Origin: Candidatus Lambdaproteobacteria bacterium RIFOXYD2_FULL_56_26
Lineage (GTDB): Bacteria; SAR324; XYD2-FULL-50-16
Direction of reading: 5' to 3'
DNA length: 64,000 bases
Assembly: GCA_001783715.1 (NCBI GenBank)
Contig: MFNF01000050.1
Span: 1 to 64,000 of the forward strand
Position numbers and translations under genes: made by a program. Under the pieces are notes generated by a model. That model saw only the letters and a program-made list of their open reading frames with translations, was not told the origin of the DNA and ran no database searches. The number at the start of each line of letters is the position of its first letter. The first letter of the stretch is position 1. Below are positions 1 through 64,000 of this stretch, piece after piece.

Positions 1-123
1 GCTGGAAGAGTCATGGCATCCCACTTAAGAGGTTTGATAAGTGGGGCATGACAGCATTTTATCGAATTGTCAATCTCGTGACTACACTATCTAGAGTTCC
101 AGTTTAGCTGATGTGACAGCTTT

Positions 124-1561
<1,438 letters not shown>

Positions 1562-1562
<1 letters not shown>

Positions 1563-2704
1563 TAGTCTTCCTCGGCGAGCACTTCCACCAGTTTGGCGGC
1601 AATGTTCCTATAGGCCTTGGCGGCAGCGGACTGGGGAGCAGAAACCACCACCGGCTGCCCTTCATCGCCGCCCAAGCGTACTGCCAGTTCAATCGGTACT
1701 GAGCCCAAGAAGGCATATCCCTGTTCCTTGGATTCGGTCTGGGCTCCCCCTTTGGAGAAGATCGGGGTTTCCTTGGAGCAGTGGGGGCAGATGAAGCTCG
1801 ACATGTTTTCCACCATGCCCAAGATCGGGATGTTGACCTTTTCAAACATCTTGACCGCCTTCCTTGCATCCAAAAGGGCCACGTCCTGGGGGGTGCAGAC
1901 GATCACTGCCCCGGAGGCCTCGGTCATCTGGGCCAGGGTGATCTGTACGTCCCCGGTGCCGGGGGGCAGGTCGATGATCATGTAGTCCCCGCCGGGCCAT
2001 TGGGTGTCCCGCAGCATCTGTTCGATCACCTGGTGGGCCATGGGGCCCCGCCATACCACCGCCTCGCTTTCGTCGATCAGGTTGCCCATGGACATAAATT
2101 CGATCCCATGCCGACTGATCGGCATCAACTGCTGGCCGACCACCTCGCTAAACTCGCCCCGGCTGCCCATCATAGTGGGCAAGGAGGGGCCGTAGATGTC
2201 GGCATCCAGGAGAGAAACCTTTTTACCCAAGGCCACCAGAGAGAGGGCGAGGTTAACCGCCGTGGTGGACTTGCCCACCCCGCCTTTGCCGCTGGCCACC
2301 AACACCACTTGGCCATATTCGCCCAGGTAGCTCCGTTTTTGCGGAGCCGGGGCATGGGGGTGGGCGTGGGCGTGGTCATGGGCATGGGGGTGGGCGTGCC
2401 CATGTTCATGTCCATGGTGGTGATGTTCATGGGCGGCCAAGGTTTTTTGGGCTTCCTCAAAGGTGGCCACTACATTGATCCCCACCTCATCAATCCCGTC
2501 GCAGCCTTTGAGGGCCGCCTCGATCCCCTGGGTTAGGCCATTGGTGAAGCTTTCATGTTCGTGGTCGATCACCAGCAAGACCTCCGCCCGGTTGCCGATC
2601 ACCTCCAGGCTGAACACCTTGTCGGATTCCAACAGATTTTGGCCGGAGTCGCCAAAGGGGATCAGGGCAAATGCGTCACGAATCTGTTGTTCTAATGGGT
2701 CCAT
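1562..2704 (-). CDS. mrp: Mrp/ApbC-family Fe-S cluster carrier ATPase with His-rich linker
   Basis: P-loop ATPase that binds and hands on Fe-S clusters in the cytoplasm. Order of parts in the 380 residues: an N-terminal MIP18/DUF59-like domain (about 5-88), a histidine-rich linker (92-117, 15 His in 26 residues), then the ParA/Mrp ATPase with deviant Walker [10 protein letters not shown] (139-147) and the cluster ligands C306-P-H-C309. Family proteins normally have a short unremarkable linker, so the His run is the odd feature; it could bind Zn, Ni, Cu or Fe. Its stop overlaps the next gene's GTG. ATG start at 2702-2704. Confidence 0.95.
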
Positions 2705-2824
2705 GAGGTCAGGTCTGGGAAAGGGGTCTTTGGTTGTGGTGCTACTGCAATTGGGCTCTGTCTTTCTTTTTAGCCTTTTGCCGCCCGCCGATCAAGGGCC
2801 AAACCGCTTCTTGTGTGGGACTGG

Positions 2825-3352
2825 TTACTTTTTCTTTGGCCGGAAGGCGACTACGACCGAGGGGTCGGTCTCTAAGCTCGGGCCTTCAATCAATTCGATA
2901 CAATAGGGGACCGCCTCAAAGAGTTCGGTCAAGGTTTCATCGATCGACTTGGGTGCCCCCGGCAGGTTGATCACCAAGCTTCTGCCCCGGACCACCGCCA
3001 CCTGCCTCGACAAAATGGCAGTAGGGACATACCTGAGGCTGATCTGACGCATCCGTTCCCCAAACCCGTCCATCACTTTATGGGCAATGGCCAAGGTCGC
3101 CTCGGGGGTCACGTCCCGCAAGGCCGGGCCGGTGCCGCCGGTGGTCAGGACCAAAGCGCAGCCTTCTTGGTCGCAAAGCTCAACCAAGGCCTTTTCGATC
3201 AGCCCCTGTTCATCGGGGACCAACCGGGAAACCGGTTCAAACGAGGTGACCAAAACCCGGGTCAGCCACTCCTTAATTTTGGGGCCGCCCAGGTCCTCGT
3301 ATTCCCCCCGGAAGGCCCGGTCGCTTACGGTCAAAACTCCAATCTTCACCAT
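2825..3352 (-). CDS. mog: Molybdopterin adenylyltransferase, Mog/MoaB type
   Basis: Adenylylates molybdopterin before molybdenum insertion. The 175-residue protein shows the MPT-binding motif TTGGTG (70-75) followed by RDVTPEAT, and a C-terminal LPGAPK segment. The frame stays open upstream to 3457, but the family start GVLTVSDRAF directly follows the ATG at 3350-3352, and a longer form would run into the divergent gene at 3424. No other molybdenum cofactor gene is in the window. Mog and MoaB cannot be separated from this sequence alone. Confidence 0.93.
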   Translation of the reverse strand: MVKIGVLTVSDRAFRGEYEDLGGPKIKEWLTRVLVTSFEPVSRLVPDEQGLIEKALVELCDQEGCALVLTTGGTGPALRDVTPEATLAIAHKVMDGFGERMRQISLRYVPTAILSRQVAVVRGRSLVINLPGAPKSIDETLTELFEAVPYCIELIEGPSLETDPSVVVAFRPKKK

Positions 3353-3423
3353 CGTTGAAAGCGCTTCTGGTAGGTTGACAAAGGCCGCCTTGAGGGCTAC
3401 CCCCAAGGAAACGGGAAAACAAG

Positions 3424-4158
3424 ATGACCGAAACCGAATACCACCAGTGGACCTCACTGGGCCACCAGCTCACCGACCAAGGGTTTGCCGCCCTCGCCCA
3501 AGGACGGGGCGAGTGGGGCCAGACCCAACTGGAATTGGCTCAGACCTACTTTGAACGGGCCCAAGACCGGCACTGGTTGACCTACCTCTTCCACCAGCGG
3601 TTTTTGTACCACCGGAGCCAACCGGACCCTACCCCGGCCTTCACCTTGGCGCACCGGGTCTTGGAAGGCTACCGGGCCTGCTTTGACCCCAAAGGGCAGA
3701 TCCAATCCCTGCTGGAATGGGCCCACCTGTGCGGCGGTGCCGGGGAGCCCTACAAGGCTTTCTCTTTGCTGGCCAACGCCCTGGCCCTGGCCAAAGCCCA
3801 GGCCCCCCAACTGGTCTATCTGGTGCTTTGCGCCCAAGGGGCGGAGCACTTGGAGGCAGGGGAATTTGCCCAAGCGGCCCTGACCTTGGACCAAGCCCTG
3901 ACCAAAGGGGCGCAGGCAGATGCTTGGCAAAAGGCTTGGTGCTTTGAGACCCTAGGCCGGGCCTTTCTGGGGGTTTATCGTCCCCAAAAGGCGGAGCGGT
4001 TTTTTAGGCTGGCCCTGGCCGAGTTTTTGGACCTCAAGGACAAAGCGGCAGTGAGCCGAAATTTCCATCCCTTGGTTGAGCTTGAAGGGCTCCTGGGGAC
4101 CGGTTTTTCCCGGTCCGACCTTTGCTTGGCAGCTCGGTCCTGCCTCAAGGAAGCCTGA
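3424..4158 (+). CDS. TPR-like cytoplasmic protein, function unknown
   Basis: A 244-residue all-helical protein. Repeated Ala/Leu/Gln-rich helix pairs (for example around GEPYKAFSLLANALALAKAQ and GEFAQAALTLDQAL) have TPR spacing and consensus residues, so a protein-protein scaffold is likely. No signal peptide or membrane segment is visible. It is transcribed away from mog with a 71-base gap and converges on the Grx-DUF302 gene with only 11 bases between the stops. Partner and role cannot be read from the sequence. Confidence 0.7.
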   Translation: MTETEYHQWTSLGHQLTDQGFAALAQGRGEWGQTQLELAQTYFERAQDRHWLTYLFHQRFLYHRSQPDPTPAFTLAHRVLEGYRACFDPKGQIQSLLEWAHLCGGAGEPYKAFSLLANALALAKAQAPQLVYLVLCAQGAEHLEAGEFAQAALTLDQALTKGAQADAWQKAWCFETLGRAFLGVYRPQKAERFFRLALAEFLDLKDKAAVSRNFHPLVELEGLLGTGFSRSDLCLAARSCLKEA

Positions 4159-4169
4159 ATTGGGCCTGT

Positions 4170-4814
4170 TCAAGCCAAAGTGGCAATCGCCTTTTTGAGC
4201 AACTCAGCCACTTCCTTGGCCAGCGGCATCATGTCTTCCCGGCCTACCGGCGCAAACATCTTGACCGGATGGGCGGCGACCACCTCGATCTTGCCGGCCC
4301 CGGATTCACGAATCACCACGTTGCAAGGCAACAGTAGCCCCAGGTCCGGCTCGGCGGCAATGCCCTTGGAGGCATAGCCGGGGTTGCAAAACCCCAGGAT
4401 CCCGTAAGGAGCCATGTCCAGGTCCAGTTTGGTTTTCATGGTTTTTTTTACGTCAATCTCGGTCAGCAGGCCAAACCCAACGGCCTTAAAGGCCTCGATG
4501 GCCTTAGCCCGGACCTCGTCGTAGCTGCCCAAAACCTGGGTGCGTATCCCCAGGTCGGCACCGGACATCGGCTGGGAGCCGTAGGTTTGGTCCAGGTAGG
4601 CCAATATTTTGGAAGAGTCGGAAATTTTGTTGGCCCCGTCCACCAAAAACGGCACCCCGGATTGGCCGCTGAGCGCCTTGAGTTCCGCCCGGTCCTCGCC
4701 TTGGGCAGGAACCGTTTTGACTTGGTAGGAAAACCCCAGAAAATCGAGTTTTCTGCGAACTAGATGACAGTAAGGGCAATCTTCCAAGTTGTATAAAACC
4801 AGTTCATGATCCAT
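4170..4814 (-). CDS. Glutaredoxin/GST-N-like domain fused to DUF302
   Basis: A 214-residue two-domain protein. Residues 1-80 are a thioredoxin-fold glutaredoxin/GST-N domain with the redox motif C13-P-Y-C16 and the conserved SGVPFLVDG. Residues about 90-205 form a DUF302 domain. DUF302 is widespread in sulfur-oxidising and metal-stressed bacteria and its biochemistry is unsettled. No export signal is seen, so it is probably cytoplasmic. Its ATG lies 10 bases from the start of the divergent small gene at 4825, and an ArsR-type regulator is 300 bases away. A thiol, persulfide or metal stress role is inferred. Confidence 0.85.
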   Translation of the reverse strand: MDHELVLYNLEDCPYCHLVRRKLDFLGFSYQVKTVPAQGEDRAELKALSGQSGVPFLVDGANKISDSSKILAYLDQTYGSQPMSGADLGIRTQVLGSYDEVRAKAIEAFKAVGFGLLTEIDVKKTMKTKLDLDMAPYGILGFCNPGYASKGIAAEPDLGLLLPCNVVIRESGAGKIEVVAAHPVKMFAPVGREDMMPLAKEVAELLKKAIATLA

Positions 4815-4824
4815 AGGAGGCCTT

Positions 4825-5040
4825 TTGAATTTTGAGTCTTTGCTTGATTACAAGTTGCTGATCCCCGCTGCCATCATGCTCGGATTGGCACCGTTTGTGC
4901 CGGAACCGCACTTGGTGGAAAAACTGAGGATGTTGGTAAACGGAGACCTGAGAAAACCGATCGACATCTTTGACCTCTTTTTCCACAGCTGGCCTTTGGG
5001 GCTTTTGGGGTACAAGCTGGTCAAGGATTACCTGCTCTGA
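4825..5040 (+). CDS. Small membrane protein (71 aa), RND-associated-like family
   Basis: Starts at TTG with a strong ribosome site TAGGAGG four bases upstream, placed inside the 10-base gap to the divergent gene. One hydrophobic segment (LLIPAAIMLGLAPFVP) is followed by a charged stretch and a second weakly hydrophobic end (HSWPLGLLGYKLVKDYLL). The wording APFVPEPHLVEKLRML...PIDIFDLFFH resembles short proteins sometimes labelled RND transporter in databases; I recall this pattern but cannot check it. Its promoter must lie inside the opposite-strand Grx-DUF302 gene. Confidence 0.65.
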   Translation: MNFESLLDYKLLIPAAIMLGLAPFVPEPHLVEKLRMLVNGDLRKPIDIFDLFFHSWPLGLLGYKLVKDYLL

Positions 5041-5045
5041 GCAAC

Positions 5046-5071
5046 AGCCTAGAGGTTAAAGCCTCTAGGCT
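5046..5071. terminator. Perfect inverted repeat between convergent genes
   Basis: A 10-bp perfect stem (AGCCTAGAGG / CCTCTAGGCT) with a 6-base loop lies 6 bases after the stop of the small membrane gene and just beyond the arsR stop on the other strand. Position suggests a two-way terminator, though neither strand has a T tract after the stem. Confidence 0.55.
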
Positions 5072-5094
5072 ACAGTAAGCCCAACTACAAGGAT

Positions 5095-5451
5095 TCAGTG
5101 GGCGGCGCAAAAAATCGTTTGGATCTTTTCAAAGAGCCCCACCATGTCTTGGTTGGCTACCGAATAAAGGGAAAAGTTCCCCTGCCTGCGGCTGGTCAAA
5201 ATCCCTCGGTCCTTGAGCAAGGAAAGGTGCTGGCTCAAGGTGGCCTGGGCGATTCCTACGTACTGCTCCAACTGTTGGACCGAATGTTCGCCGGTCTGGA
5301 GCACACACAAAATCTTCAGCCGTTGCGGATGGGCCAATACTTTGAGGCAGCGAACAGCCTTGTCGATGTTTTCCTCTTGATCGTCAAACAAGGCCTCTAA
5401 GGTTTTGACCAAGTTGGGATTGGATTCAAGGGACTTTTTATTCATGTTCAT
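5095..5451 (-). CDS. ArsR-family winged-helix regulator with BigR/SqrR-like cysteine pair
   Basis: A 118-residue ArsR/SmtB repressor; recognition region VGIAQATLSQHLSLLKDRGIL (about 65-85) and wing RRQGNFSLYSV are clear. It lacks the ELCVCDL arsenic motif. Cysteines are at 35, 49 and 115. C49 in the helix LKILCVL and C115 near the C-terminus are 66 residues apart, the same spacing as the C42/C108 (BigR) and C41/C107 (SqrR) pairs that form a tetrasulfide with persulfides. I therefore infer a sulfide/persulfide sensor. It probably controls itself and perhaps the adjacent Grx-DUF302 gene. Confidence 0.9.
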   Translation of the reverse strand: MNMNKKSLESNPNLVKTLEALFDDQEENIDKAVRCLKVLAHPQRLKILCVLQTGEHSVQQLEQYVGIAQATLSQHLSLLKDRGILTSRRQGNFSLYSVANQDMVGLFEKIQTIFCAAH

Positions 5452-5474
5452 CCTGCCTTTAGGGAAACGATGTT

Positions 5475-5526
5475 ATAAGCTTATCTTAATATTCCCATGT
5501 TACAAACTGAAACTTATTCTGAATAA
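5475..5526. promoter_or_regulatory. Candidate operator region upstream of the ArsR-type gene
   Basis: This AT-rich stretch, 24-75 bases before the arsR ATG, holds a perfect 10-base palindrome ATAAGCTTAT (5475-5484) and a 6-bp inverted repeat TTATTC-T-GAATAA (5514-5526). Such paired AT-rich repeats are typical of ArsR-family operators. No binding data; inferred from position and symmetry. Confidence 0.45.
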
Positions 5527-5675
5527 CCTGTCAGCAAAGTCAAGTTAAACTTTTGGGCAGGGCCAATCCAAACCTCCATCCCCGAGTTGCAACCCTTTAG
5601 GGAGAAAGACCCGGCAGGCTCCAGGGCAATAAAAAAAGAGGGGCTGCTAAAAAGGGGAGGGGGATAAAAAGAACA

Positions 5676-5703
5676 GGCCGGGGAGAAAAAACCCTCCCCG
5701 GCC
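5676..5703 (-). terminator. Hairpin after the GH57 gene
   Basis: GC-rich 10-bp perfect stem GGCCGGGGAG / CTCCCCGGCC with an 8-base A-rich loop, 11 bases past the stop of the minus-strand GH57 gene. Downstream on that strand there is a short T-rich stretch rather than a clean T run. Confidence 0.6.
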
Positions 5704-5713
5704 CCAAAAACGG

Positions 5714-8700
5714 TCAGTTCAAGCGGTAATAATCGCCGATTTCGGGGACCATGTCGTTTTCATACCGCCGGAAGGCGAGAAACTCTTGGTCTTCGATCCG
5801 GTTGTCCACCAGGGTCTTGAGCTTGTAGAAGTAATCCAAGTATTTGAGGATCTCCCGGACCATATCTTCTTCAAAGGAGCCCGAGATGATCACAAAGGTG
5901 AGGTCCGAAGACTCGGCCCGCATCAGTTCGATCCCCATTTGTTCGACACAGCGTCGGAAGAAGGGCGGAAGCTCTTCCCTGACCCCTTGGCCCAGGTAAT
6001 GGGTCAGGATCCCATCGGCCCGCTCCAGCTCCCGTTGGGCCCAAGCGACTTTGGGGTCGGTCCAACGGACATGGCTGGCTTCGTGGCCCCAGGTGCTGGG
6101 GTTGGGTCTGGCTTCGGGCAGGTGCGGGTAGCCCACCAAATAATGGCTGGGGGTCACCAGACCGATGTGGTCGGAGGCACGGTGGAACTCCCGGAGTAAC
6201 TCCTCCAAAAACACTGGCCCTTCCGCCCAATGGTGGCCAAAGAGTTCCGCATCGTAGGTGCAAGTCAAAAGCGGAGTGGAAGGCATACCCCAATGCATCA
6301 GCTCGTCGGTCTTGGCGCAAAGCTTCCGGTAGAAGTCTTGGGCCAACTCTCGGGCCACCTGATGGGCCCGGTCGGGATCATAAGGGGCCTTTTGCTCGCT
6401 GGTTTTGCTGGTGATCCGCTTGAGCGGCAGGCCCCAATGGCGGTGGTGGTATTCCCGGAAGTCCGGGTGCCCGGCATAGCCGATCTCAGCGTCCCACACC
6501 TGAACCCGGCCCATACGGCTACGCCCGAAAGCCACTACGTTGCTGCCCGGATGGACCAGGGGGTTGAATTCTTCACTGTTGGTCCGAGCCGAAGCCCCCA
6601 ACACCGCTTCTGCTTCCACAAAATAATAATGCAGTCCTTCCTTCTCTAGCCATCCGTCCACGCCGGGGAAGCAGCTGTTCTCGGCCAGCCAGATCCCCCG
6701 GGGTCGGTCCCCGAAGATCCGGTGGTGGGTCCTTGCCGCCAGGGCAATCTGGGCATCCAGAGAGTCGGGCATACTTTCGAGGCAAGCGGGCATGCCGTGG
6801 GTCAAGGTGCAGGTCGATATCTCCAGGAAGCCTGAAAGTTCCAGGCTGCGGAAAGCACCGATCATGTCCTTGTGGATCACTTGGTGGTAAAAGTGGTCCA
6901 AGTTGTTCAACTGGTCCAGGTGCTTTTGGGCCGCCCAGATGTAGGCAGGCGGCTCCAGCCGGGCCTTCATCAAGGCGATTTGCGCCTTGGTGTGGCGTAT
7001 CAGACGGGCCAAAAAGCGGCTCAGGTAGTCCTTGAACCTGGGGTGGCTGATCATGTAGGCTACCGGCGGGCTGATGTCCAGGCTGACCTGAAAGTCCACA
7101 CCCTCGTTGGCAAGGTTCCGAAAGACCATCAAAAGCGGCATCCAGCTGTCCAGACAGTTGCGCAAAGCCCATTCCCCCGGCGGGTTGTGGACCTCCGCCC
7201 CCTCTTGGGTGCGGATCGGCCAGGGCATGTCCTTGAGGTAGCTGTCCCTAAACGGTTCGATCCGAAAGAGATTGGGCGAGTGCATGTGCAGGTGCAACAT
7301 CACCTTGCCCTTGTTGTTGCTGTCCTGGCCCCGTTGGTGCCGCACCTCCCGCTGGCTGGTGTGGTACCAGGAAGCCCCCAGGCCCCGAACCGGGGCTTCG
7401 TTGGTGGCCCGGTCAAAGAGCGGACGAGGGGTGGTCAGGCTTTTGGAAACCGGGGTCAGCGCCGCTTCGTTGGAATAATGCCGGACAACGATCTCCGCCG
7501 AAAAACAACGGTCCGGTTCCACCTGGATATACAGGTTTTGGTGTTCCGAGAAGCAGTCCGCCAAGTGGCACTCCAGGTCCTTGCGTTCGATCCTCCGTCC
7601 CAAGTATTCTTCATGGATCTTGAGGTAAAAGCCCACCTGCTCCAGCCCGACCTTCCAGGTCTCGGCCAGAAACTTTTCCACTCCCTTTTGCTCCAACTCC
7701 CACCAAACCAGAATCCGTCGGTCACTGTGGGGCTTGAGCACTACTTTGGGGGTGAAGTGGTCCCGGTACACCTTGCCGGACTCGAACAGCACCAGTTCCT
7801 TGGCGGGCTCTTCCAGGTCGTACAGCACAAAGGCGGCGGAAAACTCTTCCCCGGCCTCGCCGGGGGTCCAGTCCCATTTGGTGGAATGGGCCAGCTCCCG
7901 TTGGAATTCCTGCCAAGGGTGGGAGGGGATCTTAAAATGCAGCACCATCTCCACCAGCGCTTGGTCCCAAAAGGCGTGGGGGTTCATCTCGAACAGGCTT
8001 TTCCTGGCCCCGGCCACCTCTTCGGGGGTCAGGCTCAAGGTCTTCACTTCCGGGCCAAACTGCTTGTCCAGCAACCTGGCCTTAAAAAACTCCCGGTGCC
8101 GGGTGGTAATCTCCAAGGTAACCCGCCAAGCCTCGACCTCCAAAGGCTCCTTGAGGCTCCATTCTTCGGTTTGGATCAGCTTGACCAACCCCAAGTCCGG
8201 CTGGGCCGAGTAGCCCCACTGACGCAGCTCCCATACTGTCTGCCGGTCTTCGGAAAAAACCAACTTACCCATCACCTGCTGGGCGGGGGTTTTGGGGAAC
8301 TTGGCCTTGAAGGAACGTTCAAAAAAGCCCTTCATGTCGTGGAAAGGCTCGATTTCCGCCCGGGTCTTGAAGGCCGGGACAGGAGCGGTGGCCCGGAAAA
8401 AGAAGAAGGCCGGTTTGTGTTCTTCCAAGGTCAGTTCCAAGAGGGCGACCACTTCACAGGCCCCCAGGTTGGTGTGGGCGGTGAACAACTTCTCGCCGCC
8501 GACCATCTGGGCCGTCACCTCGACCGGGCGGCCTTGGATCCAACATTCGGGCAGGTGGTGGATGTGTAAGGTTTCAATCTTCCGCTGGTCGGCCCAAATC
8601 TCCACCCATTCGCCCTTGCCTTGAGACGAAAGGCTCTGGAGGTCCAGATTGCCCCAAACCAGCTTGTAAAGATTTTCATGTTCCTCCACCAAGTCCACCC

Positions 8701-8986
8701 AAGGGAGCGGCTTAAATTCCGATTCCACCTGGTAAGACAAAAAGGGAACCTTGAGCAGCTCCACCTTGTAGGAGGCTCCTGCCCGGAGGCCGAAGTAGAG
8801 GGGCCCCGAAGAGTTGGGTCTGGCGTACTCCACCGCCAAGGTGCCGACCTTAGGGGTGATCCGTACCAAAAAGTATTCGGAGGTGATGTCGATCGAAGGG
8901 AGCTTTTGCCAGTCAAAATAAAGCTCTACAAAAGGGCCGATCGCTTGGATCAGGGTCATGCCCTGGGTTTGGTACTGCCGGTTCAT
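5714..8986 (-). CDS. GH57 alpha-glucan-active protein with DUF4912 and DUF1957 parts
   Basis: A 1090-residue cytoplasmic protein, far longer than ordinary GH57 branching enzymes (about 500-700). Residues about 20-170 match a DUF4912-type sugar-binding-like domain (ITSEYFLVRITP...ASYKVELL). About 180-550 is unassigned, with a possible second copy of the same type. The GH57 barrel begins near 563 (LHLHMHSPN), with the probable nucleophile E769 in GIWLAEN and acid D912 in YDAELFGHHW. The DUF1957-type C-terminal helical region includes SSDLTFVIISG (1026-1036). Branching enzyme or 4-alpha-glucanotransferase are both possible. No other glycogen gene is adjacent. Confidence 0.88.
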   Translation of the reverse strand: MNRQYQTQGMTLIQAIGPFVELYFDWQKLPSIDITSEYFLVRITPKVGTLAVEYARPNSSGPLYFGLRAGASYKVELLKVPFLSYQVESEFKPLPWVDLVEEHENLYKLVWGNLDLQSLSSQGKGEWVEIWADQRKIETLHIHHLPECWIQGRPVEVTAQMVGGEKLFTAHTNLGACEVVALLELTLEEHKPAFFFFRATAPVPAFKTRAEIEPFHDMKGFFERSFKAKFPKTPAQQVMGKLVFSEDRQTVWELRQWGYSAQPDLGLVKLIQTEEWSLKEPLEVEAWRVTLEITTRHREFFKARLLDKQFGPEVKTLSLTPEEVAGARKSLFEMNPHAFWDQALVEMVLHFKIPSHPWQEFQRELAHSTKWDWTPGEAGEEFSAAFVLYDLEEPAKELVLFESGKVYRDHFTPKVVLKPHSDRRILVWWELEQKGVEKFLAETWKVGLEQVGFYLKIHEEYLGRRIERKDLECHLADCFSEHQNLYIQVEPDRCFSAEIVVRHYSNEAALTPVSKSLTTPRPLFDRATNEAPVRGLGASWYHTSQREVRHQRGQDSNNKGKVMLHLHMHSPNLFRIEPFRDSYLKDMPWPIRTQEGAEVHNPPGEWALRNCLDSWMPLLMVFRNLANEGVDFQVSLDISPPVAYMISHPRFKDYLSRFLARLIRHTKAQIALMKARLEPPAYIWAAQKHLDQLNNLDHFYHQVIHKDMIGAFRSLELSGFLEISTCTLTHGMPACLESMPDSLDAQIALAARTHHRIFGDRPRGIWLAENSCFPGVDGWLEKEGLHYYFVEAEAVLGASARTNSEEFNPLVHPGSNVVAFGRSRMGRVQVWDAEIGYAGHPDFREYHHRHWGLPLKRITSKTSEQKAPYDPDRAHQVARELAQDFYRKLCAKTDELMHWGMPSTPLLTCTYDAELFGHHWAEGPVFLEELLREFHRASDHIGLVTPSHYLVGYPHLPEARPNPSTWGHEASHVRWTDPKVAWAQRELERADGILTHYLGQGVREELPPFFRRCVEQMGIELMRAESSDLTFVIISGSFEEDMVREILKYLDYFYKLKTLVDNRIEDQEFLAFRRYENDMVPEIGDYYRLN

Positions 8987-8999
8987 GGCACAATGGGGA

Positions 9000-9608
9000 T
9001 CAGGTTAGTCTAAGCTCCCTATAAAGGCGGATCGCCTTCCAATAAGGCAGGGTGGCCACAAAGAGGACCAGGGCCCCAAACAGTTTCCAGGTGATGAGAT
9101 GCACCTCCAATTCCAGGTTGGTCCTTCCTTCAAAATCGCTGACCAACCGCAACCTTGCCCCTTGGGGCACCAACGCAAACACCCCGGCCAAGACCCCCTG
9201 TTGGTAGGCATCCCCGCCGCCGTAACGGACTAAAAGCCGCTCCAGCCGCAAAGCGGCCCAAAGCCTTCCGGCCAAAACCTTGACCCGGTCCAGCAGGATC
9301 CCCTTGATCGGGTGGCCCCAGATCCGGAGCAGGTCCTTGAACCCAACCTTTTGTTTTTCCTGTTTCTTTTTTTTGTTCTTGGCCTTTTCTGGCTTGGCCG
9401 GGGCTTCCGGTGGGGCAGGCTTTTCCTCAAGCCCCTTTTTCAGCCCAAAAACCGAAACCCCTTTTTTTCCGCCTTCCAGCCAGAACCCGAGCCCTCCCCA
9501 GGCCATTTCAAAACAAAGGGGACTCAAGACAAACCGAAGACGAACGGGAAAGGCAAGCGGACAAAGGGCCAAACCCAACAACAGGAGGGACCAACCAACC
9601 CAAACCAT
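9000..9608 (-). CDS. DUF2953-like membrane protein
   Basis: 202 residues with an N-terminal membrane segment (WVGWSLLLLGLALCPLAFPV), a very basic middle stretch (KNKKKKQEKQK, about 78-88), an amphipathic region and a C-terminal hydrophobic segment (LFGALVLFVATLPYW). The layout and the C-terminal block match DUF2953 proteins, the family of Bacillus YtfI. It lies 3 bases downstream of the GerW/YtfJ gene, the same pairing as ytfI-ytfJ in Bacillus. Function is unknown; the family call is moderate because the sequence is short on strict motifs. Confidence 0.7.
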   Translation of the reverse strand: MVWVGWSLLLLGLALCPLAFPVRLRFVLSPLCFEMAWGGLGFWLEGGKKGVSVFGLKKGLEEKPAPPEAPAKPEKAKNKKKKQEKQKVGFKDLLRIWGHPIKGILLDRVKVLAGRLWAALRLERLLVRYGGGDAYQQGVLAGVFALVPQGARLRLVSDFEGRTNLELEVHLITWKLFGALVLFVATLPYWKAIRLYRELRLT

Positions 9609-9611
9609 CGG

Positions 9612-9986
9612 TTACACCGACTCTGCCGGGGGGGCTTTCTTTTTGGTGGCCTTCTCGTACAGCCCCAGCAGTCGGTCCAGGACCTCGGGGACCTTGTCCA
9701 TCAGGTTTTCAATGCTGCCGGTGGCCAAGCTGTGGATGGAAACCTGTCCGTCCCGGATCACCAAAAAGGCTTCCGGGGTCAAAACCACTCCACCCCCGCC
9801 GCCGCCACCTTCGCCGTCCTTGGTGGTCTGTCCGTTGCCGAAGCCGAAGCCGATCTTCACCGAGTTGACCGGGATCAAGGTCACTTCGCCCACCTGGTAG
9901 GGCTCCCCGAAGACAGTTTCGGACTTGATCAGGTTCTTCAGCTGGGGGATAAAATCCTGTAGAAGGCCGTTTTTCATATTCTCCAT
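9612..9986 (-). CDS. GerW/YtfJ family protein
   Basis: A 124-residue protein with the family hallmarks: VGEPYQVGEVTLIPVNSVKIGFGFG-like core (VFGEPYQVGEVTLIPV), a run of seven glycines (about 60-66) and the closing EAFLVIRDGQV block. GerW is needed for spore germination in Bacillus, but homologues are common in bacteria that do not sporulate and their role there is unknown. No sporulation gene is present here. It forms a two-gene unit with the DUF2953-like gene downstream. Confidence 0.9.
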   Translation of the reverse strand: MENMKNGLLQDFIPQLKNLIKSETVFGEPYQVGEVTLIPVNSVKIGFGFGNGQTTKDGEGGGGGGGVVLTPEAFLVIRDGQVSIHSLATGSIENLMDKVPEVLDRLLGLYEKATKKKAPPAESV

Positions 9987-10058
9987 GGTGCATTCTCCTC
10001 TGCGCCAAAGGTATCCGTTTTTGGCTCTTATGACAAAGGTATTTTTTTTAAGCTTCCC

Positions 10059-11204
10059 TCAGAGCAAAGCCGCCAAGAGAGGAATCCCAATCAGACTGCC
10101 CAAGGAGGAACCCAGGTTGGAGAAAACCACGACCAACAAAATGCGGGTGATCTCGTTGGACCAAAATCCCTTGAGGCTGGTGATGTCTTGGGGCAGGTTC
10201 TCAAAATCCGCCACCTTGGGCTTTCTGACCCAGGCCTCGGTCAGGCCCGAGACCCAACCGGCGGCAATCGCCGGATTCAAGGAGGTAAAGGGAGCGGCCA
10301 AAAACGCCACCAGGATGGTCAGGATATGCCCGCCCGCCAAGGCAGCCCCCAACCCGGCCAGGATCCCGTTGGCCAAAAACCACCGCTTGGCCATTTCAAA
10401 GCTGGTTTGGCTGTCGATGAAGGTAAAGCCGTAGGCAAACAAGGCGAGAACCAAACCGGGGAAGCCGTACTTGAGCAGGTTCACCCAACGAGAAGGAGGC
10501 GGAAGTTGGTCCAGCGGCTCCAAGTCCACCTCTTTTTCCATCCAAGACAAAATCCCCGCCAAATGCCCCGCCCCGACCACCGCCAAAACGGTTGCCCCCG
10601 GTGCCTGTTTGATTTTGGCGGCCAGGTATTGGTCCCGCTCGTCGATCAGGACCTCTTTGACCCCCGGCAGCTCTTTGGCCAGGGAGCTGATCGCTTCGGA
10701 GAGGACATCGGTTTGTTTGAGGGCTTCGATCTCTTCGGGGGTGATCTCCGGGGCGGACAGCCCTTCGGAGAACAGATGCGCCAAGGCCTTCGCCTTTTCA
10801 AAGAAGCCCAGCCTGCCCCAGCAGCGTTTGAGGGTCACGCTGACCGAGCGGTCCGCCAACACCACCTGGGCACCGATTTTTTCCGCCGCTTCCACGGCGG
10901 CCACCATCTCGGCTCCCGGTTTGACCCCGAGCTGGTCGCCCATTTTCTTTTGGAAAGAACTTAAAACCAAATTGGCCATCAACAGCCCCGACTTCCCCTC
11001 CTTGACCACCCGCACCACGTCCATTTGTTTCCAGTGGTCCGGGTGTTTGATCGAGTCGAACCTCGCTTGGCAGAGCTCAACACAAACCGAATCGGGCCGG
11101 TGGGCCTCAATGGCCTGGATCACCTCGGTAATCGATTCTTGGGAAATGTGGGCCGTGCCCAGCAACAAAAAGCGTTTTTCGCCGATTTGGAGTTCTTCGA
11201 TCAT
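10059..11204 (-). CDS. TraB/PrgY family membrane protein
   Basis: 381 residues. The N-terminal TraB/GumN-like domain opens with RFLLLGTAHISQES and contains AVVGAGHLAGI, the conserved GTAH and GxGH blocks of the family. The C-terminal part (about 265-381) has four or so hydrophobic helices, so it is membrane-anchored. Family members include Enterococcus PrgY, which blocks pheromone; in other bacteria the role is unknown, and a metalloprotease-like activity has been proposed. The frame is open to 11333, but the ATG at 11202-11204 begins right before the domain. Divergent from rpmH. Confidence 0.85.
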   Translation of the reverse strand: MIEELQIGEKRFLLLGTAHISQESITEVIQAIEAHRPDSVCVELCQARFDSIKHPDHWKQMDVVRVVKEGKSGLLMANLVLSSFQKKMGDQLGVKPGAEMVAAVEAAEKIGAQVVLADRSVSVTLKRCWGRLGFFEKAKALAHLFSEGLSAPEITPEEIEALKQTDVLSEAISSLAKELPGVKEVLIDERDQYLAAKIKQAPGATVLAVVGAGHLAGILSWMEKEVDLEPLDQLPPPSRWVNLLKYGFPGLVLALFAYGFTFIDSQTSFEMAKRWFLANGILAGLGAALAGGHILTILVAFLAAPFTSLNPAIAAGWVSGLTEAWVRKPKVADFENLPQDITSLKGFWSNEITRILLVVVFSNLGSSLGSLIGIPLLAALL

Positions 11205-11326
11205 CTGGGGCCGGGCCAACGGTGAGGCAGGTTCTTGCAGCGACAGGACCACCCTGGCTGAGGAAAGCTTAAGGCAACGGCTCTTCCTGCACAAGAGCAG
11301 ATCGGGAAAAATTCTCGGGCCGGTTC

Positions 11327-11355
11327 TTGACAAGAGAGCGACAAGCCGTTAATAC
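11327..11355 (+). promoter_or_regulatory. Sigma-70-type promoter for rpmH-rnpA-yidD-yidC
   Basis: A perfect -35 TTGACA (11327-11332) is followed after 17 bases by TAATAC (or AATACT at 18). It lies about 50 bases before the rpmH ATG and is the only strong match in the divergent gap. Confidence 0.6.
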
Positions 11356-11406
11356 TGCTCGGATGCACAACTATTGTTTTTTGACTGACAGACCTACAGA
11401 GGGCAG

Positions 11407-11541
11407 ATGAAACGTACGTTCCAACCGAACCAACGACAGCGAAGCAAAAAACACGGCTTCCGCAAACGCATGTCCACCCATGGTGGCCGGGCGGTGATCA
11501 ATGCTCGTCGCCGTAAGGGCCGCAAAAAGCTGAGTGCTTAA
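11407..11541 (+). CDS. rpmH: Ribosomal protein L34
   Basis: A 44-residue protein starting [18 protein letters not shown], with the family core [26 protein letters not shown]-like end. It is a component of the 50S subunit. It leads the conserved block rpmH-rnpA-yidD-yidC and ends 10 bases before rnpA. The usual dnaA/oriC neighbour is absent; a TraB gene is on the other side. Confidence 0.98.
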
Positions 11542-11551
11542 ACCGGCTTAG

Positions 11552-11911
11552 GTGCCTGCCCCCAAAAAGCGAAGACTCCGATTCCCTAGGAGCCTCAGGC
11601 TTGCTAAGAAAAAGGAGATCTCCCAAGTCTTTGCCCAAGGCCAGGCGTTCCGTGCGGGCTTCTTGAAGTTCAAATGGACTGCCGTTGAGGCAGGGCGGGC
11701 AAAGACGGTGATTTCCATATCCAAACGGGTCGGTTCTTCTCCACAAAGGAACCGGCTCAAACGGCTGATCCGGGAGAATTTACGTCAAAGCCCCGAATGG
11801 CTGGATCGACCGATAAACTTGGCCATTTACGTTACCGGGGCACCCCAAACGGCTCCGACTCTCAAAGAGGTGGCCTGCCACTTGGAACGTTTTTTTCGCC
11901 ACCTGTCATGA
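11552..11911 (+). CDS. rnpA: Ribonuclease P protein component
   Basis: Binds RNase P RNA for tRNA 5' processing. The 119-residue, very basic protein has the RNR signature RNRLKRLIRE (about 76-85) and the preceding RVGSSPQ. Start is GTG, 10 bases after rpmH. Its TGA overlaps the yidD ATG (ATGA). Confidence 0.95.
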   Translation: MPAPKKRRLRFPRSLRLAKKKEISQVFAQGQAFRAGFLKFKWTAVEAGRAKTVISISKRVGSSPQRNRLKRLIRENLRQSPEWLDRPINLAIYVTGAPQTAPTLKEVACHLERFFRHLS

Positions 11912-12168
11912 ACCTTGGTTTTCTCAGGAGATGGACGGTGGCCCCGGTTTTGGGGCTGATCTGGCTTTACAAGAAGATCATCAGCCCAATGCTTCCCCCC
12001 TCTTGCATCTATTACCCCACCTGCTCCGAGTACGCACACCAAGCCTTGGTACGGCACGGCCTGTTCAAGGGCTCGGTCTTGGCGGTCTGGCGGCTCTTGC
12101 GCTGCCAACCTTTTTGCCAAGGCGGGGTGGATGATGTGCCCTTGAAGTTCACCTTCCTAAAATCCTAG
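11908..12168 (+). CDS. yidD: Membrane protein insertion efficiency factor YidD
   Basis: An 86-residue basic, amphipathic inner-membrane-associated protein with the family pattern YKKIISPMLPPSC-YYPTCSEYA and a C-terminal RCQPFCQGG block. Assists YidC/Sec insertion. The ATG overlaps the rnpA stop by 4 bases, which fixes the start and implies coupling; yidC follows 12 bases later. Confidence 0.96.
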   Translation: MNLGFLRRWTVAPVLGLIWLYKKIISPMLPPSCIYYPTCSEYAHQALVRHGLFKGSVLAVWRLLRCQPFCQGGVDDVPLKFTFLKS

Positions 12169-12180
12169 CCCTCTACAACC

Positions 12181-13884
12181 ATGGACCGCAATATCTTACT
12201 CGCCTTTTTGCTCTCCACCTTGGTGTTGGTGGGGTATTACCAATTCTTTCCTCCCCAGGAAACACCCAAAAAGGCCGCCGGGACCGCAACCACTCTTTCG
12301 GCTCCCGCAACCGGGGCCGAAGCGGCCGGTGAAACCGCTTCGGTGACCCCCAGCGCCACTTTGGAAGCGGCCGGGCCTGCCGATTCCGCTGCTCCGGCTC
12401 CCTTGGCCGTGGCCAAAGATGTGGTAGTTGAAGCGCCCCACTACCAAGCGGTGATCGACACCAACGGCGGGACCTTAAAAGCCTTTTACCTCAAGGATTA
12501 CCTTTACGCCGGTCCAGACCCGAAGCCCTCGAACAACTGGATCTACCACTTGATCGGCTACAAGGAAAAAACCGCCTATGACCCCCAACGGTGGGTCAAC
12601 ATGGTGGGACACAACCAGCCCCAGTGGCAGGTCCTCCCCTTGAAGGAACAAAACCCCGCCCAGTTTTACGGAACCTCCAGCGAACGTTTGGAAGTCCAGG
12701 GAGAGGCCACCGAACTGGTGTTGGCCGCCAACCTGCAAAACGGCCTGCGGATCACCAAGACCCTGACCTTTCACCCGGAAGACTACCTGATCACCCTGCA
12801 AGTTGCCCTGGAAAATCCAACCGACAACCCGATCAGGGTCAAGCCCAGCTTCAACATGGGTGCCGGCAACGAGATCGTGGAGCCCGACCAGTTCAACCAC
12901 CCCCAACGGGGAGCGGCGATTGTGGACGGTAGCTTCAAGACCTACAGCGACAGCGATTTTGAAACCCCCGTGGAGCTGCAAAAACTCCGCTGGGCCGGGG
13001 TGATGGACACCTATTTCATCTCTGCCTTAAAGCCCCAAGGGGAAGAAAATTTCTCTTTGACCCTTGAAGGGGTGGAAGCTTTGGCCCATGGGAACAAGAT
13101 CCTGGTCCCGACGATGTTGTACCAAGAGCCGGAGTTTGAACTTCGCAGCGGCCAAAGGTACAAAAAGACCTTTGATCTTTACCTGGGCCCCAAAGTCCAA
13201 AGGGAGATGGAAAAATATGACCAACGGCTCCCGGCGAGCCTTGACCTGGGTTGGTTCGACTTCCTGGCTTACCCGATGTTGGCGGTTTTGCGGTGGCTTT
13301 TCAGCTTGGCCCACAACTGGGGGGTGGCCATCATCCTTTTGACCCTGGTAGTCCGGGCTTTGTTGTTCCCGCTGGCCTTCAAGGGAATGCTCTCCATGCG
13401 CCGGATGGCCAAGCTCAACCCAAGGATGAAGTACCTGCGGGACAAATACAAAAACGACAAGGACCGGCTCAACCGTGAGGTGATGGAGCTGTACAAGAAG
13501 AACAAGGTGAACCCCATCGGCGGCTGTCTGCCCTTGTTGATGCAGGTGCCGGTCTTTATCGCCCTCTATTCGGCCTTGATGCCGGCCATCGAGTTGCGCC
13601 ACCAGGGCTTCGCCTTGTGGCTGACCGACCTTTCGGCCACCGACTACACCTTGATCCTGCCCTTTCTGATGGGTGCCTCGATGTTCCTGCAACAACACAT
13701 CACCCCCCAACCGGCGATGGACCCGGTCCAGGCCAAGGTGATGAAGTTCATGCCCTTGGTGCTGGTCTTTTTCTTCTTGGACATGCCTTCGGGGCTGGTT
13801 TTGTACTGGGTGGTCAGCAACATCCTGACCTTGTTCCAACAACTGTTCTTCAACAAGATCAAGGAAGCGGAGATCGAGCACTAA
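12181..13884 (+). CDS. yidC: Membrane protein insertase YidC
   Basis: 567-residue inner-membrane insertase and chaperone, alone or with SecYEG; its clients would include the F0 subunits at 53-54 kb. It begins with one membrane segment (ILLAFLLSTLVLVGYY), an Ala/Thr/Pro-rich linker (about 28-80), and the large periplasmic beta domain typical of Gram-negative YidC (about 80-345). Then come five C-terminal membrane helices with the groove arginine in VVRALLFPL and the cytoplasmic hairpin MRRMAKLNPRMKYLRDKY. The Gram-negative form supports a diderm cell. Confidence 0.98.
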   Translation: MDRNILLAFLLSTLVLVGYYQFFPPQETPKKAAGTATTLSAPATGAEAAGETASVTPSATLEAAGPADSAAPAPLAVAKDVVVEAPHYQAVIDTNGGTLKAFYLKDYLYAGPDPKPSNNWIYHLIGYKEKTAYDPQRWVNMVGHNQPQWQVLPLKEQNPAQFYGTSSERLEVQGEATELVLAANLQNGLRITKTLTFHPEDYLITLQVALENPTDNPIRVKPSFNMGAGNEIVEPDQFNHPQRGAAIVDGSFKTYSDSDFETPVELQKLRWAGVMDTYFISALKPQGEENFSLTLEGVEALAHGNKILVPTMLYQEPEFELRSGQRYKKTFDLYLGPKVQREMEKYDQRLPASLDLGWFDFLAYPMLAVLRWLFSLAHNWGVAIILLTLVVRALLFPLAFKGMLSMRRMAKLNPRMKYLRDKYKNDKDRLNREVMELYKKNKVNPIGGCLPLLMQVPVFIALYSALMPAIELRHQGFALWLTDLSATDYTLILPFLMGASMFLQQHITPQPAMDPVQAKVMKFMPLVLVFFFLDMPSGLVLYWVVSNILTLFQQLFFNKIKEAEIEH

Positions 13885-13908
13885 AACGGTTTGGCCCCAA
13901 ACAAAAAA

Positions 13909-13944
13909 GGGAGGGCACCTCACACCGGTGCCCTCCCTTTTTTT
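13909..13944. terminator. Bidirectional intrinsic terminator
   Basis: Perfect 11-bp stem GGGAGGGCACC / GGTGCCCTCCC, 7-base loop, then a T7 run on the plus strand and an A-run on the left arm giving a T run on the minus strand. Serves yidC and the convergent gene ending at 13966. Confidence 0.93.
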
Positions 13945-13965
13945 TGCCTTCCAGAGAGCAGAAAA

Positions 13966-14397
13966 CTAAAACTGGAGATGAAAGCCTACCAAAGGAAGCT
14001 TCGGGGCCTTTTCGGCCCTCAAGGTGGGCAAGGCCGGACTGCGGTGTTCGTTGATGCCTAAGGGCATGGCCCCGTCAAATTCGTTGGGCCGAGGGGCCTG
14101 TTCATAAGGGAAGACCGCTTGCCGTTGCAACTGCAATCCCCCAAAGATCGCCCCCGCAAAGGTGCCCAGCGCCATACCGGTGAAGGTGGAGTTGGTAAAA
14201 TCCGAAGAGGGGCCGATCGGGTCGAGCAGCCAAACCATCACGCCCAAGGCGGCTCCGGCGGCGGCCCCGCCGAGCGAGAATACCGCCAGGGTTTTCAGGG
14301 CCGGTTCGCCTTCGTCTTGCGCCAGCGCCGGGCGGGGTGCCGTCCAGACCCAAAGGACGGACAAAACCAAGGCCAAGGTGACGGATTTTTTAAACAT
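13966..14397 (-). CDS. Secreted/envelope glycine-zipper protein, unknown
   Basis: 143 residues. It has a clear signal peptide (MFKKSVTLALVLSVLWVW...ALAQ, cleavage near residue 26). Two Gly/Ala-rich hydrophobic segments follow (LGGAAAGAALGVMVWLL and GMALGTFAGAIFGG) with GxxxG spacing, a glycine-zipper hairpin that would insert into or associate with a membrane. The C-terminal 50 residues are soluble and Pro-rich. No family recognised. It ends at the shared terminator with yidC and lies downstream of a glycosyltransferase, with an independent-looking 91-base gap. Confidence 0.7.
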   Translation of the reverse strand: MFKKSVTLALVLSVLWVWTAPRPALAQDEGEPALKTLAVFSLGGAAAGAALGVMVWLLDPIGPSSDFTNSTFTGMALGTFAGAIFGGLQLQRQAVFPYEQAPRPNEFDGAMPLGINEHRSPALPTLRAEKAPKLPLVGFHLQF

Positions 14398-14488
14398 CGG
14401 TGCTCAAAAAGAAGGTTGATCCAAAGGCCAAGGTTCCCAAAGCCAACTGCCTGAAGTCAAGGTTACCCTATAGAAATGCAAATTCCGT

Positions 14489-15607
14489 TCATCTTGTCCC
14501 CAGTTGGGCGAAAAAGTCCAGAAACCTCGCCCCAAAGACCTCCAGCCGGTATTTGGCCCGGTAGTCGGCTCCCGCCTCCTTCCCCCAGGCTGGATATTGT
14601 GCCCCTGCCTGCTTGAGCCCCTCCGCCAAAGCTTCGGCGCTGATCGTTGGGCACAGCCAGCCGTTGCGCCCCGAATCCACCAACTGGGGCAAGGTCCCCA
14701 CCCCAAAGGCAACCACCGGGATCGAAAGGGAAAAAAACTCGACCAGCACCCGACAGTTGACTTCGCTGCCCAGGCTGGGGATCACGCCGACTTGGACGGA
14801 CTGCAAAATTTCAAAAAGATCGGACCGTTGACCCACCACTGTCACCTGTGAATCCAGGCCCAGGCTGGTGATCTTCTCTTTAATGTTTTGTAGCTCTAAA
14901 GGGTATTCCTCCAGGTCCTTGACCAAAAGCAGCAGGTGCGACTCCGGCTCGGCCAGCAGGGCAAAGGCTTCCAAGCAGATTTGGTGTCCCTTGACCGCTT
15001 GGGTGCGACCCAAAAGACAATATACGGTTTTTCCCTGGGGCAGCTCCAAAGGAGCGGGGCTTTGGTCCCGGCCACCAGCGGGCCGACTCGCCAGGGGAGG
15101 GGCTCCATAATACAACACCCCCACCTTTTGTTCCGGTCCCACCAGTTCCCGGATCCAATCCGCAATCTGGCTCCCGGCACCAAGCACCCCGTTGCAGCCC
15201 TGGGGGCCATAGGCCCAGCGGTTTAAGCCATTGGTTTTGGGCCGCCTCGCTTCCCCCCGCACCCGGACCAGCACCAGCCCCGGCCAGCGTTTACGAGCCA
15301 AAGAGAAGATCCAAGACCCGGAAGACTTAAAACTCACCACCACTGGCAACCGGCCCTGGGAGAGCCGGGCTCGGAGTTTACGGTAGTTGCCCCACTGTAC
15401 CCAAGGCCGGTTGTTGTCCAGGTCCAGCTCGGTCCAAACGGCCAGCCCCGCTTGGGCCGCCCTTTGGGCCACCGGGCTGGCGGCATTGGCCAGAACCGTG
15501 ACTTGGTGCCCCGCCTGGGTCAAGGCCAAGGCGAGGTTAAAGGCATAATGGGCCTCGGCGTTCCACCACCTGGTGTTGATCGCCAAAAAAAAGTCGGTTG
15601 GTTCCAT
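14489..15607 (-). CDS. Glycosyltransferase family 4 (GT-B)
   Basis: A 372-residue GT-B fold enzyme. The N-terminal Rossmann half starts FLAINTRWWNAEAHYAFNLALALTQAGHQVTVL. The nucleotide-sugar half has the family end motif SEVNCRVLVEFFSLSIPVVAF, with the conserved Glu pair and Gly-rich turn. It probably adds a sugar to a lipopolysaccharide or exopolysaccharide precursor at the cytoplasmic membrane face; donor and acceptor are unknown. The frame extends 12 codons further to a TTG, but the ATG at 15605-15607 is the better start. It is divergent from the permease gene and stands without other polysaccharide genes. Confidence 0.85.
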   Translation of the reverse strand: MEPTDFFLAINTRWWNAEAHYAFNLALALTQAGHQVTVLANAASPVAQRAAQAGLAVWTELDLDNNRPWVQWGNYRKLRARLSQGRLPVVVSFKSSGSWIFSLARKRWPGLVLVRVRGEARRPKTNGLNRWAYGPQGCNGVLGAGSQIADWIRELVGPEQKVGVLYYGAPPLASRPAGGRDQSPAPLELPQGKTVYCLLGRTQAVKGHQICLEAFALLAEPESHLLLLVKDLEEYPLELQNIKEKITSLGLDSQVTVVGQRSDLFEILQSVQVGVIPSLGSEVNCRVLVEFFSLSIPVVAFGVGTLPQLVDSGRNGWLCPTISAEALAEGLKQAGAQYPAWGKEAGADYRAKYRLEVFGARFLDFFAQLGTR

Positions 15608-15699
15608 ACCCAAGGTTGTACCCTGCCCGGTTTTTTTTGGCAAAGCCTTGTGTGACTTGCCCGGTTGCCTTAAGCTTCATAGCCAGAGTGGAGACCTGC

Positions 15700-16710
15700 A
15701 TGCGTTTGTACCTGATCCGTCGTTTTTTGTTGATCCTGCCTACCGTCATCGGGATCACCCTGCTCACCTTCCTGATCACCCGAGTGGTGCCAGGCGGGCC
15801 GATTGAGCAGGCCTTGATGGAACGGCAGTTTGCCGCCCAAAAGACCGAGTCCAACAGTGCTCGGCAGGGGCTGAGTCCTGCGGACCTGGAATACCTAAAA
15901 AAAATCTACGGCTTCGACAAACCGATCTACCAAGCCTACCTGGAGTGGCTGGGCCGGGTGGTGCGGCTGGACCTGGGGGAAAGTTACCGGTACAATGAAC
16001 CGGTTTGGGACCTGATCAAGGCCCGTTTGCCCGTTTCCCTGTACTACGGTTTGGTCACCTCGATCCTCACCTATCTGGTTTGTATCCCCTTGGGAGTCTT
16101 GAAAGCGGTCAAGGACAAGACCTGGGTGGATTCGGTCACCTCGGTTTTGATCTTCACCGGTTACGCCGTACCGGCCTTTGTGCTGGGCCTGATCCTGTTG
16201 GTCTTTTTTGGCGGTCGGTTGGAATGGTTCCCGATGGAAGGGTTTACCTCCCGGGGCTTTGAAGACCTGAACCCCTTGGCCAAGGCGGGAGACCTGCTCT
16301 ACCATTCGGTCCTGCCCTTGGCCTGTTATCTGGTGGGGGCCTTTGCCTCCATGACCGTGTTGATGAAAAATTCCTTGCTGGAAAACCTTTCAGCCGACTA
16401 TGTCCGCACCGCCTTTGCCAAAGGTTTGACCCAAAGGCAGGTGATCTGGGGCCATGCCTTGCGCAACAGCCTGATCCCCATGGCCGCCAGTTTCGGCAAC
16501 AACATCAGTCTGGTTTTTACCGGCAGCTACCTGATCGAAACGGTGTTTAACATTGACGGCCTAGGGCTTTTGGGCTTCCAGGCGATCACCGAACGGGATT
16601 ACCCGGTGGTCTTGGGCAGCCTGCTGTTGACCAGCCTGCTTTTTTTGTTGGGCAACATCCTTTCGGACCTTTGTTTGGCTTGGGTTGACCCCCGGATCAG
16701 GTTCACTTGA
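15700..16710 (+). CDS. ABC transporter permease, DppB/OppB/YejB type
   Basis: 336-residue inner-membrane permease of peptide-class ABC importers. It opens with MRLYLIRRFLLILPTVIGITLLTFLITRVVPGG and has six or so membrane helices. The EAA-type loop is near TAFAKGLTQRQVIWGHALRNSLIPM, and the tail LCLAWVDPRIRF is typical of YejB-like (microcin C/oligopeptide) permeases. The ATG at 15700 has GGAG upstream; the frame upstream lacks family similarity. No second permease, ATPase or binding-protein gene is adjacent, which is unusual because these genes usually form yejABEF or dppABCDF units. Confidence 0.92.
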   Translation: MRLYLIRRFLLILPTVIGITLLTFLITRVVPGGPIEQALMERQFAAQKTESNSARQGLSPADLEYLKKIYGFDKPIYQAYLEWLGRVVRLDLGESYRYNEPVWDLIKARLPVSLYYGLVTSILTYLVCIPLGVLKAVKDKTWVDSVTSVLIFTGYAVPAFVLGLILLVFFGGRLEWFPMEGFTSRGFEDLNPLAKAGDLLYHSVLPLACYLVGAFASMTVLMKNSLLENLSADYVRTAFAKGLTQRQVIWGHALRNSLIPMAASFGNNISLVFTGSYLIETVFNIDGLGLLGFQAITERDYPVVLGSLLLTSLLFLLGNILSDLCLAWVDPRIRFT

Positions 16711-16791
16711 AAGTCGGCCCACCAAGGACCTACAAGGCTTAGCACGGGGTTTGCATTTACCTTCTCAAGAACAACCAACGATCGGAGGATT

Positions 16792-16995
16792 ATGTTCGGA
16801 GAAAAGGTAAAACCCAACCCTGCTTTGGTCACCTACTGGGTGAAGCTGGGAGACCAATGGGACCAAATGGGCCGGGTCAATGAAGCCACCCGGTACTACC
16901 AAAAGGCATTGGAGATGAGCCAAAAGGTGTTCGGACCGACCCACCAAACCACCAAAGCTCTCAACGCCAGAATCGGCGGTTTAAGCCACCTCTGA
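16792..16995 (+). CDS. Small single-TPR protein
   Basis: 67 residues; ATG preceded by a strong GGAGG site at 7 bases. The centre (VTYWVKLGDQWDQMGRVNEATRYYQKAL-type, here LGDQWDQMGRVNEATRYYQKA) is one canonical TPR motif plus a capping helix ending KVFGPTHQTT. It may be a small adaptor. It lies between the permease and the radical SAM gene on the same strand, with 81- and 38-base gaps. Function unknown. Confidence 0.7.
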   Translation: MFGEKVKPNPALVTYWVKLGDQWDQMGRVNEATRYYQKALEMSQKVFGPTHQTTKALNARIGGLSHL

Positions 16996-17033
16996 CCTCA
17001 GGGGGGGCACAATCCCCCTCTTGAGGGTCCCTT

Positions 17034-18077
17034 TTGAACAAACCCAGCAGAACCACTTGGAAGCAGGAGTTGAGTTCTAGGCTTAAAACAGCGGCGCAGT
17101 TTGCCGCCCGTTTTGGCTTGGCCCCCCTGACGCTGGCCTCCTTGGAGTCTCGGCTGGCCTTTGGACTGACCCCATATTACGCCAATCTTTGTGAGCAGGA
17201 ACCGGCCTTGTTGCGTTCGGTCTTGCCCAGCCCCCTCGAACTGACCTCCTCCCCCTTTGAGCTGCAAGACCCGATGGTCGAGGAACGGGACAGCCCGGTG
17301 CCTTGTATCGTCCGCCGTTACCCCAACCGAGCGCTTTTTCTGCTCACCCCCCATTGCCCGGTTTATTGCCGGTATTGCACCAGAGCCCGGAAGGTGGGCA
17401 AGGGAGAGCACAAGCTGGGCAAGGCCCAGTGGCAAGAAGGATTGGATTGGCTCAAAGAACAACCCCAGATTGAGGAAGTGATCTTGAGTGGCGGGGAGCC
17501 TTTGTTGCTCGGAGATTCTGCCTTGGGTTGGCTGTTGGGGGAACTGGCCCGACTCCCGCAAATTCGTTTCTTGCGGTTCTCCACCAAAGCCGTGGCCACC
17601 TTGCCCCAACGGATCACCCCCGGACTGGCCAAGCTTTTGGGCCGACACCAGCCGTTGTTGCTCAACCTACATTTTGTCCACCCCGCCGAACTGACCGCCG
17701 AAGTTGCCCTGGCGCTCTCTCGGCTCCGCAAGGCCGGGGTGATGTTGGCCAGCCAAACGGTGTTGCTCCAAGGGGTCAATGACGATCCCCAGACCCTGGC
17801 CGCTTTGTTCAAGGGGCTTTATGGTCTAGGGGTGCGGCCTTATGCCCTGTACTTGTGTGACTGGATCACCGGAGCTTCCCACTTTCGGGTCGGCCCTACC
17901 CGGGCTTTGGAACTGATGGGAGAGCTACGGCAAAGCTTAAGCGGCGTGATGCTGCCCAAATTGATCGCCGACCCGCCCGGCGGCAAGGTGGACCTCGCCA
18001 CCGCTCCCGAACCGGGCGAAGGCGGAGTTTGGCTCACCAACTGGAAGGGAGAACGGGTCTTTTGGCCGGAGCCCTGA
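17034..18077 (+). CDS. KamA/EpmB-family radical SAM aminomutase
   Basis: 347-residue radical SAM, PLP-dependent aminomutase-like enzyme. The cluster cysteines are C108, C112 and C115 in CPVYCRYC, followed by TRARKVGKG. SGGEPLLL is the SAM-binding GGE motif. K318 in DPPGGK is the likely PLP lysine. Lysine 2,3-aminomutase uses free lysine, whereas EpmB makes beta-lysine for EF-P modification. The length fits EpmB-like short forms, but no efp or epmA is present to decide. The start is TTG at 17034 with GAGGG seven bases upstream; no ATG fits the N-terminal helix. Confidence 0.9.
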   Translation: MNKPSRTTWKQELSSRLKTAAQFAARFGLAPLTLASLESRLAFGLTPYYANLCEQEPALLRSVLPSPLELTSSPFELQDPMVEERDSPVPCIVRRYPNRALFLLTPHCPVYCRYCTRARKVGKGEHKLGKAQWQEGLDWLKEQPQIEEVILSGGEPLLLGDSALGWLLGELARLPQIRFLRFSTKAVATLPQRITPGLAKLLGRHQPLLLNLHFVHPAELTAEVALALSRLRKAGVMLASQTVLLQGVNDDPQTLAALFKGLYGLGVRPYALYLCDWITGASHFRVGPTRALELMGELRQSLSGVMLPKLIADPPGGKVDLATAPEPGEGGVWLTNWKGERVFWPEP

Positions 18078-18115
18078 CCCAGCACCCACAGCCCCAAGGG
18101 CTCTATTTGCCGGTT

Positions 18116-18163
18116 TGCCGCAGGTCCCAGGTTGATGGCGGCCATCACCTGGGACCTGCGGCA
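18116..18163. repeat. Long near-perfect palindrome (48 nt)
   Basis: Two arms of about 22 bases pair almost completely. The outer arm TGCCGCAGGTCCCAGGT meets ACCTGGGACCTGCGGCA, the inner TGATGG meets CCATCA across a 3-base CGG loop, with a single unpaired base. It lies 38 bases after the radical SAM gene stop and at the 3' end of a degraded response-regulator gene. No T tract follows, so it is not a standard intrinsic terminator. It could be a REP/MITE-like element or a structured RNA end. Confidence 0.75.
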
Positions 18164-18515
18164 TCCGCCCGGTAGGGTTCTAACAGACAATACTCCGCCC
18201 CGGCCTTGAGGTTCTGGTCGAGCACCTGCCAGTCACTGACCAAAGAAGCCATCACCAAGGCCACTGATTGCACCTGCCCTTCCAGGTCCAAACCTCATAT
18301 TCCCGGTTCCGCTCAATCACTGCGGTGCCCAAGACCCCGGCATCAACAGGTCCCAAAAATCACCCGTTAAGGGTTGTCAGGGCCTGCTCAAACATCGCCA
18401 GCCCCTTTTGCCCATCGGTCGCCTGTTCGATCCGCCCCTAGAGGGAAAGCATCCAGTGCAACAATTGGAGGTCCGAGAAGTTATCGTCGATCAAAAGCAG
18501 CCTTTGTGATCCGCA
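18164..18515 (-). pseudogene. Degraded response-regulator receiver domain
   Basis: Read on the minus strand, three short receiver-domain blocks appear in the right order but are broken. The first is SQRLLLIDDNFSDLQLL (Asp pair, codons at 18480-18500). A TAG at 18438-18440 follows, then RIEQATDGQKGLAMFEQ. A TGA at 18360-18362 follows, then a DLLMPG block where the phosphoacceptor loop should be. After a frame change come ALVMASLVSD and AGAEYCLLEPYRAD (the KP of the last strand is now EP). No intact start or reading frame remains. Inferred to be a decayed CheY-like or RR-output gene next to the che cluster. Confidence 0.75.
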
Positions 18516-18662
18516 GCCCCGGCTCGGCAGCCTTGGGGACCCGCAGTTTGAGTTTCATGGGCACCCAGGTGGGAGAAGGTTTTGAGGACCCCCACAATCG
18601 GTTGGGGGAACAGTCTTGGGGGAAATTTTTTTGGGTGGTAAGGGGCCGTAGCCCCCAACTTG

Positions 18663-20840
18663 CTAGCTGACCTTGCCGGACTCAAATTCTTGGGTTCGCA
18701 GCGGTTGCCCCCCCAGGGACAAGGCATGGTCGCCACAATAAAACCGGTGCCCCTCCACCCGCAAGGGGGCGGCAAAAAACTCGTCCACCGTGATCGCTTT
18801 GGGTTTGGGCAAGTCCAATTCCCCTTCGGCCTGTACCACTTGGCCCAATTCGGCCCAGCTCAAGTCCACAACTTCCAATTTCTTCTTTTTTTCCACCGCC
18901 AACACCATTCCTTCCGAGTCCACCCCTCTAAGCTTGGCCGTCGCCAGATTGCTGGCCACCAGCACCTTGCGGCCCAGTAGCTCGGCTTCAGTGTAGTGGG
19001 CCACCAGTCCCGAAACGATGGTCCTGACCTCGCCGCCGCCCAGGTCAATCCGTTCCACATAAAGCCGCTCCGCTTCCGGGTGCCGCCTGACCTCCAAGAT
19101 TTGGCCGACCTTGATCTCTACCTTGGCCCAGGCGGTCAACGGGTCTGGGGCTGAAGTCTCGGCATCCCCCTCAAAGTGCCGTTTGCCGGAATATTTTTCC
19201 TTGAGCGGCAAGATCAACTTGGGGTCCAACTTGGGGAACAGCAACATCGCCGGTCCCGGTTCCACTGCCTCCAGGTGCCCCCAGGTCCCGGTTTGGTTAA
19301 ACTTGGGTTCCTGCAAACCAAAAAGCCCCAGGATTCTTAGGCCAGTAGCGGGTAGGTAGGGGGAAAGCAAATGCCCCAGGTCCTGCAAGAGGTACAGCAG
19401 CGCCACCAGAATCAACCGGGCGGCTTTGGGGTCGGACTTGATCACCTTCCAGGGTTCGGAGTCATGGAAATACTTGTTCCCCATCCGGCCCAAGGAAAGA
19501 GCGGTCTTGAGCGCCTCTCGGAGCTGGACCTGTTCGAGCTGGTCTTTGGCCTGCTGCCCCACCTTGGCCACTTCGGCCAAAAAAGGTTCTTGGGCCGAAC
19601 CTTGGAGGCTGCCCAAAGGTCCGGTGAAATTTTTGTGGTAAAAGACCAACACCCGGTTGAGCAGGTTGCCGATGTTGTCGATGAAGTTGCTGTTTACGTC
19701 CTCGATCAAGGACTCCCAAACAAAGTTGGCATCCGAAGATTCGGGCCGATTCGAGAGCAGGTAGTACCGCCACAAGTCAATAGGGATCAGCTCCTTGAGT
19801 TCCAGCACGTCGTTGCCGAAGATCCCCAGGCTCCTGGATTTGGAGAACTTGCCGCCCTCATAGTTGAGGTATTCGGTGCTGTTGATGTGGTGCAGCAAGG
19901 TCCAGTCCTTGCCGGTGCCAATCAGGCTGGCCGGGAAAACCACGGTGTGAAAGGGGATGTTGTCCTTGGCCATAAACTGGTACAGGTGGGTCCCTTGGGG
20001 GTCAAACCACCAACGCCGCCAATCCTGCGGAAAGCCCCGTTTGGTGGCGGAGATGTAGCCGATCGGCGCATCAAACCAAACGTAAAATACCTTGTTTTCA
20101 TAACCCACCTTGGGCACCGGCACCCCCCACTTGAGGTCACGGGTAATGGGCCTAGGCATCAAGCCCCGGTCCACCCACCCTTGGGTCGTGGTCACCGCAT
20201 TGGTCACCCAGCCGCCCTCTTTGGAGGAACGTTTCTGGAACTCGACCAGCGGCCCTTCCAGCTTGGGCAGGTTGAGGTAAAGGTGCTTGGTGGACTTGGT
20301 GGTCGGTGGATTGCCGCAGATTTGGCATTTCGGCTCCAAGAGTTCGGTCGGCTGGAGCAGCTTGCCGCAAGCCTCACACTGGTCCCCCCGAGCCCCGGCC
20401 TTCCCGCAATGGGGGCAGGTCCCTTCCACGTACCGGTCGGCCAGAAACATTTGGTCTTGTTCACAATAGGTCTGGAGGCTTTCCTCTTCGACCACAAAAC
20501 CATTTTTTTCCAGGTCCAGGAAGATCTCCTGGGTCACTTCGGTGTGTTCGGGGTGGCTGGTGCGGCCAAAAAAATCAAACCGAATGTCAAAGGCCTCGTA
20601 CACCTGTTTGTGGATCTCATGGTACTTGTCGCAGATCTCCTTGGGACTCAAGCCTTCTTCCCGAGCCTTGTTCTCGGTGGCGGTACCGTATTCGTCGGTC
20701 GCACAAATGTAGAGGGTTTCGTAGCCCATCGCCCGACAATACCGGGCGTAAACGTCTGCCGAAAGCACACAGCCGATGATGTTGCCCAGGTGGGGCACGT
20801 TGTTGACGTAGGGTAAAGCGGAGGTGATCAGGCGCTTCAT
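18663..20840 (-). CDS. metG: Methionyl-tRNA synthetase
   Basis: 725-residue class I synthetase charging tRNA-Met. It shows a HIGH variant PHLGN (16-20) and KFSKS (331-335). The zinc knuckles are C142-P-H-C, C155-E-A-C and C172-Q-I-C. The anticodon-binding helices follow, and a C-terminal EMAP/tRNA-binding domain (about 610-700) starts at WAKVEIKVGQIL. The last approx 40 residues (DEFFAAPLRVEGHRFYCG) are an extra tail beyond that domain. It lies 58 bases downstream of cheA on the same strand, separated by a hairpin, and is probably expressed from its own promoter. Confidence 0.97.
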   Translation of the reverse strand: MKRLITSALPYVNNVPHLGNIIGCVLSADVYARYCRAMGYETLYICATDEYGTATENKAREEGLSPKEICDKYHEIHKQVYEAFDIRFDFFGRTSHPEHTEVTQEIFLDLEKNGFVVEEESLQTYCEQDQMFLADRYVEGTCPHCGKAGARGDQCEACGKLLQPTELLEPKCQICGNPPTTKSTKHLYLNLPKLEGPLVEFQKRSSKEGGWVTNAVTTTQGWVDRGLMPRPITRDLKWGVPVPKVGYENKVFYVWFDAPIGYISATKRGFPQDWRRWWFDPQGTHLYQFMAKDNIPFHTVVFPASLIGTGKDWTLLHHINSTEYLNYEGGKFSKSRSLGIFGNDVLELKELIPIDLWRYYLLSNRPESSDANFVWESLIEDVNSNFIDNIGNLLNRVLVFYHKNFTGPLGSLQGSAQEPFLAEVAKVGQQAKDQLEQVQLREALKTALSLGRMGNKYFHDSEPWKVIKSDPKAARLILVALLYLLQDLGHLLSPYLPATGLRILGLFGLQEPKFNQTGTWGHLEAVEPGPAMLLFPKLDPKLILPLKEKYSGKRHFEGDAETSAPDPLTAWAKVEIKVGQILEVRRHPEAERLYVERIDLGGGEVRTIVSGLVAHYTEAELLGRKVLVASNLATAKLRGVDSEGMVLAVEKKKKLEVVDLSWAELGQVVQAEGELDLPKPKAITVDEFFAAPLRVEGHRFYCGDHALSLGGQPLRTQEFESGKVS

Positions 20841-20865
20841 GGGGTCGGGGAAAAAAGGTTGGTTT

Positions 20866-20888
20866 GGCCCCCAACGTTTCGGGGGGCC
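20866..20888 (-). terminator. Possible terminator of the che operon
   Basis: GGCCCCC / GGGGGCC stem (7 bp) with a 9-base loop in the cheA-metG gap. On the minus strand a T6 run follows, but about 12 bases beyond the stem, so termination is uncertain. Confidence 0.4.
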
Positions 20889-20898
20889 TTTGGGAGAG

Positions 20899-23457
20899 CT
20901 ACACCGAGGCTAGGTCAACCAAGTCGGAGGGCTCCAAAATCAAGACGATGTCCCCGCTGCCCAAGATGGTCGAGCCACTCAAGCCGGGGATCTTGGTCAG
21001 ATAAGATTGCAGCGGCTTGACCACGATTTCTTGTTGGTTGTACAGGTCGTCCACCACCACACCCATCACCTTGGTCCCCACTTGGATAAAAACCACGCTG
21101 ACCACCCGGTTGGGGTCCGGCTCCTTTTCGGGCAAGGCCAACAGGCGGGAGAGGCGGGCCACCCCAATGATGTCGCCCCGCAGGTTGATCGCCTCTTTTT
21201 GTTTGAGCTGGTGCAATTCGCTTTCCTTGATCTCGATCGACTCTTTGACCGATTCCAACGGAATGGCAAACATCTGGCCCCCCTCGATCACCAAAAGCGC
21301 ATCGATCACCGCCAAGGTCAGAGGCAGCAACAAGCGAATCTGGGTCCCCGCCCCTGGTTCGGATTCCACGTCCACACTGCCGTGGATCTTGGAGATGTTG
21401 GTCAAGACCACATCCATCCCCACCCCTCGGCCCGAGATATCGCTCACCTGATCGGCAGTGGAGAAACCAGGGTGGAAGATAAAGGCATTGATGGTCTTTT
21501 TGTCCAAGGTCGGCACCTGTTCGGGACGGATCAGACCCTTTTCCAAGGCCTTTTCCAGCACCCGTTCGGTATTGATCCCCGCCCCATCGTCGATGATGTC
21601 GATGGCAATGGAGCTGCCCAGGTGACTGGCTTTGAGGATGATGTTGCCCATCTCCGGCTTGCCTGCAGCAATCCGCTTCTCCGGGGTTTCCACCCCATGG
21701 TCGCAGGAATTCCTAATGATGTGCACCAATGGATCGCCGATCATCTCGATGATCGACTTGTCGATCTGGGTATTTTCCCCAATCATCTGCAACTGGATGT
21801 TCTTTCCGGTTTTGCGGCTGATGTCCCGGACGATCCTAGGAATCTTTTGGAACACCGTCTTGACCGGGATCAACCTCATCTCCATCAAGGTGGTCTGGAG
21901 GTCTTCGGAGATTCGGTTGAATGCCGCTTCCACGGACCGAAGGTTGGTAAAGACATGGGCAGGCAGATTGGCCCCGGCCATTTCGCCTAAGGTGTGGTTG
22001 AAGCTGTTCCTGGCGATGATCAATTCGCCGATCAGGTTCATGAAGGTGTCCAAGCGGTAGGAATCCACCCGCATGGTTTTGAGTTCCGAATCCTTGTCCT
22101 TGTCCGCCTGAGACTGGGCCGGGGCGGCCGGAGCCGGAGCGGGGGCGGGTTTTTTGGCCGCCGGAGCCGCCTTTTCTGCCTCCGGCTCTTTGGCCTTCGC
22201 CTTGGTTTTACTCGGTTCGGAAGCCTGCAGGTATTGGTTCATCAGCTCTTCAATCTTGAGCCCCAAGTCCATCGCCGGGCCTTGCACCTCACCGGAGTTT
22301 TTTTCCCCGGCCAAGACCGACATTACCAAATCGTCATACTTCTTGAGCAGCTCCAACAGGTCCTCGGCACCGATCTTTTCGGCGGCCCCCGACAGGGTCC
22401 TGACCGTACGGTTGAGTACCATCAGGTTCTCTTCGCCAATCTCTCCGGAGGCCAACTCTCCGCCTGCCACCTGGATGGCTACCAGATGTTGACTGCAGAG
22501 GTTCTTGAAAACGTCAAAGGCGCTGAGCCCGGCCGGAGCTTCCTTGGAGGCAGGTGCCGCCACAGCGGCTTTGGCTGGTGCAGCTCCGCCGCCCAAATAG
22601 CGGTCCAATTGGCCAACCACTTCGTCCACCGAGATCATGCCGATGTCTTCGTCCATTTTGATCATAAAGATCAAGGTCCGCAGCAGGTCCAAGCCCTTCA
22701 GGGTCAAGTCCGCCAACTCGGAAGAATAGGCGGCGCTGCCTTTTCTGACCTTGTCGAAAACGGTCTCCATCTTGTGGGAAAGCCTGGTGATCTTGCCAAC
22801 GTTGACGTAGGCCGCAGTGCCTTTGATGCTGTGGGTCGCCCGGAAGACCTCGTTGATCGCCTCTTCGTCCCCTGGGCTTTGTTCAAGCTTGAGCAGGTTG
22901 GCTTCAATGGACTGGAGGTGTTCCTCCGCCTCTTGGACAAACTCGCCGATCAATTCCTTGACCATCGGCCCGTCTTCCTCCGGGGCGCTTTTGGCCGGTT
23001 CGGGTGCGGGAGCTTCGATCTTGGGGGTCGGTTCGGCGGCTGCTTTGGGTTGGGCATTGGGTGCCTGTGGGGTACCGGCGGCCAGGGAGTCCAACAGTTC
23101 CATGGTGGTGGAAAGGTCGTATTCGCTTCGCTGGGCTTCCACCAGTTCAAAGACCATCAGCTTGAGCAGGTCGATCGCCGGAAGCAGGGTGTCCATCAAC
23201 TCGGGGGTGATCTGCATGGTCTCTTTGCGGATCATGTCAAAGAGAGTCTCCAACTTGTGGGCCAAGTGGTTGATGTCATCAAGGCCCATGAAACCGGCGG
23301 TCCCCTTGATGGTGTGCATCACCCGGAAGATCCCGTTGACGATGGTCAGGTCCTCGGGGTTCTCCTCGATGTTCAGGAGGTCGTTTTCGATGGCATCAAA
23401 GGCCTCGTGGCTTTCTTCCACAAAACCCTGGATCAGGTCATCCAATTCGTCGGACAT
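20899..23457 (-). CDS. cheA: Chemotaxis histidine kinase CheA with two HPt domains
   Basis: 852-residue signalling kinase that phosphorylates CheY/CheB when driven by MCP arrays. The domains in order are: HPt-1 (about 1-110, phospho-His H48 in HTIKGTAGF), an Ala/Pro linker, and HPt-2 (about 165-285, H209 in HSIKGTAAY). A third HPt-like segment (about 311-410) has Arg353 at the His position. A second Ala/Pro/Lys linker leads to the dimerisation helices (about 465-530), the HATPase with N-box IRNSCDHGVE (581-590), and a C-terminal CheW-like domain. Ordinary CheA has one HPt. It is the last gene of the che operon. Confidence 0.97.
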   Translation of the reverse strand: MSDELDDLIQGFVEESHEAFDAIENDLLNIEENPEDLTIVNGIFRVMHTIKGTAGFMGLDDINHLAHKLETLFDMIRKETMQITPELMDTLLPAIDLLKLMVFELVEAQRSEYDLSTTMELLDSLAAGTPQAPNAQPKAAAEPTPKIEAPAPEPAKSAPEEDGPMVKELIGEFVQEAEEHLQSIEANLLKLEQSPGDEEAINEVFRATHSIKGTAAYVNVGKITRLSHKMETVFDKVRKGSAAYSSELADLTLKGLDLLRTLIFMIKMDEDIGMISVDEVVGQLDRYLGGGAAPAKAAVAAPASKEAPAGLSAFDVFKNLCSQHLVAIQVAGGELASGEIGEENLMVLNRTVRTLSGAAEKIGAEDLLELLKKYDDLVMSVLAGEKNSGEVQGPAMDLGLKIEELMNQYLQASEPSKTKAKAKEPEAEKAAPAAKKPAPAPAPAAPAQSQADKDKDSELKTMRVDSYRLDTFMNLIGELIIARNSFNHTLGEMAGANLPAHVFTNLRSVEAAFNRISEDLQTTLMEMRLIPVKTVFQKIPRIVRDISRKTGKNIQLQMIGENTQIDKSIIEMIGDPLVHIIRNSCDHGVETPEKRIAAGKPEMGNIILKASHLGSSIAIDIIDDGAGINTERVLEKALEKGLIRPEQVPTLDKKTINAFIFHPGFSTADQVSDISGRGVGMDVVLTNISKIHGSVDVESEPGAGTQIRLLLPLTLAVIDALLVIEGGQMFAIPLESVKESIEIKESELHQLKQKEAINLRGDIIGVARLSRLLALPEKEPDPNRVVSVVFIQVGTKVMGVVVDDLYNQQEIVVKPLQSYLTKIPGLSGSTILGSGDIVLILEPSDLVDLASV

Positions 23458-23471
23458 AGCTCCCCTTCGGT

Positions 23472-23837
23472 TTAACCAAGCAGCATTTTGGCATTTTGAA
23501 TCAACTGGTCGGCTTTTACCGGTTTAACCAGATAAAGATTGGCTCCCGCCTTGAACCCCTGCATCTTGTCCTCTGCTTCCGCTTCGGTGGAGACGATGAT
23601 AATGGGGACATTCTTGTGCTCTTCCGAAGACCTGATCTCACGGCAAAAGGTGAAACCGTCCATCTTGGGCATATTGATGTCCACCACCATCAGGTCGTAG
23701 TGGGTGGACATCGCCTTTTCCAAGCCATCGTAGCCGTTCTCCGCTTCCGCAACGATGTATCCGGCGGACTTGAGCATCACGCTGTGTAGATTCCGCACAA
23801 TCGGAGAATCGTCGATCACCAACACTTTTTGGGCCAT
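23472..23837 (-). CDS. cheY: CheY-like single-domain response regulator
   Basis: 121-residue receiver: acidic pocket D9-D10, phosphoacceptor D53 (VVDINMPKMDG), switch residue S83/T84, and K105-P106. It has no output domain. It lies between the HEAT gene (5-base gap) and cheA (14-base gap), so it is the likely CheA phospho-target that acts on the flagellar motor switch, or a phosphate sink. All catalytic residues are present. Confidence 0.95.
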   Translation of the reverse strand: MAQKVLVIDDSPIVRNLHSVMLKSAGYIVAEAENGYDGLEKAMSTHYDLMVVDINMPKMDGFTFCREIRSSEEHKNVPIIIVSTEAEAEDKMQGFKAGANLYLVKPVKADQLIQNAKMLLG

Positions 23838-23842
23838 GGGTC

Positions 23843-25786
23843 CTACTCCAACTCGTCTATCGCCTGTTCCAACGCACTTTGAAGGTCCGCTTCAGCCCCT
23901 TCGGACAACTCCCTTAACACCGGCAACAACTCGGAAAGCCCCAGCGCCCGAGCCGCTTCAACCGCTTCGATCTGCACCCAGGTGGAAAGAGAAATCAGGA
24001 AGGGCCGCAAAAGCGCCCCGGCGCTTTTGAGCCGGAACAAAACCACCACCTGGATCAACTCTACATCAACCTGTTCGTTTTCTCCCGCCTTTTTGTGGAT
24101 CAGGCCGGAAACAAATTGCACCAGCTCCGGGTCCTCCGACAAGGTCGCCAGCCCCCGAACCGCCTCGACTCTCACCGCCGGGGCCGGATCGGCAATCCCT
24201 TGGGTGATTAAGTCATAGGTCAATTGACCTAGGTTTGCCAAGACTTTGAACGCAACCACTCGAATTGGTTCTTCCGGGTCCTGGGCAGAGGCCAGGATTT
24301 TGGCCGGGGTTAGGCCGGGGTCCTCCGCCCCAAACAGCCCAATGGCCAAGGCTCTCTGTTCGGGAGTAAAGGACCGAATGTAGGCGGCGACCCCACAACT
24401 TTTGTCTTCGGAGCCCAGCTGGATCAGGGCGTTGTCGATCGCTTCCTTGACATCGCTTTCTGATTCCTGCTGCATCTGTTCGACCAACGGGGCCACCCAG
24501 GTCGAGGCCCAGTGTTTCTGCCCGGCGGCCCGGCCCACCAATTCGGCAGCGCTTTTGCGCACTTCGGGGCTTGGGTGGGAAAGGCCTTGGCTCAACTCCG
24601 CCTTAAATTCTCCGACCTCCTGGACCGGCAAAAACCTCAATCCGGCGGCAAACAAGACCGGGTCTTCGCTGCCCAAGGCCAACCGGAAAAACCGCTCCGC
24701 CCCTTTGGGGTCCAGGGTGGCAGCAACCTCCAGGGCTCCGGTTTTTTCGGCAGGTGCGGCGGTGGGGGAAGAAAGTTTTTCCAAGAAAGGGGACAGGTCT
24801 TTGTCGGTTTGGCGGCCCAAAGTGGCGATCACCTGCTCCCGGACCGGCAGACAAGAGTCCCCCAGGTAAGGCAGCAGCGCATCCCGCCCGGAATCTAGCC
24901 TAAGGAAGTCAAACAGTTCAACCGCCATCAGACGGTGTTCCTCCGCCCCGGTGGCCAACACCGAAGCCAAACAGGGGAGTATTCCTTGGGGTTTGAGGCC
25001 CATCCGTTCTTCGGCGCTTAAGCCCACCACGATGTGGTGCAGGGCGGCGACCATTTCGGAGGCAAAAAAACCCGGGTCTTCGGTAGCCATCACCTCAATC
25101 AGTGCTTCTGCCGCTTCGGAAATAACAATCTTGCCGATCCCCTGGATGCAGGTGATCTTGACCACCAAGTCCGGGGATTTGAGGTTGGACCGCACCAACC
25201 GCAGGGCCTTGGCCCCGCCGATGGAGGTGATCCCTCGAACCACAGCGCAGCGCATCCATTCGTCTTCCACCCCCAGGTAGGTGGAAAGAATCTCCAGGTG
25301 GGTCGAGTCGCCCACCGCACCCAGTCCGTCTGCCGCCGTCGCCGAGACGTTCACATCTGAGTCGTCCAGCGCCACCACCATGGCTTTGATGCTGGCATCC
25401 GAATGGATGGCCAAGAGGCAGTCCACCGCAAACTTGCGTACGTCCCGGTTGCGGGATTGTAATTCCTTGGCCAGCATCGGCACCGCCAAGTCCCCCAACC
25501 GTACCAGGATCTCGCAGGTCAGATTGCGCAACCTAACATCTTCGGTCCCCAGGTTTCCGATCGTCTCCAGGACCACCGGTTCCCCGCCCAGACCGGCCAG
25601 TGCGGCGGCGCAAGCTTCGGCCACGGCTACCGAAGGGTCGTTCAGTCCTTTGGCCAAGTAGGGGACCGCTTCATTAAATCGCCCATACTCCAAGTCCTCG
25701 GCGGCATACCTCCGGTTGGTTTCGTCACCATGTTGGAGCTCGTTGATCAACCTCCCAAATTCGGACAACCGGTTTTCGTCACTCAT
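23843..25786 (-). CDS. HEAT-repeat protein in the chemotaxis operon
   Basis: 647 residues made almost wholly of HEAT/Armadillo-type helix pairs. Repeats show phrases such as GDETNRRYAAEDLEYG, RDVRKFAVDCLLAIHSDAS and PAVRVEAVRGLATL. The pattern extends from the N- to the C-terminus without a catalytic domain, signal peptide or membrane segment. HEAT proteins of this kind occur inside che operons of several deltaproteobacteria-like genomes and are thought to be scaffolds; no role is proven. It sits between cheR (23 bases) and cheY (5 bases), so it is certainly co-transcribed. Confidence 0.85.
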   Translation of the reverse strand: MSDENRLSEFGRLINELQHGDETNRRYAAEDLEYGRFNEAVPYLAKGLNDPSVAVAEACAAALAGLGGEPVVLETIGNLGTEDVRLRNLTCEILVRLGDLAVPMLAKELQSRNRDVRKFAVDCLLAIHSDASIKAMVVALDDSDVNVSATAADGLGAVGDSTHLEILSTYLGVEDEWMRCAVVRGITSIGGAKALRLVRSNLKSPDLVVKITCIQGIGKIVISEAAEALIEVMATEDPGFFASEMVAALHHIVVGLSAEERMGLKPQGILPCLASVLATGAEEHRLMAVELFDFLRLDSGRDALLPYLGDSCLPVREQVIATLGRQTDKDLSPFLEKLSSPTAAPAEKTGALEVAATLDPKGAERFFRLALGSEDPVLFAAGLRFLPVQEVGEFKAELSQGLSHPSPEVRKSAAELVGRAAGQKHWASTWVAPLVEQMQQESESDVKEAIDNALIQLGSEDKSCGVAAYIRSFTPEQRALAIGLFGAEDPGLTPAKILASAQDPEEPIRVVAFKVLANLGQLTYDLITQGIADPAPAVRVEAVRGLATLSEDPELVQFVSGLIHKKAGENEQVDVELIQVVVLFRLKSAGALLRPFLISLSTWVQIEAVEAARALGLSELLPVLRELSEGAEADLQSALEQAIDELE

Positions 25787-25809
25787 GGAGCCTCTGCCTT
25801 TGGAGTTCC

Positions 25810-26655
25810 CTACTTTTGGTAGGAAAGGGATTTTTGGAATTTGACCAGCTTGAAGGCAGCACTCAGCTTGCCGACCGATTCGGAATGGCCCAAAAAGATA
25901 AAGCCCCCGGGGTTGAGTGCGTCATAAATCCCGCCAACCACCTTCTTGCGGGACTCTTCGTCAAAGTAAATCAGCACGTTCCGGCAGAAGGCGAAGTCAA
26001 ACCCCTGCATCCGCCTCATCCCCATCCGGTCCATCAGGTTGAGCTGGCTGAATTTCACCTGCCGGGCTACATCGGCCTTGACCTTGTAATGCCCGGACTG
26101 GACCTCAAAATAGCTGGACAGCACCTTGGGCGGGACATCCTTGACCGACCTTTGGTCGTAAACCCCCGCTTGCGCCTTGGCTAGGATCTTGGTGTCCAGG
26201 TCGGTGGCGACCACTTCAAATTGCCATTTCGCAAAATCCGCCACCGCTTCCTTGACCATCATCACCAAGGTGTAAGGTTCCTCGCCGGAGGAACAGGCAG
26301 CACTCCAGATCCGCAGGCGGAAGTCCCCTTTCTTGCGTTTTTCCGCCAACACCAACGGCAGAGCCTCTTCCACAAAGGATTCCAATTGGGGGATGTTGCG
26401 GTAAAAATAGGTTTCGTTGGTGGTCAACTCTTCAAGCAATTGGTTCATCTCATTGCCACCCCCCAGCTTGAGCAGGCGAAAGTACTCCTTGGCCGAACTG
26501 GAGTTGGTCGCCTGCATCCGCTTTTGGACCCGCTTTTCAATGAAGTAAAATTTCTTTTCCTCGAAGAACATCCCGGAGGTAGCCAGGACCAAGTCCCGAA
26601 TGGGGACCAAGTCTTCGGCGGGGATGGCGGGGGAGTTGTCAACCAATAGAGTCAT
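25810..26655 (-). CDS. cheR: Chemotaxis protein methyltransferase CheR
   Basis: 281-residue SAM-dependent MCP glutamate methyltransferase. It has the N-terminal helical domain (about 20-90) with TTNETYFYRN, then the SAM-binding IWSAACSSGEEPYTL, and the C-terminal FDFAFCRNVLIYFD and HSESVGKL segments. No TPR extension. Its ATG overlaps the cheB stop (ATGA, 26652-26655), so the two are coupled and methylation and demethylation stay balanced. Confidence 0.97.
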   Translation of the reverse strand: MTLLVDNSPAIPAEDLVPIRDLVLATSGMFFEEKKFYFIEKRVQKRMQATNSSSAKEYFRLLKLGGGNEMNQLLEELTTNETYFYRNIPQLESFVEEALPLVLAEKRKKGDFRLRIWSAACSSGEEPYTLVMMVKEAVADFAKWQFEVVATDLDTKILAKAQAGVYDQRSVKDVPPKVLSSYFEVQSGHYKVKADVARQVKFSQLNLMDRMGMRRMQGFDFAFCRNVLIYFDEESRKKVVGGIYDALNPGGFIFLGHSESVGKLSAAFKLVKFQKSLSYQK

Positions 26656-27791
26656 GCCATTTCTCCGGCGAGATGGAGGATTTTCTCGGCGATTTTATCA
26701 TCGTCAAGAATATACTCGGCCCCGCCCATTTCAACCACTCTTCCGGGCATACCAAAAACCACACAACTCTTTTCCGACTGGCAGACGGTGTGGCCCCCAA
26801 GCTTGCGTAGCTCGGTCAAGGCCTTGGCCCCATCGGCACCCATGCCGGTTAACATCACCCCCAGCCACTGCTTTCCCAGCGCTTCAATGAGGGTTTCAAA
26901 AAGTACATCCACCGAAGGCATATAGATCTTGCCTTGCACTTCGTTGTAGAGCTTCACGGTCAAAACCCGGTGGTTGCGGTGGGCGATGGCCATGTGCTTG
27001 CCGCCGGGGGCGATGTAGATGGTTCCGGCTTCGATGACCTCGCCTTCCTCTGCCTCTTTGACCTTCATCGGGCAAAGGTTGTTCAACCGGTCAGCAAAGC
27101 TTTTGGTAAACTTCTCGGGCATATGCTGGGCGATCACCAAAGAGCCGGGGAAGTCCGCCGGGAATTCGGGCAACAGGCTCATCAAGGTTTTGGGCCCCCC
27201 GGTGGAAACCCCGATCCCCACCAGCACCCCTTGGGGTCCCTTGGGGACACTTGACGGCACCGACAAGGACAAACCGGAATGGGAGTCCGAGCCCAAAGAC
27301 GGCATCGCCCTGGGGCCAGGGCTAGTGCTGAGACTGGATCTGGGCAAAGGTTTAGCCGCTACCGGGGTCCGTTTGGTAAAGGTGTTTTTGGCCCTGGAAG
27401 CCGCCGCTGCCTTGATCTTCTCCCGGATCTGGTCCCCTTGGGTGTCGATGTCCCGAGAAATGGAACCCGAAGGTTTGGCCACAAAGTCAACCGCCCCCAA
27501 TTGCAGCGCCTCGATGGTTTCGTCCGCCCCTTCCTGGGTCAGCGAACTGATCATCAACACCGGCCTGGGGTAGTCCCGCATGATCAACTTGAGCGCTTCC
27601 AAGCCACCCATCTGGGGCATGTTCACGTCCATGGTGACCACATCGGGGTCCAGGCTCTTGACCTTCTCCAGGGCAAACTTGCCGTTGAGAGCGGTACCCA
27701 CCACCACCAATTCGGGGTCCTTTTCGATGATCTTGGAGAGCTCGGCTCGCATCAGCGCCGAATCGTCAACCACCAGTACGGAATAGGGCAT
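26652..27791 (-). CDS. cheB: Chemotaxis methylesterase/glutamine deamidase CheB
   Basis: 379 residues. Receiver domain (1-120) with D55 phosphoacceptor; a Ser/Pro-rich linker (about 140-185); then the methylesterase domain with the catalytic triad S196 (GVSTGGP), H223 (QHMPEKF) and D320 (MGADGAKAL). It removes methyl groups from MCPs after phosphorylation by CheA. It starts 17 bases after cheW and overlaps cheR by 4 bases. Confidence 0.97.
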   Translation of the reverse strand: MPYSVLVVDDSALMRAELSKIIEKDPELVVVGTALNGKFALEKVKSLDPDVVTMDVNMPQMGGLEALKLIMRDYPRPVLMISSLTQEGADETIEALQLGAVDFVAKPSGSISRDIDTQGDQIREKIKAAAASRAKNTFTKRTPVAAKPLPRSSLSTSPGPRAMPSLGSDSHSGLSLSVPSSVPKGPQGVLVGIGVSTGGPKTLMSLLPEFPADFPGSLVIAQHMPEKFTKSFADRLNNLCPMKVKEAEEGEVIEAGTIYIAPGGKHMAIAHRNHRVLTVKLYNEVQGKIYMPSVDVLFETLIEALGKQWLGVMLTGMGADGAKALTELRKLGGHTVCQSEKSCVVFGMPGRVVEMGGAEYILDDDKIAEKILHLAGEMA

Positions 27792-27808
27792 AAGGTCCGG
27801 TTGGGAGA

Positions 27809-29374
27809 TTAGGTGTGACTCAGCAGCAAGCGGTCCTCTGCCTCGAGTTTTTCCAGTTCGTTTTGAACCCCGGTCAGGGCCTCAATCCCATCCACGTCAT
27901 TGGTCCCCTGGGCCTGCCGCAACGTGGCGGCAATGTCCATCAGTACAACGATGGCATCGGTCTTATCGTCCTTGCTCATCCCTTTGATGAAGATATTGCC
28001 CCTCTGGCGCAAAAGGCCGCTGGGCGGTTCAAAGGTGGAAAGCAGGACCTTGCGGATCCCAACCACCGCCTCGACCACCAGACCGGCCACTTCCGCCCCG
28101 GTATCCACGATCAGGATCTTGGTCTTGGGGGTGAATTCGTAGTCCTGGTGGTCCACCAGCCGGGGCAGGTCCACCACGCTGATCACCTCGCCTCGCAGGT
28201 TGATCACTCCCTTGACGTATTCGGGGGCCTTGGGCACCGGGACGATCTCCCGCACCGGGATGATCTCGTTGGCCGCCGCCACCTCAATGGCGTACTTTTC
28301 CCCGGCCAGCATAAATTCCAAGATCGGCACCTCTTCTTCCCGGGCACCTTGGTCGGCACCATCATCGGCGGAGCTTTCCAGGTCCTTGAGCACGTCTTGT
28401 TCCTCAAAGCTGAAGAGTTTTTCCAACTTGAGCAGCATCACGATCTGGGTCTTGCCTTCCCGCTCCAGTTTGATCACCCCTTTGAGCTGTTCCAGCTGTT
28501 TGGTGTTGAGGGTGATCGGCGGGTCCACCACTTCGTTTTCCTTGACCAGGTAAACCTCGGTGATCATGTCCACGATCAGGCCGACCTTCACCTCGTTGAC
28601 CTTGATGATGATCACCGGGCATTCCTCGTCGATGATCCGGCCTTCCACGCCCATCCTCTGGCCCAGACGGATCACCGGGATGACCGATTCGCGCAGATGG
28701 AAGATCCCTTCCACAAAGCTGTCCATTTCCGGGACCTTGGTGATCTCAGGCATCTGGATGATCTCTTCCACCTTCAAGGACTCGATGGCAAAGCGTTCCT
28801 TGCCGATAGCAAAGCCCACCAAAAAAATCTCCGGGATCGTTTCCACCTTTTCTTCGCTCAAGGCCCGGACCGGCTCCACTCCAGACTTAACATCCCTTTG
28901 GACGTAAAAGTCGTTTTCATCGATCAACTTTTCGTGGTCCAACAGCAGGAGGATGTTTTCTTCCGAAAGCCGGTAGGAACCGGCAATGTATTTTTGTTTT
29001 TCCCCGGTGACAAACTTGGAGGCAGGCTGGATGCGGCCAGACTCCAAGGTGACGATGGCGTTGATCTGGTCCACCAGCATCCCCAGCTTGCAGCCCTGGG
29101 AATGGATCACCACTACCCTGGCATCGGTGCCCCGTTCCCCCGGCTCGATGCGGAACCGTTTGCGCATGTCGATGATCGAGATCACCTCGCCCCGCAGGTT
29201 GACGATCCCCAAGAAGTAGTCCGGGGTCCGGGGGATGGCGGTGTATTTGCGGGGAACCAGAATCTCTTCAACGCACATGATGTCCACGCCGAAGATTTCT
29301 CCTCCGACCTTGAAGGTGATGTGCTGCAAGGTGCGCTCTACCGCTTGGTTGACAATCGCCGGTACGTTGCTCAT
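27809..29374 (-). CDS. cheW: CheW-type coupling protein with three CheW domains
   Basis: 521 residues formed from three tandem CheW domains: about 17-160 (ITFKVGGEIFGVDIMCVEEIL), 190-345 (FLVGFAIGKERFAIESLKVEEII) and 360-505 (LEFMLAGEKYAIEVAAANEII). Each keeps the LRGEV/LRESV turn for receptor and kinase contact; the second copy reads HLRESVIP rather than LRGEVIS. Normal CheW has one domain (about 150 residues). The protein could bridge several receptors and kinases in one array. First gene of the operon, with the promoter expected in 29375-29536. Confidence 0.95.
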   Translation of the reverse strand: MSNVPAIVNQAVERTLQHITFKVGGEIFGVDIMCVEEILVPRKYTAIPRTPDYFLGIVNLRGEVISIIDMRKRFRIEPGERGTDARVVVIHSQGCKLGMLVDQINAIVTLESGRIQPASKFVTGEKQKYIAGSYRLSEENILLLLDHEKLIDENDFYVQRDVKSGVEPVRALSEEKVETIPEIFLVGFAIGKERFAIESLKVEEIIQMPEITKVPEMDSFVEGIFHLRESVIPVIRLGQRMGVEGRIIDEECPVIIIKVNEVKVGLIVDMITEVYLVKENEVVDPPITLNTKQLEQLKGVIKLEREGKTQIVMLLKLEKLFSFEEQDVLKDLESSADDGADQGAREEEVPILEFMLAGEKYAIEVAAANEIIPVREIVPVPKAPEYVKGVINLRGEVISVVDLPRLVDHQDYEFTPKTKILIVDTGAEVAGLVVEAVVGIRKVLLSTFEPPSGLLRQRGNIFIKGMSKDDKTDAIVVLMDIAATLRQAQGTNDVDGIEALTGVQNELEKLEAEDRLLLSHT

Positions 29375-29536
29375 AGCTTTTTCTCAAATTGGTTCACGGG
29401 GAAAGGCATTGTATCCAACTCCGCCCTAAATTTCAAAGGGATTTCCGCCTCCGGGGCCCTGGGCTTTACTTTTTTTGTCAACCCGGCCTAGGTTATTGCT
29501 ACTCTAGGCGATACAACCTCTATCAACCCCGGCACC

Positions 29537-30175
29537 TTGGACCTTCCCCCGCCTTTGTCGCAAACCTGCCAAATTTTTCTCCAGCCGCTGGCGGGGGCCA
29601 TGGCGGCAGTCCACCCTAAGGAATTGATCCTTGCCAAGGGCTTTGGTTCGGCCAAACGGCAGCGGGAATTTTTGGTGGCCCGGTCCGCCGCCCGGCTGGG
29701 GATTGCTGAAATGGGATTTTTGCCCCTGCCGGTCGGCAAAGGACCCAAGGGAGAACCGCTTTGGCCGCCGGGAGTGGTGGCTTCCCTGGCCCACGACGAG
29801 GGCTGGGCCGGCTGTCTGATCGCCAAGCGGGGCAGTGGGTTGGTTGCCCTGGGGCTGGACTTTGAACCTCTCAACCGGGAGGTCTCCAAAGGGGTGTACC
29901 AAACCATCTATTCCCCTGCCGAAGCACAGCAACTGGAAGCTTTGGGAGATTGGGCCTTGCGGGCCGGATTTTGCGCCAAAGAGGCGATTTTTAAATGCCT
30001 ATACCCCCTCTTTGGGGCCTACCTGGGTTTTTTGGATGCCCAACTGGTTTTTTTGGACCACCAAACCTTTGTGGCCAAACTGTCTCAGCCCAGCGGAGCC
30101 CCTGAGATTCCGGCCCAGGTCACAGGGCAGCTTTGGCGACAAGAGGACCGCATCTTTGCCGCCTTGGGCCTCTAG
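29537..30175 (+). CDS. 4'-phosphopantetheinyl transferase, EntD/Sfp-like
   Basis: About 212 residues. It transfers phosphopantetheine from CoA to carrier proteins of siderophore, polyketide or fatty acid synthases. Motifs in order: EFLVARSAAR, the ASLAHDEGW block, LGLDFEP (Mg/CoA-binding GxD.E) and FCAKEAIFKCLYP (the W/FxxKEA motif). No carrier or synthase gene is adjacent. The start is uncertain: the TTG at 29537 keeps the normal N-terminal length, while the ATG at 29600 would trim 21 residues. It is divergent from the che operon. Confidence 0.85.
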   Translation: MDLPPPLSQTCQIFLQPLAGAMAAVHPKELILAKGFGSAKRQREFLVARSAARLGIAEMGFLPLPVGKGPKGEPLWPPGVVASLAHDEGWAGCLIAKRGSGLVALGLDFEPLNREVSKGVYQTIYSPAEAQQLEALGDWALRAGFCAKEAIFKCLYPLFGAYLGFLDAQLVFLDHQTFVAKLSQPSGAPEIPAQVTGQLWRQEDRIFAALGL

Positions 30176-30297
30176 GGTCCCGGCCAAGGCAGCGGGGCCT
30201 GCCGGGGCCAAAGCAAAGCACTGCCCGGACCCACGGACCAAAGAAAAAGCAGAAAATGTGGATTGTTCGGGAGGAATGGAGGGAAAAAAGAGGGAAG

Positions 30298-30322
30298 GTC
30301 GGCCCCAACTTCGGGCCGACCC
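30298..30322. terminator. Intrinsic terminator between convergent genes
   Basis: Perfect 9-bp stem GGTCGGCCC / GGGCCGACC with a 7-base loop. On the minus strand, downstream of the cytochrome gene, a CTTTTTT tract follows a few bases later, so it mainly serves that gene. Confidence 0.75.
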
Positions 30323-30337
30323 CGGTCTTTAGAACGA

Positions 30338-30643
30338 TTAGTTCTTAGACAACCACTCGGCCAACTCGTGCTTCTGGTCTTTGCTCAAACCCTTCACAGC
30401 GGGGATCATGGCAGCCAACATGGGGCTGTTGTTCCTTTTCCCATCTGCAATGTCGTTCATTTGCTTTTCCAGGTAACCTGCATGTTGCCCAGCCAAATTG
30501 GGGTAGGCGGGGTTTGCAGACTTACCTGCGGGGCCGTGGCAAGCAACACATTTGGCGTAGTCGCCAGCGGCATCAGCCATAACCATGGAAGCACCAGAGA
30601 AGACCAGGGCAGAGCCCAAAAGCAGACCGATAACTTTTTTCAT
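30338..30643 (-). CDS. Periplasmic class I cytochrome c (c553/c5-like)
   Basis: 101 residues with a signal peptide (MKKVIGLLLGSALVFSGASMVMA, cleavage near 23). The single heme site is C32-V-A-C35-H36, and M75 or M79 in NSPMLAAM is the likely sixth ligand. YPNLAGQHAGYLEKQM is typical of small c553-type electron carriers. It is a mobile electron carrier between respiratory complexes. The open frame extends upstream to 30724, but the ATG at 30641-30643 has AAAGGA eight bases upstream and begins the signal peptide. Confidence 0.93.
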   Translation of the reverse strand: MKKVIGLLLGSALVFSGASMVMADAAGDYAKCVACHGPAGKSANPAYPNLAGQHAGYLEKQMNDIADGKRNNSPMLAAMIPAVKGLSKDQKHELAEWLSKN

Positions 30644-30858
30644 GTTGTCCTTTTCTAGGAAGTTGTTTGGCTGTCCCTTTGGGTTAATGCCTTTTTTCTC
30701 AGCAAAAACAACGGGATCAACCAATAAGCCACTATGGAGCCTCCACCGCAGCAGTAGGCTTGTGATTACAAACTTTGGGCCGACTTGTAAAGCCTTTGTT
30801 GTTTTTTTGTTTCTACCCGAAATGACTCCTCCGGCTCCCTGGTGATTTTTACTCTCTT

Positions 30859-32622
30859 TCAGTCCAAGGGGAACAAAAGCCGAAAGCTGCTGCCTTTGCC
30901 CAACTGGGACTCCACTTCCACTCGTCCTTTGTGTAACTTCATGATGTTTTTGACGATTGAAAGCCCCAATCCAGTACTGAGGTCGTTGCCACTTCTCGCC
31001 TTGTCCACCCGGTAAAACCGCTCAAAGATTCGGGGCAGTGCCTCAACCGGGATCCCCAGCCCCTGGTCCTTGACCTCCAGGGACCAGTTTTGGTTGGACC
31101 GGAACCACCCGATCCGCACCTCTTTCCCTTTGCCGCTGTACTTGATGGCGTTATCCAAAAGGTTGATCAGGGCTTGCTCCACCAGCCGGGGGTTGATTTC
31201 CAGCTTGTGGGGTTCCCCTTCTTCTAGAATCAGGCTGATGCCCTTGGCCTTGGCGTTGGGTTGGCAGAGTTGCAAGGCCCCTTTACAAAGCTCCTTGAGG
31301 TCGGTCCGCTCCCGCTCCATGGCCTGTTCAAAACCGTCTTGCTCGATCCGGGCTAGGCTGAGCAGGTCTTCTACGATCATCTCCAGCCGGCCGGTCTGCC
31401 TAGCGATGATCGCCAAAAACCGCTCCAGCTCCGCCGGGTCGTCCTTGGCCCCGTCCTGCAAGGTTTCCACGAACCCCTTGATAGCGGTAATGGGGGTTTT
31501 CAGTTCATGGCTGACGTTGGCCACAAACTCTTTGCGGACATTTTCCAGTCGCAGCAGGTGGGTGAGGTCGTACAAGGCCAAAAGCACGCCGATTTGCCGC
31601 CCCTTGCCGTCGGTCAAGGCGGTTCCGGTCGCTCGGACCACCTTGTCGGTTTGGTAGATCTCGATTTGGGCGGTCACCGGGGTTTCCAACAACAAAGTCT
31701 TTTGGACAAAGGTTTCCAAAGCCGGGTTGCGGACGATCTCCACCAGCTTCTTTTTGTAGGCATCCCCCAGGCTCAGGATCTCCATGGCCGCCGGGTTGAG
31801 GTTGGTGATCCGGCCTTCGGGGTCTAGCACCAAGAGACCCTCTCCAATCCCGGCAAAAATCGCTTCCTGTTCGCACTTTTGCCGGTCGATAGTTTCAAAC
31901 CGGTCCTCCAGTTGCTTGGCCATCAAGTTAAGCGCCCGAGACAGTCGGTCCAACTCCAAGGACTCAAACCCCGGCAACCGAACCGTAAGGTCGCCTTGGG
32001 CAAAGGCTTGGGCTTGTTTTTGGATCTCCTCCAAAGGGATTGAGACCCTTCTAACCACCAGCAGACTGGCCAAGGCTGCCGCCAGTCCCAGGCCCAACGC
32101 CAACCCGGCAATGGCCGGGCGGGTCCAGGAAAGCATCTCGGTATAATAATCCAAAGGAACACCGATCCGCACCACCCCCACCGGATGGACTCCAATCAAG
32201 ACCGGCCTTGCTACGTAGAGCATTTCCCGCTGCTCGGTAAACCCAAATCTCTGGACTGCCAAGGATTCCCCTTGTATTGCCCGTTGGATCTCCTCCAGTC
32301 CGGCCAACTCTTCGGCTGCGCTCAAGTGACCCAAACTGTCGGCCAAAAACTCCCCTTGCAAGGAAACCAAAGTTACCCTTACATCCCCCCCCGAGGCCAG
32401 CCGCTCCGCTATGCCCCCTAGCAGGACCCACTGCCGTTCCTCGATCAGCTTGGCCAACTCCGGCTCCAGGACCTTAGCCCGGAGCAGCAGTTCCCTACTG
32501 ACATAGTCCACAAAAAAACGGGAATACCGGTTGGCCACCAAGGCGCTCAAGAGCAGCATGGCCGTCACAAACACCAACAAAAGAGGCGGGAAAATCTGCC
32601 AAATCAATTTTTTAGGATTCAT
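30859..32622 (-). CDS. PhoR-type sensor histidine kinase (orphan)
   Basis: 587-residue inner-membrane kinase. It has TM1 (about 8-30), a periplasmic sensor (31-165), TM2 (168-190), a HAMP region (190-245) and a PAS domain (about 250-360). HisKA follows with H372 in FVANVSHELKTP, then the HATPase with LLDNAIKYS, DQGLGIP and TGLGLSIVK. The domain order is that of phosphate sensor PhoR, but no response-regulator gene is adjacent and the stimulus is unknown. It starts 15 bases after mtnA, suggesting co-transcription. Confidence 0.92.
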   Translation of the reverse strand: MNPKKLIWQIFPPLLLVFVTAMLLLSALVANRYSRFFVDYVSRELLLRAKVLEPELAKLIEERQWVLLGGIAERLASGGDVRVTLVSLQGEFLADSLGHLSAAEELAGLEEIQRAIQGESLAVQRFGFTEQREMLYVARPVLIGVHPVGVVRIGVPLDYYTEMLSWTRPAIAGLALGLGLAAALASLLVVRRVSIPLEEIQKQAQAFAQGDLTVRLPGFESLELDRLSRALNLMAKQLEDRFETIDRQKCEQEAIFAGIGEGLLVLDPEGRITNLNPAAMEILSLGDAYKKKLVEIVRNPALETFVQKTLLLETPVTAQIEIYQTDKVVRATGTALTDGKGRQIGVLLALYDLTHLLRLENVRKEFVANVSHELKTPITAIKGFVETLQDGAKDDPAELERFLAIIARQTGRLEMIVEDLLSLARIEQDGFEQAMERERTDLKELCKGALQLCQPNAKAKGISLILEEGEPHKLEINPRLVEQALINLLDNAIKYSGKGKEVRIGWFRSNQNWSLEVKDQGLGIPVEALPRIFERFYRVDKARSGNDLSTGLGLSIVKNIMKLHKGRVEVESQLGKGSSFRLLFPLD

Positions 32623-32637
32623 TTTTGTCGTGGCTTA

Positions 32638-33690
32638 TCAGCCAAAAAGAGCTTTGAGATTTTGGGCAAAAGGTGGTTTGATCAACCCCTTTTCGGTGAT
32701 AAACCCATGGATCAACGAATGTTCGGTTGGGTCAAAGGCGGGGTTAAAAACCTTCACTTCCTTAGGGCCGGTTCGTTTTTCTCCAAAGAAGGTGACCTCT
32801 TCCTTGTCCCGTTCCTCAATGTGGATATCCTTGCCAGTGGGGGTTTTGAGGTCGATGGTCGAATAAGGGGCAGCGACGTAAAAGGGGATGTTGAAGTACT
32901 TGGCCAAAATGGCCACCCCGTAGGTCCCGATTTTGTTGGCCGTGTCGCCGTTGGCGGCAATCCGGTCGGCCCCGACGATCACCAGATTGATCTTGCCCAA
33001 ACTCATCAGGTAAGCCGCCATATTGTCGCAGATCAAGGTCACGTCCAACCCCGCCCGGCCCAGTTCCCAGGCGGTCAACCTTGCCCCTTGCAGGAGTGGC
33101 CGGGTTTCGTCGGCATAAACCCGGAACTTCCGGCCCTGGGAGTGGGCGGTGTACATCGGGGCCAAAGCGGTCCCCAGCTTGGAAACCGCCAGATGTCCGG
33201 CGTTGCAGTGGGTCAAAACCCCCATGCCTTCTTGGACCAACGAGGCCCCGTGCTGCCCGATGGCCACCGAGCAGGCGATGTCTTCCTGGTGGATTTCCTG
33301 GGCTTCCCGGACCAGGGCTTGGTACATCGAGGGGCTGTCTAGGCCGCCCAAGGTCTTGGATTTGGCAACCATCCGGCGCAACGCCCAACCCAGGTTGACC
33401 GCCGTCGGGCGGCTGCTGTCCAGGTATTGGGCGACTGCCTCGATTTTCCCCAAAAACGCCGCCGGCTCCAACCCCAGGTGGGGCTTGATCCCCACCAACA
33501 GGCCATAAGCTCCGGCGACCCCCAAGGCAGGCGCACCCCGGACCTTCAACTTTTTGATTGAGTCCCAAACCTGTTTGACATCCTCTTGCCGTTCAATTTT
33601 TTCTTCGTTGGGCAGTAGGGTCTGGTCGAGAAAAAAAAGCTCTCCTTCTTTCCAATCCACGGAAAGGGGCAGGTTCAATTGGATCTCCAT
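32638..33690 (-). CDS. mtnA: Methylthioribose-1-phosphate isomerase
   Basis: 350-residue isomerase of the methionine salvage pathway, converting MTR-1-P to the ribulose form. The eIF2B-like fold is clear: KLKVRGAPALGVAGAYG, the catalytic C162 in LTHCNAGHLA, D242 in VGADRIAANGD, and TANKIGTY. The frame opens 13 codons earlier, but the ATG at 33688-33690 has CAGGAG six bases upstream. No other salvage gene is nearby. Divergent from hrcA. Confidence 0.95.
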   Translation of the reverse strand: MEIQLNLPLSVDWKEGELFFLDQTLLPNEEKIERQEDVKQVWDSIKKLKVRGAPALGVAGAYGLLVGIKPHLGLEPAAFLGKIEAVAQYLDSSRPTAVNLGWALRRMVAKSKTLGGLDSPSMYQALVREAQEIHQEDIACSVAIGQHGASLVQEGMGVLTHCNAGHLAVSKLGTALAPMYTAHSQGRKFRVYADETRPLLQGARLTAWELGRAGLDVTLICDNMAAYLMSLGKINLVIVGADRIAANGDTANKIGTYGVAILAKYFNIPFYVAAPYSTIDLKTPTGKDIHIEERDKEEVTFFGEKRTGPKEVKVFNPAFDPTEHSLIHGFITEKGLIKPPFAQNLKALFG

Positions 33691-33809
33691 TGCACTCCTG
33701 TAGGGGAAAACGGGGTCGGCATCGGCCAACGGTTTGGGGTAGTTCTGGCTCTAACTAACATAGGGGCCTGATTCCGCCAAGTTGATTTCAGCCGGATCGG
33801 GGAACCGGA

Positions 33810-33838
33810 TTGACAGGGGTGGGGAAAACTGGTAGGTT
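33810..33838 (+). promoter_or_regulatory. Promoter of hrcA-grpE-dnaK-dnaJ
   Basis: A perfect -35 TTGACA (33810-33815) is followed after 17 bases by a weaker -10 TAGGTT. CIRCE begins right after it, so HrcA bound there would block initiation. Confidence 0.6.
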
Positions 33839-33865
33839 TTAGCACTCACGAGCGAAGAGTGCTAA
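33839..33865 (+). promoter_or_regulatory. CIRCE operator
   Basis: Perfect consensus TTAGCACTC-N9-GAGTGCTAA, 22 bases before the hrcA ATG. HrcA binds it and represses the downstream heat-shock genes, including its own. Confidence 0.98.
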
Positions 33866-33887
33866 TCACCTTTGGTCACAGGAATCC

Positions 33888-34925
33888 ATGGAATCCAGAA
33901 GTGAACAAATTTTAAACACCATCATCGACCACTACATCCAAACCGCAGAGCCGGTGGGATCAAGGTCGATTTCCAAAAAGTTGCCGGTCAGCCTTTCGGC
34001 GGCAACCATCAGGAACGTGATGAGTGATCTGACCGATTCGGGTTTCCTGAGCCAACCGCACACCTCTGCGGGCCGGGTGCCGACCGATTTGGCCTACCGC
34101 CACTATGTGGACCGGCTCCAAGCCAACCCGACCCCCGAGTTGGTCGATCTGGAAGCGGAAGAAGAACAGTTTGCCGAACTGGCCAAACGTTGCCCCAGGC
34201 TCGAAGACCTGTTGCAGGAAACGGCCAACGAGTTGACCCAAGCGACCCATTGTGTCGGTATGCTCCTGCCCCCCCGGTCCGGGCCGAGCCGTCTGAAAAA
34301 GGTGGAACTCTTGGGCATCAGCCAAACCCAGGTCCTAGTGATCCTGGTCACCCAAACCGGGATGGTCAAAAACCGTATCCTGCCGCTCAAGGAATGTCCG
34401 CCCCAAGAGGACCTGGACAAAATCGCCGGGATCTTGTGCGGACAGTTTGCCGGACAGTCGATCGAAGAGATCCACCTGAATTTCCTGGAACGGTTGACCG
34501 ATGATGCCAAGGAGCTTTCCGCCCAGGCCATTCGGATCGGCAAAAAGGCTTTGGAGATTGAGGCGGCCGGGGAGGTTTACGTCTCGGGCAGCGCCAATCT
34601 TTGTGAATACCCGGAGTTTTTTGACCACCACAGCCTTTACAAGGTGTACCGGCAGTTTGAAAACAAGGAGGCCTTGGCTTCCATGTTTGAAGCCCTAACC
34701 AAAACCGAAGGGCTCCATGTCCAGATCGGCGGGGAGAACCGGGCCTTTGGCCTGGAATCCTGTTCGGTCCTAGCCTCTACCTACGGTACCCAAGGGGCAC
34801 TGTTGGGCGGCATAGCCCTGGTCGGCCCGACCCGCATCGACTACCCCAAGGTGATCGAAGCCATTGGCCGTTCCAGCCGCAAACTCAGTTACGCAGTCAA
34901 TCATTTCCTGATTGAAGGCCGGTGA
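33888..34925 (+). CDS. hrcA: Heat-inducible transcription repressor HrcA
   Basis: 345 residues. N-terminal winged helix (about 1-80; SRSISKKLPVSLSAATIRNVM, then GFLSQPHTSAGRVPTD), a central GAF-like region and a C-terminal dimer region ending SRKLSYAVNHFL. It represses through the CIRCE just upstream and is kept active by GroE. First gene of hrcA-grpE-dnaK-dnaJ; grpE starts 36 bases downstream. Confidence 0.97.
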   Translation: MESRSEQILNTIIDHYIQTAEPVGSRSISKKLPVSLSAATIRNVMSDLTDSGFLSQPHTSAGRVPTDLAYRHYVDRLQANPTPELVDLEAEEEQFAELAKRCPRLEDLLQETANELTQATHCVGMLLPPRSGPSRLKKVELLGISQTQVLVILVTQTGMVKNRILPLKECPPQEDLDKIAGILCGQFAGQSIEEIHLNFLERLTDDAKELSAQAIRIGKKALEIEAAGEVYVSGSANLCEYPEFFDHHSLYKVYRQFENKEALASMFEALTKTEGLHVQIGGENRAFGLESCSVLASTYGTQGALLGGIALVGPTRIDYPKVIEAIGRSSRKLSYAVNHFLIEGR

Positions 34926-34961
34926 CCTTAACCTTCTTAACACCACTTGAACCAACCTACG

Positions 34962-35552
34962 ATGAACGAAGCAGAAAAGGCCCAACCCCAGAACAACCTC
35001 GAACCGGAGGGAGCCGAAATCGCCGAAGACGGCTTCACCCCGGCCCAGCACGAGGAAACCGCCGGGGCCGCACAACCGGCCGCCGAAGACCCGACTTTGG
35101 CCCTCACCGCCAGGGTCAAGGATCTGGAGGACAGGCTCTTGCGCCAAGCAGCAGAATTTGAAAACTACAAAAAACGGGCCTTGGCCGAGACCCAAAACCG
35201 GCTCAAATACGGCCCCGCCGACCTGATCCGGGATCTCTTGACCGGCCTGGACAACCTGGAGCGGGCCTTGGCCCATGCCCAAGAGCAGTCCAAGGGCAAC
35301 GAAGCCTTGAGCCAGTTTGTCAGCGGCATTGCCATGGTCCAAACCCAACTTTTTGAGACCTTGCGCAAGAACAACGTGGAAAGAATCTACCCCTTGGGAG
35401 AGAAATTTGACCCCAACCTCCATGAAGCGGTGGGGATGGTGGCCAGTTCGGAATTCCAGAACGACCATGTCGCTCTGGTGATGCAGGCCGGGTACAAGCT
35501 CCATGAGCGGGTCATTCGCCCCTCCATGGTCCAGGTGGCCCGAAAGGAATAA
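34962..35552 (+). CDS. grpE: Nucleotide exchange factor GrpE
   Basis: 196 residues: an acidic disordered N-terminus (1-50), a long coiled coil (about 50-130; [22 protein letters not shown]) and the beta-wing domain with the family phrase [12 protein letters not shown]. It releases ADP from DnaK. A TTG five codons upstream is in frame; the ATG at 34962 is preferred, though neither has a good ribosome site. Confidence 0.95.
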
Positions 35553-35592
35553 AAAATACAACCAAACGCAACCAACCAACGGAGAAGTCAAC

Positions 35593-37518
35593 ATGGGAAA
35601 GATTATCGGCATCGACCTGGGAACCACCAACTCCTGCGTCGCCATCATGGAAGGGGGTGAGCCCAAAGTCATCACCAACTCGGAAGGGGTCAGGACCACT
35701 CCTTCGGTGGTCGCTTTTACCGACTCCGGGGAACGGTTGGTCGGCCAAGTGGCCCGCCGCCAAGCGATCACCAACTCGGAGCGGACCATTTACGCCGCCA
35801 AGCGGATGATCGGCCGCACCTTTGATTCCGACTCGGTGCAACGGGACCTCAAAAACCTGAGCTACAAGGTGACCAAGGCCCCCGGCGGTCTGGCCCAGAT
35901 CGAAGCGGGCGGCAAAGGCTACAGCCCCGCCGAGATCAGCGCCTTTGTGTTGCAAAAGATGAAACAAACCGCCGAAGACTACCTGGGCGAACCGGTCACC
36001 GAAGCGGTGATCACCGTGCCCGCCTACTTCAACGATGCCCAGCGCCAAGCGACCAAGGATGCGGGCAAGATTGCGGGGCTGGACGTAAAAAGGATCATCA
36101 ACGAGCCTACCGCCGCCGCTCTGGCCTACGGTCTGGACAAAAAGGAAGAAGAACTGATTGCGGTCTTTGACCTGGGTGGCGGTACCTTTGACGTAACGGT
36201 GCTGGAAATCGGCGATGGGGTTTTTGAGGTGAAATCCACCAACGGCGACACCCACCTGGGCGGCGAGGACTTTGACCTGCGGATCATCGACTGGCTGGCG
36301 GCGGAGTTCAAAAAGGAACAGGGCATCGACCTGCGGTCCGACAAAATGGCCCTGCAACGACTCAAGGAAGCGGCAGAAAAGGCCAAGCACGAGCTTTCCA
36401 GCTCCACCGAGACCGACATCAATCTGCCCTTTATCACCGCCGACCAAACCGGCCCCAAGCACTTGAACGTCAAGCTCTCTCGGGCCAAGTTGGAACAATT
36501 GGTCGAAGACTTGATCCAGCGGTGCCTGGAGCCGATGAAGGCGGCGCTCAAGGATGCCGGGGTTACGGTCAACGACATCGCCGAAGTGATCATGGTCGGC
36601 GGGATGACCCGGATGCCCAAGGTGATCAAAGTGGTGGAAGAGTTTTTTGGCAAGCCCCCACACAGAGGGGTGAACCCGGACGAAGTGGTGGCCATCGGTG
36701 CGGCCATCCAAGGCGGGGTTTTGGCCGGAGATGTCAAGGATGTCCTGCTGCTTGATGTGACCCCTCTTTCCTTGGGGATCGAGACCTTGGGCGGCGTGGC
36801 CACCAAGTTGATTGAACGCAACACCACCATCCCCACCAAGAAGAGCCAGATCTTCTCTACTGCCAGCGACAGCCAACCGGCGGTCAGCATCCATGTGGTG
36901 CAAGGGGAACGGGAAATGGCCGCCGACAACAAGACCTTGGGCCGCTTTGAGTTGGTCGGGATCCCTCCGGCCCCTCGGGGGGTGCCCCAGATCGAGGTGA
37001 CTTTCGATATCGATGCCAACGGCATCGCCCACGTGTCCGCTAAAGACCTGGGCACCGGCAAGGAACAGAAGATCCAAATCACCGCTTCTTCGGGCCTTTC
37101 GGACGCAGAGATCGACAAGATGGTCAAGGAAGCGGAGAAATTCGCCGATGCCGACAAAAAGCGGCGGGACGGGGTCGAAGCCAAAAACCATGCGGACTCC
37201 TTGGTTTACCAGTGCGAGAAGACCCTCAAGGAATCGGGGGACAAGCTGGAAGCCGGGGAAAAGGCGGCCATCGAGGCGGCCATTGCCGAATGCAAGACCG
37301 CCATGGACGGAGGCAACGCCGAAACCATCAAGGCAGCCACCGAGAAACTGACCCAAGCCTTCCACAAGGCTTCCGAAACCCTTTACAAGCACCAGGCCGA
37401 AGGCGCAGCCCCCCAGGGTGAGCCCAAGGAAGCCCATAAGGCCGGGGCCGGCGAAGGGAAAAAAGCGGAAGGCGAAAACGTAGTGGATGCCGACTTTGAA
37501 GAGATCAAGGAAGACTAA
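35593..37518 (+). CDS. dnaK: Chaperone DnaK (Hsp70)
   Basis: 641 residues, normal length. Starts [22 protein letters not shown] with GGAG upstream. The ATPase domain has [17 protein letters not shown] and [13 protein letters not shown], the substrate domain has [14 protein letters not shown], and the tail ends in acidic [11 protein letters not shown]. Works with GrpE and DnaJ encoded on either side. Confidence 0.99.
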
Positions 37519-37530
37519 CCCTTAATCCCG

Positions 37531-37558
37531 TCCGGCCTCTACAACGAGGCCGGATTTT
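37531..37558 (+). terminator. Hairpin with T4 between dnaK and dnaJ
   Basis: Perfect 9-bp stem TCCGGCCTC / GAGGCCGGA, 6-base loop, then TTTT, ending 10 bases before the dnaJ start. The short T run suggests partial termination, which would lower dnaJ relative to dnaK. Confidence 0.7.
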
Positions 37559-37570
37559 ACAGGTAGTTTG

Positions 37571-38689
37571 GTGGCAAAACGTGACTATTATGAGATCCTG
37601 GGGGTCGGCAAAACCGCCAGCAAAGAGGAACTCAAAAAAGCCTACCGCAAACTGGCCCAGCAGTACCACCCGGACAAAAATCCAGACGACAAGGTGTCGG
37701 AGGAAAAGTTCAAGGAACTGAGCGAAGCCTATGAAATTTTGAGCGATGCCGAACGGCGAGCCCAATACGACCGGTTTGGCCATTCCGCAGCCAACATGGG
37801 CAGCGGCCAAAACCCCTTTGAAGGGGCGGGCGGCTTTGGGGACATCTTTGGGGACGTGTTTTCCGAGTTTTTCGGCGGCAGCGGCGGTCGCCGTGGCGGC
37901 CAGGGAAGCCGCGGAGAACGGGGCTCGGACCTGTCCTACAATATGGAACTGACCTTTGAACAGGCGGCCTTCGGTTACAGCACCGAGTTGGTCATCCCCC
38001 GGCTGGAAGAGTGCGGACAGTGCGGCGGCACCGGGGCCCGAAGCTCTAAGGACATCGACCTTTGTTCGGTTTGCGGGGGCTCCGGCACCCAGCGGATCCA
38101 ACAGGGCTTTTTCTCGGTCGCCACCACCTGCTCCAACTGTCGGGGCACTGGCAAGGTGATCAAAAATCCCTGTACCTCCTGCCATGGCCGGGGTCGGGTC
38201 AATGCCCGCAAGAAGCTCAAGGTTTCGATCCCCGCCGGGGTGGACACCGGGGCTCGGGTCAAGCTGACCGGAGAGGGCGAAGCCGGAGTGGGCGGCGGTT
38301 CCAGGGGAGACCTCTACCTGGTGATCCGGGTCTTGGAACATGCAATCTTTGAGCGGGACAACTACGACATCTACTGCCGTATCCCCATCAGCATTACCCA
38401 GGCCGCCTTGGGCAGCGAGATCGAGGTGCCCACCTTGGCCGGTAGGGCCAGGGTGACCATTGCGCCGGGGACCCAAAACGACCAGACTTTCCGCCTCCGG
38501 GGCAAGGGGATCCAAAAGCTCCAGAGGCCCGACTTTGGGGACCTGTACGTCAAGATCATGGTGGAGGTGCCCACCAATCTGAACAAAGAGCAGAAGAAGA
38601 TCCTGGAACAATTTGCTGCCATCAGCAATGAGGACAGCACCCCCATCAAAAAGGGGTTCATGGAGAAGCTGAAAAGCTTCCTTTCTTGA
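37571..38689 (+). CDS. dnaJ: Chaperone DnaJ (Hsp40)
   Basis: 372 residues. J domain (1-70) with the HPD motif in YHPDKNP; a Gly/Phe-rich stretch (about 75-110); four zinc repeats [24 protein letters not shown] and CTSCHGRG; then the substrate-binding C-terminal domain. It stimulates DnaK ATPase. GTG at 37571 gives the usual MAKRDYY start; a TTG directly before it is in frame and gives one more residue. Confidence 0.98.
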
Positions 38690-38699
38690 GGTCCATTCC

Positions 38700-39596
38700 T
38701 TGGCGGAATTTGGTCGAATTTTTTGTGTCTTAAAACGTACCGAGCTGGAGTACCACCAATCGACGGAGGAGCGGGCCAGCAGGCTTGCTCGGCTGAGCCC
38801 CGCCAAGCTGGAGGCGTTAAACGAAAGTGCGAACAACCAGCGAAGTTTTGTGGAGACGCTCAAAAGCCTGACCCGGTCCCTGGGCCTGCCGGTGGAGTAT
38901 TTCTCGGAAAGCCAATTGGACCAACTCAAGCCTAGCTCCTTGGACCTAGTCCTTTCGGTGGGCGGGGACGGCACCTTTTTGAGCTGCGCCCGGCACTTCG
39001 ACCAAGCCACTCTCCTGGGCCTCAATTCGGACTACCAACCCAAGGCCGGTCCGGGGAGTTTCGGGGCCTTGACTCAGGTCAACCGGACCAACCTGGAAGA
39101 ACGACTGCAGGACTTGGCCCAAGGCAGGTTTCGGATTGACCGGTGGAACCGGCTGCAAACCGAAATCAACGGCCAGCTGATCCCCCGGTATGCCCTCAAC
39201 GAGATCTACTACGGCCAGCCTCTGTCCTACCGGACCTGCGACCTGAACATCACCCAAAACGAGATCAACGAAGACTTCAACTGTTCCGGGGTCTTGGTCT
39301 GCACCGGGATGGGCAGCCATGCTTGGCACTACAACGCCGGGGGCAGCCCCTTTTCCAACGAGCTGGAGGCCTTCGGCTTTCGGGTGCTGTTCCCCAACCT
39401 CAAACGGCCGCTCAAATTCTCCAGCGGCATCGTCTCTTCCCGCCATTCGATCACCTTGAGCCCGGAGCGAGACGACTATGTGCTTTCCTTCGACGGGTCC
39501 TTGGAAGTGATCCAAACCAACCTGGGCGACCAGATCCGCATCTTCCTGGCCCAAAACCAAGGTCTCAAGGTGTTGGGCTTTGGGGTGGAAGGGTAG
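38700..39596 (+). CDS. nadK: NAD kinase family protein
   Basis: 298 residues. It holds the diacylglycerol/NAD kinase nucleotide motif GGDGTFL (88-94, catalytic D90) and the NAD-binding segment ALNEIYYG. In place of the usual TGSTAYxxSAGG it has CTGMGSHAWHYNAGG. That block resembles the divergent NADK2-type variant, so NAD kinase is likely but cofactor preference is open. The start is TTG at 38700 with GAGG overlapping the dnaJ stop. It follows dnaJ by 10 bases and may be in the heat-shock transcript. Confidence 0.85.
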   Translation: MAEFGRIFCVLKRTELEYHQSTEERASRLARLSPAKLEALNESANNQRSFVETLKSLTRSLGLPVEYFSESQLDQLKPSSLDLVLSVGGDGTFLSCARHFDQATLLGLNSDYQPKAGPGSFGALTQVNRTNLEERLQDLAQGRFRIDRWNRLQTEINGQLIPRYALNEIYYGQPLSYRTCDLNITQNEINEDFNCSGVLVCTGMGSHAWHYNAGGSPFSNELEAFGFRVLFPNLKRPLKFSSGIVSSRHSITLSPERDDYVLSFDGSLEVIQTNLGDQIRIFLAQNQGLKVLGFGVEG

Positions 39597-39628
39597 AGGA
39601 TTTTTCCCAGGAAAATTTGCCTCCCCCT

Positions 39629-39658
39629 TTGACCAAATCCCAGGTCTTTGGTTAGGGT
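39629..39658 (+). promoter_or_regulatory. Possible promoter for prs
   Basis: TTGACC (39629-39634) with TTAGGG or TAGGGT 17-18 bases downstream, 45 bases before the prs ATG. The -35 is good, the -10 weak. Confidence 0.4.
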
Positions 39659-39702
39659 AGTTTTTTGTGCCCCAACCCACCATTTTGCGCTAGGAAATTG
39701 CC

Positions 39703-40647
39703 ATGCAAGGTCCGCTTAAGATCATCGCTGGCCGGTCGCACCGTGCCTTTGCAGAGGAAATCTGCAGCCTGATGTCCAAGGATCTCACCGAGATTGAGAT
39801 CATCACCTTCTCCAACGAGAACATGTTGGTCCGCATCTTGGACAACGTCCGGGAAGCGGATGTGTTTTTGGTCCAAACCTCGACCCCGCCGGTGAGCGAC
39901 CATTTCGTAGAGACCACCATCATCCTGGATGCCTTGCGGCATAGCTCCGCAGCGAGAGTCACGGCAGTGATCCCCTACTTCCCCTACGTCCGTAGCGACA
40001 AGAAGGACCAGCCTCGCATTTCCATCACCGCCAAACTGATGGCCAAATTGCTGCAAACCGCCGGGGCGGACCGCTTTTTGACCATGGAGCTTCACAGTCC
40101 CCAGATCCAAGGCTTTTTTGACGTTCCGGTGGACCAACTGATGGCCACCGAGGTGATCTGCGAGTATTTCCTCAAGGAAAAGGACCTGGAAAACTATGTG
40201 ATCGTTGCCGCCGATGTCGGCGAAGCCAAGCCCCTGGGCCGGTTTGCCAACAAACTCAACCTTCCAATGGCGATCATCGACAAACGGCGGCTGGGCAATT
40301 CTGACGATGTGGTGCCGACCCACCTGATCGGTGATGTCCGGGGCAAACACACCTTGATCATCGACGATGAAGTGGCTTCCGGCGGCACCTTGGTTAAAGC
40401 GGCAGCCTTCCTCAAGGAAAACGGAGCCCTCTCAACCACTGCGGCGATTGTCCACCCGGTCTTGTGCGGCAGTGCCATCGAAAAGATCAACAACAGCAGC
40501 ATCGACGAACTGGTGGTCACCAACAGCATCCCGGTGCTGGACAAGGCCAAGCTGTGCCCCAAAATCAAGGTCCTGTCCGTGGCCCCGTTGTTTGCCAAAG
40601 CAATCCAGCGGATCCACAACGGCGATTCGATCAGCGTCTTGTTTTAG
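39703..40647 (+). CDS. prs: Ribose-phosphate diphosphokinase
   Basis: 314-residue PRPP synthase, making PRPP from ribose-5-phosphate and ATP. It keeps the catalytic loop DKRR (in IIDKRRLGNSDD), the ELHSPQIQGFFDVP block and the PRPP loop, here IIDDEVASGGTL rather than the common VDDxxDTxGT. The nucleotide segment YVRSDKKDQPRISI also departs from the usual YARQDRK. These are changes within the family that leave the key groups in place, so activity is expected. A terminator follows at 40653. Confidence 0.94.
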   Translation: MQGPLKIIAGRSHRAFAEEICSLMSKDLTEIEIITFSNENMLVRILDNVREADVFLVQTSTPPVSDHFVETTIILDALRHSSAARVTAVIPYFPYVRSDKKDQPRISITAKLMAKLLQTAGADRFLTMELHSPQIQGFFDVPVDQLMATEVICEYFLKEKDLENYVIVAADVGEAKPLGRFANKLNLPMAIIDKRRLGNSDDVVPTHLIGDVRGKHTLIIDDEVASGGTLVKAAAFLKENGALSTTAAIVHPVLCGSAIEKINNSSIDELVVTNSIPVLDKAKLCPKIKVLSVAPLFAKAIQRIHNGDSISVLF

Positions 40648-40652
40648 CCCCC

Positions 40653-40682
40653 CTTGGGCCTACCGCTTGTAGGCCCAAGTTT
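40653..40682 (+). terminator. Intrinsic terminator of prs
   Basis: Perfect 11-bp stem CTTGGGCCTAC / GTAGGCCCAAG with a 5-base loop followed by TTT, 5 bases after the prs stop. Confidence 0.75.
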
Positions 40683-40697
40683 CCCCCAGGGTGAACC

Positions 40698-41087
40698 ATG
40701 CCCATCGTCCATCTCAGCCTGATCCAAGGGCGCAAGCAGGAAGAAAAAAAGGCCCTCTTGGACTTGGTCCACCAAGCCCTGGTGGAGGCCTTCGGCATTC
40801 CCGAGCATGACCGCACCCAACGGATCACCGAATACCCCCCGGAAGACTTTGAGTTCCCTCCGGGCAAGTCTGCCGCCTATCTGGTGGTTGAGATCTCCGC
40901 CTTTGCCGGACGCAGCCCTGAGGCCAAGGGGCGGCTCTACCAAAAGATTGCCCAAGGCCTGACCTCGCTGGGCCAAGACCCCCAAGACCTGATGATCCTG
41001 CTCAACGAACAGCCCCCGGTCAATTGGGGTTTGAGGGGAGGGCAACGGGGGGACCAAATCGCCTTGGGCTTTGAGGTGAAGGTTTAG
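40698..41087 (+). CDS. Tautomerase family protein
   Basis: 129 residues beginning MPIVHLSL. After removal of Met the N-terminal Pro is the catalytic base of the 4-oxalocrotonate/MIF tautomerase fold, and two beta-alpha-beta units are visible, the second near YLVVEISAFAGRS and NEQPPVNWGL. Substrate unknown. Its TAG and the TGA of the convergent antiporter gene directly abut (41087/41088), leaving no room for a separate terminator. Confidence 0.85.
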   Translation: MPIVHLSLIQGRKQEEKKALLDLVHQALVEAFGIPEHDRTQRITEYPPEDFEFPPGKSAAYLVVEISAFAGRSPEAKGRLYQKIAQGLTSLGQDPQDLMILLNEQPPVNWGLRGGQRGDQIALGFEVKV

Positions 41088-42863
41088 TCACTCCACTTGG
41101 GCCTTGAGCCAAGCCAAAAACTCCCCGAAGTCGGTCAATTCCGCCACTTCCCCCAGGTTGTGCAGACTCTTGAAGGTCCTGGCCACCTCGGCGAGCAAGT
41201 GAATCTGGGCATCTGCATCCTCCAGGGGGGTGAGGATCATCACCACCAGATACACCGGGCTGCCGTCCAGACTGTTAAAATCAATCCCCATCCGACTGAA
41301 CCCCAAAGCCACCACCGGCTCCTTGAGCCCGGCCAAGCGGCCGTGGGGAATGGCTACCCCTTTGGTCAAGCCGGTGCTCATGGTCTTCTCCCGTTCCACC
41401 ACCACCGCTTCGACAGCCCGAGGGTCCAGGCGGTAGGCCGCCCCGACCTTGGCCGAAAGCTGGCCGATCACCTCCCACTTGTCCCTTCCGGTCAAGGGAT
41501 TGCAAAAGGTCTTGCCATTCAGGTAATGAAAAAACCGGCGGCCTTTGCCCTTTTGGATCAACAGACGTTTCATCATCGGCCCGCTGATCAGGGAGGTCAC
41601 CAAGGCCATCACCACCAAGGCCACAAACATCCGCTGGGTGATCAACCCGGCTTGCAGCGCCAAAAGGCCCAGGATGATCTCCATCGCCCCCCGGCTGTTC
41701 ATCCCGAAACCCACGGCCCAGGCTTGGTTCCAAGGCAACCCGGACAGCCGTCCGCCCAGACCGCAACCGATCACCTTGCCAAAAATGGCGATGGTCAGGA
41801 TGGTCAGGACCAAGAGCAGATCAAAGTTCCCGAAAAAATCCACCTGGATCCCGATCCCGGCAAAAAAGATCGGCGCAAAAAAGAAGGAGATAAAACGGTC
41901 CAAGGTGTCTCTGGTTTGCTCCCGGAGCCGGGAGGAGTCCCCCAGCGCCACGCCGAATAAAAAGGCCCCAAAGACCGTGTGCACCCCGATCCATTCGGTG
42001 AAGGCGGCAAAAAAGAGGGTCAAGGCCAGGGTAAAACCGATCACCCCGCCGGGCCAGCTGGAATGGTTTTGGACCCACCGGAGCAGTTGGTGCAACAACC
42101 AGCGGCCCAGGGTCAACATAAACAGGGCAAACCCCAGGATCGTCAGGACGGTCCGGCCCACCGCCAGCCCCTCCACCGCTTCGCCGTTGAGCAGCCCCAG
42201 GACGATGGCAAAGATGACCCAGCCAAACAGGTCGTCCACAACCGCCGCCGCAATCACCACCATCCCCAGGTCGGTCCGGTATAAACCCAGGTCCATCAGG
42301 GTTTTAGCGATCACCGGCAAAGCGGAAATGGCCAGGGCGGTGGCAAAAAAGAGGGCAAAAACCAGCAGGTGCTCGGAGCTTTCATGGCCCAGCAGGCGAG
42401 GGAAAGTCCAAGCGGCCAGAAACCCGCAGGCAAAGGGGAACAACATCCCCCAGAGGCTCACCGAGAGCGCCACCCGGCCTTGCCGCCACAAGGTTTCCAG
42501 ATTGACCTCCATGCCGCTGACCAATAGAAACAAGGTCACCGCCAAGATGCCCAGGCTGTCCAAAAAAACCTTTGGCCCCCCAGCACTGGGAAAGATCCAG
42601 CCAAAGGCTTCCGGGGCAAACCGGCCAAAGATCGACTGGCCCAACAACAACCCGGCCAACAGTTCGCCCAAGACCGCAGGCTGCCCCAAGGCTTTGGCCA
42701 GCTCGCCCAAAACCCGAGCCACGGCGAGCAACAACCCCAAGGCCAACAGCAGCCCCACCAGCTCATGGGAGGTGAGGGCCTGCACCATCGGTGGCAGCGG
42801 GACCGGAGAGGGAGAAAACAAAGGCAGGTCGGGAGTCAAGATGTTTGCCCTGGAGGAAAGCAT
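41088..42863 (-). CDS. CPA2 cation/H+ antiporter fused to PTS EIIA-type domain
   Basis: 591 residues. About 12 membrane helices (30-405) form a CPA2/KefB-like antiporter, with VARVLGELAKALGQPAVLGELLAG at the start and the conserved IAAAVVDDLFGW site (unwound-helix DD). The C-terminal 150 residues are a PTS EIIA (fructose/nitrogen, type 2) domain with phospho-His H507 in VAIPHGRL. The fusion suggests ion flux gated by PTS phosphorylation. Substrate ion (Na or K) is not decided. Start at 42863 has a GGAGG 13 bases away; M26 is an alternative. Confidence 0.88.
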   Translation of the reverse strand: MLSSRANILTPDLPLFSPSPVPLPPMVQALTSHELVGLLLALGLLLAVARVLGELAKALGQPAVLGELLAGLLLGQSIFGRFAPEAFGWIFPSAGGPKVFLDSLGILAVTLFLLVSGMEVNLETLWRQGRVALSVSLWGMLFPFACGFLAAWTFPRLLGHESSEHLLVFALFFATALAISALPVIAKTLMDLGLYRTDLGMVVIAAAVVDDLFGWVIFAIVLGLLNGEAVEGLAVGRTVLTILGFALFMLTLGRWLLHQLLRWVQNHSSWPGGVIGFTLALTLFFAAFTEWIGVHTVFGAFLFGVALGDSSRLREQTRDTLDRFISFFFAPIFFAGIGIQVDFFGNFDLLLVLTILTIAIFGKVIGCGLGGRLSGLPWNQAWAVGFGMNSRGAMEIILGLLALQAGLITQRMFVALVVMALVTSLISGPMMKRLLIQKGKGRRFFHYLNGKTFCNPLTGRDKWEVIGQLSAKVGAAYRLDPRAVEAVVVEREKTMSTGLTKGVAIPHGRLAGLKEPVVALGFSRMGIDFNSLDGSPVYLVVMILTPLEDADAQIHLLAEVARTFKSLHNLGEVAELTDFGEFLAWLKAQVE

Positions 42864-42935
42864 ACTCTACCGCTAGCACCTCCCCTCCCTCCAAATCAAG
42901 CCCCCAGATTTCCCCGGGGAGGAAACCTCCGGGCA

Positions 42936-42981
42936 AAAAAAAGCCCCGGTCTTTCCTGCGAAGGAAAAGCCGGGGCTTTTT
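42936..42981. terminator. Bidirectional intrinsic terminator after flgE
   Basis: A long stem with AAAAGCCCCGG at its base, pairing with CCGGGGCTTTT, plus an upper part CTTTCCT / AAGGAAA, with A and T runs at both ends. Ends the flagellar operon on the minus strand. Confidence 0.9.
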
Positions 42982-43036
42982 GGTTTGCCCCCCAGGGTAC
43001 AAGGCCCAGGGGAGGGGTCAAAGAGAGAAACTAGGT

Positions 43037-44497
43037 TTAACGTTTCATCTGGATCATGTCGGCCAAAACCTCGTCGGAGGTGGTCACCGTCTTGGCGTTG
43101 GCCTGGAAGGCCCGTTGGCCTTCGATCATGTTCACAAACTCGTTGGAAAGCTCCACGTTGGACCGCTCCAAAGACTTGCTGTTGACCGTTCCCGCCCCCG
43201 ACTGGCCGGGGTCTTTTTCAAGCGCCGGGCCGGATTCGAAGGTCATCTTGTAGAGGTTTTTGCCCATCTGAGCGAGCTTTTCCTTGGCCTTAAAGTCGGT
43301 CACCACCACCCGTCCCAGGGACTTGGTGTTGCCCGAATCAAAGGCCCCTTGGATGGTGCCGTCTTGTTTGATGAAGATCGACTCGATCTTGCCCGACTTC
43401 ATCCCATCGGCCTTGGCTTCAATCAATTTGTATTCGTTGGCGAATTGGGTGATCCCGTCCACCCCGGTCCTTGTGTCCAAGGGGTCGTTGGGGTTGCTGC
43501 CCTTGCCGAAGGTGAAGCCGATGTTCTGCAACGCCCCTGCACCCTTAAAGGTATAGCCTACTTGCGCCGGGGTATTGGCGGGCCGCTCGATCCGAGTCAT
43601 GGTCGGCGGCAGGGGGGGCAGGTTCGGGTCCAATTGGGGAGGAATCCCGATCTGACCGGAGATGTCCCGTTCCAACCTACCGTCGGCGGAGAACTGGAGG
43701 AACCCCCCGCCCACCGCCTTGGTGGTGCCGGGAATCCCGCCGTCCAAATCCTCTCCGGGAACCAGGGTCAGCCATTGCCACTGGTTTTTGATCTCGGTCC
43801 CCGGAATGGGGGTGTTGGTCGCCGGGTCGATGGCAGCAGGTTTGTCGGCCAGCTTGCGGAAGACCACGTTGATGGCATGTTCCTGGCCCTTGCTGTCGTA
43901 AACCGTCACCGAAGAGGAGAAGTTGTACATCTCGGAGGTGACGTTGTCGTAGTCCACCTGCAGCTTCGGTTCCTTGACGTTGCTGTTGAGGTTGGCGATC
44001 AGGTTAACCCCGGTGCCTTCCTTGACCCCGTCCCCGGTGGGGGTCGGGGGGTCGATCTGGTCTAGGATATTGATCTTTTTTAAGGTCCCGGTGGTGGCGT
44101 TGGTGTCTGGATTAACATCCTTGACCTGCAGGTACTTACCGTCTTGGCTGGTCAAAAACCCTTCCTTGTCGAAGGTGAACTGCCCGGCACGGGTGTAAAC
44201 CGTCTGCCCGGCCTTGTCCTTCAAGGTAAAAAAGCCGTTGCCGTCAATGGCGAGGTCCGTTTCGTTTTCGGTGGTTTCAAAGGCACCTTGGGTCTGGATA
44301 TTTTGGATCTCGGCGATGTTCACCCCTTTGCCGATCTTGTCTCCACCGGCAATCGAGGTGGCCACCAAGTCCTCAAAATTGACCCGATTGTATTTGTAAC
44401 CGGTCGTGTTGACGTTGGCGATGTTCGAACCGGTAACCGTCATCTCGGCAGAGTGGGTTTTGACTCCGCTGGCCCCGGTGTATAGCGAACCAATCAT
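43037..44497 (-). CDS. flgE: Flagellar hook protein
   Basis: 486 residues. It starts with the rod/hook helix MIGSLYTGASGVKTHSAEM and GSNIANVNTTGYK, has the D1 to D3 inserted domains, and closes with the C-terminal helix SNVELSNEFVNMIEGQRAFQAN, as in all FlgE proteins. It forms the extracellular hook and is exported by the flagellar type III system. GGAG ribosome site at 8 bases. It is the last gene of fliJ-motE-fliK-flgD-flgE. Confidence 0.97.
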   Translation of the reverse strand: MIGSLYTGASGVKTHSAEMTVTGSNIANVNTTGYKYNRVNFEDLVATSIAGGDKIGKGVNIAEIQNIQTQGAFETTENETDLAIDGNGFFTLKDKAGQTVYTRAGQFTFDKEGFLTSQDGKYLQVKDVNPDTNATTGTLKKINILDQIDPPTPTGDGVKEGTGVNLIANLNSNVKEPKLQVDYDNVTSEMYNFSSSVTVYDSKGQEHAINVVFRKLADKPAAIDPATNTPIPGTEIKNQWQWLTLVPGEDLDGGIPGTTKAVGGGFLQFSADGRLERDISGQIGIPPQLDPNLPPLPPTMTRIERPANTPAQVGYTFKGAGALQNIGFTFGKGSNPNDPLDTRTGVDGITQFANEYKLIEAKADGMKSGKIESIFIKQDGTIQGAFDSGNTKSLGRVVVTDFKAKEKLAQMGKNLYKMTFESGPALEKDPGQSGAGTVNSKSLERSNVELSNEFVNMIEGQRAFQANAKTVTTSDEVLADMIQMKR

Positions 44498-44562
44498 GGG
44501 TATTCTCCTTTATGAGGCGGCCCTTTCAAGAGCCATATGTCCAGCCGTCCTTGGCCTAAGGT

Positions 44563-45330
44563 TCACTCTTTGGTATTCTGCAACGGCCCCATGGGCTTCA
44601 ACTCTTTTTGCAACGGCAACGGTCTTGCGTTTCCGAAGACCCGCTGGCTGATGTTGTCCACTTGGCGGATCTGGCTTAAGGGCAACTTTCTCCCCTGTGC
44701 CGTGACATAAGCTTCCCCGTTTTTGAATTCTACCTGTCCCACCCGGCCCGAGTTGAAGGCGGTGAGTTCTTGGCTGGTGCCGTCCGCCTTGGTGGCGGTC
44801 AGACGAATCTTGTACAAACCGTCGCCCATCACGGTCCCTCGGTCGTTGAGTCCGTCCCAACTGTAGCGGTGTTTGCCCGCAGGGGTGAGGCCCAAGGATT
44901 CGGTCAACACCGGACTGCCGTCCTTGGCTTCGATCGAAACCTTCAGGTCCTTGGCATCGGAGTCCAGGTCGTAATAGACCGGCTGGCCGCTGCCTTGGTT
45001 GAGCACCAATTCATTGGCCTCAAGCAGCACGTCCTTGCCCATGAAGTTGAGGGCTTGGTAGCTGGCCACCGTGGTTTGGGTCTTGTTGAGGGTCTCCATG
45101 CCCTTGTTGAGCTTTTCCAACTGCTCCATCGACCCCAACTGGGCCAACTGGGCGGTCATCCCGGCGCTGTCCATGGGGCTGGTCGGGTCTTGGTTACTCA
45201 TTTGGGTCAAGAACAGGTTCATGAACTCGTCTTTGCCCATCTTGCCTTCGTTTTTCCCCCCTTTGACCGTCTCGTTCCGTAAGACGGTCTGGGCGTTGGA
45301 AAGGGTTGACCTGGTCGCATCCAAAGTCAC
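44563..45330 (-). CDS. flgD: Flagellar hook assembly protein FlgD
   Basis: 255 residues. The N-terminal conserved block GKDEFMNLFLTQMSNQDPTSPMDSAGMTAQLAQ is diagnostic. The C-terminal half has the FLIT-like/Ig-type fold (YSWDGLNDRGTVMGDGLYK) typical of the hook cap. Starts at GTG with GGAG upstream; 23 bases after fliK. Confidence 0.96.
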   Translation of the reverse strand: MTLDATRSTLSNAQTVLRNETVKGGKNEGKMGKDEFMNLFLTQMSNQDPTSPMDSAGMTAQLAQLGSMEQLEKLNKGMETLNKTQTTVASYQALNFMGKDVLLEANELVLNQGSGQPVYYDLDSDAKDLKVSIEAKDGSPVLTESLGLTPAGKHRYSWDGLNDRGTVMGDGLYKIRLTATKADGTSQELTAFNSGRVGQVEFKNGEAYVTAQGRKLPLSQIRQVDNISQRVFGNARPLPLQKELKPMGPLQNTKE

Positions 45331-45353
45331 GGCTTTACTCCAAAATGAGGGTG

Positions 45354-46679
45354 TTAGGCGTAAATGCTCAAGTTATCGCTCGGCGATTGGGGCTTGGCCT
45401 CCACTGGGTCGGGTACGGTCAGCCTGGGCTCAAAACCTCGCCTCTCTTCAGGCTTGGATGCATTTTGTGCGCCTTGGTTTTGGGACTGTCCGCCCCCCTG
45501 GTCCGCCTGAGCAAACCCGGATTGAGGCTGGTCCTTGAGTTCAATGGTGAAGGACTCCACCTTGATCCCTTGGGCAAAAAGATTGTCCCGCAGTTCGGGG
45601 ACCAATTTTTCCAAACCTTCCTTGGCTTCCACCGAATCCACCTTCATCTTGCCGGTGTAAGTCTCACCGTTTTTGGCCAATTTGATCTCTACCTTGCCCA
45701 GGTGCTCCGGTTTGAGCTGGAGGGTCATCTCGGTCCGTTTGGCGTTGAGCATCATCCGCAGATTGGTCCCCAGGTGCTTGAGGTCCGGCTTTTCGGTCAT
45801 TTCCGGCTTGGGGGCGGGGACGGCGGCCTTGAGGTCCTTGGCCTCAGTCTTGGTCAAGCTGGTCTTGGGGGCGGCTAGGTTCAGGCCGGGGACTTCGGTA
45901 TTGGCGGTCTTGGCCATACCGGTCTGGTTCATCTCTTTGGCAAAAGCGGCCGCAGCCTGGGCCAGCGGTTGGGCTCCGCCCAGTTTGGAGACCGAAGCAA
46001 TCTGGGCTTGGTTGCCCTTCTGGCCGCTGGGGTTTCGCTGCTGGTCAAACTGTTGGTGCTGGTTGCGCCGTTGGGCAATGGCTCCCTCGGGGCTGGGCTG
46101 GTTGTTGAAGGTGGGGTTGAAGCCCTCGGGGGCTTGGCCGCCTTCCTTTGCTGCCTGGGCTTGGGCGTGGGCCTCGGTGAACTGGGCCTTGGGCTTGTTC
46201 GCTTCCGCCTCTGCCTGGGCCAAGGCGGGGTTAAAGAGGTGGCCTCTTTTTTCCATGGTCTTTTGCTCGCCGATCTTCTCGGCGGTGCGGCCTTGGATCT
46301 CCTCCATGCCCTTTTGGAACTTAAACTGGGCCTGTTGGTTGGTCATCTTGCGCCCGGTGGAGGACTCGGTGGCTTCGTTGTTGGACCACTGGCTTTGTTC
46401 CTGGGCAGATTTTACCTTGTGTTCGGTCACAAAGGACTGCACAAAGTTACGGTCCGAGGTTTCCTGGGCCAGTTGCTTCTTGGTCTTTTTTTCCTCGAAA
46501 AGCTCTTTGGAAGCCTTGAGGGTCTCCGCCTTGACCTCGTTTTTGTCCAGCATCCCCAGGTCAACCTGGGCGGCGACCAATTGGCCGGTAAATTTTTCCA
46601 GGTCCGCCGGAGTTTGGTGTTTGACCGTATCGGTTTGGAACTGGGTTTTGGCGTTCAGATTGCCTTGGGCGATGTTCAT
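45354..46679 (-). CDS. fliK: Flagellar hook-length control protein FliK
   Basis: 441 residues, mostly low-complexity and Gln/Ala/Lys-rich. The C-terminal export-switch domain (about 310-390) is recognisable: MTLQLKPEHLGKVEIKLAKN, the hallmark LxPxxLGxVxI motif. It measures the hook and switches secretion to filament subunits. ATG preceded by GGGAGACCTCC. The repetitive N-terminus is normal for this gene and carries no extra meaning. Confidence 0.95.
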   Translation of the reverse strand: MNIAQGNLNAKTQFQTDTVKHQTPADLEKFTGQLVAAQVDLGMLDKNEVKAETLKASKELFEEKKTKKQLAQETSDRNFVQSFVTEHKVKSAQEQSQWSNNEATESSTGRKMTNQQAQFKFQKGMEEIQGRTAEKIGEQKTMEKRGHLFNPALAQAEAEANKPKAQFTEAHAQAQAAKEGGQAPEGFNPTFNNQPSPEGAIAQRRNQHQQFDQQRNPSGQKGNQAQIASVSKLGGAQPLAQAAAAFAKEMNQTGMAKTANTEVPGLNLAAPKTSLTKTEAKDLKAAVPAPKPEMTEKPDLKHLGTNLRMMLNAKRTEMTLQLKPEHLGKVEIKLAKNGETYTGKMKVDSVEAKEGLEKLVPELRDNLFAQGIKVESFTIELKDQPQSGFAQADQGGGQSQNQGAQNASKPEERRGFEPRLTVPDPVEAKPQSPSDNLSIYA

Positions 46680-46755
46680 GGAGGTCTCCCTTCCTGGACT
46701 GTGATTGGTCCTCGTCCCTGAGGGCCTATGGGCAAAAGAAATCTTCGTCTTACCG

Positions 46756-47364
46756 TTACTTGGCGACCAGATCGGATCGGTTCGCCTTAAACTTGGTGAC
46801 CCGTTCGGTGATGTCCACCGCTACCTTGGGTTCCAAAAGCTGCATCACCCCCGAAGCCTTCCGGGGGTTCATGCGCATGATCAAATGCATGGCCGTCACA
46901 CGGTCCATTTGGTTGATGAAGCTGGCGACGGCATCGGGGGTCATGGATTCGTAGTACTTGACCATCCGGCTGATGTCCCGCTCGTCCATCTCCTTGCGCT
47001 CGGCCCGGGTTTGCTCGATCTTGGCGGCGAGGCTGCGCATCTGGTCCAACTTCTGTTCTATCTGTTGGGAAAGCAATTTTAGTTCCCCGGTCCGTTTGGA
47101 AAATTCTTCTTCCCTGGCGGCCAGCTCTTGTTCCCTTTGTTTTAATTGGATCAAGACCTTTAAATCCGCTTCGGAAAAATTGGTTTCCGGGTCCTGGGGG
47201 CCGGTGTCGGCGGTAGCATCCCCTTCGGTGGCAAAGGTGCCGGGCCGGACGTTGTTGATCCAGCCTTTAACGCTGTTCATCCCGTACGCCGGGCCGGCAG
47301 CGGTGCCAAAGGTCACTAAAAGGCCCAGGATGATCCAGGGTTTGGAGCGAGAAACGGCTTTCAT
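46756..47364 (-). CDS. motE: MotE-like flagellar chaperone (MgtE N-domain-like)
   Basis: 202 residues. An N-terminal signal/anchor helix (WIILGLLVTFGTAAGPAYG) is followed by a coiled coil of Glu/Lys/Gln heptads (about 70-120) and a C-terminal MgtE-N-like helical domain (RMVKYYESMTPDAVASFINQM through RVTAMHLIMRMNPRKASGVM). This layout matches MotE, the MotC/MotF-type stator chaperone of other bacteria, or the YlxF class of FliK-operon proteins. Its ATG overlaps the fliJ stop by 4 bases. Confidence 0.85.
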   Translation of the reverse strand: MKAVSRSKPWIILGLLVTFGTAAGPAYGMNSVKGWINNVRPGTFATEGDATADTGPQDPETNFSEADLKVLIQLKQREQELAAREEEFSKRTGELKLLSQQIEQKLDQMRSLAAKIEQTRAERKEMDERDISRMVKYYESMTPDAVASFINQMDRVTAMHLIMRMNPRKASGVMQLLEPKVAVDITERVTKFKANRSDLVAK

Positions 47365-47804
47365 CGGTGATTCATGGCAAATTGGTTTGAAGCGGTTTCA
47401 TCGGAAAACTCCCGTTCCAGCCGGGCCATTTTGGCGGTAAAACGGGCAAGTTCACGGTCTCTCAAGATTTCCAAGGTTTTCCGTTTTTTGGAGGCCTCCA
47501 CCAATTCCAACCGGCGTTTTTCCGTAAAGGCCGCCGCCTCTTTATGCTTGGCCACCAAAAGTCCCCGGTCCAGGGCCTTTTTTTGCCGGAATCCGTCCAC
47601 CATCTTGAAGTCCAAAATAGTAAAGGTGCCGGCTTTTTTGGCCAAACCGAAGTTACGGTCCGAGTGGGTCACCGCCTGGTCGATCTCCTCGATTTGTGAT
47701 TCCAGACGTTGCTGGAGGCTCAGCGCCAAGGCCATCTCCTTCATCTTGACCTTTTCCTGCTTGGCCCGCACATCCAAGGCGGTTTGCATGGAAAACTGGA
47801 ACAT
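47361..47804 (-). CDS. fliJ: Flagellar export protein FliJ
   Basis: 147 residues, almost one continuous coiled coil, starting MFQFSMQTALDVRAKQEKVK, the typical FliJ opening. It is the stalk-like subunit of the flagellar export ATPase complex. The frame runs open to 47864, but the ATG at 47802-47804 begins the conserved part and has AAGGT upstream. First gene of the operon; fliI and fliH are not adjacent. Confidence 0.9.
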   Translation of the reverse strand: MFQFSMQTALDVRAKQEKVKMKEMALALSLQQRLESQIEEIDQAVTHSDRNFGLAKKAGTFTILDFKMVDGFRQKKALDRGLLVAKHKEAAAFTEKRRLELVEASKKRKTLEILRDRELARFTAKMARLEREFSDETASNQFAMNHR

Positions 47805-48010
47805 TGTGGACCTTACCCCTTCGGTTGCACCAGAGACTGGCAAGGTTGGTAATACAAAGAACATGCCCCAGCGAGAGAGGGGCCCCGGGGGGCAACAAAA
47901 AAGCCCTGCCGGTTCTTAGGGTTGCCCAAGCGGATGGGGTGGAGTAAATTGCAGGTTCCAAGGTGCTCGGTCCCCGACCTACCTCAAAACAACCTTTCGG
48001 TTTTAACTGG

Positions 48011-48478
48011 ATGCGGCGGATCTTCTTTTTTTCCTACCTCCTTTGCCTCGCCCTCTGGGTGGGCGGCATGGCCGGTTTCGCTTTTTTGGTGACCCCCCAA
48101 CTCTTTTTGCAGCTGGACCGGGACCAAGCGGCCCACATCGTCGGTTTTCTGTTCCCCTTGTATTACCCCTTAATGGTCGGAATTTCTCTGGCCGGGGTGG
48201 TCAGCTTTTGGGCCTCCCACCCCAAGGGGAGCAAGAGCTACAAGATCGTCTCCAGCCTCTTGGTGCTGGCGGTGGGGATCAACCTGTACCAATGGTTGGT
48301 ACTCTTCCCCCAGACCGCCCAGCTGGCCCAAGAGATCGGTTCCTTTTTGAACACCCCCAAGGACAACCCGCTGCGCCAAGCCTTCACAAGGTTGCACATC
48401 CAGGCGAACCTGTTGGGGTTGGTCGTTTTTGTGGACGGGTTGTTGCTGCTGTTTTTTGCCTCCAAAAAAGAGGTCTGA
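48011..48478 (+). CDS. DUF4149 membrane protein
   Basis: 155 residues with four predicted membrane helices: FFFSYLLCLALWVGGMAGFAFL, PLYYPLMVGISLAGVVSFW, IVSSLLVLAVGINLYQWLVLF and NLLGLVVFVDGLLLLFF. The WVGGM-FAFLV-PQLF pattern and ARLHIQAN-like turn (TRLHIQANLLGL) match DUF4149/TMEM205-like proteins. Function unknown. ATG at 48011 chosen because the first helix begins there. It overlaps the sfsA region by position only; the sfsA GTG is 2 bases past its stop. Confidence 0.8.
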   Translation: MRRIFFFSYLLCLALWVGGMAGFAFLVTPQLFLQLDRDQAAHIVGFLFPLYYPLMVGISLAGVVSFWASHPKGSKSYKIVSSLLVLAVGINLYQWLVLFPQTAQLAQEIGSFLNTPKDNPLRQAFTRLHIQANLLGLVVFVDGLLLLFFASKKEV

Positions 48479-48479
48479 G

Positions 48480-49610
48480 GTGCGGCTCTTTGGGGACCTG
48501 CTGACCGGAACGTTTGTCGCCCGCCCCAACCGGTTCGTGGTCAAGGTTCAACTGGGGGACTTGTCGGTCGAGGCCTATCTTTCCAACCCCGGCAGGCTCA
48601 ACGAGCTTTTGTTTCCAGGGGTCTCGTTGCTGATCGAGCCGACCCCCAACGACCAAGGCAAGCTCCAGTACCGGGTCTTGGGGCTGTTGCGGGGAAACCA
48701 CAGCCTGTTGCTCCACACCCACTCGGCCAACGACATGGCCGCTTGGTTGATCGACCGGGATCTGGCTCCGGGGCTCGAAGGCTGGCGGGTCAAGCAACGG
48801 GAGATCAAGGTCGGGCACAGTCGGTTTGACCTGCTGCTGGAAAAGGAGGGAGAGACCCGGTTGGCCGAGGTCAAGAGTTGCACCTTGTTTTCCCAAAAGG
48901 CCGCCCTGTTCCCCGATGCCCCCAGCCTCCGGGCGGCCAAACACCTCCGGGAGCTGGCGCAACTCGCCCCCCCCAACGGACCCAAGCCGGTGGTGCTTTT
49001 TCTGGTCCAGGCCCAGGGGGCCAAGGTCTTTTTGCCGGACTGGCACACCGACCTGGAATTTGCCCAAACCCTCTTGGAGGTCAAGGACCGTTTGGAGATC
49101 CTGCCTTTGGCGGTCAAAACCGACCTCCGGCTGGACCTCAAGCCCAAAACCCAACGGCTGCCCATACGCTGGGACTTGGTGGAAAAGGAGGCCCATGACC
49201 AGGGTTCCTATCTTTTTTTGTTGGAGTTGAAAGAATCCTTGGAGTTTGACGTGGGTGGGCTAGGACACCGGGCCTTTCCCAAAGGTTATTATGTCTATGT
49301 CGGTTCCGCCCGGCAGGGGCTCAACCACCGCTTGGCCCGGCACCAGCGGCTCAAAAAAAAATACCACTGGCACATCGATTACCTGCGGGCCAAGGCCAAG
49401 GTACATGCCTCCTTGCCCTTGCGCAGCCAAGAGGACCTGGAGTGCCGGTTGGCCGAAGGGTTGGCACAAAAGGCGGACTTCCTGCTGCCCGGATTCGGGG
49501 CCAGCGACTGCCCCTGCAAGACCCACCTCTTTGGTTTTTTGAAAGACCCGATGGCAGACCGGGAGTTTTTTGACCTGCTCTTTTGGTACCGGGTGGACCG
49601 GCACCTTTGA
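48480..49610 (+). CDS. sfsA: SfsA nuclease-like domain fused to DUF123/GIY-YIG domain
   Basis: 376 residues. Residues 1-225 are SfsA (GTFVARPNRFVVKV, LSNPGRLNELL, then SRFDLLLE, LAEVKSCTL), a DNA-binding PD-(D/E)XK-like fold. Residues about 245-365 are DUF123, a GIY-YIG-type domain: GSYLFLLELK, FPKGYYVYVGSA, KYHWHIDYLR, GASDCPCKTHL. The GTG start fits with GAGG upstream, and a longer frame upstream is only overlap with DUF4149. Fusion of these two is known in some genomes; the role is unclear. Confidence 0.88.
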   Translation: MRLFGDLLTGTFVARPNRFVVKVQLGDLSVEAYLSNPGRLNELLFPGVSLLIEPTPNDQGKLQYRVLGLLRGNHSLLLHTHSANDMAAWLIDRDLAPGLEGWRVKQREIKVGHSRFDLLLEKEGETRLAEVKSCTLFSQKAALFPDAPSLRAAKHLRELAQLAPPNGPKPVVLFLVQAQGAKVFLPDWHTDLEFAQTLLEVKDRLEILPLAVKTDLRLDLKPKTQRLPIRWDLVEKEAHDQGSYLFLLELKESLEFDVGGLGHRAFPKGYYVYVGSARQGLNHRLARHQRLKKKYHWHIDYLRAKAKVHASLPLRSQEDLECRLAEGLAQKADFLLPGFGASDCPCKTHLFGFLKDPMADREFFDLLFWYRVDRHL

Positions 49611-49629
49611 AGGTTTTCTCACCTCCCCC

Positions 49630-49659
49630 TTGACCTTTGGGCGGAAATGGGGATAGATT
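49630..49659 (+). promoter_or_regulatory. Promoter for bolA-grx4
   Basis: TTGACC (49630-49635), 18-base spacer and TAGATT, in an AT-rich stretch 35 bases before the bolA ATG. The bases just before the start (TTCTATAGATAATC) are also AT-rich and could hold an operator. Confidence 0.5.
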
Positions 49660-49693
49660 TAGATAGTTTAACAATATTTTTCTATAGATAATC

Positions 49694-49921
49694 ATGGCCA
49701 CTCACAGCGAAGTAAAAGCAAAGATCGAGGCCGCCCTCCCCGGTGCCTTGGTGGAAGTTGAAGACCTGACCGGCAAGATGGACCACTTTTCGGTCAAGGT
49801 CGGTTCCGCCGCCTTTGAAGGAAAAACCCTGGTCGAACAGCACCAGATGATCTACCAAGCCTTAGGCATGGGGACCCGAGAGGAGATCCACGCCCTGGCC
49901 ATCCAAACCTACAAACCCTAA
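49694..49921 (+). CDS. bolA: BolA family protein
   Basis: 75 residues with the BolA core: LVEVEDLTGKMDHFSVKV and FEGKTLVEQHQMIYQALG. The conserved His residues of the Fe-S binding face are present (H32 and H50 regions). The monothiol glutaredoxin gene starts 7 bases after its stop. BolA-CGFS glutaredoxin complexes bind 2Fe-2S clusters and report on iron state. Confidence 0.95.
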   Translation: MATHSEVKAKIEAALPGALVEVEDLTGKMDHFSVKVGSAAFEGKTLVEQHQMIYQALGMGTREEIHALAIQTYKP

Positions 49922-49928
49922 GCCCAAG

Positions 49929-50279
49929 ATGCTCGTACCCAACGAAGTCAAGCTGGAAAAACCCGCTACCCCCTTTAACGTCCAACAGGTGATCAAAAAA
50001 TTGGTGGACGAGAACCAGCTGATTGTCTTCATGAAAGGCAACTCCATGTTCCCCCAGTGCGGTTTTTCGGCCCAGGTGGTGGAGATTTTTAAAAGGATGG
50101 GTGTTGAATACAAGACCTTTGATGCCTTGCAAGACGAAGTGATCCGTGCGGAGATCAAACACTTCGCCAACTGGCCGACCTTGCCCCAGGTCTATTACAA
50201 ACAGAAGTTCATCGGCGGCTGCGATATCGTCACCGAGCTGTACCAAAACGGCGAGTTGGACAAGATGCTGGCGGCTTGA
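49929..50279 (+). CDS. grxD: Monothiol glutaredoxin, Grx4 type
   Basis: 116 residues with the CGFS site C44-G-F-S in MFPQCGFSAQV, the K in FMKGNSM, WPTLPQVY and the GGCDI glutathione loop. It carries 2Fe-2S clusters to targets and pairs with BolA encoded just upstream. A strong terminator follows 14 bases later. Confidence 0.97.
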   Translation: MLVPNEVKLEKPATPFNVQQVIKKLVDENQLIVFMKGNSMFPQCGFSAQVVEIFKRMGVEYKTFDALQDEVIRAEIKHFANWPTLPQVYYKQKFIGGCDIVTELYQNGELDKMLAA

Positions 50280-50293
50280 GTGGTTTGGGCGTA

Positions 50294-50320
50294 AAAAAGG
50301 ACGGCTGGGCCGTCCTTTTT
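50294..50320 (+). terminator. Intrinsic terminator after grxD
   Basis: Seven-bp stem GGACGGC / GCCGTCC (3-base loop), flanked by an A-run and a T5 run, 14 bases after the stop. The A-run makes it usable from the minus strand too, against the convergent GGDEF gene. Confidence 0.9.
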
Positions 50321-50351
50321 GTTAGCCAAACTTAACGTTGAAGATTGAAGG

Positions 50352-52151
50352 TCAGTGTTGTTCTGCCGGGGTTGCTCGCTCGCCCCCGGAACGCAACGCT
50401 TTGGTAACCCGGTTGCGGCCTTCGGTTTTGGACTGGTACAGCGCTTCGTCAGCCAGCACGATCAGCCGGTCCACGGTGATCGCTTCCCCAGCCCGCAAGG
50501 TGGCCACACCAACGCTGATGGTCACATGGGGGGCGACAGAAGAGAACAAATGGGGAATCTGGGCTTCGGCAACGGCAATCCGCAAATTCTCTGCAACCTG
50601 GAAGGCTCCTTCGGTGCTGGTCGAAGGCAGCACCACCGCAAATTCTTCGCCCCCGTAACGGGTCACCAAGTCAATCGCCCGTTTGACCGACCGTTTGAAC
50701 ACCGCCGCCACCTTGCGAAGACAGTCGTCCCCCTTCAAGTGACCATAGCCGTCATTGTACTTCTTAAAAAAGTCGATGTCGATGATCACCAAGGAAAGGT
50801 CCCACTTCTCTCGGATCGCCCGAGCCCGCTCTTGGTTGATGTATTCGTCGAAGCTCCGGCGGTTGGCCAGACCGGTCAGGGAGTCGGTCTTGGAGTATTC
50901 CATCAGCTTTTCGTTGAGCCGCTGCAACTCGGCCTCCCAAGCTTTACGTTCGGTCAGGTCCACCATCAGGCCGATCGACTGGATCGCCTCCCCGTTTTCA
51001 GGGTCAAAGATGGTGGGGATCGCTTCGAGCAGGACCGGGATGTCGTGGTTGTCCTTGTGACGCATGGTGATCTCGTAAGAGCCCCGCTCCCCCAGCCGCC
51101 GTTTCATGATTGCATCAAGGAAGATCTTGGCATTTTGGTCGTCCACAAACATCGGGTCCAAGATCGAGCGGCCCCGCATCTCCTCTTTGCTGTACCCCAA
51201 CATCTGGCACAAGGCCAAATTGGTCCTGCGGATGGAGATCGAAAAGCCCAAGTCCCGGTAAAGAAGGCTGCAAAACTGGGCGTTGGTGTCCTTTTCGGAC
51301 GCGGCGTGGAAATCGATGATCCAGGCACCCAAGGGCAGCCGTTCGATCAGGTTGTCCACATATTCCAGTTGGTCTTGGAGCTGTCGAAAGTAAGACTGTT
51401 TTTCCTCCTCAACCAACATGCGCATGGTGACGTTCTGCACACTCGCAACCCTGGCCTTACGCCCGCCCAGGCGGATGTCGCCAACCACCATAAAGACATA
51501 GATCACCAAACCGTCTTTTTGTTTGATCCGAAATTCATATTCGTTGTCCCCCAACCCGCCGTCGTTTGTGGTTTGGTAGTTGGCGGCAAAGGACTGTACG
51601 TCGTCGGGGTGCAACAGTTCAAAAAAGTGGTGGCCCAACAGCTCCGACTCCAGGTACCCACAAAGCTCACAAAAGTAGGCGTTGGCGTAGCGGATCCGGT
51701 CTTCCTCCAAGATCACCACCCCGGATTGGACCGAGTTGAGCAGCTCCTTGTAGGTCGCTTCGTCAAACTGGAGAAATTGGTCTGGGTTGGTCAGCTCGGG
51801 GTCGGCCCGCACCATGATGTAAGCGAACCCTTGGTGTTTGAGGTGAGAGAAGCTGCAATTGACCAAAAGGTGGGCCCCGTCGAGGGCCGAGCGGATCGGG
51901 AAGGAAACCGGGGTATGCTCTCCGGCCAACACCTCGCCCAAGTGGCGGTCAAAGATCTGCTCGGTACCTGCTTCCACCGTTTGGGAAAGACTACGGCCCA
52001 GGAGGGTTTCCTCCTTGCGGCCCACCAACCGACAAAACGGCTTGTTTGCCCACAAGAGCTTTCCGGTGGCGCTAAAAAGCAGCATCGGGTCCTGCACCGA
52101 GCCGATCAGTTCCAGCAACTGGACCGGCAGCCCTTCATTCAGTTCATTCAT
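50352..52151 (-). CDS. PAS-repeat diguanylate cyclase (GGDEF)
   Basis: 599 residues, soluble: no signal or membrane segment. Three PAS-like sensors (about 15-115, 130-245, 270-405) are followed by the GGDEF domain (about 425-590). The active site reads GGEEF (500-504) with TDSLTGLANRRSFDEY and DIDFFKKYNDGYGH intact. The product-inhibition I-site RAID (491-494) lies five residues ahead, so the enzyme should make c-di-GMP and be feedback-inhibited. No EAL or HD-GYP domain. The start at ATG 52151 is preferred over the in-frame TTG four codons upstream. Confidence 0.93.
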   Translation of the reverse strand: MNELNEGLPVQLLELIGSVQDPMLLFSATGKLLWANKPFCRLVGRKEETLLGRSLSQTVEAGTEQIFDRHLGEVLAGEHTPVSFPIRSALDGAHLLVNCSFSHLKHQGFAYIMVRADPELTNPDQFLQFDEATYKELLNSVQSGVVILEEDRIRYANAYFCELCGYLESELLGHHFFELLHPDDVQSFAANYQTTNDGGLGDNEYEFRIKQKDGLVIYVFMVVGDIRLGGRKARVASVQNVTMRMLVEEEKQSYFRQLQDQLEYVDNLIERLPLGAWIIDFHAASEKDTNAQFCSLLYRDLGFSISIRRTNLALCQMLGYSKEEMRGRSILDPMFVDDQNAKIFLDAIMKRRLGERGSYEITMRHKDNHDIPVLLEAIPTIFDPENGEAIQSIGLMVDLTERKAWEAELQRLNEKLMEYSKTDSLTGLANRRSFDEYINQERARAIREKWDLSLVIIDIDFFKKYNDGYGHLKGDDCLRKVAAVFKRSVKRAIDLVTRYGGEEFAVVLPSTSTEGAFQVAENLRIAVAEAQIPHLFSSVAPHVTISVGVATLRAGEAITVDRLIVLADEALYQSKTEGRNRVTKALRSGGERATPAEQH

Positions 52152-52300
52152 AGGCCAAGCCAAAAAATAGGTTGCCGCAATCCTAGCCCTTCAACCTCAC
52201 TTTGGAAAGAAAAAGCTTTCCATAACCCCAGGCAAGGGAAACGCCTAGGGTAAAAGTCCTTTCACTTGACGGACCTAGCTCCAACCCCTAAGGAGTGGGG

Positions 52301-52591
52301 ATGTCGCCAAAATCTCCCCAAAAAGCCGAGTGGTTTAAACACCTAGAATACTCCGCCGTCGGCATCGAAATGGGCCTCTCGGTTGCCGCCGGGGCCTTGA
52401 TCGGCCACGGCCTGGACCAGTACCTGGGCACCAAGCCCTGGATGCTGTTTTTGTGGTTTTTTGCCGGAGTCCTGGCCGGATTTAGGGCGCTCTGGCGGAC
52501 CTTGCAAAAACTCAAGGAATCCACCCGGGAAGACCAGCCCCCCTCCAACCCCAACCTCAGCGAACATGGACCCGACCCCAAAGACGACTGA
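52301..52591 (+). CDS. atpZ: AtpZ/F0F1-ATPase assembly-type subunit
   Basis: 96 residues with two membrane helices (YSAVGIEMGLSVAAGALIG and PWMLFLWFFAGVLAGFRAL). GHGLDQYLGTKPW and the G-L-D turn match the AtpZ/'gene 1' family. AAGGAG five bases before the ATG fixes the start. AtpZ-AtpI is implicated in ion transport and assembly of the c ring. It opens the F0 block. Confidence 0.85.
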   Translation: MSPKSPQKAEWFKHLEYSAVGIEMGLSVAAGALIGHGLDQYLGTKPWMLFLWFFAGVLAGFRALWRTLQKLKESTREDQPPSNPNLSEHGPDPKDD

Positions 52592-52976
52592 AAAAAACCA
52601 CACCCTTCGGACCCTCAATCGGGGCCTTTTAGGGCTCTTTTTTTTGGTGACCGCCCTAGGAGGGCTGGCCTTTGGGCTTGACTTTGCCAAAGGGGCCTTG
52701 GTAGGTTGCATCGTTGTGGCCATCAACTTTTATTTGTCCCAGTTCCTGATGGCCCGCTTGTTTTTTTCCGGCCACGCAAAGGCCCCGGTCTTGGTGATGT
52801 ATCTGCTCAAGTTCGGACTCTCCATGGGTCTGTTGTGGATAGCGATGACACACTTCAATGCGGACCTCTGGGGAATCATGGCCGGGCTATCGACTCTTTT
52901 TGTGATAAGCCTCTGGGCCAGTTTTCTTGGGAAAACCGCACCGGAACCTGAACAAACCGAAAGCCACTCGTCTTAA
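52566..52976 (+). CDS. atpI: ATP synthase subunit I
   Basis: 136 residues, four hydrophobic helices (LLGLFFLVTALGGLAFGL, GALVGCIVVAINFYL, VLVMYLLKFGLSMGLLW, IMAGLSTLFVISLWASF). It fits the ATP-synt_I family that helps assemble the c ring. The ATG at 52566 overlaps the end of atpZ by 26 bases, so coupling is likely; the longer open frame upstream is a shadow of atpZ. Confidence 0.8.
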   Translation: MDPTPKTTEKNHTLRTLNRGLLGLFFLVTALGGLAFGLDFAKGALVGCIVVAINFYLSQFLMARLFFSGHAKAPVLVMYLLKFGLSMGLLWIAMTHFNADLWGIMAGLSTLFVISLWASFLGKTAPEPEQTESHSS

Positions 52977-52987
52977 AGAAAGGGCCA

Positions 52988-53713
52988 ATGTCAGCAGAAA
53001 ACGCCTTCACCTGGGGTGCCGCCAGCGAGCCGATCCTTCACTTGGGCCATGCCCTGGAAAGCCTTGGGGTTGACCCCCACGTGGGCATTGATGTTCTCTT
53101 CACCTCCGGCCTGTTGGTGTTTTTCGCCCTGGTCGGCGGGGCCAAATTCCGCAAGGGAACCCAAGTGGAACCTTCGGGCAGGCTTGACCTAGCCTCCTTT
53201 GTGGAACTGACCATCGGCGGAATCTACAACTTTACCAAAGGTGCCTTGGGCCACAAAGCAGGCAGCCTGTTTTGGCTGACCGGTTCCTTGGCCCTGTTTA
53301 TCCTGATCAACAACCTGATCGGGCTGGTCCCCGGCTTCAACCCGCCGACCGACCAATTCAACGTGACTATCGTCTTGGGGCTGATCGTCTTTTTAGTTAC
53401 CCATGTCCTCGGATTTCAGACTCATGGGTTTGCGTACCTCAAACATTTCATGGGACCGGCCTGGTGGTTAGCTTGGCTGATGTTCCCCATTGAATTGATC
53501 AGCCACTTGGTAAGGCCCCTTTCCTTGGCCTTACGTCTCTTCGGGAACATCACCGGCGACCACAAAGTCAGTGCCGTCTTTTTTGGCATCCTGCCTTTGC
53601 TGCTGCCCCTACCTTTCTTGGGGCTCGGTTTGTTTGTTGCCTTTGTTCAGACCTTCGTCTTTCTACTCTTGACCCTGGTCTATTTCCAAATGGCGTTGTC
53701 GCACGACCATTAA
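52988..53713 (+). CDS. atpB: ATP synthase F0 subunit a
   Basis: 241 residues, five to six membrane helices. R183 in [13 protein letters not shown] is the essential arginine facing the c ring, and the second conserved segment [16 protein letters not shown] is clear (here [14 protein letters not shown]). Forms the ion half-channels. Part of atpZ-I-B-E. Confidence 0.97.
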
Positions 53714-53738
53714 CACCCTCTCTACAACGAAGATCACC

Positions 53739-54065
53739 ATGTTCAAAAAAATTGTTCTTTTGGCTTTGGCCCTGGCCGCTCCGATGGCCTTGTTTGCACA
53801 AGAAGCAGCCGCTGCTGCTCCTGCTGCCGGTTTCTTGAAGGAATTTGGTTTGGCTCTGGGCGCTGCCTTGGCCATTGGCTTTGCCGCCGCCGGGGGTGGT
53901 ATCGGTCAAGGAAAAGTAGGCGCTGCCGCTTTGGAAGGGATTGCTCGCAACCCTGGTTCCGCCGACAAGATCTTCACCCCGATGATCATCGGTTTGGCGT
54001 TGATCGAATCTTTGGTGATCTACGCTTTGTTGATCGCCTTCATGTTGCTCAATAAAATCGCTTAA
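53739..54065 (+). CDS. atpE: ATP synthase F0 subunit c
   Basis: 108 residues, longer than usual because of an N-terminal signal-like extension ([21 protein letters not shown]) before the helical hairpin. Helix 1 holds [10 protein letters not shown] (Q57); helix 2 holds E90-S91 in ALIESLVIY, the ion-binding carboxylate. Forms the rotor ring. The F1 genes and b subunit genes are not here; the next gene is unrelated, so the ATP synthase locus is split, as in several deltaproteobacteria-like groups. Confidence 0.96.
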
Positions 54066-54114
54066 CCCCGATTCCTTGGAGGGTTTACAACCGTAGGCCC
54101 TCCAAGGTTCCTCC

Positions 54115-56133
54115 ATGCCCCCCTCGTCGCTCCGTTTTTTTGTTTTGCTGTGGGTTGGACTTTGGTCCTCGCCCTTCTTTTGCCCCCTTGCCTTCGCCTT
54201 GGAATCCGAATCGGTCCCCGACCCGGCGGCCTTGAGCCCCCCAGCGGCCCAGCCGGAGGAACCAGTCGTGAACCCAGCCACCCTGGAAACCTCTGCTTCG
54301 GAACCGGATGTCCCCCAAGCCCCGGAAGCAATCGTCCATCAGGCCCAGGAAACAACCGTCCCCCGCCCCAAAGAACCGGCCCCGCTGCCGATGGGCGACC
54401 CCGAAGAGACAGCCGCCCTTTCCCAAGCCTTTGCGGCAGCCCTGCCCAGTTTCTCAGGGATGGAGGAGCCAGCCTTAGACCTCTCCTGGGAAGGGTTGAA
54501 GGGAGGGATCAAAAAAAATGCCCAGGCCAAAGGATTGACCAAGGGGCAGACCGAAGCGGGACTCCATTGGGTCAACCAGATGGAAAAGGACCCAGGGCTC
54601 TTGGCCCGGACCTTTGGCCTTGACCCCAAAGCCTCCTTGCCCCTGCCAAACTCGGCGGTCACGGCGGTGGGTTCTGTCTGGCTGCCTTACGGGGTCGCTT
54701 CCATGTGGCAACACTGCCAACTCCAATTCAAACGGGAAACCGGCCTGGCCTTGGAGCTGACCCAAGGCTGGCATTCCGGTGCCTACCAGCTTTGGGCTTT
54801 GGCCAAGGTCTCCACCAGTCTCTCCCAAGGGGTGCGCTCCTTTGGTCCTTTGGGGCCCTTTGGTCCCAGCGGAATCCGGGCCCCCTTGGGATACAGGCTC
54901 GAAGCCCCTCCCGAAGGCATGGAGTCCGCCCGCACCCTGCTGTTTGGACATTGCATCAACTTTGGGCTGGAGGAATCCGGCCCCAACCAACTGACCTTCG
55001 TTGGCCCCGAGGCCCTCTACCGGCCCAGTCTGGCCAAGCTGCCCGAGCCTTATGGCCCGGAGTTTCTGGCGGCCCTGGAGATGAGCCACTTTTACCCTTC
55101 CCCCGAAGGCTTGCGGGTCATCTTGTCCATAGCGTTCCAGGAGTCCAGCTTGGTCTGGGACCCGGCCTTGACCGATGAAAAAAAACAGGCCATCCGGGAG
55201 CAGTTTCTGTTGCCCATGGCCGCTGCTGCTGCCGGGCTGGGGGGCACCTTGAGCCAAATGGTCCTGCCCCAACGGCTGGTGGAGGAACAAAGCAAGTTGG
55301 CCACCGATCTGGTGGCTCTCTTGGGCCGTCGGAGCACCGAATACGACTTTTACCGTTGGACCCGGCAGACCAACCAGTTCATCAAAGAGATGATGGCCGA
55401 ATACGGCGGGCTGGCCCAGTGGGGGAGCCAATTTTTGCACCTAGAGCAGAAGTTCAAACGGCTCGAATATGAACCCCAAACCTTCGGGCTTTGGCAGCTC
55501 AACGTCAACCACTTGAGCGAGCGGATCTCCGGCAACTCCGCCTTGCGCCACAAATACCCGGCCCTGTTTTTTAAGGGCGGGAACCTGAGCCGGGAATGGC
55601 TGATCGAATCCTTGAGCGGACGACCCAAAGCCCCGCTGAACCGGATCCAGACCTTGAGTTTGATTTTTGAAAGTGCCTTGGGCCCCCGGTACCTGGACCA
55701 TTTTTTGGGCCAAAAGGAAGACCTGCTTTACTTTGCCGGGGAGAACCTCACCGGGGAGCTTTCCAGCTTTCGGGCAGCGGTGCAGGTCCGGTTGGGCGAG
55801 GTCACCGGGGCGAAGTTGACCTTTGACGGCGACCTTGCCTTTTCCAAACCCTACAGTCGGCAGCTGGACCACTCCCGAACCAGCCAGACCCAAAAGGTTC
55901 TCTTGGCCTACGCCCAGGGCCAAAAAAAGGCCCTGTCGGTCTCTCCCCAAAAGGCGGTTACCGAGCTTTGCTCCGCCTCCAGACGTTCGGAATTGATGGC
56001 CTCCAAGCTCTACCGGCTGCTGATGAAAGGTAGAATGGGCCAACGGGTCTTCCCCAAGATTCGCTCCGAACTCTACCAACAGTCCCCCTACTCCTACGGA
56101 AACCGGGTCCTCAAACGGGCCGAAAACTTCTGA
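54115..56133 (+). CDS. Envelope protein with lytic-transglycosylase-like region
   Basis: 672 residues. It has a signal peptide (cleavage near 28, ALA|LES) and a Pro/Glu-rich spacer (30-115), then about 120-330 with faint likeness to M15-type peptidases (SVWLPYGVASMWQHCQL, GWHSGAYQLW), but without the metal triad. Residues about 330-530 have IAFQESSLVWDP (E343) and TFGLWQLNVNHL (456-467), like the SLT catalytic Glu and GLMQ block. DUF1615 is another possible label. I infer a peptidoglycan-acting periplasmic protein. It follows atpE by 49 bases with no terminator seen. Confidence 0.5.
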   Translation: MPPSSLRFFVLLWVGLWSSPFFCPLAFALESESVPDPAALSPPAAQPEEPVVNPATLETSASEPDVPQAPEAIVHQAQETTVPRPKEPAPLPMGDPEETAALSQAFAAALPSFSGMEEPALDLSWEGLKGGIKKNAQAKGLTKGQTEAGLHWVNQMEKDPGLLARTFGLDPKASLPLPNSAVTAVGSVWLPYGVASMWQHCQLQFKRETGLALELTQGWHSGAYQLWALAKVSTSLSQGVRSFGPLGPFGPSGIRAPLGYRLEAPPEGMESARTLLFGHCINFGLEESGPNQLTFVGPEALYRPSLAKLPEPYGPEFLAALEMSHFYPSPEGLRVILSIAFQESSLVWDPALTDEKKQAIREQFLLPMAAAAAGLGGTLSQMVLPQRLVEEQSKLATDLVALLGRRSTEYDFYRWTRQTNQFIKEMMAEYGGLAQWGSQFLHLEQKFKRLEYEPQTFGLWQLNVNHLSERISGNSALRHKYPALFFKGGNLSREWLIESLSGRPKAPLNRIQTLSLIFESALGPRYLDHFLGQKEDLLYFAGENLTGELSSFRAAVQVRLGEVTGAKLTFDGDLAFSKPYSRQLDHSRTSQTQKVLLAYAQGQKKALSVSPQKAVTELCSASRRSELMASKLYRLLMKGRMGQRVFPKIRSELYQQSPYSYGNRVLKRAENF

Positions 56134-56234
56134 TCTGACCGCTTCGTTTTTTCCCCTCAAGTTTTTTCCTCTCTTGCCGTTAAGGAACTAGGCAAAAGAA
56201 AAAACCCAACCTGGGAAAAACAAAAGGAGTGGTT

Positions 56235-56540
56235 ATGGAAAGGGACATCAGCAGGGTCAGGGACACCTTGAGCCAAATGCTACAGCTCTCACTGTTCACC
56301 GAACGGACCTACCGCATGACGGTCAGGGATCTGGGGTCCTTTCACCTCAACTGGACCCAGACCCGCACCCAAGGGGAATCGGACGTGCTTTGGGAGTACG
56401 AGGAAGGGAAGCCGGTGCGGATCACCGCCTTTAACCTGGAGGAAGCCATCGACACCTACTGCCAAAAACTGAGCGAAGAAGCGATCTGGCCCCAAGGCCC
56501 AAGCCCCAAGGCAAACGCCAAGGCCACTCACATCGCTTAA
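56235..56540 (+). CDS. Small hypothetical protein (101 aa)
   Basis: 101 residues, soluble, no family recognised. Strong AAAGGAG site before the ATG. It has an amphipathic N-terminus (DISRVRDTLSQMLQL) and a middle block LWEYEEGKPVRITAF. The next gene starts 22 bases downstream on the same strand, so the two are likely co-expressed. Confidence 0.65.
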   Translation: MERDISRVRDTLSQMLQLSLFTERTYRMTVRDLGSFHLNWTQTRTQGESDVLWEYEEGKPVRITAFNLEEAIDTYCQKLSEEAIWPQGPSPKANAKATHIA

Positions 56541-56562
56541 CCAAACACCCCAAGGAGTACCC

Positions 56563-56727
56563 ATGGAAGACCGCAAAAGCACCCCTTTCGGAAAAAAGAA
56601 CCTGACCCGAGAAGAAATCGACCAGGCCCTCAAGGACTACCTTTCCCAGGGCGGAAAGGTCAAAAAGGAAGAGCCCTACTGGATCGAGGAGCCCAAGAGT
56701 TTGGGCTACGTCTCCAGAAGGCACTAA
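56563..56727 (+). CDS. Small acidic/basic hypothetical protein (54 aa)
   Basis: 54 residues beginning MEDRKSTPFGKKNLTREEID, with AAGGAG eight bases before the ATG. It is highly charged, hydrophilic and Lys/Glu-rich, with no membrane segment, and ends GYVSRRH. The gap to the preceding gene is 22 bases and a terminator follows at once, so it looks like a real second gene of a small operon. No homologue recognised. Confidence 0.6.
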   Translation: MEDRKSTPFGKKNLTREEIDQALKDYLSQGGKVKKEEPYWIEEPKSLGYVSRRH

Positions 56728-56747
56728 AAACCCCATCCCCCCTGCCT

Positions 56748-56777
56748 AAAAAAAGCCCGGTCTTCCGGGCCTTTTTT
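56748..56777. terminator. Bidirectional intrinsic terminator
   Basis: Six-bp stem GCCCGG / CCGGGC with TCTT loop, seven A before and six T after. It lies between the 54-aa gene and the MCP gene and overlaps the MCP stop codon on the minus strand. Confidence 0.88.
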
Positions 56778-58488
56778 ATTCGATCTTAAAGACCGAAACC
56801 TGACTTTTGAGCTTCTCGGCCATCCTCGAAAGGTCTTCGGTTGTGGTGTCCACCTCTCCAATGGTCCTTGAAAGTTCGCCCATCGCCAAGGCGTTGGACT
56901 GGCTGTTTTCGCTCAACTCGTCAGCAGTCTGAGCCAAAGAAGAAGTTTGTTCGCTTTGCCGAGAGATCTGGGCGGCCACTTGGTCCACGTACTGGCTGAT
57001 CTTCTCCACTTGGGCAATGATCCCACCCAGCAATCTGCCCGCCTGCCCCACCACCATTATCCCTTGGGCGACGTTGGCATAGGAGACCTCCAACAGCCGC
57101 TGGATTTTTTCGGTGGCTCCATGGCTTCGGTCTGAAAGGTTCCTGACCTCGTCTGCAACCACCGAGAAGCCCTTGCCGAACTCTCCGGCCTTGGCCGCCT
57201 CAATGGCGGCGTTGAGGGAAAGCAGGTTGGTCTGGTTGCTGATGTCCACAATCACCGACATGATCCCCAATATCTGTTTGGAGGAATCCTCGATCTTGCT
57301 CATGCTTACCGTGGTCGCCTCCACCGACTTGGTCCCTTCCTGGGCATCCTGGGAGGCTTGAGCGGCGATTTGCTGCGCCTGGGTGATCATCTCCTTGATC
57401 TTGAACAACGAGTCGGCCATGGCCTTCACATTTTCGGAGGTCACCGCCAAGGCCGTACTGGAATTTTCGATTCCATGGTTGACTTCCGCTGTGGTCCTGG
57501 AGATCTGGTCCGAGGTGGCGTGCAGCTCTTCAGAAGAGGCGGCCAGGGTTTCGGCGGTCCCGTCGATCTCTTTGATGACCTTGTGGATGTTGTCGATAAA
57601 ATGGTTGAATAACACCGCCAACCGTCCCACCTCGTTTTCCTCACGGATCGGCAGTCGTTTGGTCAGGTCTCCTTCCCCATCGGCAATGTCCTTGAACCGA
57701 AGCTCCAGTTGCTTGAGCGGAATAAAAATCATCCTGTTGAGCATCAGCGAAAGGATCCCCAAAATGGAGAGCACCATGACCAGCAGCGTCACGATGTTTT
57801 TGACCAAGTTGTGCCGGGCCGCTGCCAAGGTGTGCTCCATGTCGAAGGCCACCGAAACCACAGCCATGGTTTTCATCGGGTCCACCGCCATGTCCACCAC
57901 GTGGCAGGAAGCACAGGCCCCGATAAATTCGATCGGCTGGCCTCGAAGCTCGATGGGTTCCTTGTCCATGATCGCCACCCCAAAAACCCCTCGGAAGACC
58001 TTGTGGCCCTTTTTGAAAAGTTTTTCGTCTCCATCCCAATCCACGACCCCGTAAAAACTCCCCCCTTCGGCCAGAACCTTGCGATCCCAGCTGTCTTGGG
58101 GCAGCTGACGGTAGTTGATGCTAGGTTCGGTTTCCACGTAGGAGGCAATCTTGTCCCCCCAAGAGTACCAGACTACCGTGTCTTCCAAGGATTTGTTGAG
58201 CAGGACCAAGACCACGTCCAAGGCATCGGCGGGAACCTGAGTCAACCGGAGCTGGACCTCGTGGGGCAGGGAGTAAAAATGTTCCCCCAACTGGTCCCGC
58301 ACTCCAGCCCGACTCCACATAAAGGCTTGATTGGTGGCGGTACCAAAGCGGACCACGTTGGTGATCTGCTGTTTGATCCGTTCGGTGACCTCAGTGATCC
58401 CTTGGTTGTAGTCGATGACCTCCTTGACCGCAAAGGGTAGGACTAGGATCAAGGACATAAACAGGAAAATCTTGGTTTTAATCGACAT
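56776..58488 (-). CDS. Methyl-accepting chemotaxis protein with periplasmic heme c site
   Basis: 570 residues. TM1 (about 6-23), a periplasmic sensor (24-228), TM2 (229-250), HAMP (about 250-305) and the cytoplasmic MCP signalling domain with tip SRQSEQTSSLAQTADELSEN late in the chain and FSVVADEVRNLSDRS at the hairpin. The sensor contains C192-A-S-C195-H196, a CxxCH c-type heme site, in a Tll0287/PAS-like region. The protein is therefore likely a redox, oxygen or NO sensor feeding CheA through the CheW protein. Its two Cys must be exported and processed by cytochrome c maturation. Confidence 0.9.
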   Translation of the reverse strand: MSIKTKIFLFMSLILVLPFAVKEVIDYNQGITEVTERIKQQITNVVRFGTATNQAFMWSRAGVRDQLGEHFYSLPHEVQLRLTQVPADALDVVLVLLNKSLEDTVVWYSWGDKIASYVETEPSINYRQLPQDSWDRKVLAEGGSFYGVVDWDGDEKLFKKGHKVFRGVFGVAIMDKEPIELRGQPIEFIGACASCHVVDMAVDPMKTMAVVSVAFDMEHTLAAARHNLVKNIVTLLVMVLSILGILSLMLNRMIFIPLKQLELRFKDIADGEGDLTKRLPIREENEVGRLAVLFNHFIDNIHKVIKEIDGTAETLAASSEELHATSDQISRTTAEVNHGIENSSTALAVTSENVKAMADSLFKIKEMITQAQQIAAQASQDAQEGTKSVEATTVSMSKIEDSSKQILGIMSVIVDISNQTNLLSLNAAIEAAKAGEFGKGFSVVADEVRNLSDRSHGATEKIQRLLEVSYANVAQGIMVVGQAGRLLGGIIAQVEKISQYVDQVAAQISRQSEQTSSLAQTADELSENSQSNALAMGELSRTIGEVDTTTEDLSRMAEKLKSQVSVFKIE

Positions 58489-58584
58489 AAGTCCGCCCGT
58501 TAGGTGAGGAACAACTGTAAACTGGGCTACCTGTTACTATAATCGGTAGGGATTGGCCAGAAAAATAGCCCTAAATCTTCGGTT

Positions 58585-60126
58585 TCAATGGGCCGGGACC
58601 CAAAAATCAAACGACTCGGGACGGCCACTCAAGCGCAGCTTTACTTCCTCTGCCTCCCCTAGGCTCAACTTCACCTCTTTACCGGCAGGTCCGTACAAGA
58701 CCAAGCTCAACAGCCCTTCGGACAGCCGCTTCACCTCCACCTCGACCAAGGGGTCAAAACTCCAACTCAACTCGGGAGGCAGCGGGGACCCGTCTTTTCT
58801 TTGCAGCAAAAAAACGGTGCCCCTGGGGACCTCCAATCGGGTGCGCAGCCAATAAACCGGCTTGCCTTGGGCTTCTGGAGGGTAGCAGGGGGGAGCAACC
58901 GGGAAAAGCCGGGTGGCATCACCGGAGCCGCCCAAGATTTGGACCTGGAACCTCGGTTGCCCCGATACGGAAAAACTCACCTGACTGCAAGCCGCCCCTT
59001 CCAGCAACAGGCTGAAGCTGTTGGGATCCTCCCATTCCAGCTGGGCTTTTGTCCCTTCGGGGCCTTCCCACTCCAGGTCTCCGAAGGTGGGTTGGCCTTG
59101 CCGGGGCGGCAGGTAGAGGCTAAAAGGTTGTCCAGAAGGCAAAGCCAGCCACTCCCCCTGGCCTTGCAAAGTCACCAATGGGTGCTTGGGCTCCTGGATC
59201 ATAAAGTTCCAACGGCTCTCCTGCTTTTTGCCCTCTGCCTCAAACCGCAACCGCACCTCCACCGCCGCCCCCCAAGGCAACCGCTCGGCCGGGAAGGCGA
59301 CATGGCTGTACCGGTCCAGCCGGTGTTGGGGGTCCGTTTTGTTGGAAAGAATTCGCAGCAACTCCAAGGGCTGTTTCTCCCCTGGAAGCCATAGCTCCAA
59401 GGCCAGTAGTTTGGGCGGCTCGGGGTAAAAGGCGGGGTTGAAGGACACCGAAACCGGGTACCCGGAATAACCACGGTCCGGCAAAGGGTCGGGGGTTTCC
59501 TCAAAAAAAGCCGGTGGCACCGACACCCCTTCGGCGGGCCAAAGGATCCGAGCCGGACCCTGGGGCCGGGGGTCCGCTTCCGGCACTTTGGCCGGGAGAC
59601 ATTCGGGCAACAGGTCCAGGTCGGCCTTGTCCACCAGACAAAGGGAGGCGGCCCGAGCATTGCCCAGGAGGTACACATAACTGGCAGAATCCCCCTCCCC
59701 GGCTTTGGCCCAACCAACCCGGTCCCACTGGGGGTCCAGGAAGGCCAGACGGTGGTAAATCGCCGCCATCAAATCACTGAGGCTCGCCTGTCCATTGGCT
59801 TGGCCCAGGGAAAAATTCTCCGCCACCAGACTGGAGCTCCAACCGGCGTTCAAGGCCCGGCGGCTGGGGGTTTCACCGGTAAAACCCGGCTCGCCTTGTT
59901 CCTGCCGGTGGTCCTTGCGGCCCCCTTGGCTCAGGTACAAGGCTTGGCCCTGTGCTGCCAAGGTCAACCGAGGGTCCACCCACAACGGGGCCAGCCCGGC
60001 AGAGCTACGGATCCGGTTGAGCGATTCAATGGCCGTGGCCTCTTGGGCCCAAAGGGACGGGCACCAGAGGACCAGGAACGTCCCCAACAACAGCGGTCGG
60101 GCCACCCGCATCCCCGCTCGCTTCAT
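58585..60126 (-). CDS. Secreted CAP-domain protein with large C-terminal part
   Basis: 513 residues, with a signal peptide (MRVARPLLLGTFLVLWCPSLWAQ; about 6-28 of the product). Residues about 30-180 are a CAP/SCP (YkwD-like) domain: IESLNRIRSSAGLAPL, AAQGQALYLS, SLVAENFSLG and YVYLLGNA. The rest (about 200-513) is unassigned, with beta-rich, Pro/Leu-rich sequence. Its ATG overlaps the stop of the DUF815 gene (ATGA). CAP proteins of bacteria are secreted and mostly of unknown activity. The longer frame to 60252 has no domain support. Confidence 0.8.
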   Translation of the reverse strand: MKRAGMRVARPLLLGTFLVLWCPSLWAQEATAIESLNRIRSSAGLAPLWVDPRLTLAAQGQALYLSQGGRKDHRQEQGEPGFTGETPSRRALNAGWSSSLVAENFSLGQANGQASLSDLMAAIYHRLAFLDPQWDRVGWAKAGEGDSASYVYLLGNARAASLCLVDKADLDLLPECLPAKVPEADPRPQGPARILWPAEGVSVPPAFFEETPDPLPDRGYSGYPVSVSFNPAFYPEPPKLLALELWLPGEKQPLELLRILSNKTDPQHRLDRYSHVAFPAERLPWGAAVEVRLRFEAEGKKQESRWNFMIQEPKHPLVTLQGQGEWLALPSGQPFSLYLPPRQGQPTFGDLEWEGPEGTKAQLEWEDPNSFSLLLEGAACSQVSFSVSGQPRFQVQILGGSGDATRLFPVAPPCYPPEAQGKPVYWLRTRLEVPRGTVFLLQRKDGSPLPPELSWSFDPLVEVEVKRLSEGLLSLVLYGPAGKEVKLSLGEAEEVKLRLSGRPESFDFWVPAH

Positions 60127-61517
60127 CCCCGGTTGGCCAAAAATTGTTCGATCGTCCGGCCCGAAGGTTTGTCGTGGTGGTTGTGGGCTGCAAAACGCAG
60201 GAACTCGGGCCACCATTCCTGGGCCTTTGCTGCCGCTCCCTTTTGGCCGCACAGGAACACAAACAGCTTTTCCAGCTCCTCAAAGACTGGCCGGTCAAAG
60301 TGCAGCTTGAGCCCAAACCGGTCGCCCAAGGCCCTGGCTTCATCTTCCTGCTGCCGGTCCCCCGGCAGGGTCGGGTCCAGCGGCAAGGTGGAAACCAAAT
60401 TCACCTTGTTGGAGGTGGCGAGCAACATCAGGTTCTTGGGCATCTGTTCCAAGGAGCCTTCAAAAATACTTTTGAGGGCCTTAAATTCGGGGTGCCCCGG
60501 TTCAAAACCAAAGTCGTCCAAAAAGAGCACAAACTTTTCTTTTTTGCCTTCGATCCACCCAAACAACCGGGGCAGCTGTCCCAAGTCCCCCTGGGACACC
60601 TCGACCAGCCGCAGGCCCTGGGACCAGTATGCTTCGAGCAGCCCCAAGGCGGCGCTGGACTTGCCCATCCCCCGAGCCCCCCAAAGCAGGATGTGGGTGA
60701 AGCCCTGGGAGCCCAAAAACCGTTCGGTCATCTCCCGCAGCTTGGCCAAAGGCTCATCAATCCCAAACAGCCCCTCCAAGGGGGTCCATTTTTTGGGCTC
60801 GTCTCCTTGCAAAGCACAAACGCCTTGGGTATCTTGGCGGTACAAAAAGGCTTTGTGCCGACTGAACAAACCGCCGGAGTTTTTCTCCCAAAAGGCTTCC
60901 AGCTTAGCCAACACCGCTTCGGGTTGGGGAGGGTCAAACAGATCGTGCAGCGCCGCCAAACTGCAAGACCGGGGGGGCAGGTTGCGGCAAAGAGGCGGAG
61001 GCTCAACCCTGGGGCCGTTGCCCAGTTCGGTGAGGTTCAAAAGGCCGATCAACGCCTCTCGGGGCTCCAGGGCCGCAAGCTGGCACCCCAGTTCCACCAA
61101 GGGCAAACGGTCCTTTGGACCCAGGCCCAGCTTGGCGTAGATGTCTTGGTTGGCCAAAAGGTCGCACAGATAGGAGAGCCAAGGGGAGGGACCCAAGGGC
61201 GGGGCCGCCGCCAAGAGCAGGGAGCGGAACCGGTGGTACCGGTCCCACAACCCTTGCGACCCACGGGACTGTTGTTGCACAAAGACCCGTTGGTGGGCCA
61301 AGAGCCCTTCCATCGCTTGGTCTTTTTTGGTCTTCCATTGGAGCAGCAGTTCCTGCTCCAAAAAAGAGTACAGGTCCAGTGCCGCCACCAAAGGCTCCTC
61401 TGGCCCCAACAAGGCCGCCAGGCCCAAGACCTGGGCCTGGTCCAACCCTCGACCCAAAGGGTCGATCAGGTCCTGGTAGGCCCGTTCAATGCTTTGATGA
61501 TCCCACTGTGTCGCCAA
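60123..61517 (-). CDS. DUF815-type AAA ATPase
   Basis: About 464 residues with Walker A GARGMGKSS (about 280-288), Walker B FVLFLDDFGF, sensor SNKVNLVSTLPLDP and AAHNHHDKPSGRTIEQF at the end, the DUF815 pattern. The N-terminal 200 residues are helical and Leu-rich. Start uncertain: TTG at 61515-61517 has AGG-TAAC upstream, while a GTG at 61566 would overlap the pepA start on the other strand. Function unknown. Last codons overlap the CAP-protein ATG, so the pair forms one unit, divergent from pepA. Confidence 0.8.
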   Translation of the reverse strand: MATQWDHQSIERAYQDLIDPLGRGLDQAQVLGLAALLGPEEPLVAALDLYSFLEQELLLQWKTKKDQAMEGLLAHQRVFVQQQSRGSQGLWDRYHRFRSLLLAAAPPLGPSPWLSYLCDLLANQDIYAKLGLGPKDRLPLVELGCQLAALEPREALIGLLNLTELGNGPRVEPPPLCRNLPPRSCSLAALHDLFDPPQPEAVLAKLEAFWEKNSGGLFSRHKAFLYRQDTQGVCALQGDEPKKWTPLEGLFGIDEPLAKLREMTERFLGSQGFTHILLWGARGMGKSSAALGLLEAYWSQGLRLVEVSQGDLGQLPRLFGWIEGKKEKFVLFLDDFGFEPGHPEFKALKSIFEGSLEQMPKNLMLLATSNKVNLVSTLPLDPTLPGDRQQEDEARALGDRFGLKLHFDRPVFEELEKLFVFLCGQKGAAAKAQEWWPEFLRFAAHNHHDKPSGRTIEQFLANRG

Positions 61518-61543
61518 GTTACCTACATCCAAAAAAGGAAGGC

Positions 61544-62989
61544 ATGAAAATCCAGTTTGTTGCCCCACAGGTCCAGAAGAACCTGATCGTATTTTTTGAC
61601 GAAAAAAAACGGCTCCTGCTGCCCAAAGACTGGCCCCAAGAACTGAGCCGCCAGTGGCAAGCCTTTTTGGGGCTGCCGGAGGTCAAGGCCGAAAGTTCTT
61701 CGGTCCACAACCTCTTCCACCCTCTGGTGGAGCGGGTCTTTTTGGTGGGCTTGGGCAAAAAAAGGGACTTTCGGGAGCTCGGTGGAATGTTAGGCAAAAA
61801 ACTGGTCCAACCGGATTTTTCCAACCTCCACCTGCTCTTGCCCGAGGCCCCGAGCCATCCCATCTATAACGAGATTGAGCCGTTTCTGGAAGGTCTTTTC
61901 TTGGGCCGGTATCGGTACCAAGGTTTTAAAACCAAGGACAACCTGCCCGACCCTCTCTCCAATCTGACCTTCCTGGCCCCCAAGACCAAGGCTCTGGCCG
62001 AGGCGGCTTCCCTGGCTTGGACCAAGGCCTTGGCCACCAACCAAGCCAGGGACCTGGGCAACCTGCCGGGCAACAAGATGCGGCCCAAGGACCTGATGGC
62101 AGCTTGCAAGGCGGCAGCCAAGCAGGGCGGATTGACCTTTTCCGCCCTCAACGAGACACAGATGGAAAAAGAAGGCATGGGTTGTCTTTTGGGGGTCGCC
62201 CAAGGGTCCGAAGAGCCCGCCTTTTTGAACATCCTAGAATACAAGGCGGGACCCAAAGCCCCGACCTTACTGTTGGTGGGCAAAGGCCTGACCTTTGATT
62301 CGGGCGGCATTTCCCTCAAACCGGGCCTTGGGATGCAGGAGATGAAACACGACATGTGTGGCGGGGCAGCGGTCCTGGGGGCCATGCAGATCATCGCCCA
62401 ACTCAGGCCCAAGGTAAACGTGGTGGCCTTGATCCCCACCACCGAGAATATGCCCGACGGCAAGGCCACCAAGCCCGGAGACGTGCTGACCGCCTGCAAC
62501 GGCACCACCGTGGAGGTCCTCAATACCGATGCGGAAGGCCGGTTGATCCTGGCCGATGCCCTGGCCTACGGCATCAAGCGGTTTAAGCCCAGTGCGGTGG
62601 TGGATGTGGCTACCTTGACCGGCGCTTGTGTGGTCGCCTTGGGGCACTACCACTCGGGGCTGATGTGCAACGACGAAAAGCTGTACCAACAGGTCGAGCA
62701 GGCCGCCAAGCGGACCGGGGACCCGGTCTGGCGGATGCCCCACGCCGAGGTGTACGACAAGGAGATCGAAGGGACCCTTTCAGACCTCAAAAACATCGGC
62801 AGCAAGGACGGAGGGATGATCACCGCCGGGATGTTCCTCAAACGGTTTGTCGGCGAAGTGCCTTGGGCCCACCTGGACATTGCCGGTACCGCTTGGTCGG
62901 TGGAGCGCATTCCCTACTACCCCACCCAAGGGGCTACCGGGACGGTGACAAGGCTCCTGGCGGACTTGGCGATGAACTGGAAAAAATAA
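61544..62989 (+). CDS. pepA: Leucyl aminopeptidase (M17)
   Basis: 481 residues. The metal and active-site residues line up with E. coli PepA: K247, D252, D270, D329, E331 and R333 (offset of 23). NTDAEGRLILADAL is the family signature and GKGLTFDSGGISLKPG is intact. It removes N-terminal residues from peptides in the cytoplasm. The ATG has AAAGGAAGG in front; it is divergent from the AAA gene with a gap of 26 bases between starts. Confidence 0.97.
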   Translation: MKIQFVAPQVQKNLIVFFDEKKRLLLPKDWPQELSRQWQAFLGLPEVKAESSSVHNLFHPLVERVFLVGLGKKRDFRELGGMLGKKLVQPDFSNLHLLLPEAPSHPIYNEIEPFLEGLFLGRYRYQGFKTKDNLPDPLSNLTFLAPKTKALAEAASLAWTKALATNQARDLGNLPGNKMRPKDLMAACKAAAKQGGLTFSALNETQMEKEGMGCLLGVAQGSEEPAFLNILEYKAGPKAPTLLLVGKGLTFDSGGISLKPGLGMQEMKHDMCGGAAVLGAMQIIAQLRPKVNVVALIPTTENMPDGKATKPGDVLTACNGTTVEVLNTDAEGRLILADALAYGIKRFKPSAVVDVATLTGACVVALGHYHSGLMCNDEKLYQQVEQAAKRTGDPVWRMPHAEVYDKEIEGTLSDLKNIGSKDGGMITAGMFLKRFVGEVPWAHLDIAGTAWSVERIPYYPTQGATGTVTRLLADLAMNWKK

Positions 62990-63291
62990 TCCCTCACCCG
63001 GGACCGGGGGGTCTCAAAGGCCTTGCGGCCAAAGGGTTACGGCCCAATGCCCCAAAGGTCCAGTGGAAACCGGTGGCTTGGGGGGAAAATTGCTTTGCCC
63101 CAAAACCAAGGTTGGGGCTCGGCCCTTGGGCTTCCGATCCAAGCCTAACAGCGGTGGTTTGGAGGACAGGATCCCTCAACCTCCAAGCCACAAGGGCTTA
63201 CAGTGACAGAGCGGTACCAAGGCGGCCCGTCACCACCCTAAGAAAAGCCCCGGCTGGAGCGGATCAAAGGGGGAGGGATCCCAGAAAAACC

Positions 63292-63337
63292 AAAGGCGGT
63301 CTTAGGGGCAAAATCCACTCGCCCCAAAGCCGCCTTT
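63292..63337 (+). terminator. Interrupted hairpin with short T run
   Basis: Outer stem AAAGGCGG / CCGCCTTT and inner stem GGGGC / GCCCC with an internal bulge, followed by TTCTTG. It is 300 bases beyond pepA, so its target gene is uncertain. Confidence 0.5.
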
Positions 63338-63371
63338 TCTTGAGACCCAGCCTTGCAGGTCCCGTTTCTTC

Positions 63372-63391
63372 CAATCTATTGCAATCTATTG
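63372..63391 (+). repeat. Two-copy 10-bp tandem repeat
   Basis: CAATCTATTG twice in a row. Too short to say more; it may be part of a regulatory region or chance. Confidence 0.5.
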
Positions 63392-63429
63392 CCTATTAGG
63401 GGCAGGCCAAAGAGGCCGCCCCCAGCGCC

Positions 63430-63606
63430 TCACTTGAGGGCCGCCTTGATTTTTTTGACTGCTGCTGCGTCGTAATAAGAACAACCACCCTTGACCAAGG
63501 AGGGTTCCAGCTTGAGTTCCTCGATCGCCTTTTTGATCGCCCCCGGCTTTACGTCCAAAGCGGCGGCTACTTTCCCTGCGGTAAGCATTTCACTGTCTTT
63601 GCCCAT
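63430..63606 (-). CDS. Small protein (58 aa), possible HTH-like
   Basis: 58 residues, starting MGKDSEMLTAGKVAAALDV, with GAGGA about seven bases upstream of the ATG. Helix-turn-helix-like spacing (MLTAGKVAAALDVKPGAIKK) and Lys-rich end KKIKAALK suggest a DNA-binding or similar small protein; the YYDAAAVKKI block looks like a conserved tail. The longer upstream frame to 63681 has no support. It lies 145 bases downstream of the lexA-like gene on the same strand. No certain function. Confidence 0.6.
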   Translation of the reverse strand: MGKDSEMLTAGKVAAALDVKPGAIKKAIEELKLEPSLVKGGCSYYDAAAVKKIKAALK

Positions 63607-63751
63607 GTGTTCCTCGTGGATGGGGTGGCCTATTACAACGGAATAAAAATCACAGCTCAACCGGATTTTAGGAGCCTCCAATGCCGTTCGTCAAGAAAAG
63701 CCCGGTCAAAGCTCCAGCTTCCAGACCCCTCTTCCGCCACCCAAGGGCGGG

Positions 63752-64000
63752 TCAATAACTGCGCCAGACCGCCCGCACTACCCCTTGGATGCTGACCTCC
63801 CTGGGGTCAACGTAGATCGGTTCCATCTCGAAGTTCGAGGGCTGCAACCGGATACGTTTTCCTTCATGGTAAAAGCGTTTTAAGGTGGCTTCCTTAAAAT
63901 TGATCATCGCAATCACCATCTCCCCGTTGTCCGCCTGTTCCTGTTTCTCGACCACCACATAGTCCCCGTCCAAAATCGCCTCTTCCACCATCGAGTTGCC
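63752..64000 (-). CDS. lexA: LexA repressor, C-terminal part (5' end cut by window edge)
   Basis: 83 residues of the LexA/S24 self-cleaving domain. GNSMVEEAILDGDYVVV at the window edge contains the nucleophilic Ser of the G-[DN]-S-M motif, and INFKEATLKRFYHEG carries the Lys of the Ser-Lys dyad. It then runs to RLQPSNFEMEPIYV and ends normally. The N-terminal winged helix and cleavage site lie beyond base 64000. Partial only because of the window. It represses SOS genes. Confidence 0.9.
   Translation of the reverse strand, partial: GNSMVEEAILDGDYVVVEKQEQADNGEMVIAMINFKEATLKRFYHEGKRIRLQPSNFEMEPIYVDPREVSIQGVVRAVWRSY

Follow-up and report, generated by a model that had tools for sequence, protein, structure and literature searches.

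What does the chemoreceptor (MCP) encoded in this stretch of DNA sense, and does it do so with a covalently bound heme? The window, by which we mean the whole 64,000 nucleotides analysed here, is contig C50 in a genome of 3.08 Mb that is 97% complete. The initial annotation read the receptor as carrying periplasmic heme c and pointed to heme-c MCPs of Geobacter-type bacteria. We believe the heme is well founded and sequence kinship with the Geobacter domains is not. The best explanation, to which we give a probability of roughly 0.7, is that this is a divergent, lineage-restricted transmembrane heme-c chemoreceptor that passes redox or NO/O2 information to CheA. Its parts, with predicted boundaries, are as follows.

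56776..58488, minus strand: MCP gene, in the order first membrane helix, periplasmic sensor, second membrane helix, HAMP, MCP signalling domain
58414..58476, minus strand: first membrane helix, about residues 5-25, by hydropathy
57799..58413, minus strand: predicted periplasmic sensor, residues 26-230, without a Pfam family
58318..58320, minus strand: Met57 of NQxFMWSR, a stretch of the N-terminal helix; the same residue in three orthologs and a candidate distal heme ligand
57901..57915, minus strand: CASCH, residues 192-196, the putative attachment site for heme c; it lies in a loop, with predicted strand 163-172 before it and 208-216 after it
57733..57798, minus strand: second membrane helix, about residues 231-252, by hydropathy
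57583..57720, minus strand: HAMP domain, residues 257-302 (PF00672, 1.3e-9)
56911..57372, minus strand: MCP signalling domain, residues 373-526 (PF00015, 2.8e-37)

Translation of the gene (56776-58488, minus strand) gives 570 amino acids. That it is an MCP is indicated by the PF00015 domain together with two membrane helices and a HAMP domain after the second (hydropathy and Pfam). The sensor is a segment of about 205 residues flanked by the two hydrophobic helices and lying upstream of the HAMP and signalling domains. CASCH had been placed at residues 192-196, between two membrane segments, and both statements hold: in translation the motif falls exactly there (minus-strand bases 57915 to 57901), and the helices at about 5-25 and 231-252 precede the HAMP domain.

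The motif does not look accidental. The receptor has just two cysteines and both sit in CASCH. Shuffling the protein's own composition 200,000 times gives a chance probability for CxxCH of 5.5e-5. ACASCH is invariant in two orthologs whose sensors are 68% and 51% identical to that of the window's receptor, and each of these again has only two cysteines, both within CASCH, so that His196, both cysteines and the flanking alanine are invariant together. Met57, His70, Met200, Met208 and Met217 are also invariant in the three sequences. Identity across the sensor is 63-71% to the nearer ortholog and 49-53% to the farther. For the C-terminal half of the sensor the two values are 71% and 53%, for the signalling domain 64% and 64%, and for the second membrane helix 38% and 23%. 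The sensor as a whole comes close to the signalling domain in conservation. Its C-terminal half is on a par with that domain and well ahead of the second membrane helix, a pattern that points to a fixed role such as the binding of a cofactor.

The two orthologs (L018 and L019) come from two other genera of the family and occupy the identical syntenic place. A single-sequence scan of genome contigs returned no orthologs; an alignment used as the query then gave two named ones, the nearest in Candidatus Lambdaproteobacteria bacterium RIFOXYD2_FULL_50_16 and the second in the MAG Dive96_bin4.205. These are very probably the sources of the 68% and 51% sequences. The order pepA, DUF815 ATPase, CAP-domain protein, MCP is kept in all three genera, and in L021 the atp genes also stand on the far side. 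The retained neighbour is

58585..60252, minus strand: CAP-domain protein (PF00188), directly upstream of the MCP gene

The CAP-domain and DUF815 ATPase genes together cover 58585-61568 on the minus strand directly upstream of the MCP, and co-transcription is possible.

How far does the sensor reach beyond these genera? The data searched held three natural sequences, and the sensor profile was built from these. Run against 383 genomes from 322 genera across the domain, it found no copy beyond the three known genomes. No sensor match appeared in 291 genomes of another phylum, a set that contained no positive control, nor among the plasmids searched. Some weak profile matches were returned (E 0.02-0.35), and L024, the sole one to span the motif, proved to be an unrelated frame. 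As far as a profile of three sequences can tell, the sensor seems restricted to this SAR324/Lambdaproteobacteria lineage.

Does the motif hold a heme? The CxxCH is extracytoplasmic by predicted topology, and the genome encodes the machinery to fill it. A Ccm-type (system I) maturation set is represented by three PF01578 matches. Contig C46 carries CcmF with CcmE-like and CcmG-like (thioredoxin) proteins, and contig C12 carries CcmC with CcmA-like and CcmB-like proteins; the names beyond the PF01578 matches were assigned by reading the sequences around two of those matches. The search for ccm genes that had been suggested as a check therefore came out in favour of the proposal. Small c-type cytochromes are encoded in the genome as well, among them a protein with two CxxCH motifs whose gene adjoins a heme-sensor gene on contig C40. 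The one reported at 30338-30643 of the window is real (minus strand, CVACH, PF00034 at 9e-9). It is small, secreted and monoheme and lies near the che cluster, with a HAMP histidine kinase close by (30859-32622, minus strand).

The periplasmic sensors already known to carry CxxCH are heme-c proteins (PMC12889525, PMC8396549). Because a periplasmic CxxCH with invariant neighbours occurs here in a genome with Ccm genes, we consider it very likely, judging from sequence, that the sensor carries covalent heme c. The two cysteines could instead form a thiol/disulfide redox switch or a metal site, with no heme and with the histidine incidental, and CxxC is indeed common in both roles. However, His196 is invariant alongside both cysteines and the flanking alanine, the Ccm set would attach heme to a secreted CxxCH, and the known periplasmic sensors with this motif are heme proteins. 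We regard a heme-free site as unlikely. We also rejected a motif of the DnaJ or glutaredoxin CxxC(H) type, since CASCH sits in an MCP sensor; motifs of that type in the window are probably those at 38171 and 4764. A cytochrome c fold for the sensor was rejected too: PF00034 does not match it, and helices, then strands, then CxxCH is the wrong order for such a fold.

The comparison with Geobacter is where we part from the initial annotation. Precedents for a heme-c MCP certainly exist, namely GSU0582, GSU0935 and DcrA (PMC8396549), and to that extent the reference to Geobacter was apt. GSU0582 and GSU0935 of Geobacter sulfurreducens (PDB 3B47, 3B42) share with the window's receptor the order of membrane helix, periplasmic CxxCH sensor, membrane helix, HAMP and MCP signalling domain. 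The predicted arrangement of the window's sensor, helices, then strands, then motif, with a methionine in the N-terminal helix region, is also theirs. Past the motif, however, no sequence similarity to the window's sensor is detectable, and the sensor is about 205 residues long against about 135 in the Geobacter pair (PMC3460858). DcrA of Desulfovibrio vulgaris is likewise an MCP whose periplasmic domain binds a c-type heme, but it has a cytoplasmic PAS domain (PMC8396549) that is absent from the window's MCP; this comparison is by description.

The Geobacter pair, GSU0582 and GSU0935, belongs to PF11845 (DUF3365/Tll0287-like), which a 2026 preprint renamed sCache_heme (PMC12889525). As in members of this family, the CxxCH of the window's receptor stands toward the C-terminal end of a periplasmic domain, which is coupled to a signalling module. 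Unlike them, the receptor is missed by the family model. Neither hmmscan nor a genome search matched the sensor to PF11845 at E <= 10, PF21563 did not match, permissive E-values in Pfam and NCBIfam brought up no sensor family, and single-sequence and profile searches of the PDB, 3B42 and 3B47 included, returned nothing relevant. When the sensor was compared by hhalign with heme-sensor domains of the SAR324 class, 13-15 columns around CxxCH aligned and nothing else, with probabilities of 9-21% for the C-terminal half and 6-14% for the whole sensor. With the motif masked the signal was gone. In the same test, receptors of the kind found on contig C57 of this genome match PF11845 at 98% probability. 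The proposed comparison with the GSU0935/GSU0582 heme domains thus went against kinship: only the motif aligns.

The genome does have a GSU0935-like receptor, but it is the one on C57 (L012/L074; G000:C57:122872-124089, minus strand). Among 21 MCP signalling domains in the genome, only this one and the window's stand in a protein with CxxCH. The C57 protein has the motif CLGCH, followed by HAMP and the MCP signalling domain. Its sensor finds 3B42 and 3B47 as its best PDB sequence matches, each individually weak, and barely passes the PF11845 cut-off. Over a 103-base stretch of the signalling domain the two genes are 90% identical in DNA, whereas their sensors differ in kind, that of C57 being of the GSU0935/PF11845 sort and the window's not. 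Relatives of the C57 receptor (L081, L082, L083) carry CLACH. Two long open frames of 879 and 935 amino acids (L009 on C26 and L011 on C40) have strong PF11845 heme-sensor domains, and the second adjoins a gene for a protein with two CxxCH motifs.

Could the sensor nevertheless be a far-diverged true member of PF11845/sCache_heme, with an ancestor in common with GSU0582 and GSU0935 and a role in sensing NO or redox like theirs? This is a sharper form of our preferred explanation and does not compete with it, so the confidences we give need not sum to one. Predicted structure offers some encouragement. AlphaFold models of the sensor, made with and without the first membrane helix from three-sequence alignments, are of low confidence (pLDDT 46.5 and 41.3). 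Both place N-terminal helices first, then strands at about 144-150, 163-172 and 208-216, then a helix into the second membrane segment, and in both CASCH falls in the loop leading to the last of these strands. The published heme-Cache layout is helices, then strands, CxxCH between two strands and a helix onward (PMC12889525), and the order in these low-confidence models matches it. The strand order would suit one Cache domain with CxxCH inserted between its third and fourth strands (pLDDT 46/41, best Foldseek E 0.05-0.3), and we take a Cache-like fold as a candidate.

In Foldseek the first model has as its best PDB match the extracellular sensor domain of WalK (E 0.053), and the best two matches of the second are both chains of GSU0935 (E 0.28 and 0.65); all are non-significant. 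We treat the resemblance to GSU0935 as a hint, since the amino-acid term in Foldseek may respond to the motif itself. PF11845 proteins are also numerous in the genome and in the class. Set against this shared layout are the missing HMM match at E <= 10, the hhalign signal that vanishes on masking while C57-type receptors reach 98%, and the difference in length from the Geobacter pair. On balance true membership is a serious candidate to which we give slightly less than even odds. That the heme-c sensor instead evolved independently of sCache_heme, so that covalent-heme sensing in chemoreceptors would have arisen a second time within one SAR324/Lambdaproteobacteria family, we think doubtful, at something like one chance in four.

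Returning to the divergent heme-c chemoreceptor that we favour, what would it report, and to what? The receptor was said to lie apart from the che operon, and it does, by about 29 kb. The probable output machinery is

20899..27791, minus strand: che cluster with CheB, CheR, a HEAT-repeat protein, CheY and CheA

The HEAT-repeat protein inside this cluster has 647 amino acids and is encoded between CheR and CheY (23843-25786, minus strand). The window also holds a flagellar gene, for a FliK-like hook-length protein (45354-46679).

We propose that the Ccm machinery would link one c-type heme to Cys192 and Cys195 of the periplasmic sensor, and that His196 would be an axial ligand on one side. On the opposite side the heme would have either no ligand or a weak one, for example the invariant Met57 of the N-terminal helix. 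In GSU0582 and GSU0935 either water or Met60 of the N-terminal helices faces the heme histidine; ligand and spin state switch when the redox state changes, and both NO and CO are bound (PMC8396549). Met57 would be the counterpart of Met60 of GSU0935 and is, by this analogy, a candidate distal ligand. A redox change at the heme, or a small gas such as NO binding to it, would alter ligation, the change would be relayed by strand and helix into the second membrane segment and HAMP, and CheA activity, and with it swimming, would be altered. Heme occupancy and the direction of the response are our inferences in this scheme, as are the stimulus and the axial ligands, which we draw from analogy.

Taxis to redox, O2 or NO had been suggested for the receptor. 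This matches the functions shown or proposed for its published relatives (PMC8396549, PMC12889525), but the part concerning respiratory O2 is less likely. The case for a receptor that steers the cell toward O2 for respiration can point to DcrA, the first heme-c MCP, for which sensing of O2 or redox potential has been put forward, as cited in PMC8396549 and PMC13401364. However, neither a heme-copper oxidase/NorB (PF00115) nor cytochrome bd subunit I (PF01654) was found in the 97%-complete genome by searches to which control genomes responded, and the host is probably an anaerobe. In addition, a characterised signalling-type heme-Cache protein, from P. azotoformans, binds NO stably, lets it go slowly and makes no stable complex with O2 (PMC12889525). 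Because no such oxidase was found we consider O2 attraction for respiration improbable, about one chance in ten. Avoidance of O2 is another matter and may occur. More likely stimuli are redox potential, NO, or O2 in the role of a repellent.

The function we propose is of a known kind, and the sensor domain appears, from sequence comparison, to be an unclassified variant that current family models miss. Heme-c chemoreceptors have so far been described as one family (DUF3365/Tll0287, sCache_heme), and the window's receptor shares the anatomy and the motif yet escapes the model. Surveys that relied on it to count periplasmic heme sensors have therefore probably missed some. The diversity of the family may go far beyond what its profile captures; if not, heme-c sensing has more than one origin. 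For an uncultured SAR324-type lineage the result adds two distinct candidate receptors for redox or gas, the window's and that of C57.
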